DNA of 64,000 nt from Isoptericola peretonis (lineage in GTDB: Bacteria; Actinomycetota; Actinomycetes; Actinomycetales; Cellulomonadaceae), in the NCBI GenBank assembly GCA_023241745.1, contig JALQCY010000004.1, forward strand, positions 427,756-491,755, in the 5' to 3' direction. How positions within the stretch are numbered: the first letter of the stretch is position 1; every line of letters starts with the position of its first letter. Under the pieces are notes generated by a model. It made no database searches and was not told the DNA's origin. It worked only from the letters and a program-made list of their open reading frames with translations. Shown in pieces: positions 1 to 64,000 of the stretch. Made by a program: the position numbers and the translations under genes.

Positions 1-116
1 TCCGCCGGTTCGGGTACAGGGACATCCCGCTGCCGCCGCCGCCCCACCGCAGCCTCGCCGCGCGGGCGGCGGCCCGGGCGTCGCGCGAGCTGGCGGGCTT
101 CGCCGAGCGGCTGTGA
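1..116 (+). CDS. C-terminal fragment of an unidentified protein
   Basis: An open frame runs in from the left edge (first full codon at 3) and stops with TGA at 114-116. The visible 37 residues hold a four-proline run, then an Ala/Arg-rich probable helix ending FAERL. The third-position GC bias matches the neighbouring genes, so this is probably the tail of a real gene. It is too short to assign a family. It ends 35 bp before the first glycopolymer gene and may belong to the same locus. Confidence 0.5.
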   Translation, partial: RRFGYRDIPLPPPPHRSLAARAAARASRELAGFAERL

Positions 117-139
117 CGGTACCCTGCCCGACGGCCCTT

Positions 140-145
140 TAGAGT
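140..145 (+). promoter_or_regulatory. -10 box TAGAGT, leaderless promoter
   Basis: TAGAGT fits the actinobacterial TAnnnT -10 consensus and lies exactly six bases before the ATG at 152. Transcription would then begin at or next to the start codon, giving a leaderless mRNA. This favours ATG 152 over the internal ATG 215, which has no good ribosome binding site. No convincing -35 is visible. Confidence 0.5.
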
Positions 146-151
146 TGGCTG

Positions 152-3100
152 ATGCTCCGCCGCGATCGGCAGGGCCCGCCACCGAACCATCCGTCCGTGC
201 CCGAACGCGAGTTGATGTCTACCGTGCTCACTGATCTCCTGCGGTCCACCTACCGACGCCTGCCGGAGCCTTGGCGAGCACACCTCTCCGAGCTGCGCCG
301 GCCGGGTCGACGGACCCTCGTGTCGGTCGTCGTGCCGGTGTACAACGTCGAGCGGTACGTGGGTGAGTGCCTCGAGTCGATCCTCGCGCAGACCCACCGG
401 CGGCTCGAGGTGGTCGTCGTCGACGACGGCTCGCCCGACGACTCGATCTCCGTCGTGCAGCGCATCGCGGCACGCGACCGCCGGGTGCGAGTGGTGCGGC
501 AGGAGAACGCGGGGCTCGGGGCCGCGCGCAACACGGGCGTCCGCCACGCGCGCGGTTCGATGCTGTGCTTCGTCGACTCCGACGACACCGTCCCGCCGAA
601 CGCGGTCGAGGCCATGCTGACGTCGCTCACCCGCAGCGGGTCCGACTTCGCGGTCGGCTCGCTGCTGCGGGACACGTCGGCGGGCAAGCACATGCCGCCC
701 TGGGCCCGGAAGCTGCACGACCGCACCAGGACCGGCGTGACGATCGCCGACGAGCCCGACGTCCTCAAGAACGTCTTCGCGTGGACCAAGCTGTTCCGCA
801 CCGACTACTTCCGCCGGGTCGTCGGCCGGTTCCCGGACGGCCTCTACGAGGACCAGGTCCCGTCGGCGAAGGCTTACCTCCACGGCCGGTTCGACGTGCT
901 GCAGGACGTCGTCTGCCACTGGCGGATCCGCGACGACGAGTCGTCGATCACCCAGCAGAAGTCCACGATGCGCGACCTCACCGGTCGCTGGACGATGCTC
1001 GACGAGCTGCACGAGGTGATGCGCGACGCCCCGGAGCCGGTGCGCCGCGCGTGGGAGGCCAAGGTCGTCGGCTTCGACATGCGTCCCTACTACGAGCAGG
1101 TCCCGCGCACGGACGACGAGTACTGGAGCTTCCTCCAGCGCGAGGTGCGCGGCTTCGTCGACATGGCGGGCTACGAGCGCCTGGCCGAGGTCCCGGTCGC
1201 CGATCGGCTGCTGGCCGCGGCCACCTACCACGGCCTCCGCGACGACGTCGTCGAGCTGGTGGCCCGTCGTGAGTCGCTCACGTGGAAGGTCCACGGCATC
1301 GTCGACGACGGCGGAGTGCGCCTGGGGCCCGACTACCTCGAGGGGCTGTCGCTGAGGCCCGACGGGGTGCTGGACGACCTCGACGGCGACGTCGAGGTCC
1401 TCGCGCGCACGGCCGACGTCGTCCTGGAGGACGGCTCGCTCCTGATCGAGGGCAGCGCCTTCCTCTCCTTCGTCGACCTCGCTGGTACGGAGAGCGAGAT
1501 CACCGTGGACGCCGTCTCGGACGTCGGCACCCGAGTCGTGGCGCACGTCGAGCGCTTCGCCGACGAGAAGATCGACATGCGTGCGGCGGACCCGTGGAAC
1601 GACCACTCGCGGTCCGGGTTCCGGGCACGTCTCGACCTGGGCCAGCTCGTGTCGCCGCTGTACCGGTTCGAGGTCGGCGTCCTGGTGGACGGGGTCGAGC
1701 GCCGTGCCCTGCTCACGGTGCCCGACCCTCGCGGTGCGGGGAGGCTGCCGAAGTTCGGGACGCTCGACGCCACCGGTCGGTGGTACGCCGATCACGCTCG
1801 GGAGTCCGACGTGCTGGAGCTGCGGTGCATGACGAGCGCCCGGGTCCCCGTGGAGGACGTCCGGGTGGCGGGGCGCCGGGTGGAGCTCGTGGTGGCCGGG
1901 AGCATGCCGTCGGTGCGGGGCTGTGTCGCCCGCTCCGGGACGACGGTCGTGCCCGGCACGGCGCAGCACGACGGGCACCACGAGGTCGTCGCCTTCGACC
2001 TGCCGCAGCCGGAGGGCGACGAGCGTCCCCGGACGTGGACGTTCGCGGCGCGCCCGGTGGGCGGCGGCCGGGAGCGTCGCTTCTCGTGGGTGGCCCCGAG
2101 CCGGACGCTCGACCCGGCCCCGCTCGCCGACGTGCTGGCGGGTGCCACGCGGTCCGGGAACGTCGTGGTGCAGACCGCTCCGTTGCTGGGCGAGGTCGAG
2201 GAGCTGAGCCTGGGGCGCGACGGCCTCCGGGTGCGCGGCTGGGCGGCGGCGACCGACGCCCTCCGTCGCGAGCCGCTGACGCTCGCTCTCGTGCACGACG
2301 CGACGCCGGGCAGCGACGTGCCGCTCGTGCTGGAGGCGGACGGCAGGTTCGACGTGGTCGTCCCCGTGGTCGACGCGCTCGGCAGCACCCTGTCCAAGAC
2401 CGTGAACTTCGTGGTGACCCTGCGTGCCGGTGACGTCGTGGCGCGGCCACGTGCGTCGGCGGCCCTGGTGCGCGCCCTGCCGCTGGACATGGCGGACGGC
2501 GTCCTCTGCGCGACGGCGTCGACGACGCCCAAGGCCGGGTCGGTGAGCCTGCGCCTGCGGACCCACCTGGACGACACCGAGCGGAGCCGGCGGTCGCAGC
2601 ACCGGCTGCAGCAGCGGTACCACCGGGGCGAGCAGGCATCGCTGGAGGCGGTGCTGCTCGAGTCGTTCGGTGGCCGGTCGGTGGGCGACTCACCGCTGGC
2701 GCTGAGCCGGGAGCTGCACCGGCGGGGCGACGGGCGCCCGCAGTACTGGTCGGTGGCGTGCCTGTCGACCCCGGTGCCGGAGTGGGCGACACCGGTGCTG
2801 CGGTTCTCGGCGGAGTGGTACGACGTCCTCGAGCGCGCGACGTTGCTGATCAACAACAACAACTGGCCCTGGTACTTCCGCAAGGGCGAGCACCAGACCT
2901 ACCTGCAGACGTGGCACGGGACGCCGCTCAAGCGGATCGGCAACGACGTGCCCGGCGGGAACCTCACGATCACCTACCGCCGCCTCATGCAGCGCGAGGC
3001 GCAGTCCTGGGACTACCTGCTCTCGCAGAACGAGTACTCGGCGGAGATCTTCCCGGCGGCTTTCGGGTTCGACGGCAAGGTGCTCGTGGAGGGGTACCCC

Positions 3101-3709
3101 CGCAACGACGCCCTCGTGGACGACACCGCAGAACGTACCCGCGCCGCGGTGCGCCGGCGGCTGGGCCTCGACGACGACGTCCGCGTGCTGCTGTACGCGC
3201 CCACGTGGCGGGACAACGTCAAGGAGGGCGCCCGGTACGGACGCGTGGCCTTCCTCGACTTCGACCAGCTGGCGCGAGCCGCGGGGCCGCGCACGGTGGT
3301 GCTCTACCGCGGCCACTCGAACACCGCGGCGTCCTCGAGCGACCTGCCCGGCGGTGTGGTCGACGTGACCCACCACCCTGACGTGAACGAGCTCATGCTC
3401 GCGTCGGACGCTCTCGTCACCGACTACTCGTCGATCATGTTCGACTACGGCGTCCTGCGGCGACCGATCTTTCTGCTGGTTCCCGACCTCGAGCTGTACG
3501 GCACTACGACCCGCGGGTTCTACCGGAACCTCGAGGACGTCGCGCCCGGGCCGTTGTGCGCCGACACCTCGGAGCTCGTGGCCGCGCTCGGTACCGACCA
3601 CTGGTCCGAGTGGGGCGCAGCGCACGATAGGTTCGTCGCTGAGTTCGCCCCGCGCGACGACGGCGCCGCGTCCGCGCGTGTCGTCGACGCGGCCGGCCTG
3701 ACTCTCTGA
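152..3709 (+). CDS. GT2 glycosyltransferase fused to CDP-glycerol:glycerophosphotransferase (TagF-like)
   Basis: This 1185-residue cytoplasmic or membrane-associated enzyme probably builds a phosphodiester-linked cell-wall polymer. A family 2 glycosyltransferase domain starts near residue 57 (VSVVVPVYNVERYVGECLES, then a VVVVDDGS nucleotide-binding strand and DSDD near 145) and runs to about 270. Residues 380-850 are a long, poorly conserved stretch, probably beta-rich. The C-terminal part (about 900-1175) is a glycerophosphotransferase domain with TWHGTPLKRIG, a YAPTWRDN segment and VTDYSSIMFDY, hallmarks of TagB/TagF enzymes that transfer polyol phosphate from CDP-polyol. A -10 box six bases upstream supports ATG 152; ATG 215 is the alternative. 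It is followed 30 bp later by the pyruvyltransferase/LicD gene, so an operon is likely. The transferred sugar and polyol cannot be read from sequence. Confidence 0.88.
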   Translation: MLRRDRQGPPPNHPSVPERELMSTVLTDLLRSTYRRLPEPWRAHLSELRRPGRRTLVSVVVPVYNVERYVGECLESILAQTHRRLEVVVVDDGSPDDSISVVQRIAARDRRVRVVRQENAGLGAARNTGVRHARGSMLCFVDSDDTVPPNAVEAMLTSLTRSGSDFAVGSLLRDTSAGKHMPPWARKLHDRTRTGVTIADEPDVLKNVFAWTKLFRTDYFRRVVGRFPDGLYEDQVPSAKAYLHGRFDVLQDVVCHWRIRDDESSITQQKSTMRDLTGRWTMLDELHEVMRDAPEPVRRAWEAKVVGFDMRPYYEQVPRTDDEYWSFLQREVRGFVDMAGYERLAEVPVADRLLAAATYHGLRDDVVELVARRESLTWKVHGIVDDGGVRLGPDYLEGLSLRPDGVLDDLDGDVEVLARTADVVLEDGSLLIEGSAFLSFVDLAGTESEITVDAVSDVGTRVVAHVERFADEKIDMRAADPWNDHSRSGFRARLDLGQLVSPLYRFEVGVLVDGVERRALLTVPDPRGAGRLPKFGTLDATGRWYADHARESDVLELRCMTSARVPVEDVRVAGRRVELVVAGSMPSVRGCVARSGTTVVPGTAQHDGHHEVVAFDLPQPEGDERPRTWTFAARPVGGGRERRFSWVAPSRTLDPAPLADVLAGATRSGNVVVQTAPLLGEVEELSLGRDGLRVRGWAAATDALRREPLTLALVHDATPGSDVPLVLEADGRFDVVVPVVDALGSTLSKTVNFVVTLRAGDVVARPRASAALVRALPLDMADGVLCATASTTPKAGSVSLRLRTHLDDTERSRRSQHRLQQRYHRGEQASLEAVLLESFGGRSVGDSPLALSRELHRRGDGRPQYWSVACLSTPVPEWATPVLRFSAEWYDVLERATLLINNNNWPWYFRKGEHQTYLQTWHGTPLKRIGNDVPGGNLTITYRRLMQREAQSWDYLLSQNEYSAEIFPAAFGFDGKVLVEGYPRNDALVDDTAERTRAAVRRRLGLDDDVRVLLYAPTWRDNVKEGARYGRVAFLDFDQLARAAGPRTVVLYRGHSNTAASSSDLPGGVVDVTHHPDVNELMLASDALVTDYSSIMFDYGVLRRPIFLLVPDLELYGTTTRGFYRNLEDVAPGPLCADTSELVAALGTDHWSEWGAAHDRFVAEFAPRDDGAASARVVDAAGLTL

Positions 3710-3739
3710 CCCGCCCCACCCAGCCCCGGAGCACCCATC

Positions 3740-6124
3740 ATGTCGATCTACCGTTCTGCGCGGGACCGGCTCGCGCAGGAGGCGAAGACCCGCCTCGGCC
3801 GCCGGATCCCGGACACCTTCGGCATGCGACGGTTCCGTCACCTCCTCGACGACTACGAGGTGGCGAAGCTCATCGAGGTGGACGGCAAGATCCCGCTCAA
3901 CTACTTCACGTACCGCCCCAACTTCGGCGACCTGCTGTCACCCTGGCTCGTGGAGAAGATGACCGGCCGTGAGGTGGTCGTCGCCGACCGGAAGAAGCCG
4001 CACTACGTGGTGATCGGCTCGATCATCAACCAGGCCACCGCCCGGTCGGTCGTGTGGGGCAGCGGCACCTACGGGACCGAGGGGAAGGACGAGGTCTCGC
4101 CGCGCGCGCGCTACACCGCCGTCCGAGGCCCCCTGACCCGCGCCAAGCTCGGCGCCCACAAGGGGTTCGGCATCCAGGTGCCGGAGGTCTACGGCGACCC
4201 CGCTCTGCTCCTGCCGCTGTACTACATGCCCGAGGTGCCGATCACCCACGAGTACGGCGTGGTGGTGCGCTGGAGCGAGCGGCGCTGGGCCAAGGCCACG
4301 TTCGGCCCCGGCGTGAAGATGATCGACTTCGCCCGCAGCGACGTCGAGTCCGTGGTGCGCGAGCTGCTGTCGTGCCGTCGGATCGTCACGTCGTCCCTCC
4401 ACGGGCTCATCGTGGCGGACGCCTACGGCATCCCGAACGCCTGGCTGGCCTCCGACTCGCCGCGCGGGGGCGTCTACAAGTTCTACGACTACTTCGCGTC
4501 GGTGGAGAAGTTCCGCAACCCCCAGTCGTTCGATCTCACGGGCGGTCCGGTCACCAAGGAGCGGCTGCGGGACGGGCTGACCTTCGACGGCGACGCGATC
4601 CGCTACGACTATCGTCCGCTGCTCGATGCCTCGCCCTTCCTGCGGCGCAAGAAGGGCGCCCGCCGTCGTCCCGCCCCGAGCCCGCCGTCGCGGGAGCCCG
4701 GCGCGGACCTGGAGGGCCGGCCCGGCTGCCGTGTGCTGCTGCCGTCCCTCGGGTACTTCGGCGGGAACGCCGTGAACTACCTGCCCGTGCCCGTCCAGGG
4801 GCCGGTCTCGCAGATCCGGCTCTCGCTCCCGTCGTCGACGACGGGAGAGCTGGACCTCCGCGGGCTCGAGCTGTACCAGGCCGGTCACCGGGTCCCGGTG
4901 GACGACGACAAGGCGAAGTTCGAGCAGAGCTCGGACGCCCGACGCCCCGGCCACCGGCGCAGCCCGTTCGTGCTGGGCGGCATCCGGTCGGAGAAGGAGA
5001 CAGGTCCGTGGTGGACGGTCTCGTTCGACTCGCCGGTCGCCGCGGACGAGATCCGGGTCTTCAACCGCCTCGACGGCTGGGGCGCCCGCTCGCGTCGGCT
5101 CACCGTGGCGGTCGCCGGCCCGGACGGGCAGTTCTCGACCGTCCGCTCCGTGGATTCGGACCGGGTCGTGTCCGACACTCTCGAGCTCCTGTCGCGCCTC
5201 ACCGGTCGCGAGCTCGACGCGTCCGTCCTCGCGTCCGAGGAGTCCGCGGCTGCCGCCCGTACCGAGGTGCTCGCGGAGCTCGCACGGCGCGCGGGCGAGG
5301 GCCTGCTCACGCCCGACCGTGAGGAGCAGCGGCTGCTGGCGTCTCTCGTGCGCAGGCACGTGCCGGCCGGCGAGGAGGCGTTGACCGACGACGAGTGGAC
5401 GCTCCTCGGCCACCTGCTCACGGCCGAGCGGCTCCGGATGCCGGGCACCAGCACGTCGATGCGGTCGTTCCACCGGGTGCTGGACTCTCGCGAGGCGCTC
5501 CTGCGCCTCGAGACCGAGGCGAACCGCGCCGGAGAGGTCCTCGGGACCCCGCAGGCCGTCCTCACGCGCCACGGGCTGACGAAGGTGGGCGGGCTGCGGG
5601 AGCGGTCGGACGACTACGTCGCGCTCATCCGCGACGCGGCCCGGCTGCTCGAGGAGTGCGGCTACCCCGCGATGCTCGCCTACGGCACACTGCTGGGCGC
5701 GGTGCGGGAGGGGAACTTCCTGGCTCACGACGACGACATCGACCTTCTCGTTCCGATCGACGCCGCCACCAGGGAAGACGCCGAGAAGGTGCTGGGTCGG
5801 CTGCACGACGAGCTGCGCAGCAAGGGATGGAAGGTGTCGCGCCCGAACAGCTACACCAACTTCCACCTGATCGACCCGGCGACCCGGCTGCACGTCGACG
5901 TCTTCCCGCTGCTCGTCGACGGGGAGAGCACCCAGCTGCACATGGAGAAGATGCAGCTGCGAGCGATCCCCACGTCGGTCGTGCTGCCGCCGTCGACGTT
6001 CACCTTCCTGGGCGAGGAGATGCTCGCACCGGCTCAGCCCGAGGCATTCCTCGCGGAGCGCTACGGCGACGACTGGCGGACCCCGGATCCCTTCTACGAC
6101 TGGCCGTGGAGGCTGCGTGACTGA
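3740..6124 (+). CDS. Polysaccharide pyruvyltransferase / LicD-type phosphotransferase fusion
   Basis: The 794-residue protein joins two polymer-decorating activities. Residues 1-300 resemble polysaccharide pyruvyl transferases (NYFTYRPNFGDLLSPWL at the N-terminus, SSLHGLIVADAYGIPN near 215), which put ketal pyruvate on sugars from phosphoenolpyruvate. Residues 330-470 look like a beta-sandwich module. The C-terminal domain (about 620-794) is LicD-like: YGTLLGAVREGNFLAHDDDIDLL near 648 carries the acidic DDDID metal site of this nucleotidyltransferase-fold family, whose members attach phosphocholine or other phospho-groups to glycans. GGAG lies nine bases before the ATG. The gene overlaps the next start by eight bases, so translation is probably coupled. 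I infer that one polypeptide adds both pyruvate and a phospho-substituent. No choline-uptake or activation gene lies nearby, so choline is not implied. Confidence 0.85.
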   Translation: MSIYRSARDRLAQEAKTRLGRRIPDTFGMRRFRHLLDDYEVAKLIEVDGKIPLNYFTYRPNFGDLLSPWLVEKMTGREVVVADRKKPHYVVIGSIINQATARSVVWGSGTYGTEGKDEVSPRARYTAVRGPLTRAKLGAHKGFGIQVPEVYGDPALLLPLYYMPEVPITHEYGVVVRWSERRWAKATFGPGVKMIDFARSDVESVVRELLSCRRIVTSSLHGLIVADAYGIPNAWLASDSPRGGVYKFYDYFASVEKFRNPQSFDLTGGPVTKERLRDGLTFDGDAIRYDYRPLLDASPFLRRKKGARRRPAPSPPSREPGADLEGRPGCRVLLPSLGYFGGNAVNYLPVPVQGPVSQIRLSLPSSTTGELDLRGLELYQAGHRVPVDDDKAKFEQSSDARRPGHRRSPFVLGGIRSEKETGPWWTVSFDSPVAADEIRVFNRLDGWGARSRRLTVAVAGPDGQFSTVRSVDSDRVVSDTLELLSRLTGRELDASVLASEESAAAARTEVLAELARRAGEGLLTPDREEQRLLASLVRRHVPAGEEALTDDEWTLLGHLLTAERLRMPGTSTSMRSFHRVLDSREALLRLETEANRAGEVLGTPQAVLTRHGLTKVGGLRERSDDYVALIRDAARLLEECGYPAMLAYGTLLGAVREGNFLAHDDDIDLLVPIDAATREDAEKVLGRLHDELRSKGWKVSRPNSYTNFHLIDPATRLHVDVFPLLVDGESTQLHMEKMQLRAIPTSVVLPPSTFTFLGEEMLAPAQPEAFLAERYGDDWRTPDPFYDWPWRLRD

Positions 6125-7403
6125 CGACGTCCTCGCCCGACTGCGTTCGGCGCTCGACATCGGGGGCGAGATCCCCGACGGACTGAGCAAGGTCTGGATC
6201 TACCGGGGGCGGATCCTCGCCGCCGACTACCGCAGTCCGAAGGGCGTCGCGTTCGCCTTCGACATCACCGTCGAGGGCTCCACCGCGCACGTCGCGGTCG
6301 CCGCACGCGACGAGCGGTCCGGGGAGGTGGTCCGCGCGGCGTGCGAGGGCATCGCGCGGTCCACCACCGGCAAGAAGGTCGCGCTGGCGTCGGTGGACCT
6401 CGACGCGGCGGACGTGTCGGAGGGGATCCTCGGCCCGATGCGTCGCGCGCACCAGGCGATCTTCGCCGCCGCGGCGCCGAGGTCGTCGTCCGTGGAGGAG
6501 TCGACGTGGACGCACGAGGGCGTCGCGGTGAACTACGTGCGACGGGCGCCGAAGGAGGACTGCGACCAGATCCTCGTGGTCTTCACATCGATCCGCACCG
6601 TGGCCACCGACCTGGACTTCGACGGTCCGGACGGCACGTACCTCGCGAGCAACCGCGCGGAGCTCGTGTTCGTCCACGACGACCACGACCAGGCGTTCTG
6701 CTACTACTACGGCACGGGCCGCGACGACCAGGTGGCCCGCGCGGTCACGGCGTTCGTCCGCCACCTCGCGGCGCAGCGCGGGGTGGGTCTCGAGCAGGTC
6801 GTGCTCGCGGGGATGTCCAAGGGTGGCGCGGCGGCGCTGATCATCGGGGCGCGACTGCCCGGGGCCACCGTGGTGTCGCTCGTCCCGCAGCTCGCGATCG
6901 GCACGTACCTGCTGGGCCGAACGGAGCCCTTCCTGGAGACGATCGCGGGATCGCGCGACGGCGAGGCCGTGGCCTGGCTCGACGAGGTCGTCCCTCGGGC
7001 GCTGGCCGACGCGACGAACCGCGACGGGTGCTACTACGTGCTCACCAGCCCGGGTGACGACAACTGCTTCGACGGGCTCGCGCAGCACGCGGGTGCCGTC
7101 GCGCGTCTGCGCCACCTCAGTGTGCTGGCGGCCGGCTCCGCGCGGGCGAGCGACCACTTCAGCACCCTGAAGTACCTGCTCCCGACGATGATCTCCCTCC
7201 TGGGCGTCCTCGCCACGGGAGTCCGCCCGGACCTTACGGGGGTCTCCACCACGACGGCGCGGGGCATGGCGCCCGCACACGGCCGGAGACCGGTCCGCGG
7301 TCCCGCGCCGGTGAGGGCGGTGCAGCTGCGTCGCGCGCTCCGGGAGGTCCGAGCCTCGTTGGCCGCCGCAGAGGCGGCGGGGGAGCCTGCCGGCATCCGG
7401 TAG
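6117..7403 (+). CDS. Alpha/beta-hydrolase-like protein of a glycopolymer locus
   Basis: 428 residues with a GTG start, overlapping the upstream stop by eight bases behind a GGAGG. The only clear motif is a nucleophile elbow, VVLAGMSKGGAAALIIG, placing a candidate catalytic serine at about residue 234. It follows a central strand (DQILVVFTSI near 145) and precedes a probable histidine segment (ASDHFSTLKYLLP, about 345), as in alpha/beta hydrolases. The G-x-S-K-G-G form is known to me from capsule-associated proteins of the XcbB/CpsF type and from Asp2-like accessory proteins, but I cannot confirm membership. There is no signal peptide, so it should be cytoplasmic. Its tight coupling to the pyruvyltransferase/LicD gene says it works on the same polymer, perhaps as an esterase, acyltransferase or phosphotransferase. 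The C-terminal 60 residues are Arg/Ala-rich and low complexity. Confidence 0.7.
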   Translation: MTDDVLARLRSALDIGGEIPDGLSKVWIYRGRILAADYRSPKGVAFAFDITVEGSTAHVAVAARDERSGEVVRAACEGIARSTTGKKVALASVDLDAADVSEGILGPMRRAHQAIFAAAAPRSSSVEESTWTHEGVAVNYVRRAPKEDCDQILVVFTSIRTVATDLDFDGPDGTYLASNRAELVFVHDDHDQAFCYYYGTGRDDQVARAVTAFVRHLAAQRGVGLEQVVLAGMSKGGAAALIIGARLPGATVVSLVPQLAIGTYLLGRTEPFLETIAGSRDGEAVAWLDEVVPRALADATNRDGCYYVLTSPGDDNCFDGLAQHAGAVARLRHLSVLAAGSARASDHFSTLKYLLPTMISLLGVLATGVRPDLTGVSTTTARGMAPAHGRRPVRGPAPVRAVQLRRALREVRASLAAAEAAGEPAGIR

Positions 7404-7463
7404 GAGCCCTGGCCGCTCCCGGTCGGTGACGCGCCGCGATTTCGGGGATGGTGCGCGAACGGC

Positions 7464-7469
7464 TAACGT
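7464..7469 (+). promoter_or_regulatory. -10 box TAACGT, leaderless promoter
   Basis: TAACGT matches TAnnnT and ends six bases before the GTG at 7476, so the transcript of the QueC-like gene would start at its initiation codon. There is no Shine-Dalgarno sequence before this GTG, which agrees with leaderless expression. Confidence 0.5.
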
Positions 7470-7475
7470 GCCGTC

Positions 7476-8717
7476 GTGGTTCGAATCAACACTCCGGAGC
7501 TGGAGCGAGACGGCGACGAGGTCGTCGTCAAGGCAGAGCTGTCCGGCATCCGCCCCGCGGGGACGCTCCGCTACCGCTTCCCGGCGGCGCACGAGCCCTC
7601 ACCCGAGGCGATGGCGGACGCGCTCTTCCCGATCGGGCTCCTCCTGGCGATGGCCACGGACCGTGAGCTGGTCCTCGACGCGCCGGTCTCGCCCGCCCTC
7701 CTCGACCAGAGCGCGACGGTCCAGGACGTCTTCGCGGCCTGGTACCCGGGGAAGTTCGCCCGGGCGAGCCTCCGCGGGGTTACCGCGAGGACCGGAGCGA
7801 CCCCGCCCCGTGCCGCGAAGGCGCTGTCGACGTTCACCGGCGGCGTGGACTCGTTCTACACGCTGCACCAGAACTCCGACGCGATCTCGAGCCTGCTGTT
7901 CGTGCACGGCTTCGACATCCCGCTCGCGCACAAGGAGTTCCGCAAGGTCACGTCGGAGCATCTCCAGGCGTCGGCTGCGTCGGCCGGCAAGGAGCTCATC
8001 GAGGGGGCGACCAACCTCCGCCGGTTCCTCAACCCCCACGTCACCTGGTCGACGATGTCGCACGGGGCGGCGATCGCGAGCTTCGTGCTGCTCCTCTCCG
8101 GCGGGCACGGCACGCTGTACCTGCCGGCGTCGTACTCGTACGCGGACCTGTTCCCGTGGGGCAGCCATCCTCTGATCGACCGGCTGTGGTCCACCGAGTA
8201 CCTCGCCATCCACCACGACGGGGCGGGCGCCACCCGCGTCGCGAAGACCCGCGCGATCGCGCACGACCCGGTCGCTCAGCGCCACCTGAGGGTGTGCTTC
8301 CAACGCACCGGCGAGTACAACTGCGAGCGGTGCAAGAAGTGTGTGAGGACGATGATCGCCCTCGATCTGGAGGGCGAGCTGGGATCCTTCTCCACCTTCA
8401 CCCAGGGCGTCGACCCCGCTGCGGTGCGTGCCCTGGGCGTGCGGACGGAGACCGACCTGGCGTTCGCCCGGGAGAACCTGGACTTCGCGCGCGAACGCGG
8501 CCGGACCGATATCGCCGACGCGCTGAGCTCGTCGATCGACACGTACCTCGCCGGGAAGACGCGACCCGCCGCTGGGACGCCGTCGCCGGAGACCGCGGCG
8601 TTGCGGGCACAGCTCGAGGCGGCCCGGGCCGAGGTGGCCATGCTCGAGCGGCGTCCGTCCGAACGGGCCTGGAGCGCCCTGCGGCGTACGGCTCGTCGTC
8701 TCGGAAGATCCCGCTGA
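7476..8717 (+). CDS. QueC-like PP-loop ATPase in a glycopolymer locus
   Basis: 413 residues. STFTGGVDSF (F120-S126 region) is the SGGxDS-type PP-loop that binds ATP in N-type ATP pyrophosphatases. Near the C-terminus C274-x8-C283-x2-C286-x2-C289 (CFQRTGEYNCERCKKC) matches the spacing of the structural zinc site of QueC, the enzyme that converts 7-carboxy-7-deazaguanine to the nitrile preQ0 through adenylation and ammonia addition. The protein is almost twice QueC length, with an extra 115-residue N-terminal domain and an Ala/Glu-rich helical tail (about 365-413). No queD, queE, queF or tgt is in the window, and the gene sits among polymer enzymes. It may therefore activate a carboxylate of a polymer precursor to an amide or nitrile. 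That is inference; the substrate is unknown. Confidence 0.75.
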   Translation: MVRINTPELERDGDEVVVKAELSGIRPAGTLRYRFPAAHEPSPEAMADALFPIGLLLAMATDRELVLDAPVSPALLDQSATVQDVFAAWYPGKFARASLRGVTARTGATPPRAAKALSTFTGGVDSFYTLHQNSDAISSLLFVHGFDIPLAHKEFRKVTSEHLQASAASAGKELIEGATNLRRFLNPHVTWSTMSHGAAIASFVLLLSGGHGTLYLPASYSYADLFPWGSHPLIDRLWSTEYLAIHHDGAGATRVAKTRAIAHDPVAQRHLRVCFQRTGEYNCERCKKCVRTMIALDLEGELGSFSTFTQGVDPAAVRALGVRTETDLAFARENLDFARERGRTDIADALSSSIDTYLAGKTRPAAGTPSPETAALRAQLEAARAEVAMLERRPSERAWSALRRTARRLGRSR

Positions 8718-8734
8718 ACACCGACGAGATCGAG

Positions 8735-8740
8735 TACGCT
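8735..8740 (+). promoter_or_regulatory. Possible -10 box TACGCT before the GT-D gene
   Basis: TACGCT fits TAnnnT and lies just after the preceding stop codon, giving a start site near 8747 and a leader of about 70 bases to the chosen GTG. No clear -35 is visible. Confidence 0.3.
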
Positions 8741-8806
8741 CGGCGTCCGAAATGACCCGTCCGGTCCGTGGCCGGTCCGTGCTTGTCCTCGGGTCCCCGG
8801 ACGACG

Positions 8807-8812
8807 AAGGAG
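8807..8812 (+). promoter_or_regulatory. Ribosome binding site AAGGAG deciding the GT-D start
   Basis: AAGGAG lies six bases before GTG 8819. The other in-frame candidates, GTG 8768 and ATG 8831, lack a site at proper distance, so 8819 is preferred. Confidence 0.55.
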
Positions 8813-8818
8813 CTGCTG

Positions 8819-9868
8819 GTGGGCGAACCGATGGACCGATGGGCGCCGCGTCGGTGGGCGCGGGCGGCCAAGGGAGCGCTGAGCGATCTCCGGCGGACTG
8901 CTGCGGCAACCGAGCGACAGGTCGAGATTGCCAGACGGGCGAAGCGTTCGACGGAACAGCTCTCCAAGTCCATGGCGGCGACGGCACGCACCACGCAGCA
9001 GCAGCTGGACGTGGTGGCGTCGACGCTTCGGGCACAGCACCAGCTGTTGGAGCAGCTACGGGCCGACGCAGCCAAGATCGAGGCCGAGGTGCGGACGATC
9101 AGGGTGGCCGGCACCGCTTCGACGATGCGTGCGGTTCACGATTTCGCCGCGACGCGAGTGCTGACCTATCGAGAGACGCTCGAGTCGCTGGCCAGGGACG
9201 AGCTGAGCTTCGCTCGTTTCGGCGACGGCGAGCTCCGCTTGATGGTGGACCCGCTGTACCGATTGGGGTTTCAGGGGAACAGCGTCGCGTTGCGCGAGGC
9301 GTTGCGCAGTACTCTGCAACGCCAGGACGATTCCTTGCTCGTCGGCTGGCCACGCGCCTTCTGGACCCCGCACAACACCACCGTGTGGAGCATCGTCTGG
9401 GACGACGTCCAGCCGTTGGTGCCCCCGACGGGACGGTTCGGGAACAGTCACGTCTCCCGACCGGACTGCTTCGAGGAGCTCGGCGAGGAGGCGGTCGAGC
9501 TCTGGCGTCAGGTCTGGCAGGGCCGGCACGTCACGATCGTGACGGGGGAGGGGTCGCGTTTCGACCTCGTTCCTCAGCTCTTCGACAATCTCGCGGGGCA
9601 CGACGTCGTCCACTCCACGCCACGCAACGCGTTCGCAGACCTCGAACGCCTCGAGCGCGAGATCCTCGATCGGCGCAGCTCGGATCTCCACCTGGTGTCG
9701 TTGGGGCCGGCGGGGACCGTTCTGGCAGCCCGCCTGGCCGCTGCCGGGGTTCGAGCGATCGACATCGGTCATATCTCGAACAGCTACCTCTACGTGTTCG
9801 AGGGCGAGACCTACCCGGAGTCCCTCCCTGGGGTCCGTCGCGCCCGCACATCCGCCGGCCGAGCGTGA
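8819..9868 (+). CDS. Coiled-coil GT-D fold glycosyltransferase (DUF1792-like)
   Basis: About 349 residues from GTG 8819. The first 110 residues are rich in Ala, Arg, Gln and Glu with heptad-like spacing (RRTAAATERQVEIARRAKRS and following), a likely coiled coil for oligomerisation or docking. The rest carries the two marks of the GT-D family: SFARFGDGELRL, a metal/nucleotide-sugar segment, and SLGPAGTVLAARLAAAGVRA followed by IDIGHISNSY near the end. GT-D enzymes, first characterised for adhesin glycosylation in streptococci, transfer glucose from UDP-glucose. The role here is probably adding a sugar to the wall polymer. There is no signal peptide. It converges with the acyltransferase gene, leaving only 19 bp between the stops. 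The sugar donor is inferred, not shown. Confidence 0.78.
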   Translation: MGEPMDRWAPRRWARAAKGALSDLRRTAAATERQVEIARRAKRSTEQLSKSMAATARTTQQQLDVVASTLRAQHQLLEQLRADAAKIEAEVRTIRVAGTASTMRAVHDFAATRVLTYRETLESLARDELSFARFGDGELRLMVDPLYRLGFQGNSVALREALRSTLQRQDDSLLVGWPRAFWTPHNTTVWSIVWDDVQPLVPPTGRFGNSHVSRPDCFEELGEEAVELWRQVWQGRHVTIVTGEGSRFDLVPQLFDNLAGHDVVHSTPRNAFADLERLEREILDRRSSDLHLVSLGPAGTVLAARLAAAGVRAIDIGHISNSYLYVFEGETYPESLPGVRRARTSAGRA

Positions 9869-9887
9869 GATAGCGGACGGCGCCGCG

Positions 9888-11987
9888 TCACCGGAGCGCA
9901 CCCAGCTCCCTCAGCCCGCGCAGCAGGTACGGCGCCATGGTGCGGGTGTACGTCGTCGTGAGGTGATGGCTGTCCCGGTAAACGGTGACGCCGCCGATCA
10001 CCGAGGGGCAGACACCGTCCCGGCAGTAGTACGGCCGCAGGTCGAGGTGGAGCGCCCCGGGGACCGCCTTCGCCGTCGCGGCGAACGGGTCGGAGTACGG
10101 GTACGCCTCGTCAACGGTGACGGCGCAGCTGTCCGGCTCGACCACCTCCAGCTCGGCGAGGCAGTCGATCGGGCGTGACGGGTGCGCCGGGTTGTCCGAG
10201 AGTCCGACGATCGTCACGCCGCGGTCGGCGATCGGGCGCCAGGCGGCTGCCATCTCGGCGACCTTCTGGTCAGGTTCGCCACCGATGGTCCTGGCGTAGC
10301 CGGTAGTGACGATGAGGTCGATCTCCCCGGCGTGCGCCTCGAACCACTCCTGGAGCTGTTCCTTCCACGTCTCGCAGGTCGCGACCCGTTGCGGGTCGTC
10401 GTAGTCCATGACCCCGGTGGTCCACGCGCAGGTCGCCTTGAGCTGTGGGGTCACGCTGATCGTGCCCTGCTCCGCGAGGGCCTGGAAGGCGGGCAGCATC
10501 GCCCGCGTGTGCGAGTCGCCGACGACCACGACGTGCGGGACGTCCGGGTCGTCCACGGGGCCGTAGGAGCATTCCTCGAGGTCCTCCTCGTCGCTCTCCA
10601 CGAAGCACGGCAGCTTGGTCCAGTCGGCTGCGACCGCGTCGAGCGACGGGACCAGCATCCCCTCGAGGTCCGGATTCTCGCAGGGGTTCTCGGCGTCCAT
10701 CGAGGCGGCGCCGAAGCACCGCGGCATGTCCTCGACCAGGCGGGCGGCGACCGCCGCCTGGTCGCGGGCACGCTGGTCGGCGACGAACCAGGCCGAGCCG
10801 GCGACGAGCGAGAGGATCACGGCCCCGACCGCAGTGAGCCCGAGGGTTCGACGCGGCCGCGGGAGCCCCCAGCGCGCGGTGAAGCGCACCGGGTCCTCGA
10901 CGAACCTCTTGGTGAGCGCGGACACCAGGAAGACGCCGGCCAGGAGGGTGACCCGTTCGAGGAGCCCGGGCACGTGCCCCAGGACGAACGGGGCGAGCAC
11001 GATCGCCGGCCAGTGCCAGAGGTAGAGCGAGTAGGAGATCTCGCCGGTGTACTGCACGGGACGCCACGCGATCAGCGGCGCGGGCGCGAGGCGCGTCCGG
11101 GGGGTCCCCGCCCAGATGACCGCGGCCGTGGCCAGCACAGGCCACACGGCGGCCGTGCCGGGGAACGGCGTCGACGCTCCGTACGCCAGCCCGCACAGGG
11201 CGATGCTCGTGAAGCCGGCCCAGCTGACCAGCGTGCGCCAGCGTGCGTCCGGGCGGCGGGCCGGCCCGACGAGGAGCAGCGCGAGGAGCGCGCCGGCGCC
11301 GAACTGCCACGCTCGGGTGGTCGTGACGAAGTACGCGGACGCCGGGTTGGTGGCGGTGAGCCACAGCGAGTACCCGAACGACGCGGAGGTCGCCACGGCG
11401 AGCACGGTGAACGTCACGCCTCGTTGCGAGCGCCGGGATCGTCCCGCCAGGACCGCCGACAGACCGACGAGCAGAGGCCACAGCAGATAGAACTGCTCCT
11501 CCGCGGAGAGCGTCCAGTAGTGCTGCACGGGGGACGGGTCGTTGTCGGCGCCGAGGTAGTCGACTGCGTCGGCGGCGAGGACCCAGTTCTCCACGTACAG
11601 CGTGGCGCCGAGGACCTCGCGGAACCATGGGGCCCAGAACACCGACGGCACGACCAGCAGCGTGGCGACGGCGGTGACGGCGATGACGAGGTAGGCGGCC
11701 GGCAGGAGGCGGCGTGCGCGACGGGCCCAGAAGCGGGGGAGCGACACCCTGCCCGTCGACGCAGCCTCACGGGTGAGGTGGCTGGTGATGAGGAAGCCGG
11801 AGATGACGAAGAACACGTCGACGCCGACGTAGCCGCCGGGCACGCGGCCCGGCCAGAAATGGAACCCGACCACGAGCAGCACGGCGAGCGCGCGCAGCGC
11901 CTGCACCTCCAGCCGCAGCGGGCGTGGTTCGGCGGGGGCGTCCGGAGGCCGGCGACGTACTCGCTCCTGCTCGGGCGTGGGAAGCAT
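9888..11987 (-). CDS. Membrane O-acyltransferase, acyltransferase-3 plus SGNH domain (OafA/YrhL-like)
   Basis: 699 residues. The N-terminal 380 residues are an acyltransferase-3 domain with about ten membrane segments: LRALAVLLVVGFHFWPGRVP carries the conserved FH, followed by GVDVFFVISGFLITSHL. The C-terminal third is a periplasm-side SGNH hydrolase-like domain with VVGDSH (S492) and a DSHHLT motif (D672, H675). Such proteins move acyl groups, usually acetyl, across the membrane and onto extracytoplasmic glycans. The gene is last in a minus-strand operon, nine bp after the methyltransferase stop, so the polymer is probably acetylated. All catalytic motifs are present. The acceptor is unknown. 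Confidence 0.88.
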   Translation of the reverse strand: MLPTPEQERVRRRPPDAPAEPRPLRLEVQALRALAVLLVVGFHFWPGRVPGGYVGVDVFFVISGFLITSHLTREAASTGRVSLPRFWARRARRLLPAAYLVIAVTAVATLLVVPSVFWAPWFREVLGATLYVENWVLAADAVDYLGADNDPSPVQHYWTLSAEEQFYLLWPLLVGLSAVLAGRSRRSQRGVTFTVLAVATSASFGYSLWLTATNPASAYFVTTTRAWQFGAGALLALLLVGPARRPDARWRTLVSWAGFTSIALCGLAYGASTPFPGTAAVWPVLATAAVIWAGTPRTRLAPAPLIAWRPVQYTGEISYSLYLWHWPAIVLAPFVLGHVPGLLERVTLLAGVFLVSALTKRFVEDPVRFTARWGLPRPRRTLGLTAVGAVILSLVAGSAWFVADQRARDQAAVAARLVEDMPRCFGAASMDAENPCENPDLEGMLVPSLDAVAADWTKLPCFVESDEEDLEECSYGPVDDPDVPHVVVVGDSHTRAMLPAFQALAEQGTISVTPQLKATCAWTTGVMDYDDPQRVATCETWKEQLQEWFEAHAGEIDLIVTTGYARTIGGEPDQKVAEMAAAWRPIADRGVTIVGLSDNPAHPSRPIDCLAELEVVEPDSCAVTVDEAYPYSDPFAATAKAVPGALHLDLRPYYCRDGVCPSVIGGVTVYRDSHHLTTTYTRTMAPYLLRGLRELGALR

Positions 11988-11996
11988 CGAGGGACG

Positions 11997-13001
11997 TCAG
12001 GCGCTCGGCGTGGACGGCCGCTCCGCTCCCGCGACCGTGAGCACCGTGCTGCGTCCCACGGACTTGACGACGCGCACCGACCGGCCCGAGTGTGCGCCCG
12101 CCGCCCAGCGGCGCACGATCTCGCGCTCGTGCGGGCGGTTGGTGTCGTCGAGGACGACGAGCCCGCCGTCGCGGAGGCGCGGCAGCAGCTGGGGGACGGC
12201 CGGGAAGCGCGCGTACCGGGCGGTGTTGGCGGGCGGTCCGTCGACGAACAGCAGGTCGGCCTCCCGGGCCTCGGCGGGCCAGGCGGACAGGTCGTACCAG
12301 GGCTGCGTGGCGTCCAGCCCGGCAACCCTCGTGGGCACCAGGGGGGCGTCGATCACGGTGGCCCAGGACTCGAGCCCGTGGCGCTTGAGGTTCTCGCGGG
12401 TGACCTCGGCGTAGGTGGCGTCGGACTCGAGGGACCACACGTGGCCGCCCTGGCCGCGGCGGCGCAGGGCGGCGGCGGTCCAGAGGGTGGAGGCACCGGA
12501 CCCGCACTCGAAGATGTTCCGCCTGGCGTCAGGCCCGAGGATCTCGTCGACGATGAACAGGATCGTGGGGGCGGTCGCGGCCCAGTTGGCCCCGAGCACC
12601 GGCATCGGCTCGTCGGTGGGCCCGATGAGCTGGTCGTAGCGGCGCTGCAGCTCCGCGTGGACGTACGGCTCGTGGTCGATCCGGCGGACGACCGCGGCGA
12701 TCCCGTCGTTGAGCGGCTTGGTGCGTCGCTGCACGATCTCCTCGAGCTGTGCGGCCTGCGCCGCGGGCTGCTCGGTGAGCTCTGCGAGCGCGACGGCCGC
12801 GCGGCGTGACGGGGCCGTCGAGTGCCGGACGACGTCCGCCAGGGCCCGGAAGGACAGGAACGCGCCGCCCCCGAAGGTGAGGACGGCGAGCCCGAGGAGG
12901 GCCAGCGCGACGTCGGAGGCGCCGGCGAACCCGGCGACCACGGCGCCGACCGCCGAGAGCGCGCCGACGAGCCAGGCGGCCTTACGAAGGAGGGGCAGCA
13001 T
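11997..13001 (-). CDS. Membrane-anchored class I SAM-dependent methyltransferase
   Basis: 334 residues from ATG 13001, which has AAGGA seven bases upstream; ATG 13019 would add six residues but lacks a site. Two hydrophobic segments (about 5-55) anchor the N-terminus. A helical linker follows, then a Rossmann methyltransferase with motif I NIFECGSGASTLWTA near 175, an acidic ribose-binding strand VWSLESD, ADLLFVDGPP and GGLVVLDD. The pattern resembles the Methyltransferase_24 family. It overlaps the GT92-like gene by 20 bp and sits in the operon of polymer enzymes, so a glycan or its lipid carrier is the probable substrate. Target atom and substrate are not predictable. Confidence 0.78.
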   Translation of the reverse strand: MLPLLRKAAWLVGALSAVGAVVAGFAGASDVALALLGLAVLTFGGGAFLSFRALADVVRHSTAPSRRAAVALAELTEQPAAQAAQLEEIVQRRTKPLNDGIAAVVRRIDHEPYVHAELQRRYDQLIGPTDEPMPVLGANWAATAPTILFIVDEILGPDARRNIFECGSGASTLWTAAALRRRGQGGHVWSLESDATYAEVTRENLKRHGLESWATVIDAPLVPTRVAGLDATQPWYDLSAWPAEAREADLLFVDGPPANTARYARFPAVPQLLPRLRDGGLVVLDDTNRPHEREIVRRWAAGAHSGRSVRVVKSVGRSTVLTVAGAERPSTPSA

Positions 13002-14985
13002 GTGCGGTTCCTTCCCCATCGACGTGCTCGCCGATGTTGTCGTCGATGAGGCGGAGCAGCCGTCGGCCGCTCTCGCCGAGGTCGTTCCGGAGGATGGGGC
13101 GATAGGCGTCGACGACGCGGGCGGACCGTTCGAGGAAGAGGGCCTTCACCTGGCGCTCGGCCTCTGCGACCCCGTCGAGGCGCCGCAGCTGCTCGATCGC
13201 CTCGTGCAGGTGCGGGACGGTCGCCTCCACGGCGGGCCGCACGTCGCCGGCGTCCTTGCCGAGCTGCGCCAGGAACCGGCGGACGAACCGCTCCTCCAGG
13301 GTGAGTGCCAGACCCGCGTCGTCGGTCGCGACCACACGGCCGCCGCGGTTGCGGGAGAACTTCCAGAGGAACTCCTCGGCCGACTTCAGCGCGTAGTGGT
13401 GCAGCGCGGCGTGCCCGGTCGTCGGATGGTCGGACTGCGCCTGCACGAGGTGCGGGGCGAGCTCCGAGGTGAACGAGGTGTGCGGTTCGCCCGTCGCCTC
13501 GCGGAACGCGAGGCGTTCCCGCTCGGCCGTGTAGGGAAAGTGGGGCTGCGAACCGAGGATCCGGCCTGGCCGGGAGATCGACTTGATGTGGGAGTCCACC
13601 GGGGCGATGCGCGCCGGGAAGCGGCGCGTGACGAGGTCGTCCTCCCAGCGCGTCAGGCCGCTGGGCCCCACGACCACCCAGTTGACGCCGATCACGTCCG
13701 TCTGGCGCGTCGCGTGCCAGTCCAGGAAGTCGGCCAAGCCGTCGAACCTCACCGGGTCGAGCACCAGGAACTCGTCGATGTCGACGGTCATCGCCCAGGT
13801 GTAGTCGAGGACCTCGGGCAGCACGGAGAACGCATGGGCGTACGCCTTGGCCTGCGCCTTCGTACCGGGACCGATGGAGCTGTCCAGCCAGCGGATCGCC
13901 CCGGCGTCGGCGAGCGCGCGCAACAGGAGGTCCGAGCCGTCCTCGTTGTTGTTGCTGTACACGAAGAACTCGTCGACGCCGAGAGCCCGGTAGTAGGCGA
14001 GCCACTCCAGCAGGTAGACGCCCTCGTTGCGGGCGGTCGCCACCACGCAGACCCGACGCCTCGGCCGCACCGTGGCCCGCGCGGCGGAGGCGATCGTCTC
14101 GCCCGAGGAAGCGGCCACGTCCCCGGGGCCGGCCGGCCACAGGACGTCGAGGTCCGTCCCGACCTCTTGCCTGCGCCAGCCGGTGTCCCGGTCCTGCAGC
14201 CATTCCCGCAGTCCGGGCAGCGACCGCGTGGCCCAGGGGTCGGTGGGGAACGCCGCGGCAAGCGCAGAGGTGCGGTCCGTACTCGCCAGGACTGCTCTGG
14301 CGAGCTCCTGCAGGGAGTCGTACGAGAGCAGGGGGAGGAGGGTCGAGAGCCGCATCCGCGCCCGGCGGGTGTCCGTGTCATCGAGGGTGGCGAGGACGTC
14401 GTCGACCTGAACTCCACCTGAGCCGCGCAGGTCGCGGGCCTCCGCGTAGACGACGGCTGCGGTCGTCAGCGTCGGGTCGCCGTCCGCCGTGCCGTGCGAT
14501 CCCACCGTGAACGTCTCGTCCGGGCCCACGGCCGTGGCACCGGTGCGGATCCGCGGGCTCCCCGCCTCGGCGTCGTCGACCGGCGCCGCAGACAGCCAGG
14601 TGCGTGACCAGAGGTCGGCGATCGCGACCGTCGTCTCGGAGGACCACGCCAGGCGCACCAGGTGCCCGAGCGAACGCGGCGTGCCGGGCCCGAGGCCGAA
14701 CTCGTGGTCGAGGTCGTCGCCGACGAGCAGGCCGAGGTCGGCGCCCGGCTGCCACAGGAGGCGCGCGCGGGACCGTCCCCGACGCGCCTGGTCGAGCCGG
14801 CTCCCCTTGACGGAGAGGAACGTCTGGTGGGCCGTCGAGAGCACGGCGACGCGGGCCCCTGCGGGGTCGATGTCCGGCAGGGGCACGTCCGTCGCGCGGT
14901 CGCCCGGTGCCGCGGCCTCCGGTGCGGCGGGCTCCGGCGCGGCGGGCCGGGCCCGCGAGGAGCGCCACCGGTCGAGGGCCCTCAT
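12982..14985 (-). CDS. GT92-like glycosyltransferase with N-terminal extension
   Basis: 667 residues; ATG 14985 overlaps the upstream stop in an ATGA junction. The first 300 residues form a poorly recognisable domain (VAVLSTAHQTFLSVKGSRL near 45). A GT-A glycosyltransferase domain begins near 310 with RVCVVATARNEGVYLLEWLA, followed by YYRALGVDEFFVYSNNNEDG and the metal-binding TWAMTVDIDEFLVL, the signature of GT92/DUF23-type enzymes. H-rich HPTTGHAALHHYALKS near 520 is also typical. It probably transfers hexose onto the polymer or its linkage unit. The frame remains open far upstream of 14985, but that part overlaps the real RgpF-like gene and is a shadow. Confidence 0.82.
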   Translation of the reverse strand: MRALDRWRSSRARPAAPEPAAPEAAAPGDRATDVPLPDIDPAGARVAVLSTAHQTFLSVKGSRLDQARRGRSRARLLWQPGADLGLLVGDDLDHEFGLGPGTPRSLGHLVRLAWSSETTVAIADLWSRTWLSAAPVDDAEAGSPRIRTGATAVGPDETFTVGSHGTADGDPTLTTAAVVYAEARDLRGSGGVQVDDVLATLDDTDTRRARMRLSTLLPLLSYDSLQELARAVLASTDRTSALAAAFPTDPWATRSLPGLREWLQDRDTGWRRQEVGTDLDVLWPAGPGDVAASSGETIASAARATVRPRRRVCVVATARNEGVYLLEWLAYYRALGVDEFFVYSNNNEDGSDLLLRALADAGAIRWLDSSIGPGTKAQAKAYAHAFSVLPEVLDYTWAMTVDIDEFLVLDPVRFDGLADFLDWHATRQTDVIGVNWVVVGPSGLTRWEDDLVTRRFPARIAPVDSHIKSISRPGRILGSQPHFPYTAERERLAFREATGEPHTSFTSELAPHLVQAQSDHPTTGHAALHHYALKSAEEFLWKFSRNRGGRVVATDDAGLALTLEERFVRRFLAQLGKDAGDVRPAVEATVPHLHEAIEQLRRLDGVAEAERQVKALFLERSARVVDAYRPILRNDLGESGRRLLRLIDDNIGEHVDGEGTAHAAPPS

Positions 14986-17942
14986 GCGACGCGCTCCACG
15001 GGGGACTTGCCGACGCCGTGCGCGGTGGTGAGGTCGCGGACCCGTGCCACCACCCGCGCGGACGCCCGGTCGTCGAGGTGGTCGAAGAAGAGCCGGCGCC
15101 GGAACTCGTACGCCTCGTCGACCGTGCGCGACGAGAGCCCGTCGAGGGCGTCGAGGAGCTCGTCGAACGTCTCGCAGATCGGGCCGGGGAAGACCAGGTC
15201 GAGGTCGTAGAAGCCCCCGCGCTCGAGCTGGTAGGCCTCGTAGTCGTACGCGAAGCTCACGGCGGGCTTGCCCGTCAGCAGGTAGTCGATGAACGCGCTC
15301 GAGTAGTCCGTGACCAGGGCGGACGACACGCGGTACAGCATCTCGACGTCGGGGAACGCGTCGGTGGACAGGTCGAGGGTCGGCAGGCCCGAGAACTGGG
15401 CGCCGTAGCCACGGTCTGCGGCCGCCATGTGCTCGCGCACGCCGAGCACGTACCCGTTGCGCTCCAGCCACGCCCCCAGCCGCGCGAGCTCCTCGGGGGA
15501 GAACCGGTAGGCCCCGCCGTCGGCGGCGTTGCGGAAGGTGGGCACGAACAGCAGGAGGCGACGCTCGCCGACGAGCGCACGCAGGCGGCCGAGCTGGTCG
15601 CGCAGGTGGGCCGGGAGGCGGTCCTCGTCGCGCAGGACGAAGTCGTTGCGAGGGAGCCCCGTGTTCCACACCTGGTGGAAGGTGAGCGGGTAGAACGCGG
15701 CGGTCATCGCCAGCGCGTCGACCTTCGACGACGCGATGACGGCGCGGTACTGGGACTGTTCCGCGTCGGTGCGGTCGAGGCGTCCGAGGTAGTCGGCCGA
15801 GGCGTAGCCGATCCGCTTGAAGGGGATGCCGTGCCACACCTGGATCAGGTTGTGCAGCGAGCTCGACACCGGGTGCCCGACGTTGCGGTACCTGCTGTGC
15901 TTGATGAAGATCGTGCCGGCCCGCATGAGCCGGTGCTGGCCCTCGGGGCTGTCCAGCGGGACCACCTCGACGTTGACGCCGTCCACCCGGACCTCCTTGT
16001 CGCGGGTCAGGACGATCTTGCGGATCGACGGGTCGTCCTTCACCTCCTCGAAGACGGCCCGTTCGTTGCCGGAGAAGTCGTGCGTGAAGCCGCAGACCGG
16101 GAAGGCCCACCAGTCGCCGTGCTTGGGGCTCAGCCGGTCGGCCTCCGCGAACTCGGCGGGGGTGAGGAGCTCGTCGGGCACGGGAGCGTCGACGACGCCT
16201 GCCTCGCTCCCGAGCGACAGGTTGCGACGCAGGGTGTCGGGGTCGGCGACCCGGGCGAGGTTGCGTTCGAACATCGCGACGTCCGCGTCGGGGACCTTCT
16301 CCAGCACACGGTCCGCCCAGTCCGCCAGCCCGGGCACCTCGTAGTGGTTGCTGGTGAGGAAGTACCGCTTGAACAGCGGAAAGCCCTCGTCGAGCAGCCG
16401 GAAGTACCACCTGGTGTACACGGGGTGCAGGGGGTAGAGGTGGCTGACGTACGTGTCGAACGGGTGCCCGTGGTGCACGAGCCACCTCGTGAGGCCGACC
16501 TCGTACTTGAGCACGACGTTGCGCTTCTTGTCCTGGTGGGACACGGAGGCGAGGTAGCGGCGGAACTCGGGGTCCTGGACGACCGGCCGGCGGTAGGCGA
16601 GGAAGTAGGAGCCGACCAGGAAGTCGTACGTGTAGTCCTGCTCGAAACGGTCCAGGAGGGGTCCGCGCACCGCGTCCATCGGGATCGGCTCGTGGAACTG
16701 GTTCACGGGCACGTTGCGGGTCCGGTAGATGCCCTTGGTGGCCTGCAGGCCCCACCAGTCGCACGCCCGGCCGTCCATCCGCGCGAAGACGTCGTCGAGC
16801 GGCCGGAGGAGGTAGCCGCTGTCGTTGACCAGCAGCAGCTCGTCGTACTGCTCGAGGGTGGACCAGCCGACGCGCTCCGTCAGGCGCGAGTAGGAGCCGA
16901 AGTCGTACCTCCCGTGCCGCTCCGCCCACGCACCCTTGGTGTGCTCGGCGAGCTTGGCGAGCTCGCTCGACGGCATCTCGCCGTCCGCCATGTAGTAGAC
17001 GTCCGCGTGCCGTGCCAGCTCACGCACGTAGGCCACCACGTAGTCGTCGACGACGCCGTCCGGGTCGTAGCCGGCGAACAGGCACACACGGCGCACGTCC
17101 TGACCGGGGGCGAAGCGGTGCCCCGGGCCCAGACGGCGGGACGGCGACGGCTCCGGCCGGGTCGAGAGCCCGTCGCGACGGCCGGTGGTGCGGTAGTGCG
17201 TCAGCGGGTTGACGCCGTCGTCGCCGGGGTCGAGGTGCTTGGACCAGTACCACCAGGTGTCGAAGTCCGGTGCGGGGTCCCGCAGCTCCCGCCAGCCGTA
17301 CTCGCAGTAGTGGGCCAGCGGGTTGCGGCGCACCGCCGGGTTCATCCGTTGGTAGTAGCGGGTGTCGAACATCGGCGACGGGTCGAGACCGAGGGCCACC
17401 CCCTTGCCGACGTAGTGCTCGACGGGGTCCATGTCCGCGGGGAGCGGCTCCACCCCCGCGCGCTCGACCTGGCGGAGGTAGTGGTCGACGTCGAAGGCGC
17501 CGGACTCGGCGATCACCTCGGCCGCCTTCCGCCGTCGCAGGCTGACGTTCCCCTCGACCGTCGTGTACCAGCGACGCGGCGCCTCGTGCACGGCGAAGGA
17601 CGTCAGGTCGATCCCGGACGCGACGCGCCGGCGCCGGCCTTCGACGCCCTCGCCCAGGGGGGCGAGGAACAGGTCGACGGTCTCGCCCTCGAACAGGGTG
17701 AGGTCGGCGTCCACGACCTCACCGGTCCAGCCCTCGGGTGCTGCCTCGAGCGGGACCCGGGCCTCCAGCCCGGAGGTGCGGCCCACGAGGACCAGCTCCC
17801 GGGCACCGTCACGATCACCCGCGTGCGCGGAGATGGTCAGGCGCGCGTCGGTGACCCCTCCCTCGAAACCGACCAGCGTCGGAGGGGCGGTCAACCGGTT
17901 CGGCAGGACCCGGCGTGCGATGCGGTTCAGCTGTTGTCTCAT
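14982..17942 (-). CDS. RgpF-like / TagB-like glycopolymer biosynthesis fusion protein
   Basis: 986 residues from ATG 17942, which has AGGAG eight bases upstream. Residues 15-130 look like a beta-sandwich. Residues 140-270 hold three repeats of a FDxxxYxxxxP...NPxxHYxxxG pattern found in large polysaccharide glycosyltransferases. Residues 280-590 match the rhamnan synthesis protein F family (VCLFAGYDPDGVVDDYV, LLLVNDSGYLLRPLDDVFA, WWGLQATKGIYRTRN). The C-terminal 330 residues are a glycerophosphotransferase domain (IQVWHGIPFKRIGYASADYL, LLLFVPTFRN, VTDYSSAFIDYLLTGKP). The protein thus pairs a rhamnan-type transferase with a polyol-phosphate transferase. It is the first gene of a four-gene minus-strand operon with overlapping or near-touching junctions, read from the promoter at 18083-18111. 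Confidence 0.85.
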   Translation of the reverse strand: MRQQLNRIARRVLPNRLTAPPTLVGFEGGVTDARLTISAHAGDRDGARELVLVGRTSGLEARVPLEAAPEGWTGEVVDADLTLFEGETVDLFLAPLGEGVEGRRRRVASGIDLTSFAVHEAPRRWYTTVEGNVSLRRRKAAEVIAESGAFDVDHYLRQVERAGVEPLPADMDPVEHYVGKGVALGLDPSPMFDTRYYQRMNPAVRRNPLAHYCEYGWRELRDPAPDFDTWWYWSKHLDPGDDGVNPLTHYRTTGRRDGLSTRPEPSPSRRLGPGHRFAPGQDVRRVCLFAGYDPDGVVDDYVVAYVRELARHADVYYMADGEMPSSELAKLAEHTKGAWAERHGRYDFGSYSRLTERVGWSTLEQYDELLLVNDSGYLLRPLDDVFARMDGRACDWWGLQATKGIYRTRNVPVNQFHEPIPMDAVRGPLLDRFEQDYTYDFLVGSYFLAYRRPVVQDPEFRRYLASVSHQDKKRNVVLKYEVGLTRWLVHHGHPFDTYVSHLYPLHPVYTRWYFRLLDEGFPLFKRYFLTSNHYEVPGLADWADRVLEKVPDADVAMFERNLARVADPDTLRRNLSLGSEAGVVDAPVPDELLTPAEFAEADRLSPKHGDWWAFPVCGFTHDFSGNERAVFEEVKDDPSIRKIVLTRDKEVRVDGVNVEVVPLDSPEGQHRLMRAGTIFIKHSRYRNVGHPVSSSLHNLIQVWHGIPFKRIGYASADYLGRLDRTDAEQSQYRAVIASSKVDALAMTAAFYPLTFHQVWNTGLPRNDFVLRDEDRLPAHLRDQLGRLRALVGERRLLLFVPTFRNAADGGAYRFSPEELARLGAWLERNGYVLGVREHMAAADRGYGAQFSGLPTLDLSTDAFPDVEMLYRVSSALVTDYSSAFIDYLLTGKPAVSFAYDYEAYQLERGGFYDLDLVFPGPICETFDELLDALDGLSSRTVDEAYEFRRRLFFDHLDDRASARVVARVRDLTTAHGVGKSPVERVA

Positions 17943-18246
17943 CCGGCGTGCTCCTGGGGTGTCCTGGGGAACAGGGACCTCGCAGATGGAACTCCGTTGT
18001 CGGCGCACCTCGTCGGGCGTGTCGTCGGTGACTCGCCCGATATGGCGAGAGACGCCGGTGTCGTCCGTCGTCTCCGGTGCCGATGCTAGACCCTGTGTCG
18101 AGGAGCGTCAGGGCGACGCGCGACGCCGACCGACGGGCGTACCGCACCGTCGAGCAACCTGTGGTTCAACTCACATCCAGCCTGCTGTCGCTCTAGTGTC
18201 GCCCTGACGGCCGCGACGCGCGGCCGCACCTCACGAAGGGGACACC
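17943..18246. other. Divergent intergenic region between glycopolymer operon and subtilase
   Basis: About 300 bp with no credible gene on either strand. It holds the minus-strand promoter of the RgpF-like operon (18083-18111). Near its right end TAGTGT at 18194-18199 could be the -10 of the subtilase gene, though no -35 at 16-18 bp spacing is convincing. GAAGGGGA lies just before the subtilase ATG. Confidence 0.6.
18083..18111 (-). promoter_or_regulatory. Promoter CTGACG-N17-TAGCAT of the minus-strand glycopolymer operon
   Basis: Read on the minus strand, CTGACG (18111-18106) is followed after 17 bases by TAGCAT (18088-18083). Both fit housekeeping sigma elements (TTGACA/TAnnnT). Transcription would start near 18076, with a leader of about 134 bases before ATG 17942. 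Confidence 0.5.
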
Positions 18247-19755
18247 ATGAGCATGCGCACCACCCAACGCGCGCGTCTGGCCGCCGTCGGAGCCGCCGCG
18301 GCCCTCCTCCTCTCCGGCGTCGGCAGCGCCGCCGTCGCCGACACCGGGGTGGAGCCGCCCTCCACCCCGGTCCCGATCGACACGCCCGAGGGGCAGACGT
18401 TCTCCTACGTCGTCAACGCCAAGCACGCCAACCCCGGCCAGACGCGGCTCGCCGAGCGGGCGGTCGAGGCGGCAGGCGGCGTCGTCGTCCAGTCGTGGCC
18501 CGAGGTCGGCGTCGTCGTCGCGCACTCCGCCAACGACACCTTCCGCGCGGACGTGGTGCGGAAGGCCCGGGGCCACGCCGTGCAGTCCGTCGGCGTCACC
18601 CGCACCGTGCCGGTCAGCGAGGGCACGCCCGCCGTCGTCGAGGACGTGCCCGGTGCGAAGGGCGGTCCCTGGAAGTCGAAGGTGACGAAGAAGCCGGGGG
18701 CGGGCGTCGAGGACGACACCGGCACGGCGGCCGTGCCCGACCCGGGCGAGGCCACCCAGTGGGACATGGCCATGATCAAGGCCGACCAGGCGATCGAGAT
18801 CAATCCGGGCTCCTCCGACGTGGTGGTCGGCGTGCTCGACTCCGGCATCGACGCCACGCACCCGGACCTCGCGAGCCAGGTGGACGCTGCCGCGTCGGTG
18901 AACTGCACGGCGGCGGGCCGCCCCGACACCTCGGCCACCGGCTGGCTGCCCACGACGTCGGACCACGGCACGCACGTGGCCGGCACCGTCGCGGCCGCGG
19001 ACAACGGCCTGGGCATCGTCGGCGTCGCGCCGGGCGTCACGATGGCCTCGGTGAAGGTCGTCAACGACGACGGCTTCATCTATCCCGAGTACGCGGTCTG
19101 CGGCTTCGTCTGGGCCGGCCTGCACGGCATGGACGTCACCAACAACTCCTACTACATCGACCCCTTCATGTACTGGTGCTCCGACCAGCCCGACCAGGCG
19201 GCCGTCAAGGAGGCCGTGCGACGGGCGATCGACTTCTCCACCGACCGCGGCGCTGTGCACGCCGCCGCGGCGGGCAACGCGGCCACCGACCTGGCGACCA
19301 ACGTCCGGGACACGTCCAGCCCCAACGACTCGACGGCCGTGGACCGCACCATCAACTCGGGGTGCGAGGACATCCCGGCGGAGGCGGACGGCGTGGTGAC
19401 GGTCTCGTCGGTCACCAGCACGGGCGCGCTGAGCTCGTTCTCCAACCGCGGCCTCGGCAAGATCGACGTCGCGGCCCCCGGCAGCGCCATCGTCTCGACC
19501 GAGCTCAACGGCACGTGGGACACCAAGAGCGGCACCTCGATGGCGTCGCCGCACGTGGCGGGCGTGCTGGCGCTCATGAAGTCGGCGCACCCGGACTGGA
19601 CGCCCGCGATGCTGGAGCAAGCGGTGCGTGACCAGGCCGACGACCGGCCCTGCGGCACCACGACCGCCGGGCCGGCGTGCGTCGGGACGCCGGAGGAGAA
19701 CTCGTTCTTCGGCGACGGGATGGTCGACGCGCTCGACGCCGTCACGCTGGGCTGA
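18247..19755 (+). CDS. Secreted S8 family serine protease (subtilase)
   Basis: 502 residues. A Sec signal peptide is evident (RTTQRAR, then a hydrophobic core ending GSAAVA near 31). An inhibitor-like prodomain probably covers 40-160. The catalytic triad is complete: D198 in VVGVLDSGID, H240 in DHGTHVAG and S431 in SGTSMASPHVAG; the oxyanion Asn lies in AAAGNA near 345. It should be a secreted protease degrading extracellular protein or processing surface proteins. The ATG follows GAAGGGGA at good distance; ATG 18253 is a minor alternative. It converges with the gamma-glutamyltransferase gene, with ten bp between stops. No C-terminal anchor is seen. Confidence 0.93.
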   Translation: MSMRTTQRARLAAVGAAAALLLSGVGSAAVADTGVEPPSTPVPIDTPEGQTFSYVVNAKHANPGQTRLAERAVEAAGGVVVQSWPEVGVVVAHSANDTFRADVVRKARGHAVQSVGVTRTVPVSEGTPAVVEDVPGAKGGPWKSKVTKKPGAGVEDDTGTAAVPDPGEATQWDMAMIKADQAIEINPGSSDVVVGVLDSGIDATHPDLASQVDAAASVNCTAAGRPDTSATGWLPTTSDHGTHVAGTVAAADNGLGIVGVAPGVTMASVKVVNDDGFIYPEYAVCGFVWAGLHGMDVTNNSYYIDPFMYWCSDQPDQAAVKEAVRRAIDFSTDRGAVHAAAAGNAATDLATNVRDTSSPNDSTAVDRTINSGCEDIPAEADGVVTVSSVTSTGALSSFSNRGLGKIDVAAPGSAIVSTELNGTWDTKSGTSMASPHVAGVLALMKSAHPDWTPAMLEQAVRDQADDRPCGTTTAGPACVGTPEENSFFGDGMVDALDAVTLG

Positions 19756-19765
19756 CCGCCAGCTG

Positions 19766-21667
19766 TCAGCGGCCGGCGGCGTACCCCTGCGCACCGCGGG
19801 GGTTCGCCGCCGCGCCGAGGACGCCGGTGGCGGGGTCGCGCGTGACGGCGCTGAGCCGTCCGAGCGCCCAGTCCCCGGCGAGGGTGAGCAGGTGACCGCG
19901 CTCGGCGAGCCCGGCGAGCACGTGCGCTCCCAGCCGGTCCTCGACGACGGCGCCGCCGGGCGTCCACGTGCGCGGCCAGAACGAGCCCGGCGCGGACGTG
20001 GTGTGCAGGGCGGGCGCGTCGATCGCCTCCTGCGGCGTGTAGCCGCCCACCAGGACGCGCAGCAGGAACGCGAGCTGCCACTGGTCCTGCTGGTCGCCGC
20101 CGGGGGAGCCGCACGCCAGCACGGGCTCGCCGTCGCGCAGCACGAGGGTGGGGGTGAGCGTGGTGCGCGGGCGACGTCCGGGCACCAGCGCCGAGGGGGA
20201 CGACTCGTCGAGCCACGTCATCTGGAGCCTGGTGCCCAGGGCGAAGCCGAGTCCCGGCACGGCGGGGGAGGACTGCAGCCAGCCGCCCGACGGCGTCGCG
20301 CTGATCATGTTGCCCCAGCGGTCCACGACGTCGAGGTGGCACGTGTCGCCCCGGGTTGCGCCGGTGGCGTCGGTCTCGAGGCCGTCCCCGTTCAGCGGTG
20401 CGCCCGTCGTCACGACGACGGTCGGTTCCCCGATCCCGGCCAGCGCCCCGCCGGTGGGCGCGCCGGGCAGCGCGGCGGCCGGCACGTCCGTGGCGTACGA
20501 CGTGCGGAGCGTCGGGACGGGCGGCGTCGTGCGGCCGGGCACGCTGCCCGGTCGCAGCTCGTGCGACGCGCGCTCGCCGATCAGCGCCCGTCGGGCGGCG
20601 GCGTACTCGTCGGACAGCAGGGCGTCGAGAGGGACGGGGTCTGCCCCCTCGGGGTCGCCGTACCAGGTGTCCCGGTCGGCGAGGGCGAGCTTGAGCGCCT
20701 CGAGCACGGTGTGCGCGCCGAGCTCGGTGGACGGGTCCAGGCGGCCGTCGTCGTAGCCCTCGAGGATCCGCAGCGCCTCCAGCAGCGCCGGCCCCTGCCC
20801 CCAGGCGCCGGTCTTGACCACGGTGTGCCCGCGGAACTCCACCGACACGGCGTCCTCGAACGACGCCTGGAACCCTGCCACGTCGGCTGCCGTGAGCACC
20901 CCCGCGTGGTCGCGGCCGTCGGCGTGCCGGTGCGGCGTGCGCACGAACTCCTCGACCGCCTCGCCGACCACGGTGCGCCAGACGGCGCGCGCGGCGTCCA
21001 CGGCGGCGGTCCGGTCGGCGCCGCCCTCGGCGGCGGTCCGCTCGGCGGCCACGAGCTGCTCGAGCAGCGCGGCCAGCTCCGGGTTCGTCACGAGCTCGCC
21101 GGGCCGCGGGGCACGCCCGCCGGGGAGCCAGCGCTCCGCCGATGTGGGCCAGTGCTCCTGGAACAGCCCGGACACGCCCTCGATCGTGCGGCACACCGCC
21201 GCGAGCACGGGGTGGCCGTCCCGGGCGTACCCGACCGCCGGGGCGAGGACGTCCGCGACGGCCCACGTGCCGTGGTCGCGCAGCAGCAGGAGCCAGGCGT
21301 CCACCGCGCCGGGCACGGCGGCGGCCAGCGCGCCCGAGCCGGGCACCAGGTCGAGCCCCTCGACGTCGCGGTAGTGCTCGATCGTCGCCCCCGCCGGCGC
21401 GGGGCCCTGCCCCATGAGCACCCGCGGCCGCCCCGGGCCGTCCGCCGTCGCGACGATCGCCGTCAGGTCCCCGCCCGGGCCGTTGAGGTGCGGCTCGACG
21501 ACGTGCAGCACGAACGCGCCCGCCACCGCGGCGTCGAAGGCGTTGCCGCCGCGCTCGAGCACCGACTGCGCGCTCGCGCTCGCCAGCCAGTGCGTCGAGG
21601 CGACCATCCCGAACGTGCCGCGCAGGTCCGGCCGCGTGGGGTGGGGGGTCGGGGGGACGAACGTCAT
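19766..21667 (-). CDS. Gamma-glutamyltransferase family protein
   Basis: 633 residues from ATG 21667, preceded by GGAGGAAG. It has the N-terminal nucleophile hydrolase layout: a large subunit beginning GMVASTHWLASASAQSVLERGG, and the autoprocessing site GDTCHLDVVDRWGNMIS with nucleophile T442. A glycine-rich PSGGWLQSS and CGSPGGDQQDQWQLAFLLRVL follow in the small subunit. Family members cleave or transfer gamma-glutamyl groups from glutathione or similar amides; some act as cephalosporin acylases. No signal peptide is visible, so it may be cytoplasmic, unlike classical secreted GGT. After T442-C-H-L comes Asp where Ser, Cys or Asn is usual, suggesting a divergent substrate. It overlaps the DUF1275 gene by four bases, so the pair is probably an operon. 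Confidence 0.85.
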   Translation of the reverse strand: MTFVPPTPHPTRPDLRGTFGMVASTHWLASASAQSVLERGGNAFDAAVAGAFVLHVVEPHLNGPGGDLTAIVATADGPGRPRVLMGQGPAPAGATIEHYRDVEGLDLVPGSGALAAAVPGAVDAWLLLLRDHGTWAVADVLAPAVGYARDGHPVLAAVCRTIEGVSGLFQEHWPTSAERWLPGGRAPRPGELVTNPELAALLEQLVAAERTAAEGGADRTAAVDAARAVWRTVVGEAVEEFVRTPHRHADGRDHAGVLTAADVAGFQASFEDAVSVEFRGHTVVKTGAWGQGPALLEALRILEGYDDGRLDPSTELGAHTVLEALKLALADRDTWYGDPEGADPVPLDALLSDEYAAARRALIGERASHELRPGSVPGRTTPPVPTLRTSYATDVPAAALPGAPTGGALAGIGEPTVVVTTGAPLNGDGLETDATGATRGDTCHLDVVDRWGNMISATPSGGWLQSSPAVPGLGFALGTRLQMTWLDESSPSALVPGRRPRTTLTPTLVLRDGEPVLACGSPGGDQQDQWQLAFLLRVLVGGYTPQEAIDAPALHTTSAPGSFWPRTWTPGGAVVEDRLGAHVLAGLAERGHLLTLAGDWALGRLSAVTRDPATGVLGAAANPRGAQGYAAGR

Positions 21668-22353
21668 GAGGCTTCCTCCGTGGTGTGTCCGAGGGCGGCG
21701 ACGACGAGCGTGAGCACGGCGCTCACGCCCACGCCCCACGCCAGGTGGGCCTGCAGCAGGAGGGCGCCGACGGCGGCGCCCGCGCAGATGAGGGCGATGG
21801 CGGTGATGCGCCGCCCGGAGTTCGTGCCGTGCCCGCCGGCGAGCCGGGAGTCGGCCGCCAGGCCGGTGATGGTGGACGTGACGACGACGGTCGTGACGTC
21901 CTTGACCGCCAGGTGCCGCGCTGTCGCGGCCTGGGTCCCCATCGCGAACGCGAGCAGACCGGTGACGGTGAGCTGCACGGCGTGCGGCAGGTCGTCGTCG
22001 GACACCGCCAGCAGGACGGTGATCGCGGCGAGGACCGTCCCGACGGCCGCGATCAGCCCCGTGGTGCGCGGGGTCCACCCGACCTGCACCGGGCGCAGCA
22101 CCACGCCGGCGACGACCGCGCCGGCCATGAACGTGCCGAGGGCCAGCAGCGGCCCGACGACGGGCAGGTCGTCGCCGCCGGCCAGAGCCATCCCGAGGAT
22201 GACCACGTTGCCCGTCATGTTGCCGGTGAACACCCGGTCCAGGCCGAGGTACCCCACGGCGTCGGCGATCCCGGTCGAGAACGTCAGGGCGAGCATCAGC
22301 ACCAGGTGGAGGCGGTCGCGGTCCCGTCCGAGCGGTCCGAGGGTCGTGGGCAC
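21664..22353 (-). CDS. DUF1275 (YoaK) family membrane protein
   Basis: About 229 residues from GTG 22353; GTG 22416 would add 21 residues and neither start has a well-placed ribosome site. Six membrane segments are apparent. The family signature LTFSTGIADAVGYLGLDRVFTGNMTGNVVILG sits at the N-terminus, and a second half begins with a polar-flanked helix. Function of the family is not established; transport has been suggested. Its stop overlaps the start of the gamma-glutamyltransferase gene (ATGA), so the two are cotranscribed and could handle a common small molecule. Confidence 0.85.
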   Translation of the reverse strand: MPTTLGPLGRDRDRLHLVLMLALTFSTGIADAVGYLGLDRVFTGNMTGNVVILGMALAGGDDLPVVGPLLALGTFMAGAVVAGVVLRPVQVGWTPRTTGLIAAVGTVLAAITVLLAVSDDDLPHAVQLTVTGLLAFAMGTQAATARHLAVKDVTTVVVTSTITGLAADSRLAGGHGTNSGRRITAIALICAGAAVGALLLQAHLAWGVGVSAVLTLVVAALGHTTEEAS

Positions 22354-22641
22354 CGGGCCACCGTACCGACCCTCCCGCGACAGATGCCCGAGGCGCAGGA
22401 CGGTTCCTGATTTCACCGCGGGAGATCCGTTCCTCGGAGGCCCCGATGGTCACATCATGATAAAGATCACCGGGGTTTCGCCAGGGTCACGTACAGGATG
22501 CGACTGGAGATGGCCTAACGTCGTGAACAGTGTGTGGCCGCGTCGTGCCGGTGTGATGCCGTGCGGACGACGCCGCCCACGCCCGGTCGGTGAGCGTCGC
22601 CACCGCACCGGGCAGGCCTTGTCCCCGACCCCGGGAGAGTT

Positions 22642-23918
<1,277 letters not shown>

Positions 23919-23919
<1 letters not shown>

Positions 23920-24800
23920 TGACCATCCCGAACCTGCACCTCGGCGACTACGTCGCAGACGGCGTCGACTGGATCAAGGACAGCTTCGAGCCGCTGCTGG
24001 ACGGCATCAGCACCGGCCTGGCCGCCCTCGTCGACGGGATCTCCGGACTGCTGCTCGCGCCGCCGCCGCTGGTGGTCGTCGCGCTGTTCACGCTGCTGGC
24101 GCTGCTGCTGCGCTCCTGGACGTTCGCGGCGGTCACCCTGGTCGGCACGCTCCTGGTCGTGAGCATGGAGCTGTGGGAGCCGGCGATGGAGACCCTCGCG
24201 CTGGTGCTCGTCGCCGCCGTGATCGCGCTGGTGATCGCCATCCCGCTCGGCATCCTCGCCGCCCGCAGCGACGGGTTCAGTGCTGTCGTCCGCCCGGTGA
24301 TGGACTTCATGCAGACCATGCCGGCGTTCGTCTACCTGGTGCCCGTGGTGATCTTCTTCGGCATCGGCGTCGCTCCCGGCGTCTGCGCCACCATCATCTT
24401 CGCGCTGCCCCCCGGCGTGCGCCTCACCGAGCTGGCCATCCGCCAGGTCGACCGGGAGACCGTCGAGGCGGGCGAGGCGTTCGGCGGCACCGGCCGCCAG
24501 ATCCTGGGCGGCATCCAGCTCCCCCTGGGGCTCCCGACGATCATGGCCGGCGTCAACCAGGTCATCATGCTGGCCCTGTCGATGGCCGTGGTGGCCGGCA
24601 TGGTCGGCGCGGGCGGGCTGGGCGCCGAGGTCGTCGGCGCGATCTCCCGCGTCGACGTCGCCCTCGGCTTCGAGGCCGGGCTCGCGGTCGTCATCCTCGC
24701 GATCTACCTGGACCGCCTCACCGGCGCCATCGGACAGTCGACCGGGCGGTCGCTCCTCGCGGTGCTCCGCCGTCGCCGGCGCGTGGCCCCCGCCCTCTGA
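23919..24800 (+). CDS. proW: Glycine betaine/proline ABC transporter permease
   Basis: 293 residues with six to seven membrane helices. The BPD-type permease core runs from about 95 to 275, with the EAA loop EAGEAFGGTGRQILGGIQLP contacting the ATPase and VMDFMQTMPAFVYLVPVV, both typical of ProW/OpuAB. It forms the membrane channel of the importer. Translation is coupled to the ATP-binding gene by the TGATG junction. The binding protein follows 74 bp later with its own ribosome site. Confidence 0.92.
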
Positions 24801-24874
24801 GCCCTTCGTCCCGCCCGCACGGGACCGCATTCCTCGACACGTCGACACGTAGGTCGACACGGAAGGACATCACC

Positions 24875-25780
24875 ATGAGCAACCACCGGACGATCCGCCG
24901 CGGCACCGCACTGGCCGCCGTCGCGGCCCTCGGCCTCACGCTGGCCGCCTGCGGCACCGACGACGGCGGCAGCGAGGGCGGCGAGGGTGCCGACAAGAAG
25001 GTCACCCTCGGCTACATCCCGTCCTGGACCGACGGGCTGACGATGGCGTACCTGCTGGACAACCAGCTCTCCGCGGCCGGCTACGAGGTCGAGCACGAGG
25101 AGATCAGCGAGGCCGGCGTGCTGTACACGGCGCTCTCCGAGGGCGACGTCGACCTCTACCCCTCCGCGTGGTCGGGGCTCCACAGCAGCTACATCGAGCA
25201 GTACGGCGACGACCTCGAGAACCTCGGCGACTTCTACGAGGGCGGCAAGAAGTTCCTTGCCGTGCCCGAGTACACGGACATCGACTCCCTGGCCGAGCTG
25301 CCCGACAACGTCGACAAGTTCGACGGCACCATCACGGGCATCGAGCCGTCGGCGGGCCTGATGGAGGACACCAAGGACCTCGCCGTCCCCGCCTACGGGC
25401 TGGACGAGGCGGGCTACACGCTGCAGGACTCCTCGACCTCGGCGATGCTCACCGCCCTCGGTGAGGCCATCGACAACAAGGAGGACATCCTCGTCACCAT
25501 GTGGACGCCGTTCTGGGCCAACGGCAGCTACCCGATCAAGGCGCTCGAGGACCCGGAGGGCGCGTTCAGCGACGTCGACAACCTCCAGTTCATGAGCCAC
25601 GCCGGCTTCGGCGAGGACCACCCGGAGGTCGCCGACTGGCTGGGCCAGGTGAAGCTGACCGACGAGCAGTACAGCTCGCTCGAGAAGGCCGTCGCCGTGG
25701 ACAGCGCCGACGACCCGGCCGCCGGCGTCGAGACGTGGCTGAAGGAGAACCCGGACGTCATCCCCGCGTTCGAGGGCTGA
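24875..25780 (+). CDS. proX: Glycine betaine substrate-binding lipoprotein
   Basis: 301 residues. The start ATG 24875 has GGAAGGA eight bases upstream. The lipoprotein signal ends with the lipobox LAAC (Cys about 27). The mature part is an OpuAC-type periplasmic-binding fold: [19 protein letters not shown] at the N-terminus, and tryptophans in [10 protein letters not shown] and VTMWTPFW that could form the aromatic box clasping a quaternary ammonium. The protein would present betaine, carnitine or choline-like substrates to the permease. A strong terminator follows 25 bp after the stop, closing the three-gene operon. Confidence 0.92.
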
Positions 25781-25804
25781 TCGCCCCACGCCCGTGAACG
25801 ACGA

Positions 25805-25836
25805 GACGCCCGCCCGGTCCGCACCGGGCGGGCGTC
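25805..25836 (+). terminator. Rho-independent-type terminator hairpin after the betaine transporter
   Basis: A perfect 14-bp inverted repeat (left arm GACGCCCGCCCGGT, four-base loop) lies 25 bp after the proX-like stop. The U tract is poor, as is normal in high-GC actinobacteria. Confidence 0.8.
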
Positions 25837-25901
25837 CTGTCGTCGCGGCGCGGTCGTGCGCCCGCCGCGGCGACTCGCTGCGGCACCGGCGCGCCGCGGT
25901 C

Positions 25902-25907
25902 TACCCT
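25902..25907 (+). promoter_or_regulatory. Possible -10 box TACCCT of ahcY
   Basis: TACCCT fits TAnnnT and would start transcription near 25914, about 80 bases before the ahcY ATG and downstream of the preceding terminator. No good -35 is present. Confidence 0.3.
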
Positions 25908-25994
25908 GGGTGCTGGCCCGCGGCGACGCGGCCACGCGCAGACGGGAGCCCCCAGCGCACACGGCTCATACCGCAGACACCCAGGAGGGCGACC

Positions 25995-27548
25995 ATGTCC
26001 ACGACCACCGAGGCACCCGGTACCACCCGCTTCGACGAGGCTCCCGGCCGCTACAAGGTGCGCTCCCTCGCGCTGGCCGAGGCGGGGCGGCACCAGATCC
26101 GGCTGGCCGAGCACGAGATGCCGGGGCTAATGGCGCTGCGCGAGGAGTACGGCGAGGCCCAGCCGCTCGCCGGCGCGCGCATCGCGGGCTCCCTGCACAT
26201 GACGGTCCAGACGGCGGTGCTCATCGAGACGCTGGTCGCGCTCGGCGCGCAGGTGCGCTGGGCGAGCTGCAACATCTTCAGCACGCAGGACGAGGCCGCG
26301 GCCGCCGTCGTCGTCGGGCCGCACGGCAGCCCGTCGGACCCCCAGGGCGTGCCGGTGTTCGCGTGGAAGGGCGAGAGCCTTGAGGAGTACTGGGACTGCA
26401 CCGAGCAGATCCTCGTGTGGCCGGGCGCCGAGAACGGCCAGGGCGGCCCCAACCTCATCCTGGACGACGGCGGCGACGCCACGATGCTCGTGCACCTCGG
26501 GCTCCAGTACGAGCGTGCCGGCGTGGTGCCGCCCGACACGCTGCCGGGCGAGCCGGACCACACCCACGAGATGAACGTGGTGCGCGCCGTGCTGCGCCGG
26601 GCGCTGGAGTCCGACCCGCTGCGCTGGACGACGGTCGCCCAGGCGCTCGGCGGCGTCACCGAGGAGACGACGACGGGCGTGCACCGGCTGTACCACCTCG
26701 CGGAGGCGGGCGAGCTGCTCTTCCCGGCGATCAACGTCAACGACTCGGTGACCAAGTCGAAGTTCGACAACAAGTACGGCATCCGCCACTCGCTGCCGGA
26801 CGGCATCAACCGCGCCACCGACATCCTCATCGGCGGCAAGGTCGCGTTCGTCTGCGGGTACGGCGACGTCGGCAAGGGCGCCGCCGAGGCGTTCCGGGGG
26901 CAGGGCGCCCGCGTCATCGTGTCCGAGGTGGACCCGATCTGCGCGCTGCAGGCGGCGATGGACGGCTTCCAGGTGGCGCGGCTCGACGACCTGGTCGGCG
27001 AGGCGGACTTCGTCATCACCACCACCGGCAACAAGGACGTCGTGGGCACCCGGCACATGCTCGCGCTCAAGGACAAGGCCGTCGTCGGCAACATCGGGCA
27101 CTTCGACAACGAGATCGACATGGCGGGGCTCGCAGCGGTGCCGGGCGTCGTCAAGACGGAGATCAAGCCGCAGGTGCACGAGTGGACCATCCCCGCCGGC
27201 GTCGGGCCGGACGGCGCCGAGCGCCCCGAGCGGTCGATCATCGTGCTGTCGGAGGGCCGCCTGCTCAACCTCGGCAACGCGACGGGGCACCCGTCGTTCG
27301 TCATGTCGAACTCGTTCGCCAACCAGGTGATCGGCCAGCTGGAGCTGTTCGCCGACATGGCGCGCCCGGCCGACGAGCGGCAGTACGAGCGCCAGGTGTA
27401 CCGCCTGCCCAAGGTGCTCGACGAGAAGGTCGCGCGCCTGCACCTCGACGCCCTCGGCGTGCGGCTCACCGAGCTGAGCAAGGACCAGGCCGACTACATC
27501 GGCGTGCCCGTCGAGGGCCCGTACAAGGCGGACCACTACCGCTACTGA
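25995..27548 (+). CDS. ahcY: S-adenosylhomocysteinase (adenosylhomocysteinase)
   Basis: 517 residues from ATG 25995, preceded by AGGAGGGCGACC. The enzyme hydrolyses S-adenosyl-homocysteine to adenosine and homocysteine with NAD+, relieving product inhibition of methyltransferases. Family marks are complete: [46 protein letters not shown], the NAD Rossmann motif [28 protein letters not shown] and the C-terminal DHYRY. The 40-residue insertion near [11 protein letters not shown] is typical of actinobacterial forms. It is flanked by terminators and is probably monocistronic. I looked for a SAM or SAH riboswitch in the leader and could not recognise one. Confidence 0.97.
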
Positions 27549-27562
27549 CGAGGTAGTGCCCT

Positions 27563-27602
27563 TCTCGCCGAGGTAGTGGTCCGGTCCACCACCTCGGCGA
27601 GA
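27563..27602 (+). terminator. Terminator hairpin after ahcY
   Basis: A 17-bp inverted repeat with a single mismatch and a six-base loop starts 14 bp after the ahcY stop. The stem carries GCCGAGGTAGTGG against its complement. The GAGGTAGTG word also occurs once just upstream. Confidence 0.78.
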
Positions 27603-27692
27603 CCCTGAACCACCTCGGGGCGGGGGACAGCCCCCGCGACGAGGGTGGAGAGCCGGGTACCGGCACGACGTCGCAGGCGGGAGCCTGGAAGC

Positions 27693-29084
27693 ATGACCCG
27701 CATGACGCCTGTCGACGGCCACGCGCCGCCGTTCCTGCTCGCCCCGTTCGACCGCCGGACGTGGCGCGCCTACGGCTTCCTGTGGCTCGCGCTGCTGCTG
27801 GCGCCGTTCGCGCTCGCGTACTCGCTGTTCACCGTGGTGTTCATGGCGGGCGTCGCGGTGACCGTGGTGGGACTGTTCGTCGCGGGCGGGGTGCTGCTCG
27901 GGGCGCGCGGGTGGGGCTCGATGTACCGGCGGATGGCGGTGCGGTTCCTCGGCGTCGAGATCGCGGAGCCGGCGCCGCGCACGCCGCGCAAGGGGTTCTG
28001 GCGGCGCCTCGGCGGGATGCTCGGCGACGCGACGGCGTGGCGGGCGCTGCTGTACATGGTCGTGACGTTCCCGCTCGCGCTCGTGGGCTTCGTCGTGAGC
28101 ACGGTGTTCCTGGCCGTGGCGCTCGGCAGCATGACGCACTGGTTCTGGTCGCGATGGCTGCCGCTGCAGCAGGCGTCGGACGGCACCTGGCACCGCGGGG
28201 CGTCGTTCGGCACCGACTGGTTCGTCGACACCCCGGCCCGCCAGCTGCTGCTCGTCGCCGCCGGGGTGATCCTGTTCTACCTCTGGCCGCAGGTGCAGCT
28301 GCTGTTCGTGGGCCTGTTCCGCCTGCTCGCGGTCGGCCTGCTCAGCCCCACGCGCGCCAGCCTCCGGGTGGCGTACGCCGAGCGGGCCCGGGCGGTGACG
28401 GTGGAGGACGCCGACGCGCGCCTGCGCCGCATCGAGCGCGACCTGCACGACGGGACGCAGGCGCACCTCGTGGCCGTGGCGATGCAGATCGGTGAGGCGC
28501 GCGAGCTGCTGCGCGACGGTGCGGGCAGCGACCGCGGCATCGACTCCGCCGAGCTCGCCGCCGTCCTGGAGACGGCGCACACCAGCACCAAGGACACGCT
28601 GGCCGAGCTGCGTGAGCTGGCCCGCGGCATCCGCCCCCCGGCCCTGGACGCGGGCCTTGCCGTCGCGCTCGAGACGCTCGCCGCCCGCGCCGCCCTGCCG
28701 GTCCGCGTGCACGCCGTCGGGCTCGACGGTGCCGACCTGCCGCCCAGCGTCACCGCGATCTCCTACTTCGCCGTCGCGGAGCTCGTCGCCAACGCGACGA
28801 AGCACGCGCGGGCCACGGGGGTGGACGTGGTCGCCGGGGTGGAGCCGGTCTCGGACGCGGCCACCGGTGCGGCGGTCCGCGCGCTCGTCCTGCGCGTGCG
28901 CGACGACGGCGTGGGCGGCGCGGCGGTCCGGGCGCCGGACGCCTCGGGGCGCGGCAGCGGCCTGGCCGGGCTCACCGACCGCCTCTCCGGCGTCGACGGC
29001 ACGCTCCGGGTGGTCAGCCCCGCCGGAGGGCCTACGGTGATCACCGTGACCATCCCGCTGCCGGCGCCCGACGCTCGCCCATGA
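27693..29084 (+). CDS. Sensor histidine kinase (NarL/DesK type, HisKA_3)
   Basis: 463 residues from ATG 27693; an earlier in-frame start at 27645 overlaps spacer DNA. The N-terminal 240 residues hold four to five membrane helices in a sensor module without a large outside loop except about 160-190. The HisKA_3 phosphoacceptor is H252 in RIERDLHDGTQAHL, followed by an ELRELARGIRPP signature. The HATPase domain has an N box ELVANATKHA and a G box GRGSGLAGLTDRL. It phosphorylates the regulator encoded immediately downstream through an ATGA overlap. The signal is unknown; the membrane-embedded sensor suggests envelope or membrane stress. Confidence 0.9.
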   Translation: MTRMTPVDGHAPPFLLAPFDRRTWRAYGFLWLALLLAPFALAYSLFTVVFMAGVAVTVVGLFVAGGVLLGARGWGSMYRRMAVRFLGVEIAEPAPRTPRKGFWRRLGGMLGDATAWRALLYMVVTFPLALVGFVVSTVFLAVALGSMTHWFWSRWLPLQQASDGTWHRGASFGTDWFVDTPARQLLLVAAGVILFYLWPQVQLLFVGLFRLLAVGLLSPTRASLRVAYAERARAVTVEDADARLRRIERDLHDGTQAHLVAVAMQIGEARELLRDGAGSDRGIDSAELAAVLETAHTSTKDTLAELRELARGIRPPALDAGLAVALETLAARAALPVRVHAVGLDGADLPPSVTAISYFAVAELVANATKHARATGVDVVAGVEPVSDAATGAAVRALVLRVRDDGVGGAAVRAPDASGRGSGLAGLTDRLSGVDGTLRVVSPAGGPTVITVTIPLPAPDARP

Positions 29085-29788
29085 CGACGACCGACACTCC
29101 GACGGCCCCCGGGACCGGCCTGCGCGTCGTCGTCGCCGAGGACTCCGCGATCCTGCGCGACGGACTCGTCGCGCTGCTGTCCCGCCGCGGGCACGACGTC
29201 GTCGCGGCCGTGCCCGACGGCGACGCCCTGGTCCGCGAGGTCACGTCGCTCGCCGCCGCAGGGGCGCTGCCCGACGTGCTGGTCGCCGACATCCGCATGC
29301 CCCCGTCGCACACCGACGAAGGGCTGCGGGCCGCCGAGACGCTGCGCGCGGCGCACCCGGGGCTGCCGGTACTGGTCTTCTCCCAGTGGGTCGAGACGCG
29401 GTACGCGTCGCGCCTGCTCGAGGGGGACCCGCGTGGCGTCGGGTACCTGCTCAAGGACCGCGTGGCCGACGTGGGGGACTTCGTCGCCGCGCTGGGTCGC
29501 GTGGCCGCGGGCGAGACCGTGCTGGACCCGGAGGTGGTGCGCCAGCTCATGGGCGCGCACCGCTCGCCGGAGGACGGCGTGTCCCGCCTCACGCCGCGCG
29601 AGAAGGAGGTGCTCGAGCTCATGGCGCAGGGCCGCTCCAACGGCGCCATCGCCGAGCAGCTGTACCTGTCGTACGGGGCGGTCGAGAAGAACGTGGCATC
29701 GATCTTCACCAAGCTCGACCTGCCGCAGGACTCCGCCGACCACCGGCGGGTGCGCGCCGTCCTGCGGTACCTGGGCGTCGACGCCTGA
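29081..29788 (+). CDS. NarL/LuxR-family response regulator
   Basis: 235 residues. The receiver domain carries acidic residues in VVVAEDSAILRDGL, the phosphoacceptor D70 in VLVADIRMPP, and the conserved lysine in YLLKDRV. The C-terminal LuxR helix-turn-helix is LTPREKEVLELMAQGRSNGAIAEQLYLS. It is coupled to the kinase gene by a four-base overlap and should be its partner. The targets may include the acyltransferase gene starting 155 bp downstream, but no operator can be identified. Confidence 0.92.
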   Translation: MTTTDTPTAPGTGLRVVVAEDSAILRDGLVALLSRRGHDVVAAVPDGDALVREVTSLAAAGALPDVLVADIRMPPSHTDEGLRAAETLRAAHPGLPVLVFSQWVETRYASRLLEGDPRGVGYLLKDRVADVGDFVAALGRVAAGETVLDPEVVRQLMGAHRSPEDGVSRLTPREKEVLELMAQGRSNGAIAEQLYLSYGAVEKNVASIFTKLDLPQDSADHRRVRAVLRYLGVDA

Positions 29789-29800
29789 CCCCTGGCGCCC

Positions 29801-29847
29801 GACCCCGGAGGGTCGCCCGGGGGATGACCCCCGGAACGAGCCGGGGG
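29801..29847 (+). terminator. Tandem alternative hairpins after the response regulator
   Basis: GACCC-CGGA-GGGTC (29801-29814) is followed by CCGGGGG (29817-29823), CCCCCGG (29828-29834) and CCGGGGG (29841-29847). The middle segment can pair with either flank, so two mutually exclusive stems are possible. The simplest reading is a terminator; attenuation is possible. Confidence 0.45.
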
Positions 29848-29942
29848 ATGCGGCGGACGGCGGCGGAGGTCAGGCCCATTCCGGGTGACGCCGCTGGTCA
29901 CGAGGCTGGAACCGTCCAGCCCGAACAGCCTCAGGAGCCACC

Positions 29943-31175
29943 GTGGCCGTCATCGACGCCCCCGCCCCACCCGTCCGGCGCGCCCCCTCGCCCGCTGTCG
30001 CCCGCCCACCCGTCGCGCGCCCCGGACCGGTAGCGCCCGCCGCGAACGGGCCCCGCTCCGCGCGCGACCCGTTCGTCGACGTGGTGCGGGCGGTCGGCAC
30101 CGTCGGCGTGGTGCTGCTGCACTGGCTGATGGCGGAGGCGTCCTGGGACGGCCGCACCCTGCTCGTCGGCAACGCGCTCGGGCACGGCGCGGGCTGGCTC
30201 GTGACGTGGCTGCAGCCGCTGGCCCTGCTGTTCTTCGCGGCCGGGGCGTCCGCCGGCTACCAGGGCGGCGCGGTGGCCGCGGGCGGGCGGAGGTGGGCCG
30301 GCGTCGTCGGCTCGCGGCTACGTGCCGTCGTGCGGCCCGTCCTGGCGTTCGCGGGGGCCTGGGTCCTCGCGGTGGCGGGGCTCCTCGCCCTCGGGGTGCC
30401 CGACGGCGCGGTGTGGCGGATGGTGCGGATGGCGCCGCAGCTGCTGTGGTTCCTGGCGGTGTGGGTGGTGCTCATGGCGCTGACGCCGCTGCTCCGTGCG
30501 GCATGGCAGCGCTGGCGCTGGGGCGCCCTCGGCGTCGCGGTGGCGCTGCCCCTGGCCCTGGACGCGCTGCGGTTCGGGCTCCCGGGCGAGGCGACCGGCA
30601 CGCTGTCCTGGGCCACCGTGGTCCTCGCGTGGGCGGCCCCGTACCTCGCGGGGGTCGCCTACGCCGCCCGGCGGAGCGCCCCGCACCGCCCGGCGACCGA
30701 GCACGCGGGCGGCCGGACGGCCCGTCTGCTGCTCGCGGTCGGCGCGGCGACGGCCGTCGCCGCGACGGCGGTGCTGGTGGCGCTCGGCCCCTACCCGCCG
30801 AGCCTGATCGGGATGCCCGGCGACGAGATCTCCAACCTGGGCCCGCCGACGGCGCCGGTCGTCGCGCACGCGATGGCGCAGGTCTGCCTGGTGCTGCTGT
30901 TCCGGGCCGCCCTGGTGCGTCGGGCGGCCACCTGCACGGGTCGGCAGGTCGTCGGGGCCCTCGCGCGCCGGTCGATGACCGTCTACCTGTGGCACCTCAC
31001 GGCGATGTTCGCCGTCGTCGGAGCGGCGCTGCTCGGCCTCGGCCAGGAGCTTCCCGCCGCGTGGAGCGCCGACTGGTGGGCGTCCCGACCCGTGTGGTTC
31101 GCGGCGTTCGTCCTGGTGCTGCTCGGGCTGGTCCGGGTGTTCGGCCGGTTCGAGGACCGTCGCCCCACGAGCTGA
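29943..31175 (+). CDS. Acyltransferase-3 family membrane protein
   Basis: 410 residues from GTG 29943, with CAGGAG five bases upstream. After a proline/alanine-rich cytoplasmic leader (1-40) the protein has about ten membrane segments and an acyltransferase-3-like start: RDPFVDVVRAVGTVGVVLLHWLM, with the catalytic-type histidine in LLHW, and SMTVYLWHLTAMF near the end. There is no SGNH domain. The family acylates extracytoplasmic sugars or lipids. It lies downstream of a two-component pair and converges with the RDD gene. The substrate is unknown. Confidence 0.82.
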   Translation: MAVIDAPAPPVRRAPSPAVARPPVARPGPVAPAANGPRSARDPFVDVVRAVGTVGVVLLHWLMAEASWDGRTLLVGNALGHGAGWLVTWLQPLALLFFAAGASAGYQGGAVAAGGRRWAGVVGSRLRAVVRPVLAFAGAWVLAVAGLLALGVPDGAVWRMVRMAPQLLWFLAVWVVLMALTPLLRAAWQRWRWGALGVAVALPLALDALRFGLPGEATGTLSWATVVLAWAAPYLAGVAYAARRSAPHRPATEHAGGRTARLLLAVGAATAVAATAVLVALGPYPPSLIGMPGDEISNLGPPTAPVVAHAMAQVCLVLLFRAALVRRAATCTGRQVVGALARRSMTVYLWHLTAMFAVVGAALLGLGQELPAAWSADWWASRPVWFAAFVLVLLGLVRVFGRFEDRRPTS

Positions 31176-31184
31176 CGCCGCGGG

Positions 31185-32009
31185 TCAGCGGGGCGGGTCG
31201 GGGATCGCGTAGGGCAGGCGGTGCAGGGTCACGGCGCGCGCCTCGGCCCGCTCCTGCTCGACCCGCCCGCGCTCCAGCTCGCGGTCGCGGCGCTCGTGCA
31301 GGACGGCGTGCAGGAACGCCTCCGCCGGTGTGCCCGGCGGCGGGCCGGGGGCGACGAACGGCTCGATGCGGCCCGCGAGCTCGTCGGCCAGCCCTGCCCG
31401 CGACGCCGGGGCGAGGCGGGGTGCCCGGTCGAGGAACTGCCGGGCGGCGAGCGCCACGCCGTCGGGGAGGCGTCTGATGTCGGCGGTGCGCGCCCAGCCC
31501 GCGAGCTCCGGCGGCATCGCGAGGGGGACCGACCAGCCGCGGCCGCCCCGCACGCGGATCACGTAGGTCCCCGCGAGCAGGTCGCCGAGCCGCTTGCCGC
31601 GGGAGTTGGACAGCGACGTCACGAGCGCCACGCTGCCGAACGTCAGCCAGAGCTCGCCCACGCCCACCAGGGCGCGCACGAAGGCGTGCCGGAAGCGCAC
31701 CGGGCCGCCGTCGTCGCGCACCACCCGCAGGCCGGTCACCAGCTTGCCGAGGGAGCGACCGCGGGACAGCGTCTCGACCGTCACCGGCACCACGACCATC
31801 ACCAGCACCGCCGCGACCACCGACGCGACGGCGGCCCACTGCTCGTCGAAGGCGACGTCCTGCATCGCCACGACCACGAGCAGCGCGATCCCGACCAGCG
31901 CGAGCGCCGCCAGGTCCAGCAGCGCCGCCAGCGCGCGGCTGACGAACGACGCCGGGCGCGCGTCGAGCACCACGCCCTCGCCGATGACGATCCCGTCGTG
32001 CATGTGCAT
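31185..32009 (-). CDS. RDD family membrane protein
   Basis: 274 residues. An RDD domain spans about 15-155: RPASFVSRALAALLDL with two membrane helices, then TLSRGRSLGKLVTGLRVVRDDGGPVRFRHAFVRAL, with the conserved Arg-Asp-Asp spacing. The C-terminal 120 residues are soluble, with an acidic/arginine-rich helix (HERRDRELERGRVEQERAE). Function of the family is not settled; some RDD proteins support ion transport. It diverges from the SpoIIM-family gene with only 42 bp between, and this pair recurs near the DUF58/MoxR operon in many actinobacteria. Confidence 0.88.
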   Translation of the reverse strand: MHMHDGIVIGEGVVLDARPASFVSRALAALLDLAALALVGIALLVVVAMQDVAFDEQWAAVASVVAAVLVMVVVPVTVETLSRGRSLGKLVTGLRVVRDDGGPVRFRHAFVRALVGVGELWLTFGSVALVTSLSNSRGKRLGDLLAGTYVIRVRGGRGWSVPLAMPPELAGWARTADIRRLPDGVALAARQFLDRAPRLAPASRAGLADELAGRIEPFVAPGPPPGTPAEAFLHAVLHERRDRELERGRVEQERAEARAVTLHRLPYAIPDPPR

Positions 32010-32051
32010 CCCCCGCTCGTGCGACGTGTCCCGTGTGGAAGGCTAGCGGCC

Positions 32052-33041
32052 GTGGACCTCGACGCCTTCACCGCCGTGCACAGCCCGCAGTGGGACCGGC
32101 TCAAGCAGCTCACCCGCAAGCGTCGGCTGGACGGCGCGGAGGCCGACGAGCTCGTGCGGCTCTACCAGGCGGTGGCCACCCACCTGTCCACGGTGCGGTC
32201 CGCGGCCCCGGACCCGGTGCTCGTCACGAAGCTCTCCGACCTGCTCAGCCGCGCCCGGGTGCGGGTGGCGGGCACGCACGAGCCGGCCTGGTCCGACGTC
32301 GTGCGGTTCGTCGTGGTGACGATCCCCGCCGCGCTGTACCGGGTGCGCTGGTGGACGCTCGGCGTCGTCGTGGTGTGCCTCGCCCTCGCGGTCGTGGCCG
32401 GCCACCGCGTCGCGGCCGACCCGGACGTCCTCGCCCAGATGGGCACGCCGGCGGAACGCGAGGCGTACGTGAACGACGCGTTCGCGTCGTACTACGACCC
32501 GGGGGCGTCGTTCGCCGCCATGGTGTGGACCAACAACGCCTGGATCGCCGCGCAGTGCGTCGGGCTCGGCATCACCGGCGTGTGGCCGGCGTTCGTGCTG
32601 ATCCAGAACGCCGTGTCCGTCGGTGCCACGGGCGGCATGATGGCGGCGTACGGCGAGCTCGACCTCTTCCTGCAGCTCATCGCCCCGCACGGCCTCCTCG
32701 AGCTCACCGCCGTCTTCGTGGCCGGTGCCGCCGGCCTCAAGCTGTTCTGGACGGCGGTGTCGCCCGGTCCGCGGCCGCGCACCGTCGCGCTGGCCCAGGA
32801 GGGGCGCGCGCTCGTGACGGTCGCCATCGGGCTCGCCGGGGCCCTGGCCGTCTCCGGGCTCGTCGAGGGCTTCGTCACGGGCTCCACGCTGCCGTGGTGG
32901 CTGAAGATCGCCGTCGGAGCCCTGGCCCTCGCCGCGTTCTGGGTGTACGTCGTCGTGCTGGGGCGTCGCGCCACCGAGGCGGGCCTCACCGGCGACCTCG
33001 ACGCCGACCGCGCCGGCGAGGTCGTGCCGACCGTCGGCTGA
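32052..33041 (+). CDS. SpoIIM-family (stage II sporulation protein M-like) membrane protein
   Basis: 329 residues from GTG 32052. An N-terminal helical cytoplasmic region carries LDAFTAVHSPQWDRLKQLTR and DELVRLYQAVATHLS, followed by four to five membrane segments including FAAMVWTNNAWIAAQCVGLGITGVWPAF and HGLLELTAVFVAGAAGLKL, the signature of the SpoIIM/DUF95 family. In endospore formers SpoIIM acts with a peptidoglycan hydrolase; in actinobacteria the family occurs without sporulation, so that role should not be assumed. It faces the DUF58 gene, with 26 bp between stops. Confidence 0.87.
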   Translation: MDLDAFTAVHSPQWDRLKQLTRKRRLDGAEADELVRLYQAVATHLSTVRSAAPDPVLVTKLSDLLSRARVRVAGTHEPAWSDVVRFVVVTIPAALYRVRWWTLGVVVVCLALAVVAGHRVAADPDVLAQMGTPAEREAYVNDAFASYYDPGASFAAMVWTNNAWIAAQCVGLGITGVWPAFVLIQNAVSVGATGGMMAAYGELDLFLQLIAPHGLLELTAVFVAGAAGLKLFWTAVSPGPRPRTVALAQEGRALVTVAIGLAGALAVSGLVEGFVTGSTLPWWLKIAVGALALAAFWVYVVVLGRRATEAGLTGDLDADRAGEVVPTVG

Positions 33042-33067
33042 CCGGCGCCTGCTCGGCACGGCCCGGG

Positions 33068-34465
33068 TCAGAGCCGTCCGGCGGCCTTGAGCGCCAGGTA
33101 CGTGTCGGCCAGGCGGGGGGCGAGGTCGTCGGGCAGCGCCTCGACGACCTCGGCGCCGTGCCGGCGCAGCACGGCCGAGACGGCGGCACGCTCCAGGTCG
33201 GCGCGCGCGGCCGCCGCGGCGTCGTAGACGGCGGACGACGACAGCCGGTCGGCGCGCAGCCGTGCCGAGTCGGCGTCACCCACCGCGGCGACGACCACCT
33301 GGTGCGTTCCCGAGAGCCGGTCGATCACCGGCAGCAGCCCGGTCTCGACCGCCGCCGGGTCGAGCGCCGTGAGCAGCACGACCAGAGACCGCTGCGACAC
33401 GCGCTGGCGCACCTGGCCGACGAGGCCGGGCCAGTCCGTCTCCAGCAGCGCGGGCCTCACGGTCGCGAGCGACTCGGCGAGCGAGGGCAGCAGCCGCGGG
33501 CCCGACGCCCCGGCTACGCGGGCGCGCAGCCCGCGGTCGTAGGCGAGCACCTGGATCCGGTCGCCGGCGCGGTCGGCGAGCGCGGCGAGCAGCAGCGCCG
33601 CCTCGATGCTCGCCTCGAGCCGTGTGCCCCCGAGAGCCGACGACGGCTCGTCGGAGCCGTCCGTCGTCGCCGTCCCGGCATCGGTGCCGATGCGCGCCGC
33701 GGACGTGCGGCCGGTGTCGAGCACGATCACCACGCGGCGGTCGCGCTCGGGGCGCCACGTGCGCACGACGACGTCCCCCCGTCGGGCGGTGGCGCGCCAG
33801 TCGATCGAGCGGACGTCGTCGCCCACCACGTACTCCCGCAGCGAGTCGAACTCGGTGCCCTCGCCGCGCACCTGCACCGCGGCCCGGCCGTCCATCTCCC
33901 GCAGCCGCGCCAGGCGCGACGGCAGGTGCCGGCGGCTCGAGAACTCGGGCAGGACGCGCAGGCGGCCCGGCACGGGCACGGACGCCTGACGGGCGGCGAC
34001 GCGCAGCGGCCCGTACGACCGGATCGTGACCGGCCCGGCCACGGCGTCGCCCCGGCGGGCGGGGCGCAACGGCGTGCGCACGCGCGTGGACTCGCCGGGC
34101 GGCAGGTCGACGTCGTGCCGGGCGGAGCGGGCCACCAACGGCTCGCCGGCCGCCGCTCCGTCGGTGCGCACCACGGCGTCGGGCACGAGGGACGGCGGCC
34201 ACGCGTCGCGGACCACGGCCCGCAGCCGGCGTCGCCCCGTGTGGGTGAGCACCAGCTCCGAGCGGGTGCTCACCCCGAGCCGCACCGCCCGGGGCGTGCG
34301 CCGCTGGATCGCGACGGCGCGCGGGGACGCGGCGAGGGCGACGTCGAGGGCGCAGACCGCCGCCACCACCAGCGCCCACACCACGACCGTCCCCGGCACG
34401 GGGAACAGGACCACCGGGACCACCCCGAGCGCCGCCAGGACGACGGCGCGCCACGTCAGCGCCAT
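33068..34465 (-). CDS. DUF58 domain protein
   Basis: 465 residues. Two N-terminal membrane helices are followed by a beta-rich region (SELVLTHTGRRRLRAVV) and the DUF58 core, VRSIDWRATARRGDVVVRTWRPERDRRVVIVLDTGR. The core leads into a von Willebrand A-like fold whose metal-site DTGRTS lies near 245. In many bacteria DUF58 proteins partner with MoxR ATPases as chaperones for metal or complex assembly. The MoxR gene lies 13 bp upstream in the same orientation, which supports that partnership. It is last in a five-gene minus-strand operon. Confidence 0.9.
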   Translation of the reverse strand: MALTWRAVVLAALGVVPVVLFPVPGTVVVWALVVAAVCALDVALAASPRAVAIQRRTPRAVRLGVSTRSELVLTHTGRRRLRAVVRDAWPPSLVPDAVVRTDGAAAGEPLVARSARHDVDLPPGESTRVRTPLRPARRGDAVAGPVTIRSYGPLRVAARQASVPVPGRLRVLPEFSSRRHLPSRLARLREMDGRAAVQVRGEGTEFDSLREYVVGDDVRSIDWRATARRGDVVVRTWRPERDRRVVIVLDTGRTSAARIGTDAGTATTDGSDEPSSALGGTRLEASIEAALLLAALADRAGDRIQVLAYDRGLRARVAGASGPRLLPSLAESLATVRPALLETDWPGLVGQVRQRVSQRSLVVLLTALDPAAVETGLLPVIDRLSGTHQVVVAAVGDADSARLRADRLSSSAVYDAAAAARADLERAAVSAVLRRHGAEVVEALPDDLAPRLADTYLALKAAGRL

Positions 34466-34478
34466 GTCGGTCCGCCGC

Positions 34479-35549
34479 TCAGCGGGGGACGGGCACGGTC
34501 GCGAGCACGGTGGTCAGCACGCTCTCGGCCGTGACCCCCTCGAGCTCCGCCTCGGGGCGCAGCTGGACGCGGTGCCGCAGGGTGGGGTGCGCCAGCGCCT
34601 TCACGTCGTCGGGCGTGACGTACGCGCGGCCCGACAGCCAGGCCCAGGCGCGCGACGTCGCCAGCAGGGCCGTGGCGCCGCGAGGGGACACGCCGAGCGA
34701 CAGCGAGGGGGAGCGGCGGGTGGCGCGGCACAGGTCGACGGCGTAGCCGAGCACCTCGGGCGCCACCTGGACCTGGCGCACCTCGGCGCGCGCGGCCGCG
34801 AGCTGCTGCGGTCCGGCGACGGGGCGCACGCCCGCGGCGGCCAGGTCGCGCGGGTCGAACCCCGCGGCGTGGCGGGCCAGCACCTCGATCTCGTGGTCGC
34901 GCTCCGGGACGGGCAGCACCACCTTGAGGAGGAAGCGGTCGAGCTGCGCCTCCGGCAGCGGGTACGTGCCCTCGTGCTCCACCGGGTTCTGGGTGGCGAT
35001 GACGACGAAGGGTTCCGGCAGCGGGCGCGGCGTGCCGTCCACGGAGACCTGTCGCTCCTCCATCGCCTCGAGCAGCGAGGCCTGGGTCTTCGGGGGCGTC
35101 CGGTTGATCTCGTCCGCGAGCAGGAGGTTCGTGAAGACCGGCCCCTCCCGGAACGAGAACTCGGCGGTGCGCGCGTCGTAGACCAGCGAGCCGGTGACGT
35201 CGCCGGGCATGAGGTCGGGGGTGAACTGGACGCGCTTGGTGGACAGGTCGAGCGACGCGCCGAGGGCCCGCACTAACAGCGTCTTGGCGACGCCGGGCAC
35301 GCCCTCGAGCAGCACGTGGCCCGAGCACAGCAGCGCGATGAGCAGGCTCGTCACCGCCGAGTCCTGGCCCACCACGGCCCGGCCGACCTCGGTGCGCACG
35401 CCCGCGAGCGCGGCACGCAGCTCGACCGACGGGGTCGTGGTGCCGGCCGGCTCGACCGACGGGGCCGTCGTCTCGGCCGGCGGAGGTGCGGGCGGGTCGG
35501 CAGGCTCGGCCGGCGGCATGGCCTGCGGGTTGTCGTCGGGGGTCGTCAC
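34479..35549 (-). CDS. MoxR-family AAA+ ATPase
   Basis: 356 residues. A proline-rich, low-complexity leader (1-45) precedes the AAA+ core: Walker A-like GVPGVAKTLLV, Walker B LLLADEINRTPPKTQASLLEAMEERQVSVDG, sensor 1 IATQNPVEHEGTYPLPEAQLDRF, and a C-terminal lid with arginine-rich LSLGVSPRGATALLATSRAWA. MoxR ATPases act as chaperones that mature partner proteins, typically with DUF58/VWA proteins encoded next door, as here. It overlaps the DUF4350 gene by four bases. Confidence 0.93.
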   Translation of the reverse strand: MTTPDDNPQAMPPAEPADPPAPPPAETTAPSVEPAGTTTPSVELRAALAGVRTEVGRAVVGQDSAVTSLLIALLCSGHVLLEGVPGVAKTLLVRALGASLDLSTKRVQFTPDLMPGDVTGSLVYDARTAEFSFREGPVFTNLLLADEINRTPPKTQASLLEAMEERQVSVDGTPRPLPEPFVVIATQNPVEHEGTYPLPEAQLDRFLLKVVLPVPERDHEIEVLARHAAGFDPRDLAAAGVRPVAGPQQLAAARAEVRQVQVAPEVLGYAVDLCRATRRSPSLSLGVSPRGATALLATSRAWAWLSGRAYVTPDDVKALAHPTLRHRVQLRPEAELEGVTAESVLTTVLATVPVPR

Positions 35550-36814
35550 GATCGGTGGACCTCGCTCTCCAGGGTGTCGAGCCGGCGCGCGAGCTCGGTC
35601 AGCGCGTCGTCGTCAGGGGGTGGGGGGCCGTACAGCAGGTCGGCCACGTCGTGGGCGGTGCGCCCGGTGGCGCGGGAGACGGCGTCGGTGAGCGCCGTCG
35701 GGTCGGCGGACCCGGGGACCCCCAGCCGGCGCGCGACCACCTCGGCGGTGGCGGCACGCAGGCCGGCGGCGGCGTGACCGCGCGACCGCGCCCGGCGGTA
35801 GAGGCGGCCGCGGCCCCGGGTGGTCTCGGTGGCGCGGACGACCACGGGCAGCTCCTCGGCGACCAGCGGGCCGAGCCGGCGCGCCCGCCACACGGCGGCG
35901 ACGAGCACGACGAGCAGCGCCCACAGCCCCACCACGCCGGCCCAGGGAGGCAGCAGGCCGGTGGCGGGCGGGGACGCCTCGTCCGTCGTCGCGGTGACGT
36001 CCAGCGGGTCGGGCACCAGCCACACGAGCTTCTCGTGCGTGCCGAGCAGGCCCAGCGCGAGCGCGGCGTTCCCGTCGGCCAGCACGGTGTCGTTGCGGAC
36101 GAGGGTGGCGTCGTCGACGGCGGTCACCGTCCGTGGCCCGTCGGAGGACTGCAGCGCGACCTGCGCCAGCGCGGCCCCGCCGTCCACGGTCCAGCAGAGG
36201 GTGGTGTCCCCCGACGGGGCAGGCCCCGCCTGCAGCCCGGGGGCCAGCCGCACGGGCCCCGCGGCCCGGGCGACCGGCAGGTCGCACCCCGGCGGGATCG
36301 GTCCGTCGGGTGCGTCGGCCGCAGGCCCGCGGCTCACGGCGTCGCCGGTCGCCTCGCGCACGAGGTCGTCCGCGGCGCCCAGCAGCACCAGGTCGGCGTC
36401 CACGCCGGCGAGGGCGTCCACCTGCTCGGGCAGCAGCATCGTCGCCGGCGTCACCACCAGCGTGGTGCCGGGTCCGGCGGCCGCGACGGCGTCCGCGACG
36501 TGCGTGACGTGCTCGACCTCGACCCCCTCCTGTCCGAGCACCTCGGCGACCGCGCGGGCGCCGTTCGGCTGGGCGTTGTCGGGGGCGTACGGCGTGGTGG
36601 ACGTGGCGGGGCGCATCACGGCGAGCACGGCCACGACGAGCGCGAGGAAACCCAGCACGAGCAGCGTCCAGCGCACCCGTCGCCAGCGGTCCGCGGCCCG
36701 GCCCCGCGCCGTGGTGCCGTCGCCGGTCACGACGGCCGACGTCATCGCCTCGGGCGAGCCGAGGAGTCCCGCGGAGGCATCGGACCGGACGCCCGGTGGC
36801 GTGCCGACGCTCAT
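35546..36814 (-). CDS. DUF4350 domain membrane protein
   Basis: 422 residues. One membrane helix near 48-68 leads to an extracytoplasmic DUF4350-type region beginning STTPYAPDNAQPNGARAVAEVLGQEGVEVE, with LVVTPATMLLPEQVDALAG following. A second membrane helix near 270 is followed by a cytoplasmic Arg-rich helix. The family is defined by context: it is encoded with DUF58, MoxR and DUF4129 in actinobacteria. The DUF4350 part resembles a class I glutamine-amidotransferase-like fold with no evident catalytic triad. Four-base overlaps on both sides show translational coupling. Confidence 0.85.
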   Translation of the reverse strand: MSVGTPPGVRSDASAGLLGSPEAMTSAVVTGDGTTARGRAADRWRRVRWTLLVLGFLALVVAVLAVMRPATSTTPYAPDNAQPNGARAVAEVLGQEGVEVEHVTHVADAVAAAGPGTTLVVTPATMLLPEQVDALAGVDADLVLLGAADDLVREATGDAVSRGPAADAPDGPIPPGCDLPVARAAGPVRLAPGLQAGPAPSGDTTLCWTVDGGAALAQVALQSSDGPRTVTAVDDATLVRNDTVLADGNAALALGLLGTHEKLVWLVPDPLDVTATTDEASPPATGLLPPWAGVVGLWALLVVLVAAVWRARRLGPLVAEELPVVVRATETTRGRGRLYRRARSRGHAAAGLRAATAEVVARRLGVPGSADPTALTDAVSRATGRTAHDVADLLYGPPPPDDDALTELARRLDTLESEVHRS

Positions 36815-37491
36815 GCGGACACCTCGCTCTCCGCCGGCGGCGACACCCCGGGCGCGGGGCGCAGGTCGCGGACCCGCGCGTCGAGGTCGCGCAGGAAGCC
36901 GTCGTCCTCGGGGCGCGCCGGCAGGGTGCCGTAGCAGACGTCGTCGAACAGCCCCGCCGCGCGGTGCAGCTCGTCGGCGACGGCGGGCAGCCGGGCTGCC
37001 GCGTCGTGCGCCGCCTCCTGCGCCGTGCGGCCGGGCCTTTCGTCCAGCACGACGCGCTCCTCCAGGGACCGCACCAGCGCGCGGAAGCGGTCGAGCACCG
37101 CGGCGGACCAGTCGCCTCGGGCGGCGGCCGCGTCAGCGGCGGCCCGGAGCTCGTCGGCGGAGCGCTCGTCGTCGCCGAGGACGACGACGGAGGCACGGCG
37201 GCGACGGGTCAGCCGGACGGGGCCCGCCACCCACCAGGCCACCGCGGCGACCACGACCGCGACCACCACGAGGACGAACGCGAGCGGGAACCGCCCCTCG
37301 CCGAGCGACAAGCCGTCGAAGAGGTCGCCGATCCACTGCAGCAGGCGCTCGAGCAGCGACGGCGCCGTCGAGTACTCGGGCTGCGACAGCTCCTCCAGCA
37401 GCCAGCGGTGCGCCGTCTCCCGGTCCGGGTCCACGGGCACGCCGACGGGCAGGGCCGTCAGGGCCTCGTGCACCATCGACGTGCCGGTCAC
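36811..37491 (-). CDS. DUF4129 domain membrane protein
   Basis: 226 residues from GTG 37491, which overlaps the upstream stop (GTGA). A soluble N-terminus is followed by a single membrane segment near 70-92 (AFVLVVVAVVVAAVAWWVAGP) and a DUF4129-type helical tail: DWSAAVLDRFRALVRSLEERVVL, GRTAQEAAHDAA, then FDDVCYGTLPARPEDDGFL. Catalysis is not expected. It is an invariable companion of DUF4350/MoxR/DUF58 in this lineage and probably a structural part of the complex they assemble. The frame stays open far upstream, but that part is antisense to the adjacent gene's coding logic and is a shadow. Confidence 0.85.
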   Translation of the reverse strand: MTGTSMVHEALTALPVGVPVDPDRETAHRWLLEELSQPEYSTAPSLLERLLQWIGDLFDGLSLGEGRFPLAFVLVVVAVVVAAVAWWVAGPVRLTRRRRASVVVLGDDERSADELRAAADAAAARGDWSAAVLDRFRALVRSLEERVVLDERPGRTAQEAAHDAAARLPAVADELHRAAGLFDDVCYGTLPARPEDDGFLRDLDARVRDLRPAPGVSPPAESEVSA

Positions 37492-38708
37492 GTGAGCATG
37501 CCGGGCGGCGGACCGGGCCGGGACCCGGGCTGCCCGCCGTCCGGCGCCTGCGCCGCGGCGGCGAGCTGCACGTCGAGGCCCTCGCGGCGCATCCGGACGT
37601 CGATGTAGAGCAGGGCGACGACGGACGCCATGAAGATCGTGGTGATCGCGGCGGAGATCACCGAGGACAGCACGCTCGCGACGATCGTCGTCGTGCTGAA
37701 CGCCTCCAGGCTGCCGCTGCCCCCGCCGATGATTCCGGCGACGAGGCTGATCGGGATGGTGATGATGTAGGAGGCGATGCTCACGATGATCATGGCGAGC
37801 AGGTAGATGCCGAACAGGCGCCAGAAGGAGCCGCGGGTGAGGCGCCAGGTGCGGGCGACCGTGCCGCCCAGGCCCCGTCCCTCGAGCGCGAGCGCCGGCG
37901 CGACGAGCCCGATCCGGACGCCGAGCCACACGACCAGCACCACGAACGCGACGCTCAGCACCACACCGAGGGCCAGCGCCGCCCCGGGGGACTGCTCGCC
38001 GACGAGGGCGACGAGCAGCACGAGCCCGAAGAACCAGCCGAACGTCACGACGAGGCTGCCGAGGGCGCGCAGCAGCGCCCAGCCGATGAGCACGCCGACG
38101 CGCCCGCGCAGCCGCGCCCAGACCTCGCCGAGGGTCAGCTTGCGGCCGATGACCGACTGGCTCACCGACACGGTGAGGATGCCCTCCACCACCGGCTGGG
38201 CGAGCAGCATCGTCAGCCCGATGCCCAGGCTGGACGCGATCGTCTGGGCGAAGAGGTTGTCGAACCCGAGCTCCGCGAACTCCGGGTCGATCTCTCCGAG
38301 CTCCGCGAACGACGACGTGAGGGACGGCACCAGCAGCTGCGCCACGAGCACGCCGAGGACGGTCGCGACGAGCAGCACCAGCGTCGCGGCGCCGAGCATG
38401 ACCTTGGGGTTGTGCCGGATCGCGGTGAAGGCGCCGTCGTAGATCTCGCCGAGCGACAGCGGCCGCAGCGGCACGATGCCCGGCTTCGCGGCCGCCGGGC
38501 CGTACGGCCCCGGTCCGCCGGCGGGTGCCGGTCCGTACTGACCCTGCCCGTACTGGTGCCCGTACTGCCCCTGGCCCTGCTGGCCCTGCTGGCCGTACTG
38601 CGGGGCCGGCGGCTGGGGGGCGCCGCCGGGCGCGCGCTGGCCGTACCGCGGCGGCTCGGGGGCGTCGCCCCAGCCGGACGGCGGCGGGGGCTGGTCGGGC
38701 GTGGTCAT
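37488..38708 (-). CDS. Polytopic membrane protein, GDPD-type membrane-domain family
   Basis: 406 residues from ATG 38708, with GGGAGG upstream. Residues 1-75 are a Pro/Gln/Gly/Tyr-rich low-complexity tail with QYGQQGQ-like repeats, typical of actinobacterial membrane proteins. IVPLRPLSLGEIYDGAFTAIRHNPKVMLG begins the conserved domain, which has six membrane helices and GLGGTVARTWRLTRGSFWRLFGIYLL near 290. It resembles the membrane domain attached to glycerophosphoryl diester phosphodiesterases, without the enzyme. It leads the DUF4129-DUF4350-MoxR-DUF58 operon and diverges from mtrA. Confidence 0.85.
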   Translation of the reverse strand: MTTPDQPPPPSGWGDAPEPPRYGQRAPGGAPQPPAPQYGQQGQQGQGQYGHQYGQGQYGPAPAGGPGPYGPAAAKPGIVPLRPLSLGEIYDGAFTAIRHNPKVMLGAATLVLLVATVLGVLVAQLLVPSLTSSFAELGEIDPEFAELGFDNLFAQTIASSLGIGLTMLLAQPVVEGILTVSVSQSVIGRKLTLGEVWARLRGRVGVLIGWALLRALGSLVVTFGWFFGLVLLVALVGEQSPGAALALGVVLSVAFVVLVVWLGVRIGLVAPALALEGRGLGGTVARTWRLTRGSFWRLFGIYLLAMIIVSIASYIITIPISLVAGIIGGGSGSLEAFSTTTIVASVLSSVISAAITTIFMASVVALLYIDVRMRREGLDVQLAAAAQAPDGGQPGSRPGPPPGMLT

Positions 38709-38775
38709 CGCGGCCTCCCGGGCTGCAGGGCGGTCGGGTCGTCGACGGGCGGCGTCGGCGGACGGGTCGGCGTGA

Positions 38776-38798
38776 GCGACCGGCGTGACGCCGGTCGC
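38776..38798. promoter_or_regulatory. 23-bp palindrome at the start site of the MoxR operon
   Basis: Two 11-bp arms (GCGACCGGCGT and its exact complement) flank a single central G. It lies at and just after the start site expected from TAGGGT at 38808-38803 on the minus strand, and about 90 bp upstream of mtrA. Position and symmetry fit an operator, though a leader hairpin is equally possible. Confidence 0.45.
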
Positions 38799-38802
38799 AC
38801 CG

Positions 38803-38808
38803 ACCCTA
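38803..38808 (-). promoter_or_regulatory. -10 box TAGGGT of the membrane-protein/MoxR operon
   Basis: Read on the minus strand TAGGGT fits TAnnnT, with start near 38796 and a leader of about 88 bases before ATG 38708. No strong -35 was found. Confidence 0.4.
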
Positions 38809-38889
38809 GTACGACCGGCCGCGGTCGCCCACGCGGCTCCACAGCCGGGCGTCCGCCCTGGCAGGCCCGGTGCGTGAAAGGATGCCCCC

Positions 38890-39570
38890 ATGAAGTCTCG
38901 TGTCCTGGTGGTCGACGACGACACTGCGCTGTCCGAGATGATCGGCATCGTCCTGAAGTCCGAGGGTTTCGAACCGACGTTCTGCGCCGACGGCGACGGC
39001 GCCCTCGTCGCCTTCCGCGACGAGCAGCCCGACCTCGTGCTGCTCGACCTCATGCTGCCGGGCAAGGACGGTATCGAGGTGGCCCGCGAGATCCGCGCCG
39101 AGTCCGGCGTGCCGATCATCATGCTGACGGCCAAGACGGACACCGTCGACGTCGTGCTCGGCCTCGAGTCCGGCGCGGACGACTACGTGACGAAGCCGTT
39201 CAAGCCGAAGGAGCTCGTCGCGCGCATCCGGACCCGGCTGCGGCGCAACGACGAGCCCGGCCCCGAGCGCCTGCGCGTGGGCGACGTCGAGATCGACGTC
39301 ACCGGTCACAACGTGGTGCGCGACGGCGAGCGCATCAGCCTGACCCCGCTCGAGTTCGACCTGCTCGTGGCCCTCGCCCGCAAGCCCTGGCAGGTCTTCA
39401 CCCGCGAGGTGCTGCTGGAGAAGGTGTGGGGGTACCGGCACAGCGCCGACACCCGCCTGGTCAACGTGCACGTGCAGCGGCTGCGCTCGAAGGTGGAGCG
39501 CGACCCGGAGAACCCCACGGTCGTCCTGACCGTGCGGGGCGTGGGCTACAAGGCCGGTGCTCCGCGCTGA
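38890..39570 (+). CDS. mtrA: DNA-binding response regulator MtrA
   Basis: 226 residues; the ATG has AAAGGA eight bases upstream. The OmpR-type receiver has acidic pocket DDD (9-11), phosphoacceptor D53 in LVLLDLMLPGKDG and the conserved lysine in DDYVTKPFKPKEL. The winged helix ends with the recognition segment DTRLVNVHVQRLRSKVERDPENP. MtrA is the essential or near-essential actinobacterial regulator linking cell division, wall hydrolases and osmotic response. Identity rests on near-complete family-typical sequence and on the mtrB-lpqB neighbours. Its stop lies 14 bases inside mtrB. Confidence 0.97.
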   Translation: MKSRVLVVDDDTALSEMIGIVLKSEGFEPTFCADGDGALVAFRDEQPDLVLLDLMLPGKDGIEVAREIRAESGVPIIMLTAKTDTVDVVLGLESGADDYVTKPFKPKELVARIRTRLRRNDEPGPERLRVGDVEIDVTGHNVVRDGERISLTPLEFDLLVALARKPWQVFTREVLLEKVWGYRHSADTRLVNVHVQRLRSKVERDPENPTVVLTVRGVGYKAGAPR

Positions 39571-41341
39571 GCCCGCCGCGCGCCGCGTCCGCCGGACGTG
39601 GCGCCGGTGGCGCGCCTGGGCCGTCTCGCGGACGCGGTACCTGGTCCGGCGATGGCGCTCCTCCCTGCAGCTGCGGGTGGTGACGTCGGCCCTCGCGCTC
39701 GGCATCGTCGCGGTGGCGCTGCTGGGCCTGTACCTGTCGGTCTCGATCCGCGACGGCCTCTTCGAGCAGCGGGTGGACCGCATCGAGCGGGAGAACGCGT
39801 CGATCACCGAACAGGTCCGCGGCGCCTTCGACATCTCGCCCGCCACCTCGACCTCCGACCTGCAGCTCCTGCTGGCGCAGATGGTGCGCACCCTGGCGTC
39901 CAGCGCGTCGAGCGCGCAGGACTTCCTGCTGCTCAACGCGCCCGACCAGCCCCAGCGGCTGGCGGACACGGGCACGCAGCCGGGGCTCACGGACGTCATC
40001 AGCGACGACCTGCGCGAGGCCACCCGCGCCACCGACGGCCAGGTGCTGCAGTCGGTGCAGATCCCCGCGGAGTACACCGAGTCCGAGGCGCCGGAACCGG
40101 GCGTCGTCGTCGGCTCCACCGTCCAGGTGCCGTCGATCGGCACCTACGAGCTGTACTCGATCTACTCGCTCCAGGCCGAGCAGGAGACCCTCTCCTTCGT
40201 GCAGCGCACCCTCGCGATCGGGGCTCTGGCGATCCTCGCGCTGATCGGCGTGCTCACGTGGGTCGTCACCCGGCAGACCGTCTCGCCCGTGCGCCGCGCC
40301 GCGACGGTCGCCTCCCGGCTCGCGGACGGGCACCTCGACGAGCGGCTGCCCGAGGCGAAGGGCCAGGACGAGATGGCGACCCTGACGCGCACGTTCAACG
40401 AGATGGCCGCCAACCTCGAGGACCAGATCGCGCGGATGGAGGAGCTCTCCGCGGCCCAGCGCCGCTTCGTCTCCGACGTCTCGCACGAGCTGCGCACCCC
40501 GCTGACCACGATCCGCATGGCGGGGGAGGTCATCCACGCCTCCCGCGACGACCTCGACCCGGCCGCGCGGCGGTCCGCGGAGCTGCTGTACGCCCAGCTC
40601 GACCGGTTCGAGGTGCTGCTCACCGACCTGCTGGAGATCAGCCGGTTCGACGCCGGCGCGGCGGTGCTCGACGTCGAGCAGCGGGACGTGCGCGACATCG
40701 TCGCCACCGTGGCCGACACGTCGATGCCCCTCGCCGAGAGCAAGGACGTGTTCCTCTCGGTCACCCTGCCCGACGAGCCCGCGACGGCGGACGTCGACCC
40801 CCGGCGCGTGGAGCGGGTCGTGCGCAACCTCGTGGTGAACGCCCTCGAGCACGCCGAGGGCAGGCCGGTCGAGGTGACGGTCGGCCTCGACACGGACGCC
40901 GTCGCCGTCGTCGTGCGCGACCACGGCGTGGGTCTCGCGCCGGACCAGCTGCAGCGCGTCTTCCACCGCTTCTGGCGCGCCGACCCGGCGCGCGCACGCA
41001 CCACGGGCGGCACCGGGCTCGGTCTCGCCATCTCGCTCGAGGACGCCCGGCTGCACGCGGGGTGGCTCGAGGCCTGGGGGCGCCCCGGCGAGGGCGCGAG
41101 CTTCCGGCTCACGCTGCCGCGCCGCGCCGGGATCCGGCTGCAGCGCTCCCCGCTGCCAATCGAAGGGCCGTCGAAGGGCGTGACGGCGCCGCCGACGGGG
41201 CAGCTCCCGGTGGTGAACCCGCCGACCGGCCCCACGCCCACCGCGATCCCCGAGCTGGGTGTGGTCGACGTCGACGGCGTGGACATCGTCCACGCTCCTG
41301 TCGCACCCGCCCGTCCGGACGCCGACGAGGAGGCACGATGA
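39557..41341 (+). CDS. mtrB: Sensor histidine kinase MtrB
   Basis: 594 residues from GTG 39557, overlapping mtrA by 14 bases. Two membrane helices (about 40-65 and 210-232) flank a 145-residue sensor region. A HAMP domain follows (TVSPVRRAATVASRLADGHLDERLP), then the HisKA box FVSDVSHELRTPLTTIRMAGE with H310, an N box RNLVVNALEHAEG and the GTGLGLAIS G box. The 75-residue Pro/Thr-rich tail is low complexity. It phosphorylates MtrA. Overlaps at both ends show tight coupling with mtrA and lpqB. Confidence 0.96.
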   Translation: MLRAEPAARRVRRTWRRWRAWAVSRTRYLVRRWRSSLQLRVVTSALALGIVAVALLGLYLSVSIRDGLFEQRVDRIERENASITEQVRGAFDISPATSTSDLQLLLAQMVRTLASSASSAQDFLLLNAPDQPQRLADTGTQPGLTDVISDDLREATRATDGQVLQSVQIPAEYTESEAPEPGVVVGSTVQVPSIGTYELYSIYSLQAEQETLSFVQRTLAIGALAILALIGVLTWVVTRQTVSPVRRAATVASRLADGHLDERLPEAKGQDEMATLTRTFNEMAANLEDQIARMEELSAAQRRFVSDVSHELRTPLTTIRMAGEVIHASRDDLDPAARRSAELLYAQLDRFEVLLTDLLEISRFDAGAAVLDVEQRDVRDIVATVADTSMPLAESKDVFLSVTLPDEPATADVDPRRVERVVRNLVVNALEHAEGRPVEVTVGLDTDAVAVVVRDHGVGLAPDQLQRVFHRFWRADPARARTTGGTGLGLAISLEDARLHAGWLEAWGRPGEGASFRLTLPRRAGIRLQRSPLPIEGPSKGVTAPPTGQLPVVNPPTGPTPTAIPELGVVDVDGVDIVHAPVAPARPDADEEAR

Positions 41342-43053
41342 CGAGGGGGCCCCGCCGCCGCCCGGCGGCCGCGCTGCTCGCGGCGGCGCTCGTGCTCGTC
41401 GCGACCGTCGCGTGCGCCCGCATCCCCACGGACGGCGCGGTGCGGGACGGCGACACCGAGCTGGAGAACGTCAGCGAGATCGGCTACATCCCGACCGGTC
41501 CGGCCGCGGGGGCGAGCCCGGACCAGATCGTGCAGGGCTTCCTCGGCGTCGCGCAGCTGGGCCCCACGTCGACGTCGGCCTTCACCGTCGCCCAGGAGTT
41601 CCTCACCCCCGAGGCGTGGGAAGGATGGGACCGGTACGCCCGCGTGCTCGTGCTGGAGGAGGACCCGCAGGTCGAGCTGGAGGACATCCCCGCCGACGCG
41701 ACCGAGGCCACCGTCACGGCGACCGTCCGGGTGGTTGCGACGCTCGACGAGCGGGGCATGTACACCGAGGCACCGAAGCCGTCGGAGCAGGTCGTGCCCT
41801 TCCGCCTGACCCGTGAGGCGGGCGGGGAGTGGCGGGTCGCGCAGCTCGAGGACGGACTCATGCTGCCGACGGCGTTCTTCGGCCAGGCGTTCCACCCGAC
41901 GACGCTCTACTTCCCGACGCCCGACCTGACCTGGTGGGTGCCCGACCTGCGCTGGTTCCCGCGCCAGACCTGGCGGACGGACGCGACCAGCGAGATCCTC
42001 GCGGGCCCGCCCGACTGGCTCGAGGACTCGACGACCACCGTCATCCCGGAGGGCACGTCGCTCGCGATCGACGCCGTGACGGTCACGGACGACGGCACCA
42101 TCGACGTCAGCCTCACCACCACGATCGCGCAGGCCAGCGCGGAAAAGCGCTCGCTCGCCGTCGCGCAGCTGCAGGCGACGCTGGCCGAGGGGGAGGGGCG
42201 CACCGTCGTCCTCTCGGACGGGAACACGCCCTTGACGACGGCGGGCACCGACGCGCTGTCGGTGCCCCGGACGTCGGGCGACGCGCTCGCGGTCACGGGC
42301 GGCCGCGTCGTGCGTGTCCAGGGGGGCGAGCTGGCGGAGCCGGACGTCCCGCTGCCGCTCGCCGGGCTCGACCCGACGGCGCTGGCGACGGGGCCCGGTG
42401 ACGAGCCCGTCGTCGTGCGCGACGGGCAGGAGCGGGTCGTCCGCGTCTCCGGCGAGGGCGCCCCCGCCGTGCTCATCTCGGGCACCCGGCTCGTGCCCCC
42501 GTCGGTCGACCGGTTCGACGGCGTGTGGAGCGCACAGGGGAGCCAGCTCTTCGTGGCGCTCGCCTCCGGCGACGTCATCTCGCTGGACGTCGACTGGCTG
42601 TCCTCGCGCACGATCCGCTCGGTGCGGGTGTCCCCGGAGGGCGCGCGCATCGCGGTCGTGAGCTCCGGTCCCAGCGGCCGCCTCGTGCACGTGGCGGGCG
42701 TGGTCCGCGACGCCGAGAACGTCCCGACCGGGCTGTCCGCACCCGTGCAGGTCGGCGCGTCCGTGCGGCAGGTGACGCAGGCGGTGTGGCAGGACCAGAC
42801 GGTCCTCGCGCTGCTGGGCAACGAGGCGGACGGCGACGGCGCGGTCTTCCTCGCCGGCGTGGGCGGACTCGCCGGTCAGGGTGGGCTCTCGCGGACGGTC
42901 GCCGGCGTGACCGACCCGCGCTGGGTGACGGCGTCGGTCGGTACGGGCGCGATGCTCGCGGTGGACGGCGGCGCCACCCTCTACTCACGGCAGAGCTCCG
43001 CGCTGTGGTCGATGGTGTCGGAGGACGTGGACCTGGTGGCCTACCCCGGCTGA
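41338..43053 (+). CDS. lpqB: Lipoprotein LpqB
   Basis: 571 residues, starting in an ATGA overlap with mtrB. A signal peptide ends at Cys 27 in TVAC, an atypical lipobox with Thr at -3. The mature part has RIPTDGAV directly after the cysteine, a GerMN domain around 190-320 and a C-terminal beta-propeller-like region. In mycobacteria LpqB associates with MtrB outside the membrane and modulates MtrA phosphorylation; the same gene order implies the same role here. Confidence 0.94.
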   Translation: MTRGPRRRPAAALLAAALVLVATVACARIPTDGAVRDGDTELENVSEIGYIPTGPAAGASPDQIVQGFLGVAQLGPTSTSAFTVAQEFLTPEAWEGWDRYARVLVLEEDPQVELEDIPADATEATVTATVRVVATLDERGMYTEAPKPSEQVVPFRLTREAGGEWRVAQLEDGLMLPTAFFGQAFHPTTLYFPTPDLTWWVPDLRWFPRQTWRTDATSEILAGPPDWLEDSTTTVIPEGTSLAIDAVTVTDDGTIDVSLTTTIAQASAEKRSLAVAQLQATLAEGEGRTVVLSDGNTPLTTAGTDALSVPRTSGDALAVTGGRVVRVQGGELAEPDVPLPLAGLDPTALATGPGDEPVVVRDGQERVVRVSGEGAPAVLISGTRLVPPSVDRFDGVWSAQGSQLFVALASGDVISLDVDWLSSRTIRSVRVSPEGARIAVVSSGPSGRLVHVAGVVRDAENVPTGLSAPVQVGASVRQVTQAVWQDQTVLALLGNEADGDGAVFLAGVGGLAGQGGLSRTVAGVTDPRWVTASVGTGAMLAVDGGATLYSRQSSALWSMVSEDVDLVAYPG

Positions 43054-43090
43054 CCCCGACGACCCGGCTGAGGACGGCGCGCGACGCCTG

Positions 43091-43115
43091 GTCCGCGGGG
43101 GCCTGCCCCCAGGAC
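43091..43115 (+). terminator. Possible terminator hairpin after lpqB
   Basis: GTCC-gc-GGGGG-CCTG-CCCCC-a-GGAC forms an interrupted stem 38 bp after the lpqB stop. It is short and imperfect, so only a weak candidate. Confidence 0.35.
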
Positions 43116-43180
43116 GCCGGCGCCCTCAGGTGCTGTGGAGGGGACGACCAGCAGGGGCACGGCGCGCGACGCTGGCCCAT

Positions 43181-44026
43181 GTGAACGAGGACATGACCGA
43201 CAGGGCTCGACGCCGTGCGACGGGACCCGCCGCGGCAGGGCTCCGCTGGTCGCGCGAGCTGGCACGCCTGGTCGTGCCGGTGGCGTGCCCGGGCTGCGGC
43301 GCACCCGACCTTCGCTGGTGCGCGGCCTGCCGCGACCTGCTCGGGCGTCCGCCGGCCCGGGTCGAGGCCGCGGCCCCGCGGTTGGACCGCCTCGACGACG
43401 TCGCCGCCCTGCCGGTGTGGGCGCTGGCCGCGTACAGCGGGCCGGTGCGCGAGCTGGTCGTCGCGTGGAAGGACCGCGGCCGCACCGACCTCGACCGGCT
43501 TCTCGCGCCACGCCTGCGCGCGGCCGCCCGTGGGTTGGCCGGCCGGCTGCGACAGGCCGGCGCCGGCCGGACGCTGCTGGTCGTCGGCGCCCCGTCGACG
43601 GCCGCGTCGCGCCGAGCCCGCGGCCGCGACCACGTGGGCGTGCTCGCCCGCGCCGCCGCGGCCGGTCTGGGCGACGCCGGGGCGGCTGCCGACGTCGTGC
43701 CGGCGCTGGTCCGCCGCGGCGGCGGCCGCGACCAGGTCGGGCTCGGGGCCCGCGCCCGCGGGCGCAACCTCACCCGCGCCCTGACCGTGCGCCGTCCGGC
43801 GCTCGAACGGTCCGGCGATCACCGCCCCGCCGTCCTCCTGGTGGACGACGTGCTCACCACGGGAGCCACCCTCGCCGCGGCGGAACGGGCGCTCGAGGAC
43901 GCCGGGGCGGACGTGGTCGCCGCGCTGGTCGTGGCCGCGACGCCGCCGCCGGGGACGGTCACGAGAACTGCGACGGATCTCCCGCCGCCCCCGGTACCCC
44001 TGCCGGCCGCGAGCGGGTTAGCCTGA
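43181..44026 (+). CDS. ComF-family phosphoribosyltransferase-like protein
   Basis: About 281 residues from GTG 43181; ATG 43193 is also possible and neither start has a strong ribosome site. An N-terminal zinc-ribbon-like ACPGCGAPDLRWCAAC (four Cys) precedes a phosphoribosyltransferase fold whose PRPP loop is AVLLVDDVLTTGATLA near 215. ComF proteins support DNA uptake in naturally competent bacteria, but actinobacterial homologues next to hpf have unproven function. The tail beyond 265 is Pro-rich. The hpf promoter overlaps its end. Confidence 0.85.
   Translation: MNEDMTDRARRRATGPAAAGLRWSRELARLVVPVACPGCGAPDLRWCAACRDLLGRPPARVEAAAPRLDRLDDVAALPVWALAAYSGPVRELVVAWKDRGRTDLDRLLAPRLRAAARGLAGRLRQAGAGRTLLVVGAPSTAASRRARGRDHVGVLARAAAAGLGDAGAAADVVPALVRRGGGRDQVGLGARARGRNLTRALTVRRPALERSGDHRPAVLLVDDVLTTGATLAAAERALEDAGADVVAALVVAATPPPGTVTRTATDLPPPPVPLPAASGLA
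44019..44024 (+). promoter_or_regulatory. -10 box TAGCCT of hpf
   Basis: TAGCCT overlaps the ComF-family stop codon and predicts a start near 44031. That leaves a leader of about 187 bases before the hpf ATG, containing several GC-rich hairpins. No -35 of quality is seen. Confidence 0.35.
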
Positions 44027-44217
44027 GGGTTCCCACGCGGGCGGACCGCCCCCGAGACCCCGGTCCGGGACGGCCGCCCGTGCGACCCACGAGCGGTCTG
44101 GACCGAGCGTCCGGCGACCCGGGAGGTGGTGCCGAACCCGGCGCCCCCCGGGGTGCCCAGAGCGAATCGCGGGCCGTTCGAGCAATGGGCGGCCCCACGA
44201 CGAAGTGGAGCAACACG

Positions 44218-44880
44218 ATGGAGATCGTCGTCGTCGGCAGGCACACGGAGGTGGCGGACCGTTTCCGCCGTCACGTGGAGGACAAGCTGAGCAAGGTCAC
44301 CCAGCTCGCACCGGCCGCCCGTCGGGTGGACGTGGAGGTGACGCGCGAGAACAACCCGAGGCTGTCCGAGGTCCGGGAGCGGGTCGAGCTCACCGTGCGC
44401 GCCAAGGGGCCCGTGATCCGCGCGGAGGCCGCGGCGGACGACCGGTTCGGCGCCCTCGACATCGCGCTGGACAAGCTCACGGAGAGGTTGCGCCGATCGC
44501 GCGACCGCCGCAAGGACCACCGCCGTCGCGCCAACGGCGTCCTCCCGTCCGTCGACGTCCGCCCCTACGACGAGGTCGCCGCGGCCGAGACCGCCGCCGA
44601 GGTCCCCGCGCCCGTCGCGCTGGCCGAGCCCGGCGACGCGGTCGAGCAGCAGCTCGGCGACTCCCCGGTGGTCATCCGCCGCAAGCTGCACCACGCGGAG
44701 GCGATGACCGTCGACGACGCGGTCTACCAGATGGAGATGGTGGGTCACGACTTCTTCCTCTTCATCGACAAGGAGACCGCGCGCCCGTCGGCCGTCTACC
44801 GCCGACGCGGCTGGACGTACGGCGTCATCGAGCTGGACTCGACGGTCGGTGGCGTGGAGCCGGTCACCGAGCTGACGTGA
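44218..44880 (+). CDS. hpf: Long-form ribosome hibernation promoting factor
   Basis: 220 residues from ATG 44218, with GGAG seven bases upstream. The N-terminal S30AE domain (1-105) has MEIVVVGRHTEVADRFRRHVEDKLSKV and a basic DKLTERLRRSRDRRKDHRRR end. A linker joins the C-terminal dimerisation domain (about 155-220) with VIRRKLHHAEAMTVDDAVYQMEMVGHDFFLF and VIYRRRGW-like VYRRRGWTYGVIEL. The long form dimerises 70S ribosomes into 100S particles in slow growth or stress. It lies between comF and secA, as in mycobacteria. Confidence 0.95.
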   Translation: MEIVVVGRHTEVADRFRRHVEDKLSKVTQLAPAARRVDVEVTRENNPRLSEVRERVELTVRAKGPVIRAEAAADDRFGALDIALDKLTERLRRSRDRRKDHRRRANGVLPSVDVRPYDEVAAAETAAEVPAPVALAEPGDAVEQQLGDSPVVIRRKLHHAEAMTVDDAVYQMEMVGHDFFLFIDKETARPSAVYRRRGWTYGVIELDSTVGGVEPVTELT

Positions 44881-44918
44881 CCTGATCCGGATCGGTCGGG
44901 CCTGTTCATGTGCAGCCC

Positions 44919-45019
44919 GAGCCGGTCGAGGCCTTCTCCGCGAGGACGCGTTCACGGGCGCCAGGGCGCTCTCCACTTCGGGAGGGATACGTCCCCGCGG
45001 AGAAGGCCTCGACCGGCTC
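44919..45019. repeat. Long perfect inverted repeat (24-bp arms) downstream of hpf
   Basis: The 24-base segment 44919-44942 is exactly complementary to 44996-45019. After one A/C mismatch, pairing continues for five more bases (44944-44948 with 44990-44994). The intervening 41-53 bases contain smaller GC stems. It starts 38 bp after the hpf stop. It may act as a terminator, a stable 3' RNA structure, or be a palindromic mobile-repeat remnant. No other copy is in the window. Confidence 0.75.
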
Positions 45020-45107
45020 TCCGCTGTCCGGGCGCGGCGCGGTTCTCGCCCGGCCGAGCCGGATCACCCCTCGTCAGCGTGTCGGTGGTGAAGGGCAGGA
45101 TGTCGGG

Positions 45108-46352
45108 GTGGACTCCCTCTCGCTCGCGCAGGCCCGCCGCGTCGCCCTCGGGGCCCAGGGGCTGCACCGGCCTCGGCCCGGCACGACCGGTGGCGACGCC
45201 GGCGGCGTGACGATGCGGCGCGCGATGGCGACGGTGGAGCGACTCAACCTGCTGCAGATCGACTCCGTCAACGTGCTGGCGCGCGCGCACCTGATGCCGC
45301 TGTACTCGCGGCTGGGGCCCTACGACCCTGGGCTGCTGGACCGGGCGTCGGGGCGGGCGCCGCGCAGGCTCGTGGAGACGTGGGCGCACGTGGCGTCGTT
45401 CGTGCCCGCCGAGACGTACCCCCTGCTCGAGTGGCGCCGGCGCAACTACCTCGACGAGGCCTGGGGCACGATCGCCGGGGCGCCGCTGGCGCACGCCGCC
45501 GAGATGGACCACGTGCGACGGCTCGTCGCCGAGCGCGGGCCGGTGACGGCTCGCGAGATCCACGACGAGCTCGTGGCCACCGGGCGTTCCGGGCCCCGGA
45601 CCCGCGAGGAGTGGGGCTGGAACTGGACCACGGCGAAGCGCTGCCTCGAGTTCCTCTTCTTCACCGGCGAGGTGATGTCGGCGGGCCGCAACTCCGCGTT
45701 CGAGCGGTGCTACGACCTGCCCGAGCGCGTGCTGCCGCCCGCCGTGCGCGCGGCCGCACCGGTCCCCGACGACGAGGCGGTGCGCCGCCTGCTCGAGCTG
45801 GGCGCACGCGCCCACGGCGTGGGGACCGTCCGCTGCTTCGCCGACTACTTCCGGCTGCGCGGCCCCTCCGTGCGGCGCGCCCGGGACGAGCTCGTCGAGG
45901 CCGGGATGCTCGAGCCGGTCGACGTGCGCGGCTGGGCCGAGCCGACCTACCGCCACCGGGAGGCGCGCGTGCCGCGGCGTGCGGAGGCCCGGACCCTGCT
46001 CAGCCCTTTCGACCCGCTCGTGTGGGAGCGGCGCCGTCTCGAGGCGCTCTTCGACGTGTACTACCGGATCGAGATCTACGTGCCCGCGCCGAAGCGGGTG
46101 CTCGGGTACTACGTGCTGCCGTTCCTCGAGGGGGACGCGATCACCGCGCTCGTCGACCTCAAGGCCGACCGGCAGGCCGGCGTGCTGCGCGTGCAGGCGG
46201 TGCACCCCACCCCGCACGCGGGCCCCGACACCGCGGCGGCGCTCGCCACGGAGCTCGACGTGCTGGCGGGATGGCTCGGCCTCGACGACACCCAGGTCGC
46301 CCCCGTCGGAGAGCTCGCGCCCGCCCTGACCGGGGTCCTGCGCGCGGCGTGA
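45108..46352 (+). CDS. Winged-helix protein of the YcaQ (DUF1006/HTH_42) family
   Basis: 414 residues from GTG 45108, the start that fits the family N-terminus SLSLAQARRVALGAQGL. Conserved features are LNLLQIDSVNVLARAHLMPLYSRLG, LVETWAHVASFVP, GWNWTTAKRCLEFLFFTGEV, and LLSPFDPLVWERRRLEALFDVYYRIEIYVP. E. coli YcaQ and actinobacterial relatives are DNA glycosylases that unhook interstrand crosslinks; QIDSV and the winged helices match. The role here would be crosslink repair or self-resistance to an alkylating agent. An earlier open frame reaching 44910 crosses the inverted repeat and is unlikely to be translated. Confidence 0.88.
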   Translation: MDSLSLAQARRVALGAQGLHRPRPGTTGGDAGGVTMRRAMATVERLNLLQIDSVNVLARAHLMPLYSRLGPYDPGLLDRASGRAPRRLVETWAHVASFVPAETYPLLEWRRRNYLDEAWGTIAGAPLAHAAEMDHVRRLVAERGPVTAREIHDELVATGRSGPRTREEWGWNWTTAKRCLEFLFFTGEVMSAGRNSAFERCYDLPERVLPPAVRAAAPVPDDEAVRRLLELGARAHGVGTVRCFADYFRLRGPSVRRARDELVEAGMLEPVDVRGWAEPTYRHREARVPRRAEARTLLSPFDPLVWERRRLEALFDVYYRIEIYVPAPKRVLGYYVLPFLEGDAITALVDLKADRQAGVLRVQAVHPTPHAGPDTAAALATELDVLAGWLGLDDTQVAPVGELAPALTGVLRAA

Positions 46353-46377
46353 GACGACCCGCGGGCGGTCGCGCTCG

Positions 46378-46383
46378 TAGGAT
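46378..46383 (+). promoter_or_regulatory. Possible -10 box TAGGAT of the antiporter gene
   Basis: TAGGAT fits TAnnnT and would start transcription near 46390, 56 bases before the ATG. No -35 is recognisable. Confidence 0.35.
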
Positions 46384-46445
46384 CGGCCCACCACGACGTC
46401 GGGCCCGCCCGCGTCGGCCCGGGTCCGACGAGGTCGGGAGCGCTG

Positions 46446-48053
46446 ATGATGGCCACCGCTGTGCTGTACCTCGCGGCGGCGCTCGTGGGCGGCCTGGGCG
46501 CCACCTTCCTGCGGCTGCCGCCCCTGGTCGGGTTCCTCGCCGCGGGGTTCGCCCTCGGGGCCTCCGGCGCACCGGAGCTGCCCGGCCTGGAGACGGTCGC
46601 CGAGCTCGGTGTGGCACTGCTGCTGTTCGCCATCGGGCTGAAGCTGGACGTGCGGTCGTTGCTGCGGCCCGAGATCTGGCTGACCACCGTCGCGCACCTG
46701 GCGCTGAGCATCGCGATGGCGGTCGGCTTCCTCGGCCTGCTCGCCGTGGTCGGGCTGGGCCTGCTCGCCGACGAGTCGCTCGGGTCGCTGGCGCTGGTGG
46801 GGCTCGCCCTGTCCTTCTCCTCCACCGTGTTCGTCGTCAAGGTGCTGGAGGACCGCTCGGACACGACGGCGCTCTACGGGCGCATCGCCGTCGGCGTGCT
46901 CGTCGTGCAGGACGTCGTCGCCGTGGCGTTCCTCGCCGCCTCCACGGGCGAACCGCCCAGCCCGTGGGCGTTCGCGGTCGTGGCCCTGATCCCGGCCTCC
47001 TGGGTGCTGCGCCGGGTCTGGGACCGCGCGGGCCACGGGGAGCTGCAGGCCCTGTTCGGCGCGTTCGTCGCCCTCGTGCCCGGCTTCTGGCTGTTCGACG
47101 CGGTGGGGCTGTCCGGCGACCTGGGCGCGCTCGTCATGGGGGCGCTGCTCGCCGGGCACCCACGGGCCACCGAGCTGTCGCGCTCGCTGCTGACCGTCAA
47201 GGACCTCGCGCTCGTCGCCTTCTTCCTGCAGATCGGGCTGCACGGCATGCCGGCGCCCGTCGACGTCCTGCTCGCGGTGCTGCTCCTGCTCCTGCTGCCG
47301 CTCCAGGTGGCGGGCTACGCGCTGCTGCTGTGGCTCATGCGCCTGCGCCGCCGCACGTCGTTCCTCGTGGGCCTGGCGCTGGGCAACTTCTCCGAGTTCG
47401 GCATCATCGTCGTCGCCTTCGGCGCGACGGCGGGACTGCTCGACGAGGAGTGGACGGTCATCGTCTCGCTGGCCGTCGCCGCCAGCTTCGTCGTGTCGGC
47501 GATCGTCAACCGGCGGGGCGTGGAGCTCGCGAGCCGGCTCACCGGGCTGCTGCCGCGGCGTGACGTGGCGCGGTTGCACCCGGACGACCGCCCGGTCGAC
47601 GTCGGCCGGACCGACGCCGTCGTGCTGGGCCTCGGGCGTGTGGGCTCCGCGACCTACCGGCGGCTGCGCGACGTGCACGGCCTGACGGTCATCGGGGTCG
47701 AGCACGACCGCACCCGCGTCGCGGCCCTGCGCGCCGAGGGCATCGCCGTCGTGCCCGCCGACGCCACGGACCTGGAGTTCTGGGCCCGGGTGAAACGGGC
47801 CGGACGGGTGCGACTGGCCGTGCTGGCCATGCCGTTCCACAAGGCGAACCTCATCGCGCTGGCGCGGCTGCGCGCCGCGGGCTTCACCGGCCGGGTGGCG
47901 GCGATCGCCCGGTACGACGAGGACGCCGCCGAGCTGCGACGGCACGGCGCGGACGCCGTGTACCACCTGTACGGCGCCGCCGGGGCCGAGCTCGCCGACC
48001 GCGCCGCGGCCGACCTCGCGGCAGGTCGGGGGCCGGACCACGAGTCGCTGTGA
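46446..48053 (+). CDS. CPA2-family cation/proton antiporter with RCK/TrkA-N domain
   Basis: 535 residues. Eleven to twelve membrane helices occupy 1-375, including LPPLVGFLAAGFALGASGAP, ALSFSSTVFVVKVLEDR and LGNFSEFGIIVVAFG, typical of KefB/KefC/YbaL-type exchangers. A cytoplasmic Rossmann (TrkA-N) domain starts near 390 with AVVLGLGRVGSATYRRL (GxGxxG) and an acidic VEHD at the second strand end. It probably exchanges K+ or Na+ for H+, gated by nucleotide. GGGAGC precedes the start; ATG 46449 is an equal alternative. It is transcribed toward secA but probably independently. Confidence 0.92.
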   Translation: MMATAVLYLAAALVGGLGATFLRLPPLVGFLAAGFALGASGAPELPGLETVAELGVALLLFAIGLKLDVRSLLRPEIWLTTVAHLALSIAMAVGFLGLLAVVGLGLLADESLGSLALVGLALSFSSTVFVVKVLEDRSDTTALYGRIAVGVLVVQDVVAVAFLAASTGEPPSPWAFAVVALIPASWVLRRVWDRAGHGELQALFGAFVALVPGFWLFDAVGLSGDLGALVMGALLAGHPRATELSRSLLTVKDLALVAFFLQIGLHGMPAPVDVLLAVLLLLLLPLQVAGYALLLWLMRLRRRTSFLVGLALGNFSEFGIIVVAFGATAGLLDEEWTVIVSLAVAASFVVSAIVNRRGVELASRLTGLLPRRDVARLHPDDRPVDVGRTDAVVLGLGRVGSATYRRLRDVHGLTVIGVEHDRTRVAALRAEGIAVVPADATDLEFWARVKRAGRVRLAVLAMPFHKANLIALARLRAAGFTGRVAAIARYDEDAAELRRHGADAVYHLYGAAGAELADRAAADLAAGRGPDHESL

Positions 48054-48174
48054 GCCGGCGTCCGGCCCGGTCAAGGCGTGAGAACGGGGCCGTTCGCCCG
48101 ATCACGGCGCCGGGCGATGCACGAGGCGCCGTTCGTCCGTCGCGAACCGGTGCCGGACTTTCAGGCTCTCCGCC

Positions 48175-48180
48175 TAGGAT
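48175..48180 (+). promoter_or_regulatory. -10 box TAGGAT of secA
   Basis: TAGGAT fits TAnnnT and predicts a start near 48187. This gives a leader of about 110 bases before GTG 48298. An in-frame GTG at 48190, almost at the start site, could add 36 residues by leaderless initiation. Confidence 0.45.
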
Positions 48181-48297
48181 GGGCCGGGTGTGACCCAGGC
48201 GACGGCGCGGACGCGAGATCCCGACCGCCCGTCGTCGCCCGCCGTCGCGCCGCACGGTCCCGGACACCCCGGGGCGCCACCGACCCTGGAGTACTGC

Positions 48298-51294
<2,997 letters not shown>

Positions 51295-51312
51295 CCCGCA
51301 CGCCGAGTCGCT

Positions 51313-51345
51313 GAGGGGCCCGCACGCAGCGCGTGCGGGCCCCTC
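51313..51345 (+). terminator. Terminator hairpin after secA
   Basis: A perfect 15-bp inverted repeat (GAGGGGCCCGCACGC, three-base loop) followed by CTCCGTCTC. Being symmetric, it could also serve the convergent Rv3235-like gene. Confidence 0.85.
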
Positions 51346-51367
51346 TCCGTCTCGGCAGGCGGGTGGC

Positions 51368-52051
51368 TCACCCCATCTCGAGCACCGCCACGCGCCACGC
51401 GCCACGGCGTGCCTCCAGGCGGACGGCGGCGGCCCGCACCCGGCCCTCGTCGTCCAGCACCACGGTGGCCTCGGCGACGTCCTCGCCCAGGCGGACGAGG
51501 CGCACCCGCCTGACCTGGACGGGGCGGTGGTGCTCGGTGGGCCGCGGCCCGTCGTGGGCCAGGCCGATCCGGGCGCGCTCGGCGAGCTGGTCGCGCACCT
51601 GCGGAGTGACCCAGCGGGCCAGGTGAGCGGCCGGACGCTCACCGCGCAGCACCTCCACCGCGGCACGCACCACCGCGCAGCACTGCGCCGTCGGGTCCGG
51701 GAGCGGCGAAGGCGCGCTCTCCCGGAGCGGACGGACCGGGAGGTCCTCGTCCTCCTCGGCGGCTCGGCGCCGCACGCCGGGTTCGCCGACACGCACACGG
51801 CGCGGTCGTGACCCTGGCCGCGTGCTCGCCTCGGGGTAGCCCGCGGGACCCGACAGCCGCGGGGTGCCCGAGACGCGGATCGGGCGGGCGGCCGTCGCGC
51901 CTACGTCCTCCCGGGCGTCGGCCCCCGGCGCGGCACCCTCGACGTCGGCGGCAGCCTGTCGGGGCGAGGTGGGTTCCTGCGGCGCCGCCGTGGGCGCGAC
52001 GTGCGCGGTGGACGTCCCTCGCGCGGTGGTGGTCGTGGTCGTCGCGGTCAT
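51368..52051 (-). CDS. Rv3235-family protein
   Basis: 227 residues. Residues 1-115 are low complexity, rich in Thr, Ala and Pro. The C-terminal 110 residues fold-like segment CCAVVRAAVEVLRGERPAAHLARWVTPQVRDQL, followed by beta strands ending AWRVAVLEMG, matches the actinobacterial family typified by Rv3235, which lies near secA1 in mycobacteria. Function unknown; a cystatin/NTF2-like domain is plausible. No signal peptide. It converges with secA and follows the LysM gene by 39 bp. Confidence 0.8.
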   Translation of the reverse strand: MTATTTTTTARGTSTAHVAPTAAPQEPTSPRQAAADVEGAAPGADAREDVGATAARPIRVSGTPRLSGPAGYPEASTRPGSRPRRVRVGEPGVRRRAAEEDEDLPVRPLRESAPSPLPDPTAQCCAVVRAAVEVLRGERPAAHLARWVTPQVRDQLAERARIGLAHDGPRPTEHHRPVQVRRVRLVRLGEDVAEATVVLDDEGRVRAAAVRLEARRGAWRVAVLEMG

Positions 52052-52090
52052 GGTGCCCTCCGGTGGGTGGGTCTCGGACGTCGCGTGCCG

Positions 52091-52867
52091 TCAGGCGGGG
52101 ACGCGCAGGATCTGGCCGGGCAGCAGGCGGTCGGGGTCGGCGCCGATGACGTCGCGGTTGACGTCGTGCCACCGGGTCACCTCGCGCAGCACCTCGGCGT
52201 CGGTGGGGTTTCCGCCGAGGTGCCGCGCCGCGAGGCCCCACAGCGTGTCGCCGCGGAGCACCACGTGGGTGGCCTCGGCGTCGGTGGTCGTCGTGCGTGC
52301 GACAGGGGAGGCATCGACCTCCTCGACGGCCGTGTCGGCGGGCTCTTCCGTGACCGGGGACGCCGGGCGCGCGTCGTCGGTGGTCGGCTGCCAGCCGAGA
52401 TCGAGAACGACGGACGGCCCGGCGGCGGGCTCGGCGGGCGGGACGTCGGCGGCCAGCGCGGCGGTCGGGGCGAGGGCGAGGCCGGCGCCCACGCCCACGC
52501 CGACGGCGGAGCGGACCAGACGGCGGACGGCGGCGGGTGCGAGTCGTTCGACGGCGGCCTCGCCCGCGCGCCACCGGCGGCCGACCCGAGATGCGGCGAC
52601 GCAGCCGAGGGCGAGCGCGCCGCTCACCACCAGCCACGCGGCGGCGGCAAGGCCGGCGACGAGCACGGCGAGCTCCACCCAGCGGTCGACCGTGAGTCCT
52701 GCCGCCGCAGCGGCCGTCGGCGGCGCGAGCGCGGCGGCACGCAGCAGGAGGGCGGTCCCTGCGCCGCCTGCGCCGACGGTGAGGAGGACGAGCGTGCCGA
52801 TCCCGCCCGGTCGCCGGTGGGCGCCGCCGCCCCGCGCGATCCGTCCCGGCTGCGTGCTACCGCCCAT
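52091..52867 (-). CDS. LysM-domain membrane protein
   Basis: 258 residues from ATG 52867, preceded by GAGGAGG. Three hydrophobic segments (about 25-50, 62-90 and 120-140, the last ending ALAAD like a cleavage site) precede an extracytoplasmic acidic linker. A single LysM domain closes the protein: THVVLRGDTLWGLAARHLG to LLPGQILRVPA. LysM binds peptidoglycan N-acetylglucosamine, so the protein probably bridges membrane and wall. It is read in the same direction as the Rv3235-like gene and diverges from the next gene. Confidence 0.85.
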   Translation of the reverse strand: MGGSTQPGRIARGGGAHRRPGGIGTLVLLTVGAGGAGTALLLRAAALAPPTAAAAAGLTVDRWVELAVLVAGLAAAAWLVVSGALALGCVAASRVGRRWRAGEAAVERLAPAAVRRLVRSAVGVGVGAGLALAPTAALAADVPPAEPAAGPSVVLDLGWQPTTDDARPASPVTEEPADTAVEEVDASPVARTTTTDAEATHVVLRGDTLWGLAARHLGGNPTDAEVLREVTRWHDVNRDVIGADPDRLLPGQILRVPA

Positions 52868-53024
52868 CAGGTCCTCCTCGTCCCGCGCCGCTGGTCCATG
52901 ACATCCTCGATGGTGCCTGTTGGTAGCGGTTGATGTCTTCTGGTGAAGGTTATTGAAGCGGACTGGTGTCGGGTCTGTCCACCCGGGCATCCTGGGTGCT
53001 TCGAGCCGCGACGAGAGGATCGTG

Positions 53025-53573
53025 ATGACGGGCAGGGGTCCGGCAAGGTGGGAGCTGCTCTTCGCCGACCTCGAAGCGCGCTTCGAGGCGGAGGAGGTCG
53101 CCGAGCGCGAGGGGGCCGTCGCCGAGCTGACACGCGCCGAGCAGGCGTCCATCCCGTTGGTGGACCGGCTGCGGGCGGCTTCAGGCGGTGTCCTGCGGCT
53201 CGAGCTGCTCGACGGCGAGGGGCTCGAGGGGACGGTCTCGCGCGTCGCCCGCGCCTGGGTGCTCCTCGACGGGCACGGCGCCCGCGGCCGGGTGCAGCAC
53301 CTGGTACCGACGAGGGCGCTCGCCACCGTCGTGGGGCTGGGGCGGTCGGCGACGCCTTCCGGTGCGATGACGGACGGGCTCGGCCTGGGTCATGTGCTGC
53401 GCGGGCTGCAGCGCGACCGGGCGCGGGTGCTGGTCCGCACCGCGGGCGGCTCGGTCACCGGACGGATCGGCCGGGTGGGCGCCGACCACCTCGACGTCGA
53501 GGAGGCGGACCGGGCCCGGCAAGTCGTGCGCACGGTGCCGTTCGGCGCCGTGCTGCGGGTCAGCGAGGCGTGA
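53025..53573 (+). CDS. Conserved hypothetical protein, possible Sm-like/beta-barrel repeat
   Basis: 182 residues from ATG 53025 (GAGAGG six bases upstream). An acidic helical start (ELLFADLEARFEAEEVAEREGAVAELTRAEQASI) leads to a segment VLRLELLDGEGLEGTVSRVARAWVLLDG that is echoed later by RARVLVRTAGGSVTGRIGRVGADHLDVEEAD. Each copy looks like a small five-stranded barrel with a Gly-x-Val/Ile turn, as in Sm-like folds; this is inference from pattern only. No signal or membrane segment. The function is unknown to me. It converges with the HTH gene, 30 bp between stops. Confidence 0.7.
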   Translation: MTGRGPARWELLFADLEARFEAEEVAEREGAVAELTRAEQASIPLVDRLRAASGGVLRLELLDGEGLEGTVSRVARAWVLLDGHGARGRVQHLVPTRALATVVGLGRSATPSGAMTDGLGLGHVLRGLQRDRARVLVRTAGGSVTGRIGRVGADHLDVEEADRARQVVRTVPFGAVLRVSEA

Positions 53574-53603
53574 CCCGCGCGGGCCCGCCGGGCGACGGCC
53601 GGG

Positions 53604-53813
53604 TCAGAGGTCGCCCGACGCGATCCGCTGGCGCGTCCGGGCGTACTGGCGCTCGATGTACTCCTCGAGCTTGCTGGCCTCGACCCGCCACACCTTCTTC
53701 GGCCCGACCTGGATGGCAGGCAGCTCGCCGGAGCGCACCAGGGAGTACGCCTGCGTGCTGGAGATGTTGAGCATCTCCTGCACGTCCGCGAGAGAGAGGA
53801 ACCGGCTGGCCAT
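53604..53813 (-). CDS. Small helix-turn-helix DNA-binding protein (excisionase/MerR-like HTH_17)
   Basis: 69 residues: FLSLADVQEMLNISSTQAYSLVRSGELPAIQVGPKKVWRVEASKLEEYIERQYARTRQRI. The first half is a winged-helix HTH_17 motif that recognises DNA through the ISSTQAYSLV helix. The wing QVGPKKVWRVEASKLEEYI is typical of the excisionase/AlpA/BldC-like group. It would regulate transcription rather than recombination, since no integrase is nearby and homologues are core genes in this order. It diverges from the SAF-domain gene. Confidence 0.85.
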   Translation of the reverse strand: MASRFLSLADVQEMLNISSTQAYSLVRSGELPAIQVGPKKVWRVEASKLEEYIERQYARTRQRIASGDL

Positions 53814-53943
53814 ACGGGCAATTCTGGCACAGCGGTCGCGACGGATGCTCCTGGTTGTCCACAGTGGTTGCCGGAAGCAGGCACCGGGTGCCCGATGATA
53901 GGTTCCGGCGCGACGCTGCGCCCCTGACCCCCGGAGGACGTCC

Positions 53944-54600
53944 GTGAGCACCGACCCCTTGCCGGCCCCCGTCGCCGCACGTCTGCGCCGGCCCACGTGG
54001 CGCGACCCGCGGCTCGTCGTCGGCGTCGTCATCGTCGCGGCGTCGGTGGCCCTCGGTTCCTGGGCCGTGTCGTCCGCCGGGCGCACGGTTCCCGTGTACG
54101 TGGCGGACGGCACCCTCACCCCCGGCGAGGCGGTGGACGCGTCCCGGCTGCGGACGGTCGACGTCCGGATCGACGCCGGCACCGAGCTCTACCTGCGGGC
54201 GGACCAGGACCTGCCCGCCGAGCTGGTGGCGCTGCGCGTCGTCGACGACGGGGAGCTCGTGGCGCGGTCGGCCCTGGGCGACGGGGCAGACGTCGACGTC
54301 CGGTCGGTCTCCGTGCCGGTCGACCAAGCCATGTCCGCCCGCGTGACCGCCGGCTCCGTCGTCGACCTGTGGTCGGCGCCCGAGGCCCCGGCCGGGGCCG
54401 ACGCACCCGCCGCCGAGCCCTCGCCCCTGGTGGAGGGCGTCGTCGTGGAACAGGTCGACGAGGCGGGCTCCGGGCTCGTCGTGGCAGACGGTGCCACGCT
54501 GCACGTGCTCGTCCCGGCCGACGACCTGCCCGCCGTCCTGAGCGCGCTCGCGGACCCGGGCGCGGTGACCGTGGTCCCGCGGGCCGGGGCCGGCGCCTGA
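53944..54600 (+). CDS. SAF-domain membrane protein (CpaB-like)
   Basis: 218 residues from GTG 53944, with GGAGG upstream. A single membrane helix near 25-45 (VVGVVIVAASVALGSWAVS) precedes an extracytoplasmic SAF domain: VPVYVADGTLTPGEAVDASRLRTVDV and DGELVARSAL. CpaB-type proteins assemble Flp/Tad pili, and SAF domains also bind sugars. The stop shares one base with the next start (TGATG). The neighbouring CpaE-like ATPase fits a reduced pilus-assembly or localisation module, but no pilin, CpaF or TadBC gene is in the window. Confidence 0.82.
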   Translation: MSTDPLPAPVAARLRRPTWRDPRLVVGVVIVAASVALGSWAVSSAGRTVPVYVADGTLTPGEAVDASRLRTVDVRIDAGTELYLRADQDLPAELVALRVVDDGELVARSALGDGADVDVRSVSVPVDQAMSARVTAGSVVDLWSAPEAPAGADAPAAEPSPLVEGVVVEQVDEAGSGLVVADGATLHVLVPADDLPAVLSALADPGAVTVVPRAGAGA

Positions 54601-55964
54601 TGGCTGCCGGCGTCACCGTGCTCTGCGCGGTGCGGGGCGCAGCCGAGACCGACGTGGTCGTCGCGCTCGGCGGGCCCGGCTCCGGAGCCACGGTCACCCG
54701 CCGCTGCGGCGACGTCGCCGAGCTCCTGGCCGCGGCCGCCGCGGGCGCGGGGGTCGTCGCCGTGGTCTCCGCGGACCTGCCCGGCCTGGACCGGGAGACG
54801 GTCGGCAGGCTCCACGGGGCGGGGGTGCGGGTCGTCGCGCTGGGCGAGGACGCGGCGCCGGCGGCGCGGCTGCACGCCCTCGGCGTCGACGCCGTGGTGG
54901 AGCGGTACGACGAGGCCGTGCTGCTCGCGGCCGTCCGGGACGCGGCCTCGGTGCGTGCCGGTGCGCCGCCCGTGGCAGGATCGCCCGCCGATCTCGTCCT
55001 GGGACGTGGGGCGGACGGGGCTTCCGGCGACGTCTTCCCCGCGGACGACCTCGCGGGCCTCGACGATCTCCAGGCGGGCGACGGTCCGCGTCGCGGCAGG
55101 GTGGTGGCGGTGTGGGGCCCTGTCGGCGCGCCGGGACGGACGACGGTGGCCCTCGAGCTCGGAGCCGCCCTCGGCGGGCTCTCGTCCCGGGCCCGACGGC
55201 GTCACGGCCGCGCCCGCCGTGATGTGGTGGCGCCCCCGCCGGAGAGCGTCCTGCTGGTCGATGCCGACACGTACGGCGCCTCGATCGCGGCCCGTCTGGG
55301 GCTGCTCGACGACGCCCCGGGCCTGGCAGCCGCCGCCCGAGCGGCGGGCCAGGGTTCTCTCGACCTGTCGACGCTGGCCCGGCACAGCCCGGTGGTCGGT
55401 GGTCGTCTTCGCGTGCTGACCGGGATCACGCGAGCGGCACGCTGGCCCGAGCTCCCCGCCAGCGCGATCGAGGTGGTGCTGGAGCGCGCCCGCGAGCTCG
55501 CGGACTGGACGGTGGTGGACTGCGGCGCGCTGCTCGAGGCCGACGAGCTGCTCATGTACGACACGCACGCGCCGCAGCGCAACGGGGCGACTCTGGCGGC
55601 GCTCCAGGCCGCGGACGTCGTCGTGGTCGTCGGGGCCGCCGACCCGGTGGGGATCCAGCGGCTCGTCCGCGGGCTCGAGGACCTGCGCGAGGTGCCCGTG
55701 CCGGTGGCGGGGGAGCGGGTCGTGGTCGCGAACCGCGTGCGGGCGTCGGCGGTGGGCGCGCACCCCGAGGCGGCCGTGCGCGACGCGCTGGCACGCTACG
55801 CGGCGGTGGAGGACGTGCACGTCGTCCCGGACGATGCCGCAGGGCTCGACGCCGCGCTGCTGGCGGGACGCACGCTGGCCGAGGAGGTGCCCGGTTCGCC
55901 GGTGGGCGCGGCGTTCGCCGGGCTCGCCGAACGGCTGCGGGCGGTCGTCGCCGCGGCGGTGTGA
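54600..55964 (+). CDS. CpaE/Ssd-like MinD-family protein
   Basis: 454 residues. An N-terminal receiver-like domain (1-120, AGVVAVVSADLPGLDRETVGRLHGAGVRVVAL) lacks an evident phosphoacceptor context. The C-terminal MinD/ParA-type domain has VVAVWGPVGAPGRTTVALELG, where Arg 180 replaces the lysine of the usual deviant Walker A, then LLVDADTYGASIAARLGLLDDAPGL and DWTVVDCGALLEAD. Such proteins position pilus or division machinery; the mycobacterial relative Ssd affects septum formation. Loss of the lysine may weaken ATP hydrolysis. It is coupled to the SAF-domain gene. Confidence 0.82.
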   Translation: MAAGVTVLCAVRGAAETDVVVALGGPGSGATVTRRCGDVAELLAAAAAGAGVVAVVSADLPGLDRETVGRLHGAGVRVVALGEDAAPAARLHALGVDAVVERYDEAVLLAAVRDAASVRAGAPPVAGSPADLVLGRGADGASGDVFPADDLAGLDDLQAGDGPRRGRVVAVWGPVGAPGRTTVALELGAALGGLSSRARRRHGRARRDVVAPPPESVLLVDADTYGASIAARLGLLDDAPGLAAAARAAGQGSLDLSTLARHSPVVGGRLRVLTGITRAARWPELPASAIEVVLERARELADWTVVDCGALLEADELLMYDTHAPQRNGATLAALQAADVVVVVGAADPVGIQRLVRGLEDLREVPVPVAGERVVVANRVRASAVGAHPEAAVRDALARYAAVEDVHVVPDDAAGLDAALLAGRTLAEEVPGSPVGAAFAGLAERLRAVVAAAV

Positions 55965-55997
55965 GCGCCGGGACGCCGCGGGCGGCAGACTGTGCGC

Positions 55998-56531
55998 ATG
56001 CGCATCTATGTTCCCGCCACCCTGGACGAGCTCGAGGGGGCCGTCGTCGCCGCCGGAGGTGCTCGCTGGGACGTCCCGGCCCGCCGGGCGCACGCCGTGA
56101 CGCCCGCCATGGTGCGGGAGCTCCCCGACGATGACGACGAGACCCGCGAGTACGAGGCGTTCCTCGCGGCAGCCGACGACTCGCTGGCCCTCGTGGCCGC
56201 ACGGCGCGACGTCCCGCCGCTGCGCGCCGTCGTGTCGGTCGACGTGCCGGACACCTCGGTCACCGCGGCGGTCGGGGCCGAGGAGGCCAGCGCGGTGGAC
56301 GTCGCCGCGCTCTCCGGCGTGGCCGTCGTCGCCGTCCATGTGGACGAGCCGGAGGCGGCGGACGACGTGCGGGCCGTGCTCGCCGCCGCCGACGAGGAGA
56401 ACGACGCCGAGCGCGCGGGCGACGTCGGCGCGACGTCCGAGGAGGCGCTCGACGCCGCGCTCCAGCGGGTCACCGATCGCGACCTGCTCTGGTACGACCC
56501 GACCGAGATCTCCCAGATCCCTCGCCCCTGA
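55998..56531 (+). CDS. DUF6912-like acidic protein
   Basis: 177 residues from ATG 55998; GTG 55992 is an alternative. The start MRIYVPATLDELEGAVV and the later VVSVDVPDTSVTAAV, VVAVHVDEPEAADDVRAVLAAADEENDAERAGD suggest a ferredoxin-like alpha/beta fold. The very acidic sequence ends LLWYDPTEISQIPRP. The pattern matches an actinobacterial family of unknown function found near aroA/rsgA. No membrane segment or catalytic motif. It converges with hisN, 13 bp between stops. Confidence 0.72.
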   Translation: MRIYVPATLDELEGAVVAAGGARWDVPARRAHAVTPAMVRELPDDDDETREYEAFLAAADDSLALVAARRDVPPLRAVVSVDVPDTSVTAAVGAEEASAVDVAALSGVAVVAVHVDEPEAADDVRAVLAAADEENDAERAGDVGATSEEALDAALQRVTDRDLLWYDPTEISQIPRP

Positions 56532-56544
56532 GCGTGGCGGCGGG

Positions 56545-57366
56545 TCAGCCGAGGTAGACGAGCGTCTCGTCGTGGAGAAGGCCGTTCGTGGCGAGCGCGT
56601 TGCCGTGCCAGGGGCCGGGGGCACCGTCGAGCGCGGTGAACCGGCCACCGGCCTCCGTGACGATGGGCACGAGGGCGGCCATGTCGTAGACCTCGAGCTC
56701 GGGCTCGGCGGCGATGTCCGCGGCGCCCTCGGCGACGAGCATGTACGACCAGAAGTCGCCGTACCCGCGCGTGCGCCACACCTGACGGGTGAGGTCGAGG
56801 AATCCGTTGAGCTTGCCGTGCTCCTCCCAGCCGGACAGGGACGAGTAGGCGAACGACGCGTCGCCGAGCGTGCTCACGCCGGAGACCGCCATCCGGGACG
56901 CCGACGCGAGCGACTTGCCCGTCCAGGCGCCTGACCCCCTCGCCGCCCACCAGCGGCGGCCGAGCGCGGGCGCGGAGACCAGGCCCATGACGACGTCCTC
57001 GCCGTCGGCCAGCGCGATGAGCGTGGCCCACACGGGGACGCCGCGCACGAAGTTCTTGGTCCCGTCGATGGGGTCGATGATCCAGCGCCGCGCGCCGCTG
57101 CCGGCGGAGCCGTACTCCTCGCCGACGATCGCGTCACGGGTGCGGGCCCGGTGCAGCTGGGCGCGGATGAACTCCTCGGCGGACCGGTCGGCGTCGGAGA
57201 CCGGCGTGTTGTCGGGCTTGCGCTCCACGTGCAGGTCCAGGGCCTTGAAGCGGGACATGGTGATCGCGTCCACCTGGTCCGCGATCACGTGGGCCAGGCG
57301 CAGGTCGTCCTCGTACGTGCGCGCAGGCCCGCTGGTCGGGCTGGGAGACGGCTGGGTGTACGACAC
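56545..57366 (-). CDS. hisN: Inositol-monophosphatase-family histidinol-phosphatase
   Basis: 273 residues from GTG 57366. Metal-site motifs of the IMPase superfamily are complete: GEEYG near 80, WIIDPIDGTKNFVRGVPVWATLIAL near 95, and EVYDMAALVPIVTEAGGRF near 225. In actinobacteria this subgroup is HisN, which dephosphorylates histidinol phosphate in histidine synthesis; inositol phosphate or PAP phosphatase activity is the alternative. A -10 box seven bases upstream suggests a leaderless mRNA independent of rsgA-aroA. Confidence 0.88.
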   Translation of the reverse strand: MSYTQPSPSPTSGPARTYEDDLRLAHVIADQVDAITMSRFKALDLHVERKPDNTPVSDADRSAEEFIRAQLHRARTRDAIVGEEYGSAGSGARRWIIDPIDGTKNFVRGVPVWATLIALADGEDVVMGLVSAPALGRRWWAARGSGAWTGKSLASASRMAVSGVSTLGDASFAYSSLSGWEEHGKLNGFLDLTRQVWRTRGYGDFWSYMLVAEGAADIAAEPELEVYDMAALVPIVTEAGGRFTALDGAPGPWHGNALATNGLLHDETLVYLG

Positions 57367-57373
57367 GCCTCAC

Positions 57374-57379
57374 ACGGTA
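57374..57379 (-). promoter_or_regulatory. -10 box TACCGT, leaderless promoter of hisN
   Basis: On the minus strand TACCGT lies seven bases before GTG 57366, with no Shine-Dalgarno sequence between, consistent with initiation at the transcript 5' end. Confidence 0.45.
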
Positions 57380-57434
57380 GCGGTCCGACGGCGCCGCCAG
57401 GCCCCCGGCGCGCGGTGCGCGGCCGGAGTGCCGG

Positions 57435-58478
57435 TCAGTCGGCGGTGTGCCGCGCCGTCAGCAGCCGCCGGAACGACGCGACCCGCGCCTCGCGCGCCGC
57501 GCGCTCGTCGTCCGACGACGCGGCGAGCCAGTCGTCGAGCGCGCAGTCCGGCGCGTCGGCGAGGTGCGTGCAGCCGCGAGGGCAGTCGGCCGCCACCTCG
57601 GCGAGGTCCTCGAACGCCTGCAGCAGGTGGTCGATCTCCACGTGCGCCAGCCCGAACGACCGGACGCCCGGCGTGTCGACCACCCAGCCGCGGTGCTCGG
57701 CCCCGGGCCCGGGGGACTCGGGCAGCCGCAGCGCCACCGCCGACGTGGACGTGTGGCGGCCCCGCCCCGTGACGTCGTTGACGACACCGGTGGCGCGGTC
57801 GGCGTCGGGCACGAGCGCGTTGATGAGCGTGGACTTGCCGACGCCGGAGTGACCGACCAGGACCGACGTGCGGCCGGCGAGACGCTCGCGGACGGCCTCG
57901 ACGCTGGTCGGGTCGTCCTGCCGGGTGACCACGACGTCGACGCCGATCGGCGTGTACAGGTCGCGCAGGGGGGCGGGGTCCGCCAGGTCCGCCTTCGTGA
58001 GGCACAGCAGCACGTCCATGCGCGCGTCGTAGGCGGCGACGACGCACCGGTCGATCATCCCGGTGCGCGGCTCCGGCTGGGCGAGCGCCGTGACGATCAC
58101 CAGCTGGTCGGCGTTCGCGACGACGATCCGCTCGTAGGGATCGGTGTCGTCCGCGGTGCGGCGCAGCACCGACGTGCGGTCCTGGATGCGCACGATCCGC
58201 GCGAGCGAGCCCTCGTCACCCGACGTGTCGCCGACGACGTCCACCCGGTCGCCCACGACGACCCGGGTGCGGGTGAGCTCGCGCGCCTTCATGGCCAGCA
58301 CGGTGCGCTCGTCCGCGGTGCCGTCGTCGACCACGAGGGTGTACCGGCCGCGGTCGACGCCGACGACCATGCCCGTCACGGCGTCGGCGTGCTCGGGGCG
58401 CTGCTTGGTGCGGGGGCGCGAGCCGCGCTTCGAGGGCCGCGCGTACTGCGCGTGCTCGTCGACGGCGCGGCGGGCCAT
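57435..58478 (-). CDS. rsgA: Ribosome small-subunit-dependent GTPase RsgA
   Basis: 347 residues from ATG 58478, sharing one base with the aroA stop (TGATG). A basic N-terminus leads to an OB domain, then a circularly permuted GTPase: TKADLAD (G4), GHSGVGKSTLIN (G1), GRGRHTST and DTPGVRSFGL (G3). The zinc-binding CPRGCTHLADAPDC follows. RsgA checks 30S subunit maturation. The N-terminal RPSKRGSRPRTKQRPEHADAV is the usual actinobacterial extension. Confidence 0.95.
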   Translation of the reverse strand: MARRAVDEHAQYARPSKRGSRPRTKQRPEHADAVTGMVVGVDRGRYTLVVDDGTADERTVLAMKARELTRTRVVVGDRVDVVGDTSGDEGSLARIVRIQDRTSVLRRTADDTDPYERIVVANADQLVIVTALAQPEPRTGMIDRCVVAAYDARMDVLLCLTKADLADPAPLRDLYTPIGVDVVVTRQDDPTSVEAVRERLAGRTSVLVGHSGVGKSTLINALVPDADRATGVVNDVTGRGRHTSTSAVALRLPESPGPGAEHRGWVVDTPGVRSFGLAHVEIDHLLQAFEDLAEVAADCPRGCTHLADAPDCALDDWLAASSDDERAAREARVASFRRLLTARHTAD

Positions 58479-59842
58479 CAGGCCCCGCCCTCCGTGCCGG
58501 CCCCGGCGCCGAGCATCCGTTCCCACATCGCGTCGAAGCCGGGGAGGGTCTTGGCGGTGGTGCCCACGTTCTCCACCCGCACGCCCGGCACACGGAGGCC
58601 GAGGATCGCGGCGGACGTGGCCATGCGGTGGTCGGCGTAGGTGCGGAAGAGCCCGCCGTGCAGCGGCCGCGGGGTGATGACGAGGCCGTCGCGGGTCTCC
58701 TCCGCCCGCCCGCCGAGGCGCGTGATCTCCCTGGCGAGCGCCGCCAGCCGGTCGGTCTCGTGGCCGCGCAGGTGCGCGATGCCGCGCAGCCGGCTGGGGG
58801 AGTCGCCGAGGGCGGCGAGGACGGCGAAGGTGGGAGCGAGCTCTCCCGCGGCGTGCAGGTCCAGGTCGGCGCCGCGGATCTCGCCGGTGCCGCTGACGGT
58901 CAGGACGTCGCCGTCCAGGCTGCACTCGGCCCCGAGGCGGGCGAACAGGTCGGGCAGCAGCGCGCCCGGCTGGGTGGTCCGGACGGGCCAGCCGGGCACA
59001 CGCACGGTGCCGCCGCCCACGAGCGCGGCGGCGAGGAACGGGGCGGCGTTCGACAGGTCGGGCTCGACCCGCACGTCGCGCGGGGCGACGGGGCCGGGGG
59101 CCACCTGCCAGATGCCGTCGCGGGAGTCGTCGACCTCGACGCCCGCGTCGCGCAGCGTGGCCACCGTCATGTCGATGTGGGGCAGGCTCGGCAGCGTGGT
59201 GCCGATGTGCCGCAGGGTGAGGCCGCGCTCGAAACGGGCGCCCGCGAGCAGCAGGGCGGAGACGAACTGGGACGACGCCGACGCGTCCACGTCGACGGCG
59301 CCGCCCGCCACCCGGCCCGTGCCGTGCACGGTGAACGGCAGGTGCGTGGGGGAGTCGCCGTCGGCGTCCGTGACCCGGACGCCGATGCTGCGCAGGGCAG
59401 CGAGCACGGGGAGCATCGGCCGCACGCGGGCCTCGGGGTCGCCGTCGAACCGCACCGGCCCGTCGGCCAGCGCGGCGACGGGAGGCAGGAACCGCATCAC
59501 GGTCCCTGCGAGCCCGGTGTCGACGTCGACGTCACCGCGCAGCGCCCGGGGCGTCACCCGCAGCGTGCTCGGGTCGTCGCCCTCGTCGATGCCGGCGCCC
59601 AGGGCGCGGAGCGCGCCGATCATGAGGTCCGCGTCGCGGGAGCGCAGCGCACCCCGCAGCGTCCCGGGACCGTCGGCGAGCGCGGCCAGCACGAGCAACC
59701 GGTTGGTCAGCGACTTGCTGCCGGGAACCTCGACGGTCGCGTCCAGGGGAGCCGTCGCGAGCGGTGCCGCCCAGCCGTCGTCGCGTGCCTCGGGCGCGGC
59801 GGTCGCGGACGGGGCGGGGTGCGGCGGCACGGCTGACGTCAT
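58478..59842 (-). CDS. aroA: 3-phosphoshikimate 1-carboxyvinyltransferase (EPSP synthase)
   Basis: 454 residues from ATG 59842. The enzyme joins shikimate 3-phosphate and phosphoenolpyruvate in the chorismate pathway. Marks seen are [20 protein letters not shown] near 40, [20 protein letters not shown] with [11 protein letters not shown] near 130, [28 protein letters not shown] with the catalytic acid, and [16 protein letters not shown]. It is cotranscribed with rsgA. A -10 box six bases before the ATG indicates a leaderless message. The first 30 residues are Ala/Pro-rich and not conserved. Confidence 0.97.
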
Positions 59843-59848
59843 GGCTCG

Positions 59849-59854
59849 AGGCTA
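59849..59854 (-). promoter_or_regulatory. -10 box TAGCCT, leaderless promoter of aroA-rsgA
   Basis: On the minus strand TAGCCT is exactly six bases before ATG 59842 and no ribosome binding site intervenes. Confidence 0.55.
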
Positions 59855-59911
59855 GTTCACGCCCCGGACGCCGGGCCGCGCGTCTCGCGGCGGGCCGCGC
59901 CCCGGCGGCCG

Positions 59912-60553
59912 TCAGGCCACGTCGGCGAGCTTGGCCCGCACCTTCGCCGCCTCGGCCTTCGTCGCCGACCTCGCGGCGTCCGCCTTGGCCGCGACCTTGG
60001 CCGCCTCGGCCTTCGTCGCCGACCTCGCGGCGTCCGCCTTGGCCGCGACCTTGGCCGCCTCGCCCTTCGTCGCGGCCTTCACGGTCTCGGCCTTGGCCTC
60101 CGCGACCCGGGCGGCGTGCTCGCGCGCCTGGCTCACCCGGTAGGTGACGCCGGGGCGACCCTCGAGGTCCACGCCGGCGATCACGGCCGCGCCGATCTTG
60201 CCGAGGTCCTTGACGAAGGCCGCCGTCCGCAGGCTCCGCTCGGCGCCCTTGCTGGTGAACGGCTGGTGGGCGACGGCGAGCGGCGCGGTGAGGGCAGCCA
60301 GCGCGAGCGCCGCGGTGCGGGGCGTGCGGCCGACGGCGAGCAGCAGAGCGGCCGCGGCGGTCACGGCGCCGTGCACGCGGACCAGCAGGCCGAGCTGGCG
60401 GTCGCTCAGGGGCTCGGCGCCGACGGCGTCCGTGACGAGTGCGGAGCCGTCACGAGCGGCGTCCACGTGCTCGGCCGGATGCAGCACGGCCTGGATCCCG
60501 TCGTACACGAACGGTGCGGCCAGGAGGGGGCGGGCGATACGACGCAACAGCAT
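59912..60553 (-). CDS. DoxX-family membrane protein with histone-H1-like Lys/Ala tail
   Basis: 213 residues from ATG 60553. Residues 1-140 are a DoxX domain with four membrane helices (MLLRRIARPLLAAPFVYDGI, HGAVTAAAALLLAVGR, LAALTAPLAVA). Residues 145-213 form an unusual tail of Ala, Lys, Glu and Arg, including an 18-residue unit AAKVAAKADAARSATKAE repeated in tandem. The tail resembles those of histone H1, HupB and HBHA, which bind DNA or heparin-like polyanions, or form long helices. DoxX proteins are linked to redox homeostasis. A DNA-tethering or polyanion-binding role is inference. Confidence 0.85.
   Translation of the reverse strand: MLLRRIARPLLAAPFVYDGIQAVLHPAEHVDAARDGSALVTDAVGAEPLSDRQLGLLVRVHGAVTAAAALLLAVGRTPRTAALALAALTAPLAVAHQPFTSKGAERSLRTAAFVKDLGKIGAAVIAGVDLEGRPGVTYRVSQAREHAARVAEAKAETVKAATKGEAAKVAAKADAARSATKAEAAKVAAKADAARSATKAEAAKVRAKLADVA
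59947..60054. repeat. 54-bp tandem repeat, two exact copies
   Basis: 59947-60000 and 60001-60054 are identical, with a decayed third copy starting at 60055. The repeat lies in frame in the DoxX gene and encodes the Lys/Ala-rich 18-residue unit. Exact identity at DNA level points to a recent duplication. Confidence 0.9.
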
Positions 60554-60618
60554 GGGCCCACTGTGGCAGAGGGGCCACGGGCTTGCGCGGCGACGGGGCG
60601 GACGCCGGCCTTCTGGCG

Positions 60619-60762
60619 TCAGGTGGGTGCGCCGTCCCACCAGTCGGGGTGTGAACGGGGAGGCCGACGGGTCCCCAGCCCGTCGCGGCGGACCGCGCGG
60701 ACGAGGGACGCCGCGTACGCGACGACGAGGAGGACGGTGAGGGCCAGGAGAATTGCGGTCAT
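60619..60762 (-). CDS. Small single-pass membrane protein (47 residues)
   Basis: ATG 60762 to TGA 60619 encodes 47 residues: one hydrophobic helix MTAILLALTVLLVVAYAASL, then a basic stretch RAVRRDG, then a polar tail with RPPRSHPDWW. The layout (N-terminal helix, Arg-rich flank, PP-R-SHP tail) resembles small actinobacterial membrane proteins of unknown role. The codon third positions are GC-rich. It lies 65 bp upstream of the DoxX gene on the same strand. A palindrome sits just upstream of its start. Confidence 0.6.
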   Translation of the reverse strand: MTAILLALTVLLVVAYAASLVRAVRRDGLGTRRPPRSHPDWWDGAPT

Positions 60763-60783
60763 GGCAGCAATGCTTCGCGCGAT

Positions 60784-60811
60784 GCACTCCTGCCACGAGT
60801 GGCAGGAGTGC
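60784..60811. promoter_or_regulatory. 28-bp palindromic operator candidate
   Basis: Two exactly complementary 13-bp arms (GCACTCCTGCCAC) flank a GA centre. It contains TCCTGCCA and its complement TGGCAGGA. TCCTGCCA recurs at 60827-60834 and again at 61739-61746, before the GlxA-type regulator. The site lies between the divergent small membrane protein and membrane-protein genes, so it may be a shared operator. Confidence 0.5.
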
Positions 60812-60883
60812 CAGGATGCGGTGAGATCCTGCCATGGGGCACGACCTCTTGACCCGGTCCGTGGTGACCGCTTCCCTCAGGGC

Positions 60884-61690
60884 ATGACCCAGGCGACGCA
60901 GGTGGCACCGTCCGCGCGAGCATGGTCGGTCGGGTGGCGAGTCAGCGCCTGCGCGCTGGCGACATCCTTGGTGACGACGGTGCTCGTGGTCGCGCTGTAC
61001 GGCCACCTGGGCGGGGTCCTCCCCGGCGCGACGGGCATGGTCGTGGGGCGGGTGCTCGTCGCCGTCGTCGTGGGTGTGCCGGGCGCCGCGCTGCTGGCGG
61101 CGCTCGTGAGGAGGTGGCCGGTATGGCTCCAGGCGGTCGCGTTCGCCGCGGCGGGCGCGGTGCTCGGGTACCAGGTGGCCGCCTGGGGATTCGTCCCCGG
61201 CACGACGGCGTACGCATGGCTGGAGCTCGCGCTGGGCGCGGGTGCGGGCCGCTGGCTCGTCGCCTGGCGGGACGCCGGGCGTGCGAGGGACGAGGCGGCG
61301 GACCCGGACGCCTCCGTCGGCCCGGGAGGTGCGGGACGACCGGCGGTGGGGGCGAGGAGGGCGGCCGTCGACGGGCTGGGGTGGGAGTCGCCGCTCGCGT
61401 GGCTCGTGGCGTCGCTGGGGCTCCTGCTGGCCCCGCTCTGGAGCGGCTTCGCCGCGACCATCACCCTGGCATCGTTCTTCGGCGAGCCGCCGACGGAGAG
61501 CGACCACGCGCAGGCCGCCGGTCTCCTCTGGCTCGGTGCCGGGGCAGCTGCGCTCGCGGTCGTCGTCGTGCTGGTCCTCGCGCATCGGGTGCGGAGCCGC
61601 GGCGGCCGGCTGCGCGGCGGCGTGACGCTCCCCGCTCTGGGCGCCGTCGTCGCGGTCGTGCTCGCCGGCGCCGCGGACGCCACCACCTGA
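60884..61690 (+). CDS. Polytopic membrane protein of unknown function
   Basis: 268 residues from ATG 60884. Seven hydrophobic segments: 21-42, 48-75, 82-105, 110-125, then after a polar loop (about 135-170) at 172-195, 213-235 and 245-265. No family motif is recognised; WLVASLGLLLAPLWSGFAATITLASFFG may be conserved. Start-site elements are weak (TTGACC at 60849, TTCCCT at 60872). It lies downstream of repeated TCCTGCCA motifs and just upstream of the GlxA-type regulator, which may control it. Confidence 0.75.
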   Translation: MTQATQVAPSARAWSVGWRVSACALATSLVTTVLVVALYGHLGGVLPGATGMVVGRVLVAVVVGVPGAALLAALVRRWPVWLQAVAFAAAGAVLGYQVAAWGFVPGTTAYAWLELALGAGAGRWLVAWRDAGRARDEAADPDASVGPGGAGRPAVGARRAAVDGLGWESPLAWLVASLGLLLAPLWSGFAATITLASFFGEPPTESDHAQAAGLLWLGAGAAALAVVVVLVLAHRVRSRGGRLRGGVTLPALGAVVAVVLAGAADATT

Positions 61691-61723
61691 TCTGGTCCGA
61701 CCGGACCGGTGATGGCGGGTCCT

Positions 61724-61746
61724 TGTCAGGCATCGACATCCTGCCA
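61724..61746 (+). promoter_or_regulatory. Imperfect dyad TGTCAGG-N9-CCTGCCA before the GlxA-type gene
   Basis: The half sites differ from perfect symmetry by one base, and the right half belongs to TCCTGCCA, the word repeated in the 60784-60834 region. It ends 21 bp before the regulator start, a position suited to autoregulation. Confidence 0.4.
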
Positions 61747-61767
61747 ACGACGTGCGAGGCTGGCCGC

Positions 61768-62733
61768 ATGATCCGCAAGGTCGCCGCCGTCGTCGTCCCT
61801 GGCGTGGCGCCGTTCGAGCTCGGCGTCGCGTACGAGGTGTTCGGCATCGACCGGAGCGAGACCGGCGGCCCGTCGTTCGAGTTCACCCTGTGCGCGCCGG
61901 AGCCGGGCCCGGTCATGACCAAGGGCGGCTTCCCCGTCGTCGTGGAGCACGGGCTCGAGGCGCTGGACGACGCCGACCTCGTCGTCGCCGTCGCGTACGG
62001 CATCGACGACGACGGCACGGAGATCCTTCCGCAGGCCTACCTCGACGCGCTGCGCGCCGCCCACGACCGCGGTGCCTGGCTGTTCGCCATCTGCTCCGGG
62101 GCGTTCGCCCTCGCCCGCGCCGGTCTGCTCGACGGCCGGCGCTGCACCACGCACTGGATGTACACCGAGCGGCTGGCCGCCGAGGTGCCCACCGCCGTCG
62201 TCGACCCCGACGCCCTCTACGTGGAGGACGCGCGCGTGCTCACCAGCGCGGGCACCGCGGCCGGGATCGACGCGGCCCTCTACCTGGTGCGGTCGGAGCT
62301 GGGCGCCGACGCCGCCCGCGCGGTCGCGCGCCGCATGGTGGTGCCGCCGCAGCGCGAGGGGGGACAGGCGCAGTTCGTCGTCGATCCGCTGCCGCGCGAG
62401 GGCGAGTCGCTCGCGAGCCTGCTCGCCTGGATGCGCGAGCACCTGGCCGAGGATCACACCGTGCCGCGGCTGGCGCGCCGGGCCGCGTTGTCGGAGCGCA
62501 CCTTCGCACGGCGCTTCCGGCAGGAGACGGGAACCACGCCGGCCGCCTGGCTGGCACGTCAGCGCGTGGCGCGCGCCCAGGAGCTGCTGGAGACGACGGC
62601 TGCGCCGGTGGACGAGATCGCGCGTGTGTGCGGCTTCGGCAGCGCGCCCGTGCTGCGGCACCACTTCGCGCGGCAGCTCGGCACCAGCCCGGTCGCGTAC
62701 CGGCGACGGTTCGCCGCTCCGCTGGCCTCTTGA
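61768..62733 (+). CDS. GlxA-family AraC-type transcriptional regulator
   Basis: 321 residues from ATG 61768 (GAGG nine bases upstream). The N-terminal DJ-1/PfpI-like domain has [22 protein letters not shown] and a cysteine elbow [20 protein letters not shown] (C109). The C-terminal AraC domain has two helix-turn-helix motifs: [21 protein letters not shown] and [21 protein letters not shown]. Such regulators sense small nitrogenous or reactive metabolites. The TCCTGCCA dyads nearby are likely its operators. Confidence 0.9.
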
Positions 62734-62758
62734 CGGCCCCGCGCCGCACGGGCGGGCG

Positions 62759-62784
62759 GGAATGCGGGAGCCCTTGACGCGGTT
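62759..62784 (+). promoter_or_regulatory. SigR-type promoter GGAAT-N18-GTT of sigR
   Basis: GGAAT at 62759-62763 and GTT at 62782-62784 are separated by exactly 18 bases, the consensus of SigR/SigH (thiol-oxidative stress) promoters. It lies about 175 bp before the likely sigR start, so the sigma factor probably activates its own gene. Confidence 0.7.
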
Positions 62785-62944
62785 GCACACCCACGTGAAC
62801 ACCCGCACCTCGCCGACGGCGCCCGCCGCCGTCCCTGCCACCGGACCTGCGTCCGTGCGGCTGTTCGCCGTGCCGGCGGACGCGCTCACGGCGAGCACCG
62901 CCGGTCCGGCCGGCGGCACGACAGACCTGCAGACCCCGTGGATC

Positions 62945-62950
62945 GGAGGA
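62945..62950 (+). promoter_or_regulatory. Ribosome binding site GGAGGA deciding the sigR start
   Basis: GGAGGA lies nine bases before GTG 62960. The alternative starts GTG 62981 and ATG 62984 have no such site, though TAGGCT at 62970-62975 could make them leaderless. Confidence 0.55.
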
Positions 62951-62959
62951 CCCCGCCCA

Positions 62960-63673
62960 GTGGCTGGACTAGGCTCGACGGTGATGACCCAGGATCTGGA
63001 CCCGGCGGGCGGCGACGCACCGCGCGGGAGCACCGGGTACACCCCGGACGGCGAGGAGATCCCCGAGGACACGGAACGTGCCCCCGAGGGAGAGAGCAGC
63101 GCGGCGCGAGCCGCGCGGTTCGAGCGTGACGCGCTGCAGTACCTGGACCAGCTCTACTCGGCCGCGCTGCGCATGACGCGCAACCCCGCCGACGCCGAGG
63201 ACCTGGTGCAGGAGACGTTCGCCAAGGCGTTCGCCGCGTTCCACCAGTACAAGCCGGGCACCAACCTCAAGGCCTGGCTGTACCGCATCCTCACCAACAC
63301 GTTCATCAACAGCTATCGCAAGAAGCAGCGCGAGCCGCAGCAGTCCCAGGCGGAGGACGTCGAGGACTGGCAGATCGCGCGCGCCGCGTCGCACACGTCG
63401 CAGGGGCTGCGGTCGGCCGAGGCCGAGGCGCTCGACCGGCTGCCGGACTCCGACGTGAAGCGCGCGCTGCAGGAGCTGCCCGAGGACCGGCGCATGGTCG
63501 TCTACTACGCCGACGTCGAGGGCTTCCCCTACAAGGAGATCGCCGAGATCATGGGTACGCCGATCGGGACGGTGATGTCCCGGTTGCACCGCGGCCGCCG
63601 GCAGCTGCGCGAGCTGCTCGCCGACTACGCCGCGCAGCGTGGCCTGGTCCCGGCTCGTGGAGGAGCGTCATGA
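62960..63673 (+). CDS. sigR: ECF sigma factor SigR (SigH-type, thiol-oxidative stress)
   Basis: 237 residues from GTG 62960. Sigma region 2 is [59 protein letters not shown] in outline, with the [12 protein letters not shown] -10 recognition part. Region 4 is [48 protein letters not shown]. It closely resembles Streptomyces SigR and mycobacterial SigH, which activate thioredoxin and protease genes under disulfide stress. The reading frame stays open upstream to GTG 62795, just after the GGAAT-GTT promoter, so a longer isoform is possible. The anti-sigma gene overlaps in ATGA. Confidence 0.95.
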
Positions 63674-63945
63674 CCGACCCCGTCGTCCCCATCCCGCACG
63701 AGCGGGCCGAGGGGGAGAACGAGTGCGAGCACGCGCTCGTGCACCTGAACGAGTACCTCGACTCCGAGATGACGCCGGAGGACGAGCAGCGGATGCGCGC
63801 ACACGTGGCGCACTGCTCGCCGTGCCTCGCGGAGCTGAGCATCGAGGAGCTCGTCAAGCAGCTGGTCCGCCGGTCCTGCGCCGAGCGTGCGCCGGAGACC
63901 CTCCGGGTGCGCATCCACGAGCAGATCACGATCCTCGCGGGATAG
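63670..63945 (+). CDS. rsrA: Zinc-binding anti-sigma factor RsrA (RshA-like)
   Basis: 91 residues. The ZAS motif HVAHCSPC (H-x3-C-x2-C) is intact, with a further upstream cysteine in [15 protein letters not shown]; these coordinate zinc and form the redox-sensitive disulfide trigger. In reducing conditions RsrA holds SigR; oxidation releases it. The four-base overlap with sigR keeps the two proteins stoichiometric. It is followed by a terminator at the window edge. Confidence 0.93.
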
Positions 63946-63972
63946 AGAACGCGTCTCGCCGAGACAGAGAAG

Positions 63973-64000
63973 AGCCGACCGCAGCTGGCTGCGGTCGGCT
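63973..64000 (+). terminator. Terminator hairpin after sigR-rsrA
   Basis: A perfect 12-bp inverted repeat (AGCCGACCGCAG, four-base loop) 27 bp after the rsrA stop. The window ends at its last base, so any U tract is not visible. Confidence 0.8.

Follow-up and report, generated by a model that had tools for sequence, protein, structure and literature searches.

The gene analyzed here, which lies in a surface-polymer locus of Isoptericola peretonis, encodes a QueC-like PP-loop ATPase that is not a queuosine enzyme, and its family, still uncharacterized, shows a strong linkage to polysaccharide pyruvyl transferases. The reading we favor, with a probability of roughly 0.4, is that this family modifies a building block of surface glycopolymers, with a carboxylate, most likely that of a pyruvate ketal, being activated with ATP and amidated. 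A wider and more specific statement, namely that in bacteria of many phyla a QueC-like enzyme paired with a pyruvyl transferase converts a glycan pyruvate ketal to a nitrile or to an amide, plain or amine-linked, has to be considered doubtful.

Genomic context of the QueC-like gene

The window, i.e. the whole stretch of 64,000 nucleotides that was analyzed (contig JALQCY010000004.1 of assembly GCA_023241745.1), contains five genes on the + strand between positions 152 and 9868, no gap between them exceeding about 70 nt (Table 1). The fourth of them is a 413-aa open reading frame with a GTG start, and this start is supported by the alignment of a Brachybacterium relative (L015), which begins at residue 1 (query 1-359, 44%). 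Two genes upstream lies the pyruvyl-transferase/LicD gene, whose 794-aa product also contains a discoidin-like stretch, below the cut-off; the putative hydrolase gene overlaps it, and no blastp relative of the hydrolase was found at 1e-4 in the other loci fetched for this study. Beyond 9868, genes for an AT3-SGNH acyltransferase and a methyltransferase are found on the opposite strand. The placement of the gene in a cell-wall polymer locus, claimed in the first-pass annotation, is borne out by the TagF-type, LicD, GT-D and AT3-SGNH genes on its flanks. No promoter- or terminator-like consensus was detected in positions 3500-10000, a result that carries no weight either way.

The QueC-like gene is single-copy in the host assembly (4.47 Mb, rated 100% complete). 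Searches of this genome with family models gave no PTPS/QueD match and no TGT match, and for QueC there was a single sub-threshold hit elsewhere and none above the cut-off, so that the earlier remark on the lack of other queuosine genes in the locus holds genome-wide for these three families.

Table 1. Positions in the window of the genes around the QueC-like gene and of the features of its product.
Feature	Coordinates	Strand	Basis or remarks
Glycosyltransferase family 2 fused to CDP-glycerol glycerophosphotransferase (TagF type)	152..3709	+	Pfam
Polysaccharide pyruvyl transferase (PF04230, residues 104-240) and LicD (PF04991)	3740..6124	+	Pfam; candidate functional partner
Putative alpha/beta hydrolase, weakly like XcbB/CpsF capsule proteins	6117..7403	+	29.3 bits, cut-off 125
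QueC-like PP-loop ATPase, uncharacterized family	7476..8717	+	Sequence, relatives, AlphaFold2 model
Extra domain at the N-terminus (strands, two helices; about residues 1-112)	7476..7811	+	Alignment, AlphaFold2
PP-loop T-G-G-V-D-S, residues 121-126	7836..7853	+	Sequence, alignment
G-S-H-P motif, residues 229-232	8160..8171	+	About where QueC has the YPDC substrate motif
Predicted zinc site C274-x8-C283-x2-C286-x2-C289	8295..8342	+	Exact motif match
C-terminal helical extension, residues 314-412, two long helices at the end	8415..8711	+	AlphaFold2; pLDDT lower after about 360
GT-D fold glycosyltransferase, start uncertain	8768..9868	+	PF08759, E 4.8e-30

Sequence and predicted structure of the protein

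The stretch FTGGVDSF occupies residues 120-127, and the four cysteines of the predicted zinc site are the only ones in the protein; both motifs, already noticed in the first reading of the sequence, are exact in the window protein and kept in its relatives. No Pfam, NCBIfam or PADLOC model matched the protein above cut-off. At E values up to 1, PF06508 was not listed for it, the NCBIfam library, which should contain a NASAT model, returned 0 families, and PADLOC, QatC profile included, gave no hit. Weak matches were obtained to a PHROG annotated as QueC-like (E 0.0022) and, below the cut-off, to DUF6395 (PF19932; E 0.0068), the latter over the stretch from K257 to the zinc site.

An AlphaFold2 model built on a 70-row alignment (mean pLDDT 93.3, pTM 0.85) predicts strands and helices over about residues 1-90, then a Rossmann-type core and a helical C-terminal part, with the PP-loop set between a strand (116-119) and a helix (124-132). 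The extra N-terminal domain proposed at first is real in this model. Foldseek comparison with viral models placed two phage QueC proteins on top (probability 1.00, E about 4e-3), with a TM of 0.56 normalised on the 215-aa target. Against the PDB, no match was better than E 0.037, and other PP-loop enzymes (TtuA) ranked highest. A profile of the 70 relatives gave weak hits only when compared with PDB sequences; one of them was the QatC structure 9vlk (E 0.52), in whose alignment the PP-loop and the CGRC motif stand in the same order as in the query profile. Local profile comparison gave a probability of 33 to 14 QueC and of 88 to four QatC sequences, the zinc region alone being aligned in both cases, while a forced global alignment to the 14 QueC brought the PP-loop and the zinc site into register, with low confidence between them. 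The fold class of the window protein is clear and close identity to a single solved structure is not.

Conservation and distribution of the family

A genome collection was scanned with the pattern NC[GE]xC[EKF]KCx[RQS], which gave at least 535 confirmed relatives. The best 80 by similarity to the window protein were retained (79 loci), and the counts of relatives and loci given below, with denominators 70, 77, 78 and 52, rest on these best 80 of at least 535. Since the pattern selects for N282, C283, C286, K288 and C289, the invariance of the zinc cysteines after C274 among the scan relatives is not independent evidence. C274 and the PP-loop lie outside the pattern, and 14 relatives collected by similarity alone (set A1) keep all four cysteines.

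Four residues are invariant among the 70 aligned relatives (G123, D125, G145 and C274, 70/70 each), R254 is found in 69/70, and K257, D235, R272 and W89 in 68/70 each. Position 121 is S or T in all 70, S126 is kept in 65, and the whole [ST]GGxDS is present in 61. The ATP-binding residues, whose loss in most homologues would have been at odds with the first-pass annotation, are therefore retained. In the N-terminal domain, M59 (64/70) stands out along with W89. The spacing between C274 and C283 is exactly eight residues in 9/70 relatives and 7-10 in 68/70, and it varies also in canonical QueC. The window protein has E284 and K287 where most relatives have G and E, and it carries the family signature, made up of HGFD, [ST]HP, R254/K257 and NCGxCEKCxRT plus the PP-loop.

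The window protein thus resembles canonical QueC in the PP-loop, a similar order of core elements, the four-cysteine zinc site, with C-x8-C-x2-C-x2-C as published, and the top fold match among viral models. It differs in its greater length, exceeding the 231 aa of E. coli QueC by about 180 residues, in falling below the Pfam cut-off and in lacking, like its aligned relatives, the motifs that bind the 7-deazaguanine substrate: strict patterns for YxQxHxxE, VPxRN and YPDC were each found in 0/70 relatives, versus 9, 14 and 13 of 14 canonical QueC. The reverse holds for [ST]HP, present in 55/70 relatives and in 0/14 canonical QueC. Matches to PF06508 at E up to 0.01 were seen in 7/70 relatives (best 8.2e-5) and matches to the PADLOC QatC profile in 3/70 (best E 0.015). 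In 50 carrier genomes, canonical QueC (PF06508, 1e-10) is absent from 27 and present as a separate copy elsewhere in 23, and none of its 25 hits falls inside a QueC-like locus, so that the neighborhood survey proposed in the first-pass annotation, as run here for canonical QueC, left its reading standing.

The family is patchily spread, being present in 6/394 genomes of the class sample, the window's own counted. The record titles of relatives cover Actinobacteria, Verrucomicrobia, Proteobacteria, Acidobacteria, Nitrospirae, Omnitrophica, Chloroflexi-type, Cyanobacteria and Planctomycetes, and plasmid relatives in 26 records added Priestia, Azospirillum, Gemmobacter, Gloeothece and haloarchaea. 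A phage origin was also considered and rejected, as the phage collection gave no tblastn match at E 0.001.

Linkage to polysaccharide pyruvyl transferases

PF04230 was searched in 50 and then in 27 genomes, the latter including that of the window and two others reached by search, and it was present in 42/50 and 23/27 of them. A hit mapped into a locus was retained only if the open-frame length agreed (37/78 loci); this comparison served to reject hits coinciding by chance with small contigs. Two loci that failed it (L021, L033) were restored by hand, because a local profile places a pyruvyl transferase there, which makes 39 loci with PF04230; another (L057), for which the local profile indicates a pyruvyl transferase at a distance of about 3.1 kb, is not included in the counts.

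A pyruvyl transferase gene lies within 3 kb of the QueC-like gene in 37/78 loci from the best 80 of at least 535 relatives; the two genes share a strand in 34 of these, with the pyruvyl transferase downstream in 24 and upstream in 10. It lies within 500 nt in 27/78, with 21 on the same strand downstream. These counts still contain near-duplicate loci (e.g. L022/L023, L020/L024, L056/L061, L015/L016), L059 is outside the 78-locus table, L023 is excluded from the 77-locus count used below, and many contigs end within 10 kb. When the same 50 genomes were compared, PF04230 was within 3 kb of 25/52 QueC-like loci versus 3/86 flippase genes (PF01943), with a Fisher p of 3.6e-10 that treats related loci as independent; the flippase control was placed by contig number and coordinates, without the open-frame length check, and it includes one match, among the 86, that scores below the cut-off. 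In the 39 loci holding PF04230, 27 had it within 500 nt, versus 4.0 expected by random placement. The two open reading frames are at most 30 nt apart in 13/41 pairs, with uncurated starts, and in an Azospirillum plasmid, where a domain scan confirmed PF04230, they form a two-gene unit among unrelated annotated genes, in a gene table that is incomplete.

A natural fusion exists in a Dehalococcoidia MAG (L067), where a 724-aa protein combines an N-terminal QueC-like part with a C-terminal PF04230 domain (30.7 bits, cut-off 25.3). It was the only one above cut-off when the long open reading frames of L021, L067, L079, L080, L084 and L048 were scanned for extra domains; a second presumed fusion, in L081, was dropped as an overlapping open frame. 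Comparison of the window pyruvyl transferase by blastp, done within loci with QueC-like genes only, gave matches to the PF04230 open reading frames of L009 (Gemmobacter), L058 and the L067 fusion.

The pair is not a constant trait of the family. In a FastTree tree it is present in 42/84 rows, scattered and requiring at least 22 changes, which indicates repeated gain or loss of the pairing (for the window and the five plasmid rows, states were assigned by hand). No PF04230 gene is found within 3 kb in 41/78 loci, and an actinobacterial clade of 14 rows, with Williamsia, Rhodococcus and Tomitella among its members, lacks it within this distance in 13, L064 alone having one; the scanned neighbors in this clade include esterases, a lipase, an alcohol dehydrogenase and ABC-2 exporters, with TagF-type genes in L039 and L086. 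Co-evolution of the two proteins was not supported in the set tested, from which four near duplicates and short pieces were excluded: the distances of the two partners gave r 0.16 (p 0.053, n 32), and distant pairs alone gave r 0.01.

Other neighboring genes

The UDP-glucose/GDP-mannose dehydrogenase family PF03721 is present in 49/50 of the same genomes, and within 3 kb of 1/52 and within 10 kb of 2/52 loci, its proximity being counted at QueC-like loci only. AsnB-like amidotransferases, for which PF00733 frames of 400 aa or more were counted, are present within 3 kb at 7/52 QueC-like loci versus 1/86 flippases, a link that fades at 10 kb (10/52 versus 9/86); the L025 gene failed the length comparison and was excluded. 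A divergent AsnB-like protein of about 600 aa recurs near the QueC-like gene in L025-L028, L036, L044, L053 and L091, often in a triad with a pyruvyl transferase, and the two that were scanned gave weak Asn_synthase and GATase_7 matches. In 30/77 loci the fetched stretch holds neither a PF04230 gene nor any counted glycan-gene cluster, a figure based on clusters found in the fetched loci that misses rare families, such as the TagF gene of L039. The Sulfuricurvum copies (L019, L022) adjoin fumarate-reductase-type genes rather than glycan genes.

Pseudomonas and Thauera relatives look like members of lipopolysaccharide-core loci. Genes of the heptosyltransferase type, of the WaaP kinase type and for a carbamoyltransferase were identified across the set L056, L061 and L081, and L033 and L058 group with such loci by cluster membership; the pair with the pyruvyl transferase thus stands near WaaP-type kinases, in some of these loci with a carbamoyltransferase. 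In L058 (P. fluvialis), two pyruvyl transferases directly precede the QueC-like gene, and another is found about 8 kb downstream. According to part of a review of pyruvylated glycans, the core of P. stutzeri (strain OX1) contains two pyruvate ketals, carbamoyl and phosphates, which, taken with L058, adds weight to the view that loci of this kind do produce pyruvate ketals. The same core is also a possible counter-example, as nothing is reported there on its pyruvate carboxylates.

Proposed reaction and alternative explanations

In the reaction that we propose, the PP-loop would bind ATP and AMP would be transferred to a carboxylate of a glycan precursor with release of pyrophosphate, after which ammonia, or an amine, would displace AMP to leave an amide. 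The adenylation step is suggested by analogy with the PP-loop superfamily, and ammonia as the nucleophile by QueC, which takes a carboxylate to an amide and then a nitrile with ATP and ammonia (PMC13329287, in part), as well as by the lesser linkage with AsnB-like amidotransferases. Continuation to the nitrile in a second round, as in QueC, would be possible but less likely, amide formation needing fewer assumptions; an AsnB-like enzyme has been reported to make a peptide nitrile (PMC13060819, in part). Gene linkage points to a pyruvate ketal, placed on a sugar by the neighboring pyruvyl transferase, as the most likely carboxylate, and the outcome would be removal of negative charge from the polymer or attachment of a group. 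This ketal is a better candidate than a uronic acid because of the counts within 3 kb for PF04230 (25/52) and PF03721 (1/52). The original idea of a QueC-like ATPase repurposed in surface-polymer synthesis stands, with adenylation and amidation as its most economical form, while the uronic acid given as its example does not fare well. The family need not have a single substrate, given the loci that hold neither PF04230 nor a counted glycan cluster.

The same adenylation and amidation could instead act on another glycan group, either the carboxylate of a uronic acid or other sugar, to give a uronamide, or an N-acetyl group converted to an acetamidine as in WbpG/NASAT, in which case a common acceptor sugar would account for the association with pyruvyl transferases. 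The 41/78 loci without a pyruvyl transferase within 3 kb agree with this, as do the sugar enzymes that adjoin some copies: a DegT aminotransferase gene overlaps the QueC-like gene in L034, an NDP-sugar epimerase cluster occurs in 13 loci and a UDP-glucose/GDP-mannose dehydrogenase is present in the Priestia plasmid stretch L013. There is also a precedent, since NASAT enzymes (WbpG, WbuX, LpNASAT) are PP-loop proteins with a zinc tetracysteine that are implicated in amidating a sugar N-acetyl group in surface-polysaccharide pathways (PMC10607449, in part). However, the NASAT tetracysteine CxxC-Xn-[GN]xCxxC is absent from the window protein, which no NCBIfam model matched, and the maker of uronic acids, PF03721, lies within 3 kb of 1/52 loci, versus 25/52 for pyruvyl transferases; we consider this explanation rather unlikely. 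A role like that of QatC or Cap9, in which a partner protein, perhaps the pyruvyl transferase itself, would receive a carboxylated base or similar acid at its N-terminus, seems to us quite improbable. QatC, from the qatABCD anti-phage defense system, is similar in length (about 400 aa), in having N- and C-terminal extensions around the QueC core and in a conserved HP motif, and it gave the higher probability in the local profile comparison (88, versus 33 for QueC), but its zinc spacing is C-x19-C, different from that of the window protein (PMC13329287, in part). The resemblance in HP is partial, as only two of four fetched QatC open reading frames have [ST]HP (TTHP in two, SVHP in one and TASP in one at this place). 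Cap9, of type IV CBASS, shares the QueC-like core and joins a carboxylated base to a protein amine (PMC11996544, in part; PMC13279940); unlike the 413-aa window protein, which lacks the QueC substrate motifs and has no CD-NTase neighbor above cut-off, it is about 185 aa long and keeps these motifs (PMC13329287, in part). An N-terminal glycine is required in QatB and in the CD-NTase, and MG occurs within the first 25 residues in 2/43 pyruvyl-transferase open reading frames of the loci, with uncurated starts. Added to this, neither PTPS nor TGT, nor QueC above cut-off, is present in the genome, and the neighbors of the window gene are glycan genes and not qatA, qatB or qatD. Membership in these anti-phage systems was thus rejected on the lack of a PADLOC hit, the weak QatC matches in 3/70 relatives and the few MG starts, and QatC and Cap9 were kept as a mechanistic analogy.

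Sulfur transfer, with thiolation of an adenylated oxygen as in TtuA-type PP-loop enzymes, would fit the best PDB fold matches; these are weak, though, probably reflect the shared PP-loop core only, and concern enzymes with an iron-sulfur cluster, according to the PDB titles, as opposed to the QueC-type four-cysteine site of the window protein. No sulfur-carrier gene appeared among the scanned neighbors in an annotation scan done with no dedicated model, and we see very little chance of this reaction. Lastly, the PP-loop and zinc motif of QueC type would be expected of a true queuosine or 7-deazaguanine enzyme lying by chance in a polymer locus, an explanation that was rejected and to which we give almost no credence: the three substrate motifs are lost in all 70 relatives, the host has none of PTPS, TGT and QueC above cut-off, and 23/50 carrier genomes have a separate canonical QueC elsewhere.

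Relation to previous work

Among QueC relatives, Cap9 was recently shown to modify a protein in phage defense and QatC was proposed to do so, and the glycan-linked branch described here would represent a further repurposing. A published survey of PF06508 starts from Pfam members and would therefore miss the window protein; the part of it considered here describes no cluster like this family, and its clusters 7, 8 and 10 were left unanalyzed by its authors (PMC13329287, in part). Among the open-licence PMC titles listed by literature searches, none dealt with the QueC-like family or its pairing with pyruvyl transferases, and a paper on another polysaccharide-linked family mentions pyruvyltransferases and, in the part available, not the QueC-like one (PMC4000134). 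The partnership is the new element of this work, and an amidated or nitrile form of the pyruvate ketal was not found described: searches of the open-licence PMC literature for amidated pyruvate ketals returned nothing relevant, and the available part of the review of pyruvylated glycans has no mention of amidation and uses "amide" twice, both times for other bonds. If the pair acts in sequence, the pyruvate ketals of cell walls, capsules and lipooligosaccharides may be masked, and harsh chemical analysis could strip such a mask unseen.

Additional observations

In Brachybacterium halotolerans (L016, 10307-11401) the QueC-like open reading frame is broken into two frames, perhaps by a frameshift or a sequencing error. 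The Priestia plasmid stretch with two tandem QueC-like genes also encodes a DUF6395 protein (L013, 16817-18133). DUF6395, for which no open-licence PMC paper naming it was found, resembles the window protein over the stretch given above and differs from it in that the match stays below the cut-off, and it may be a further relative of the QueC-like family. Arrays of three to four QueC-like copies occur in L041, L053, L040 and L073, with one of the L053 copies being short; like glycosyltransferases in a pathway, such arrays suggest several substrates.
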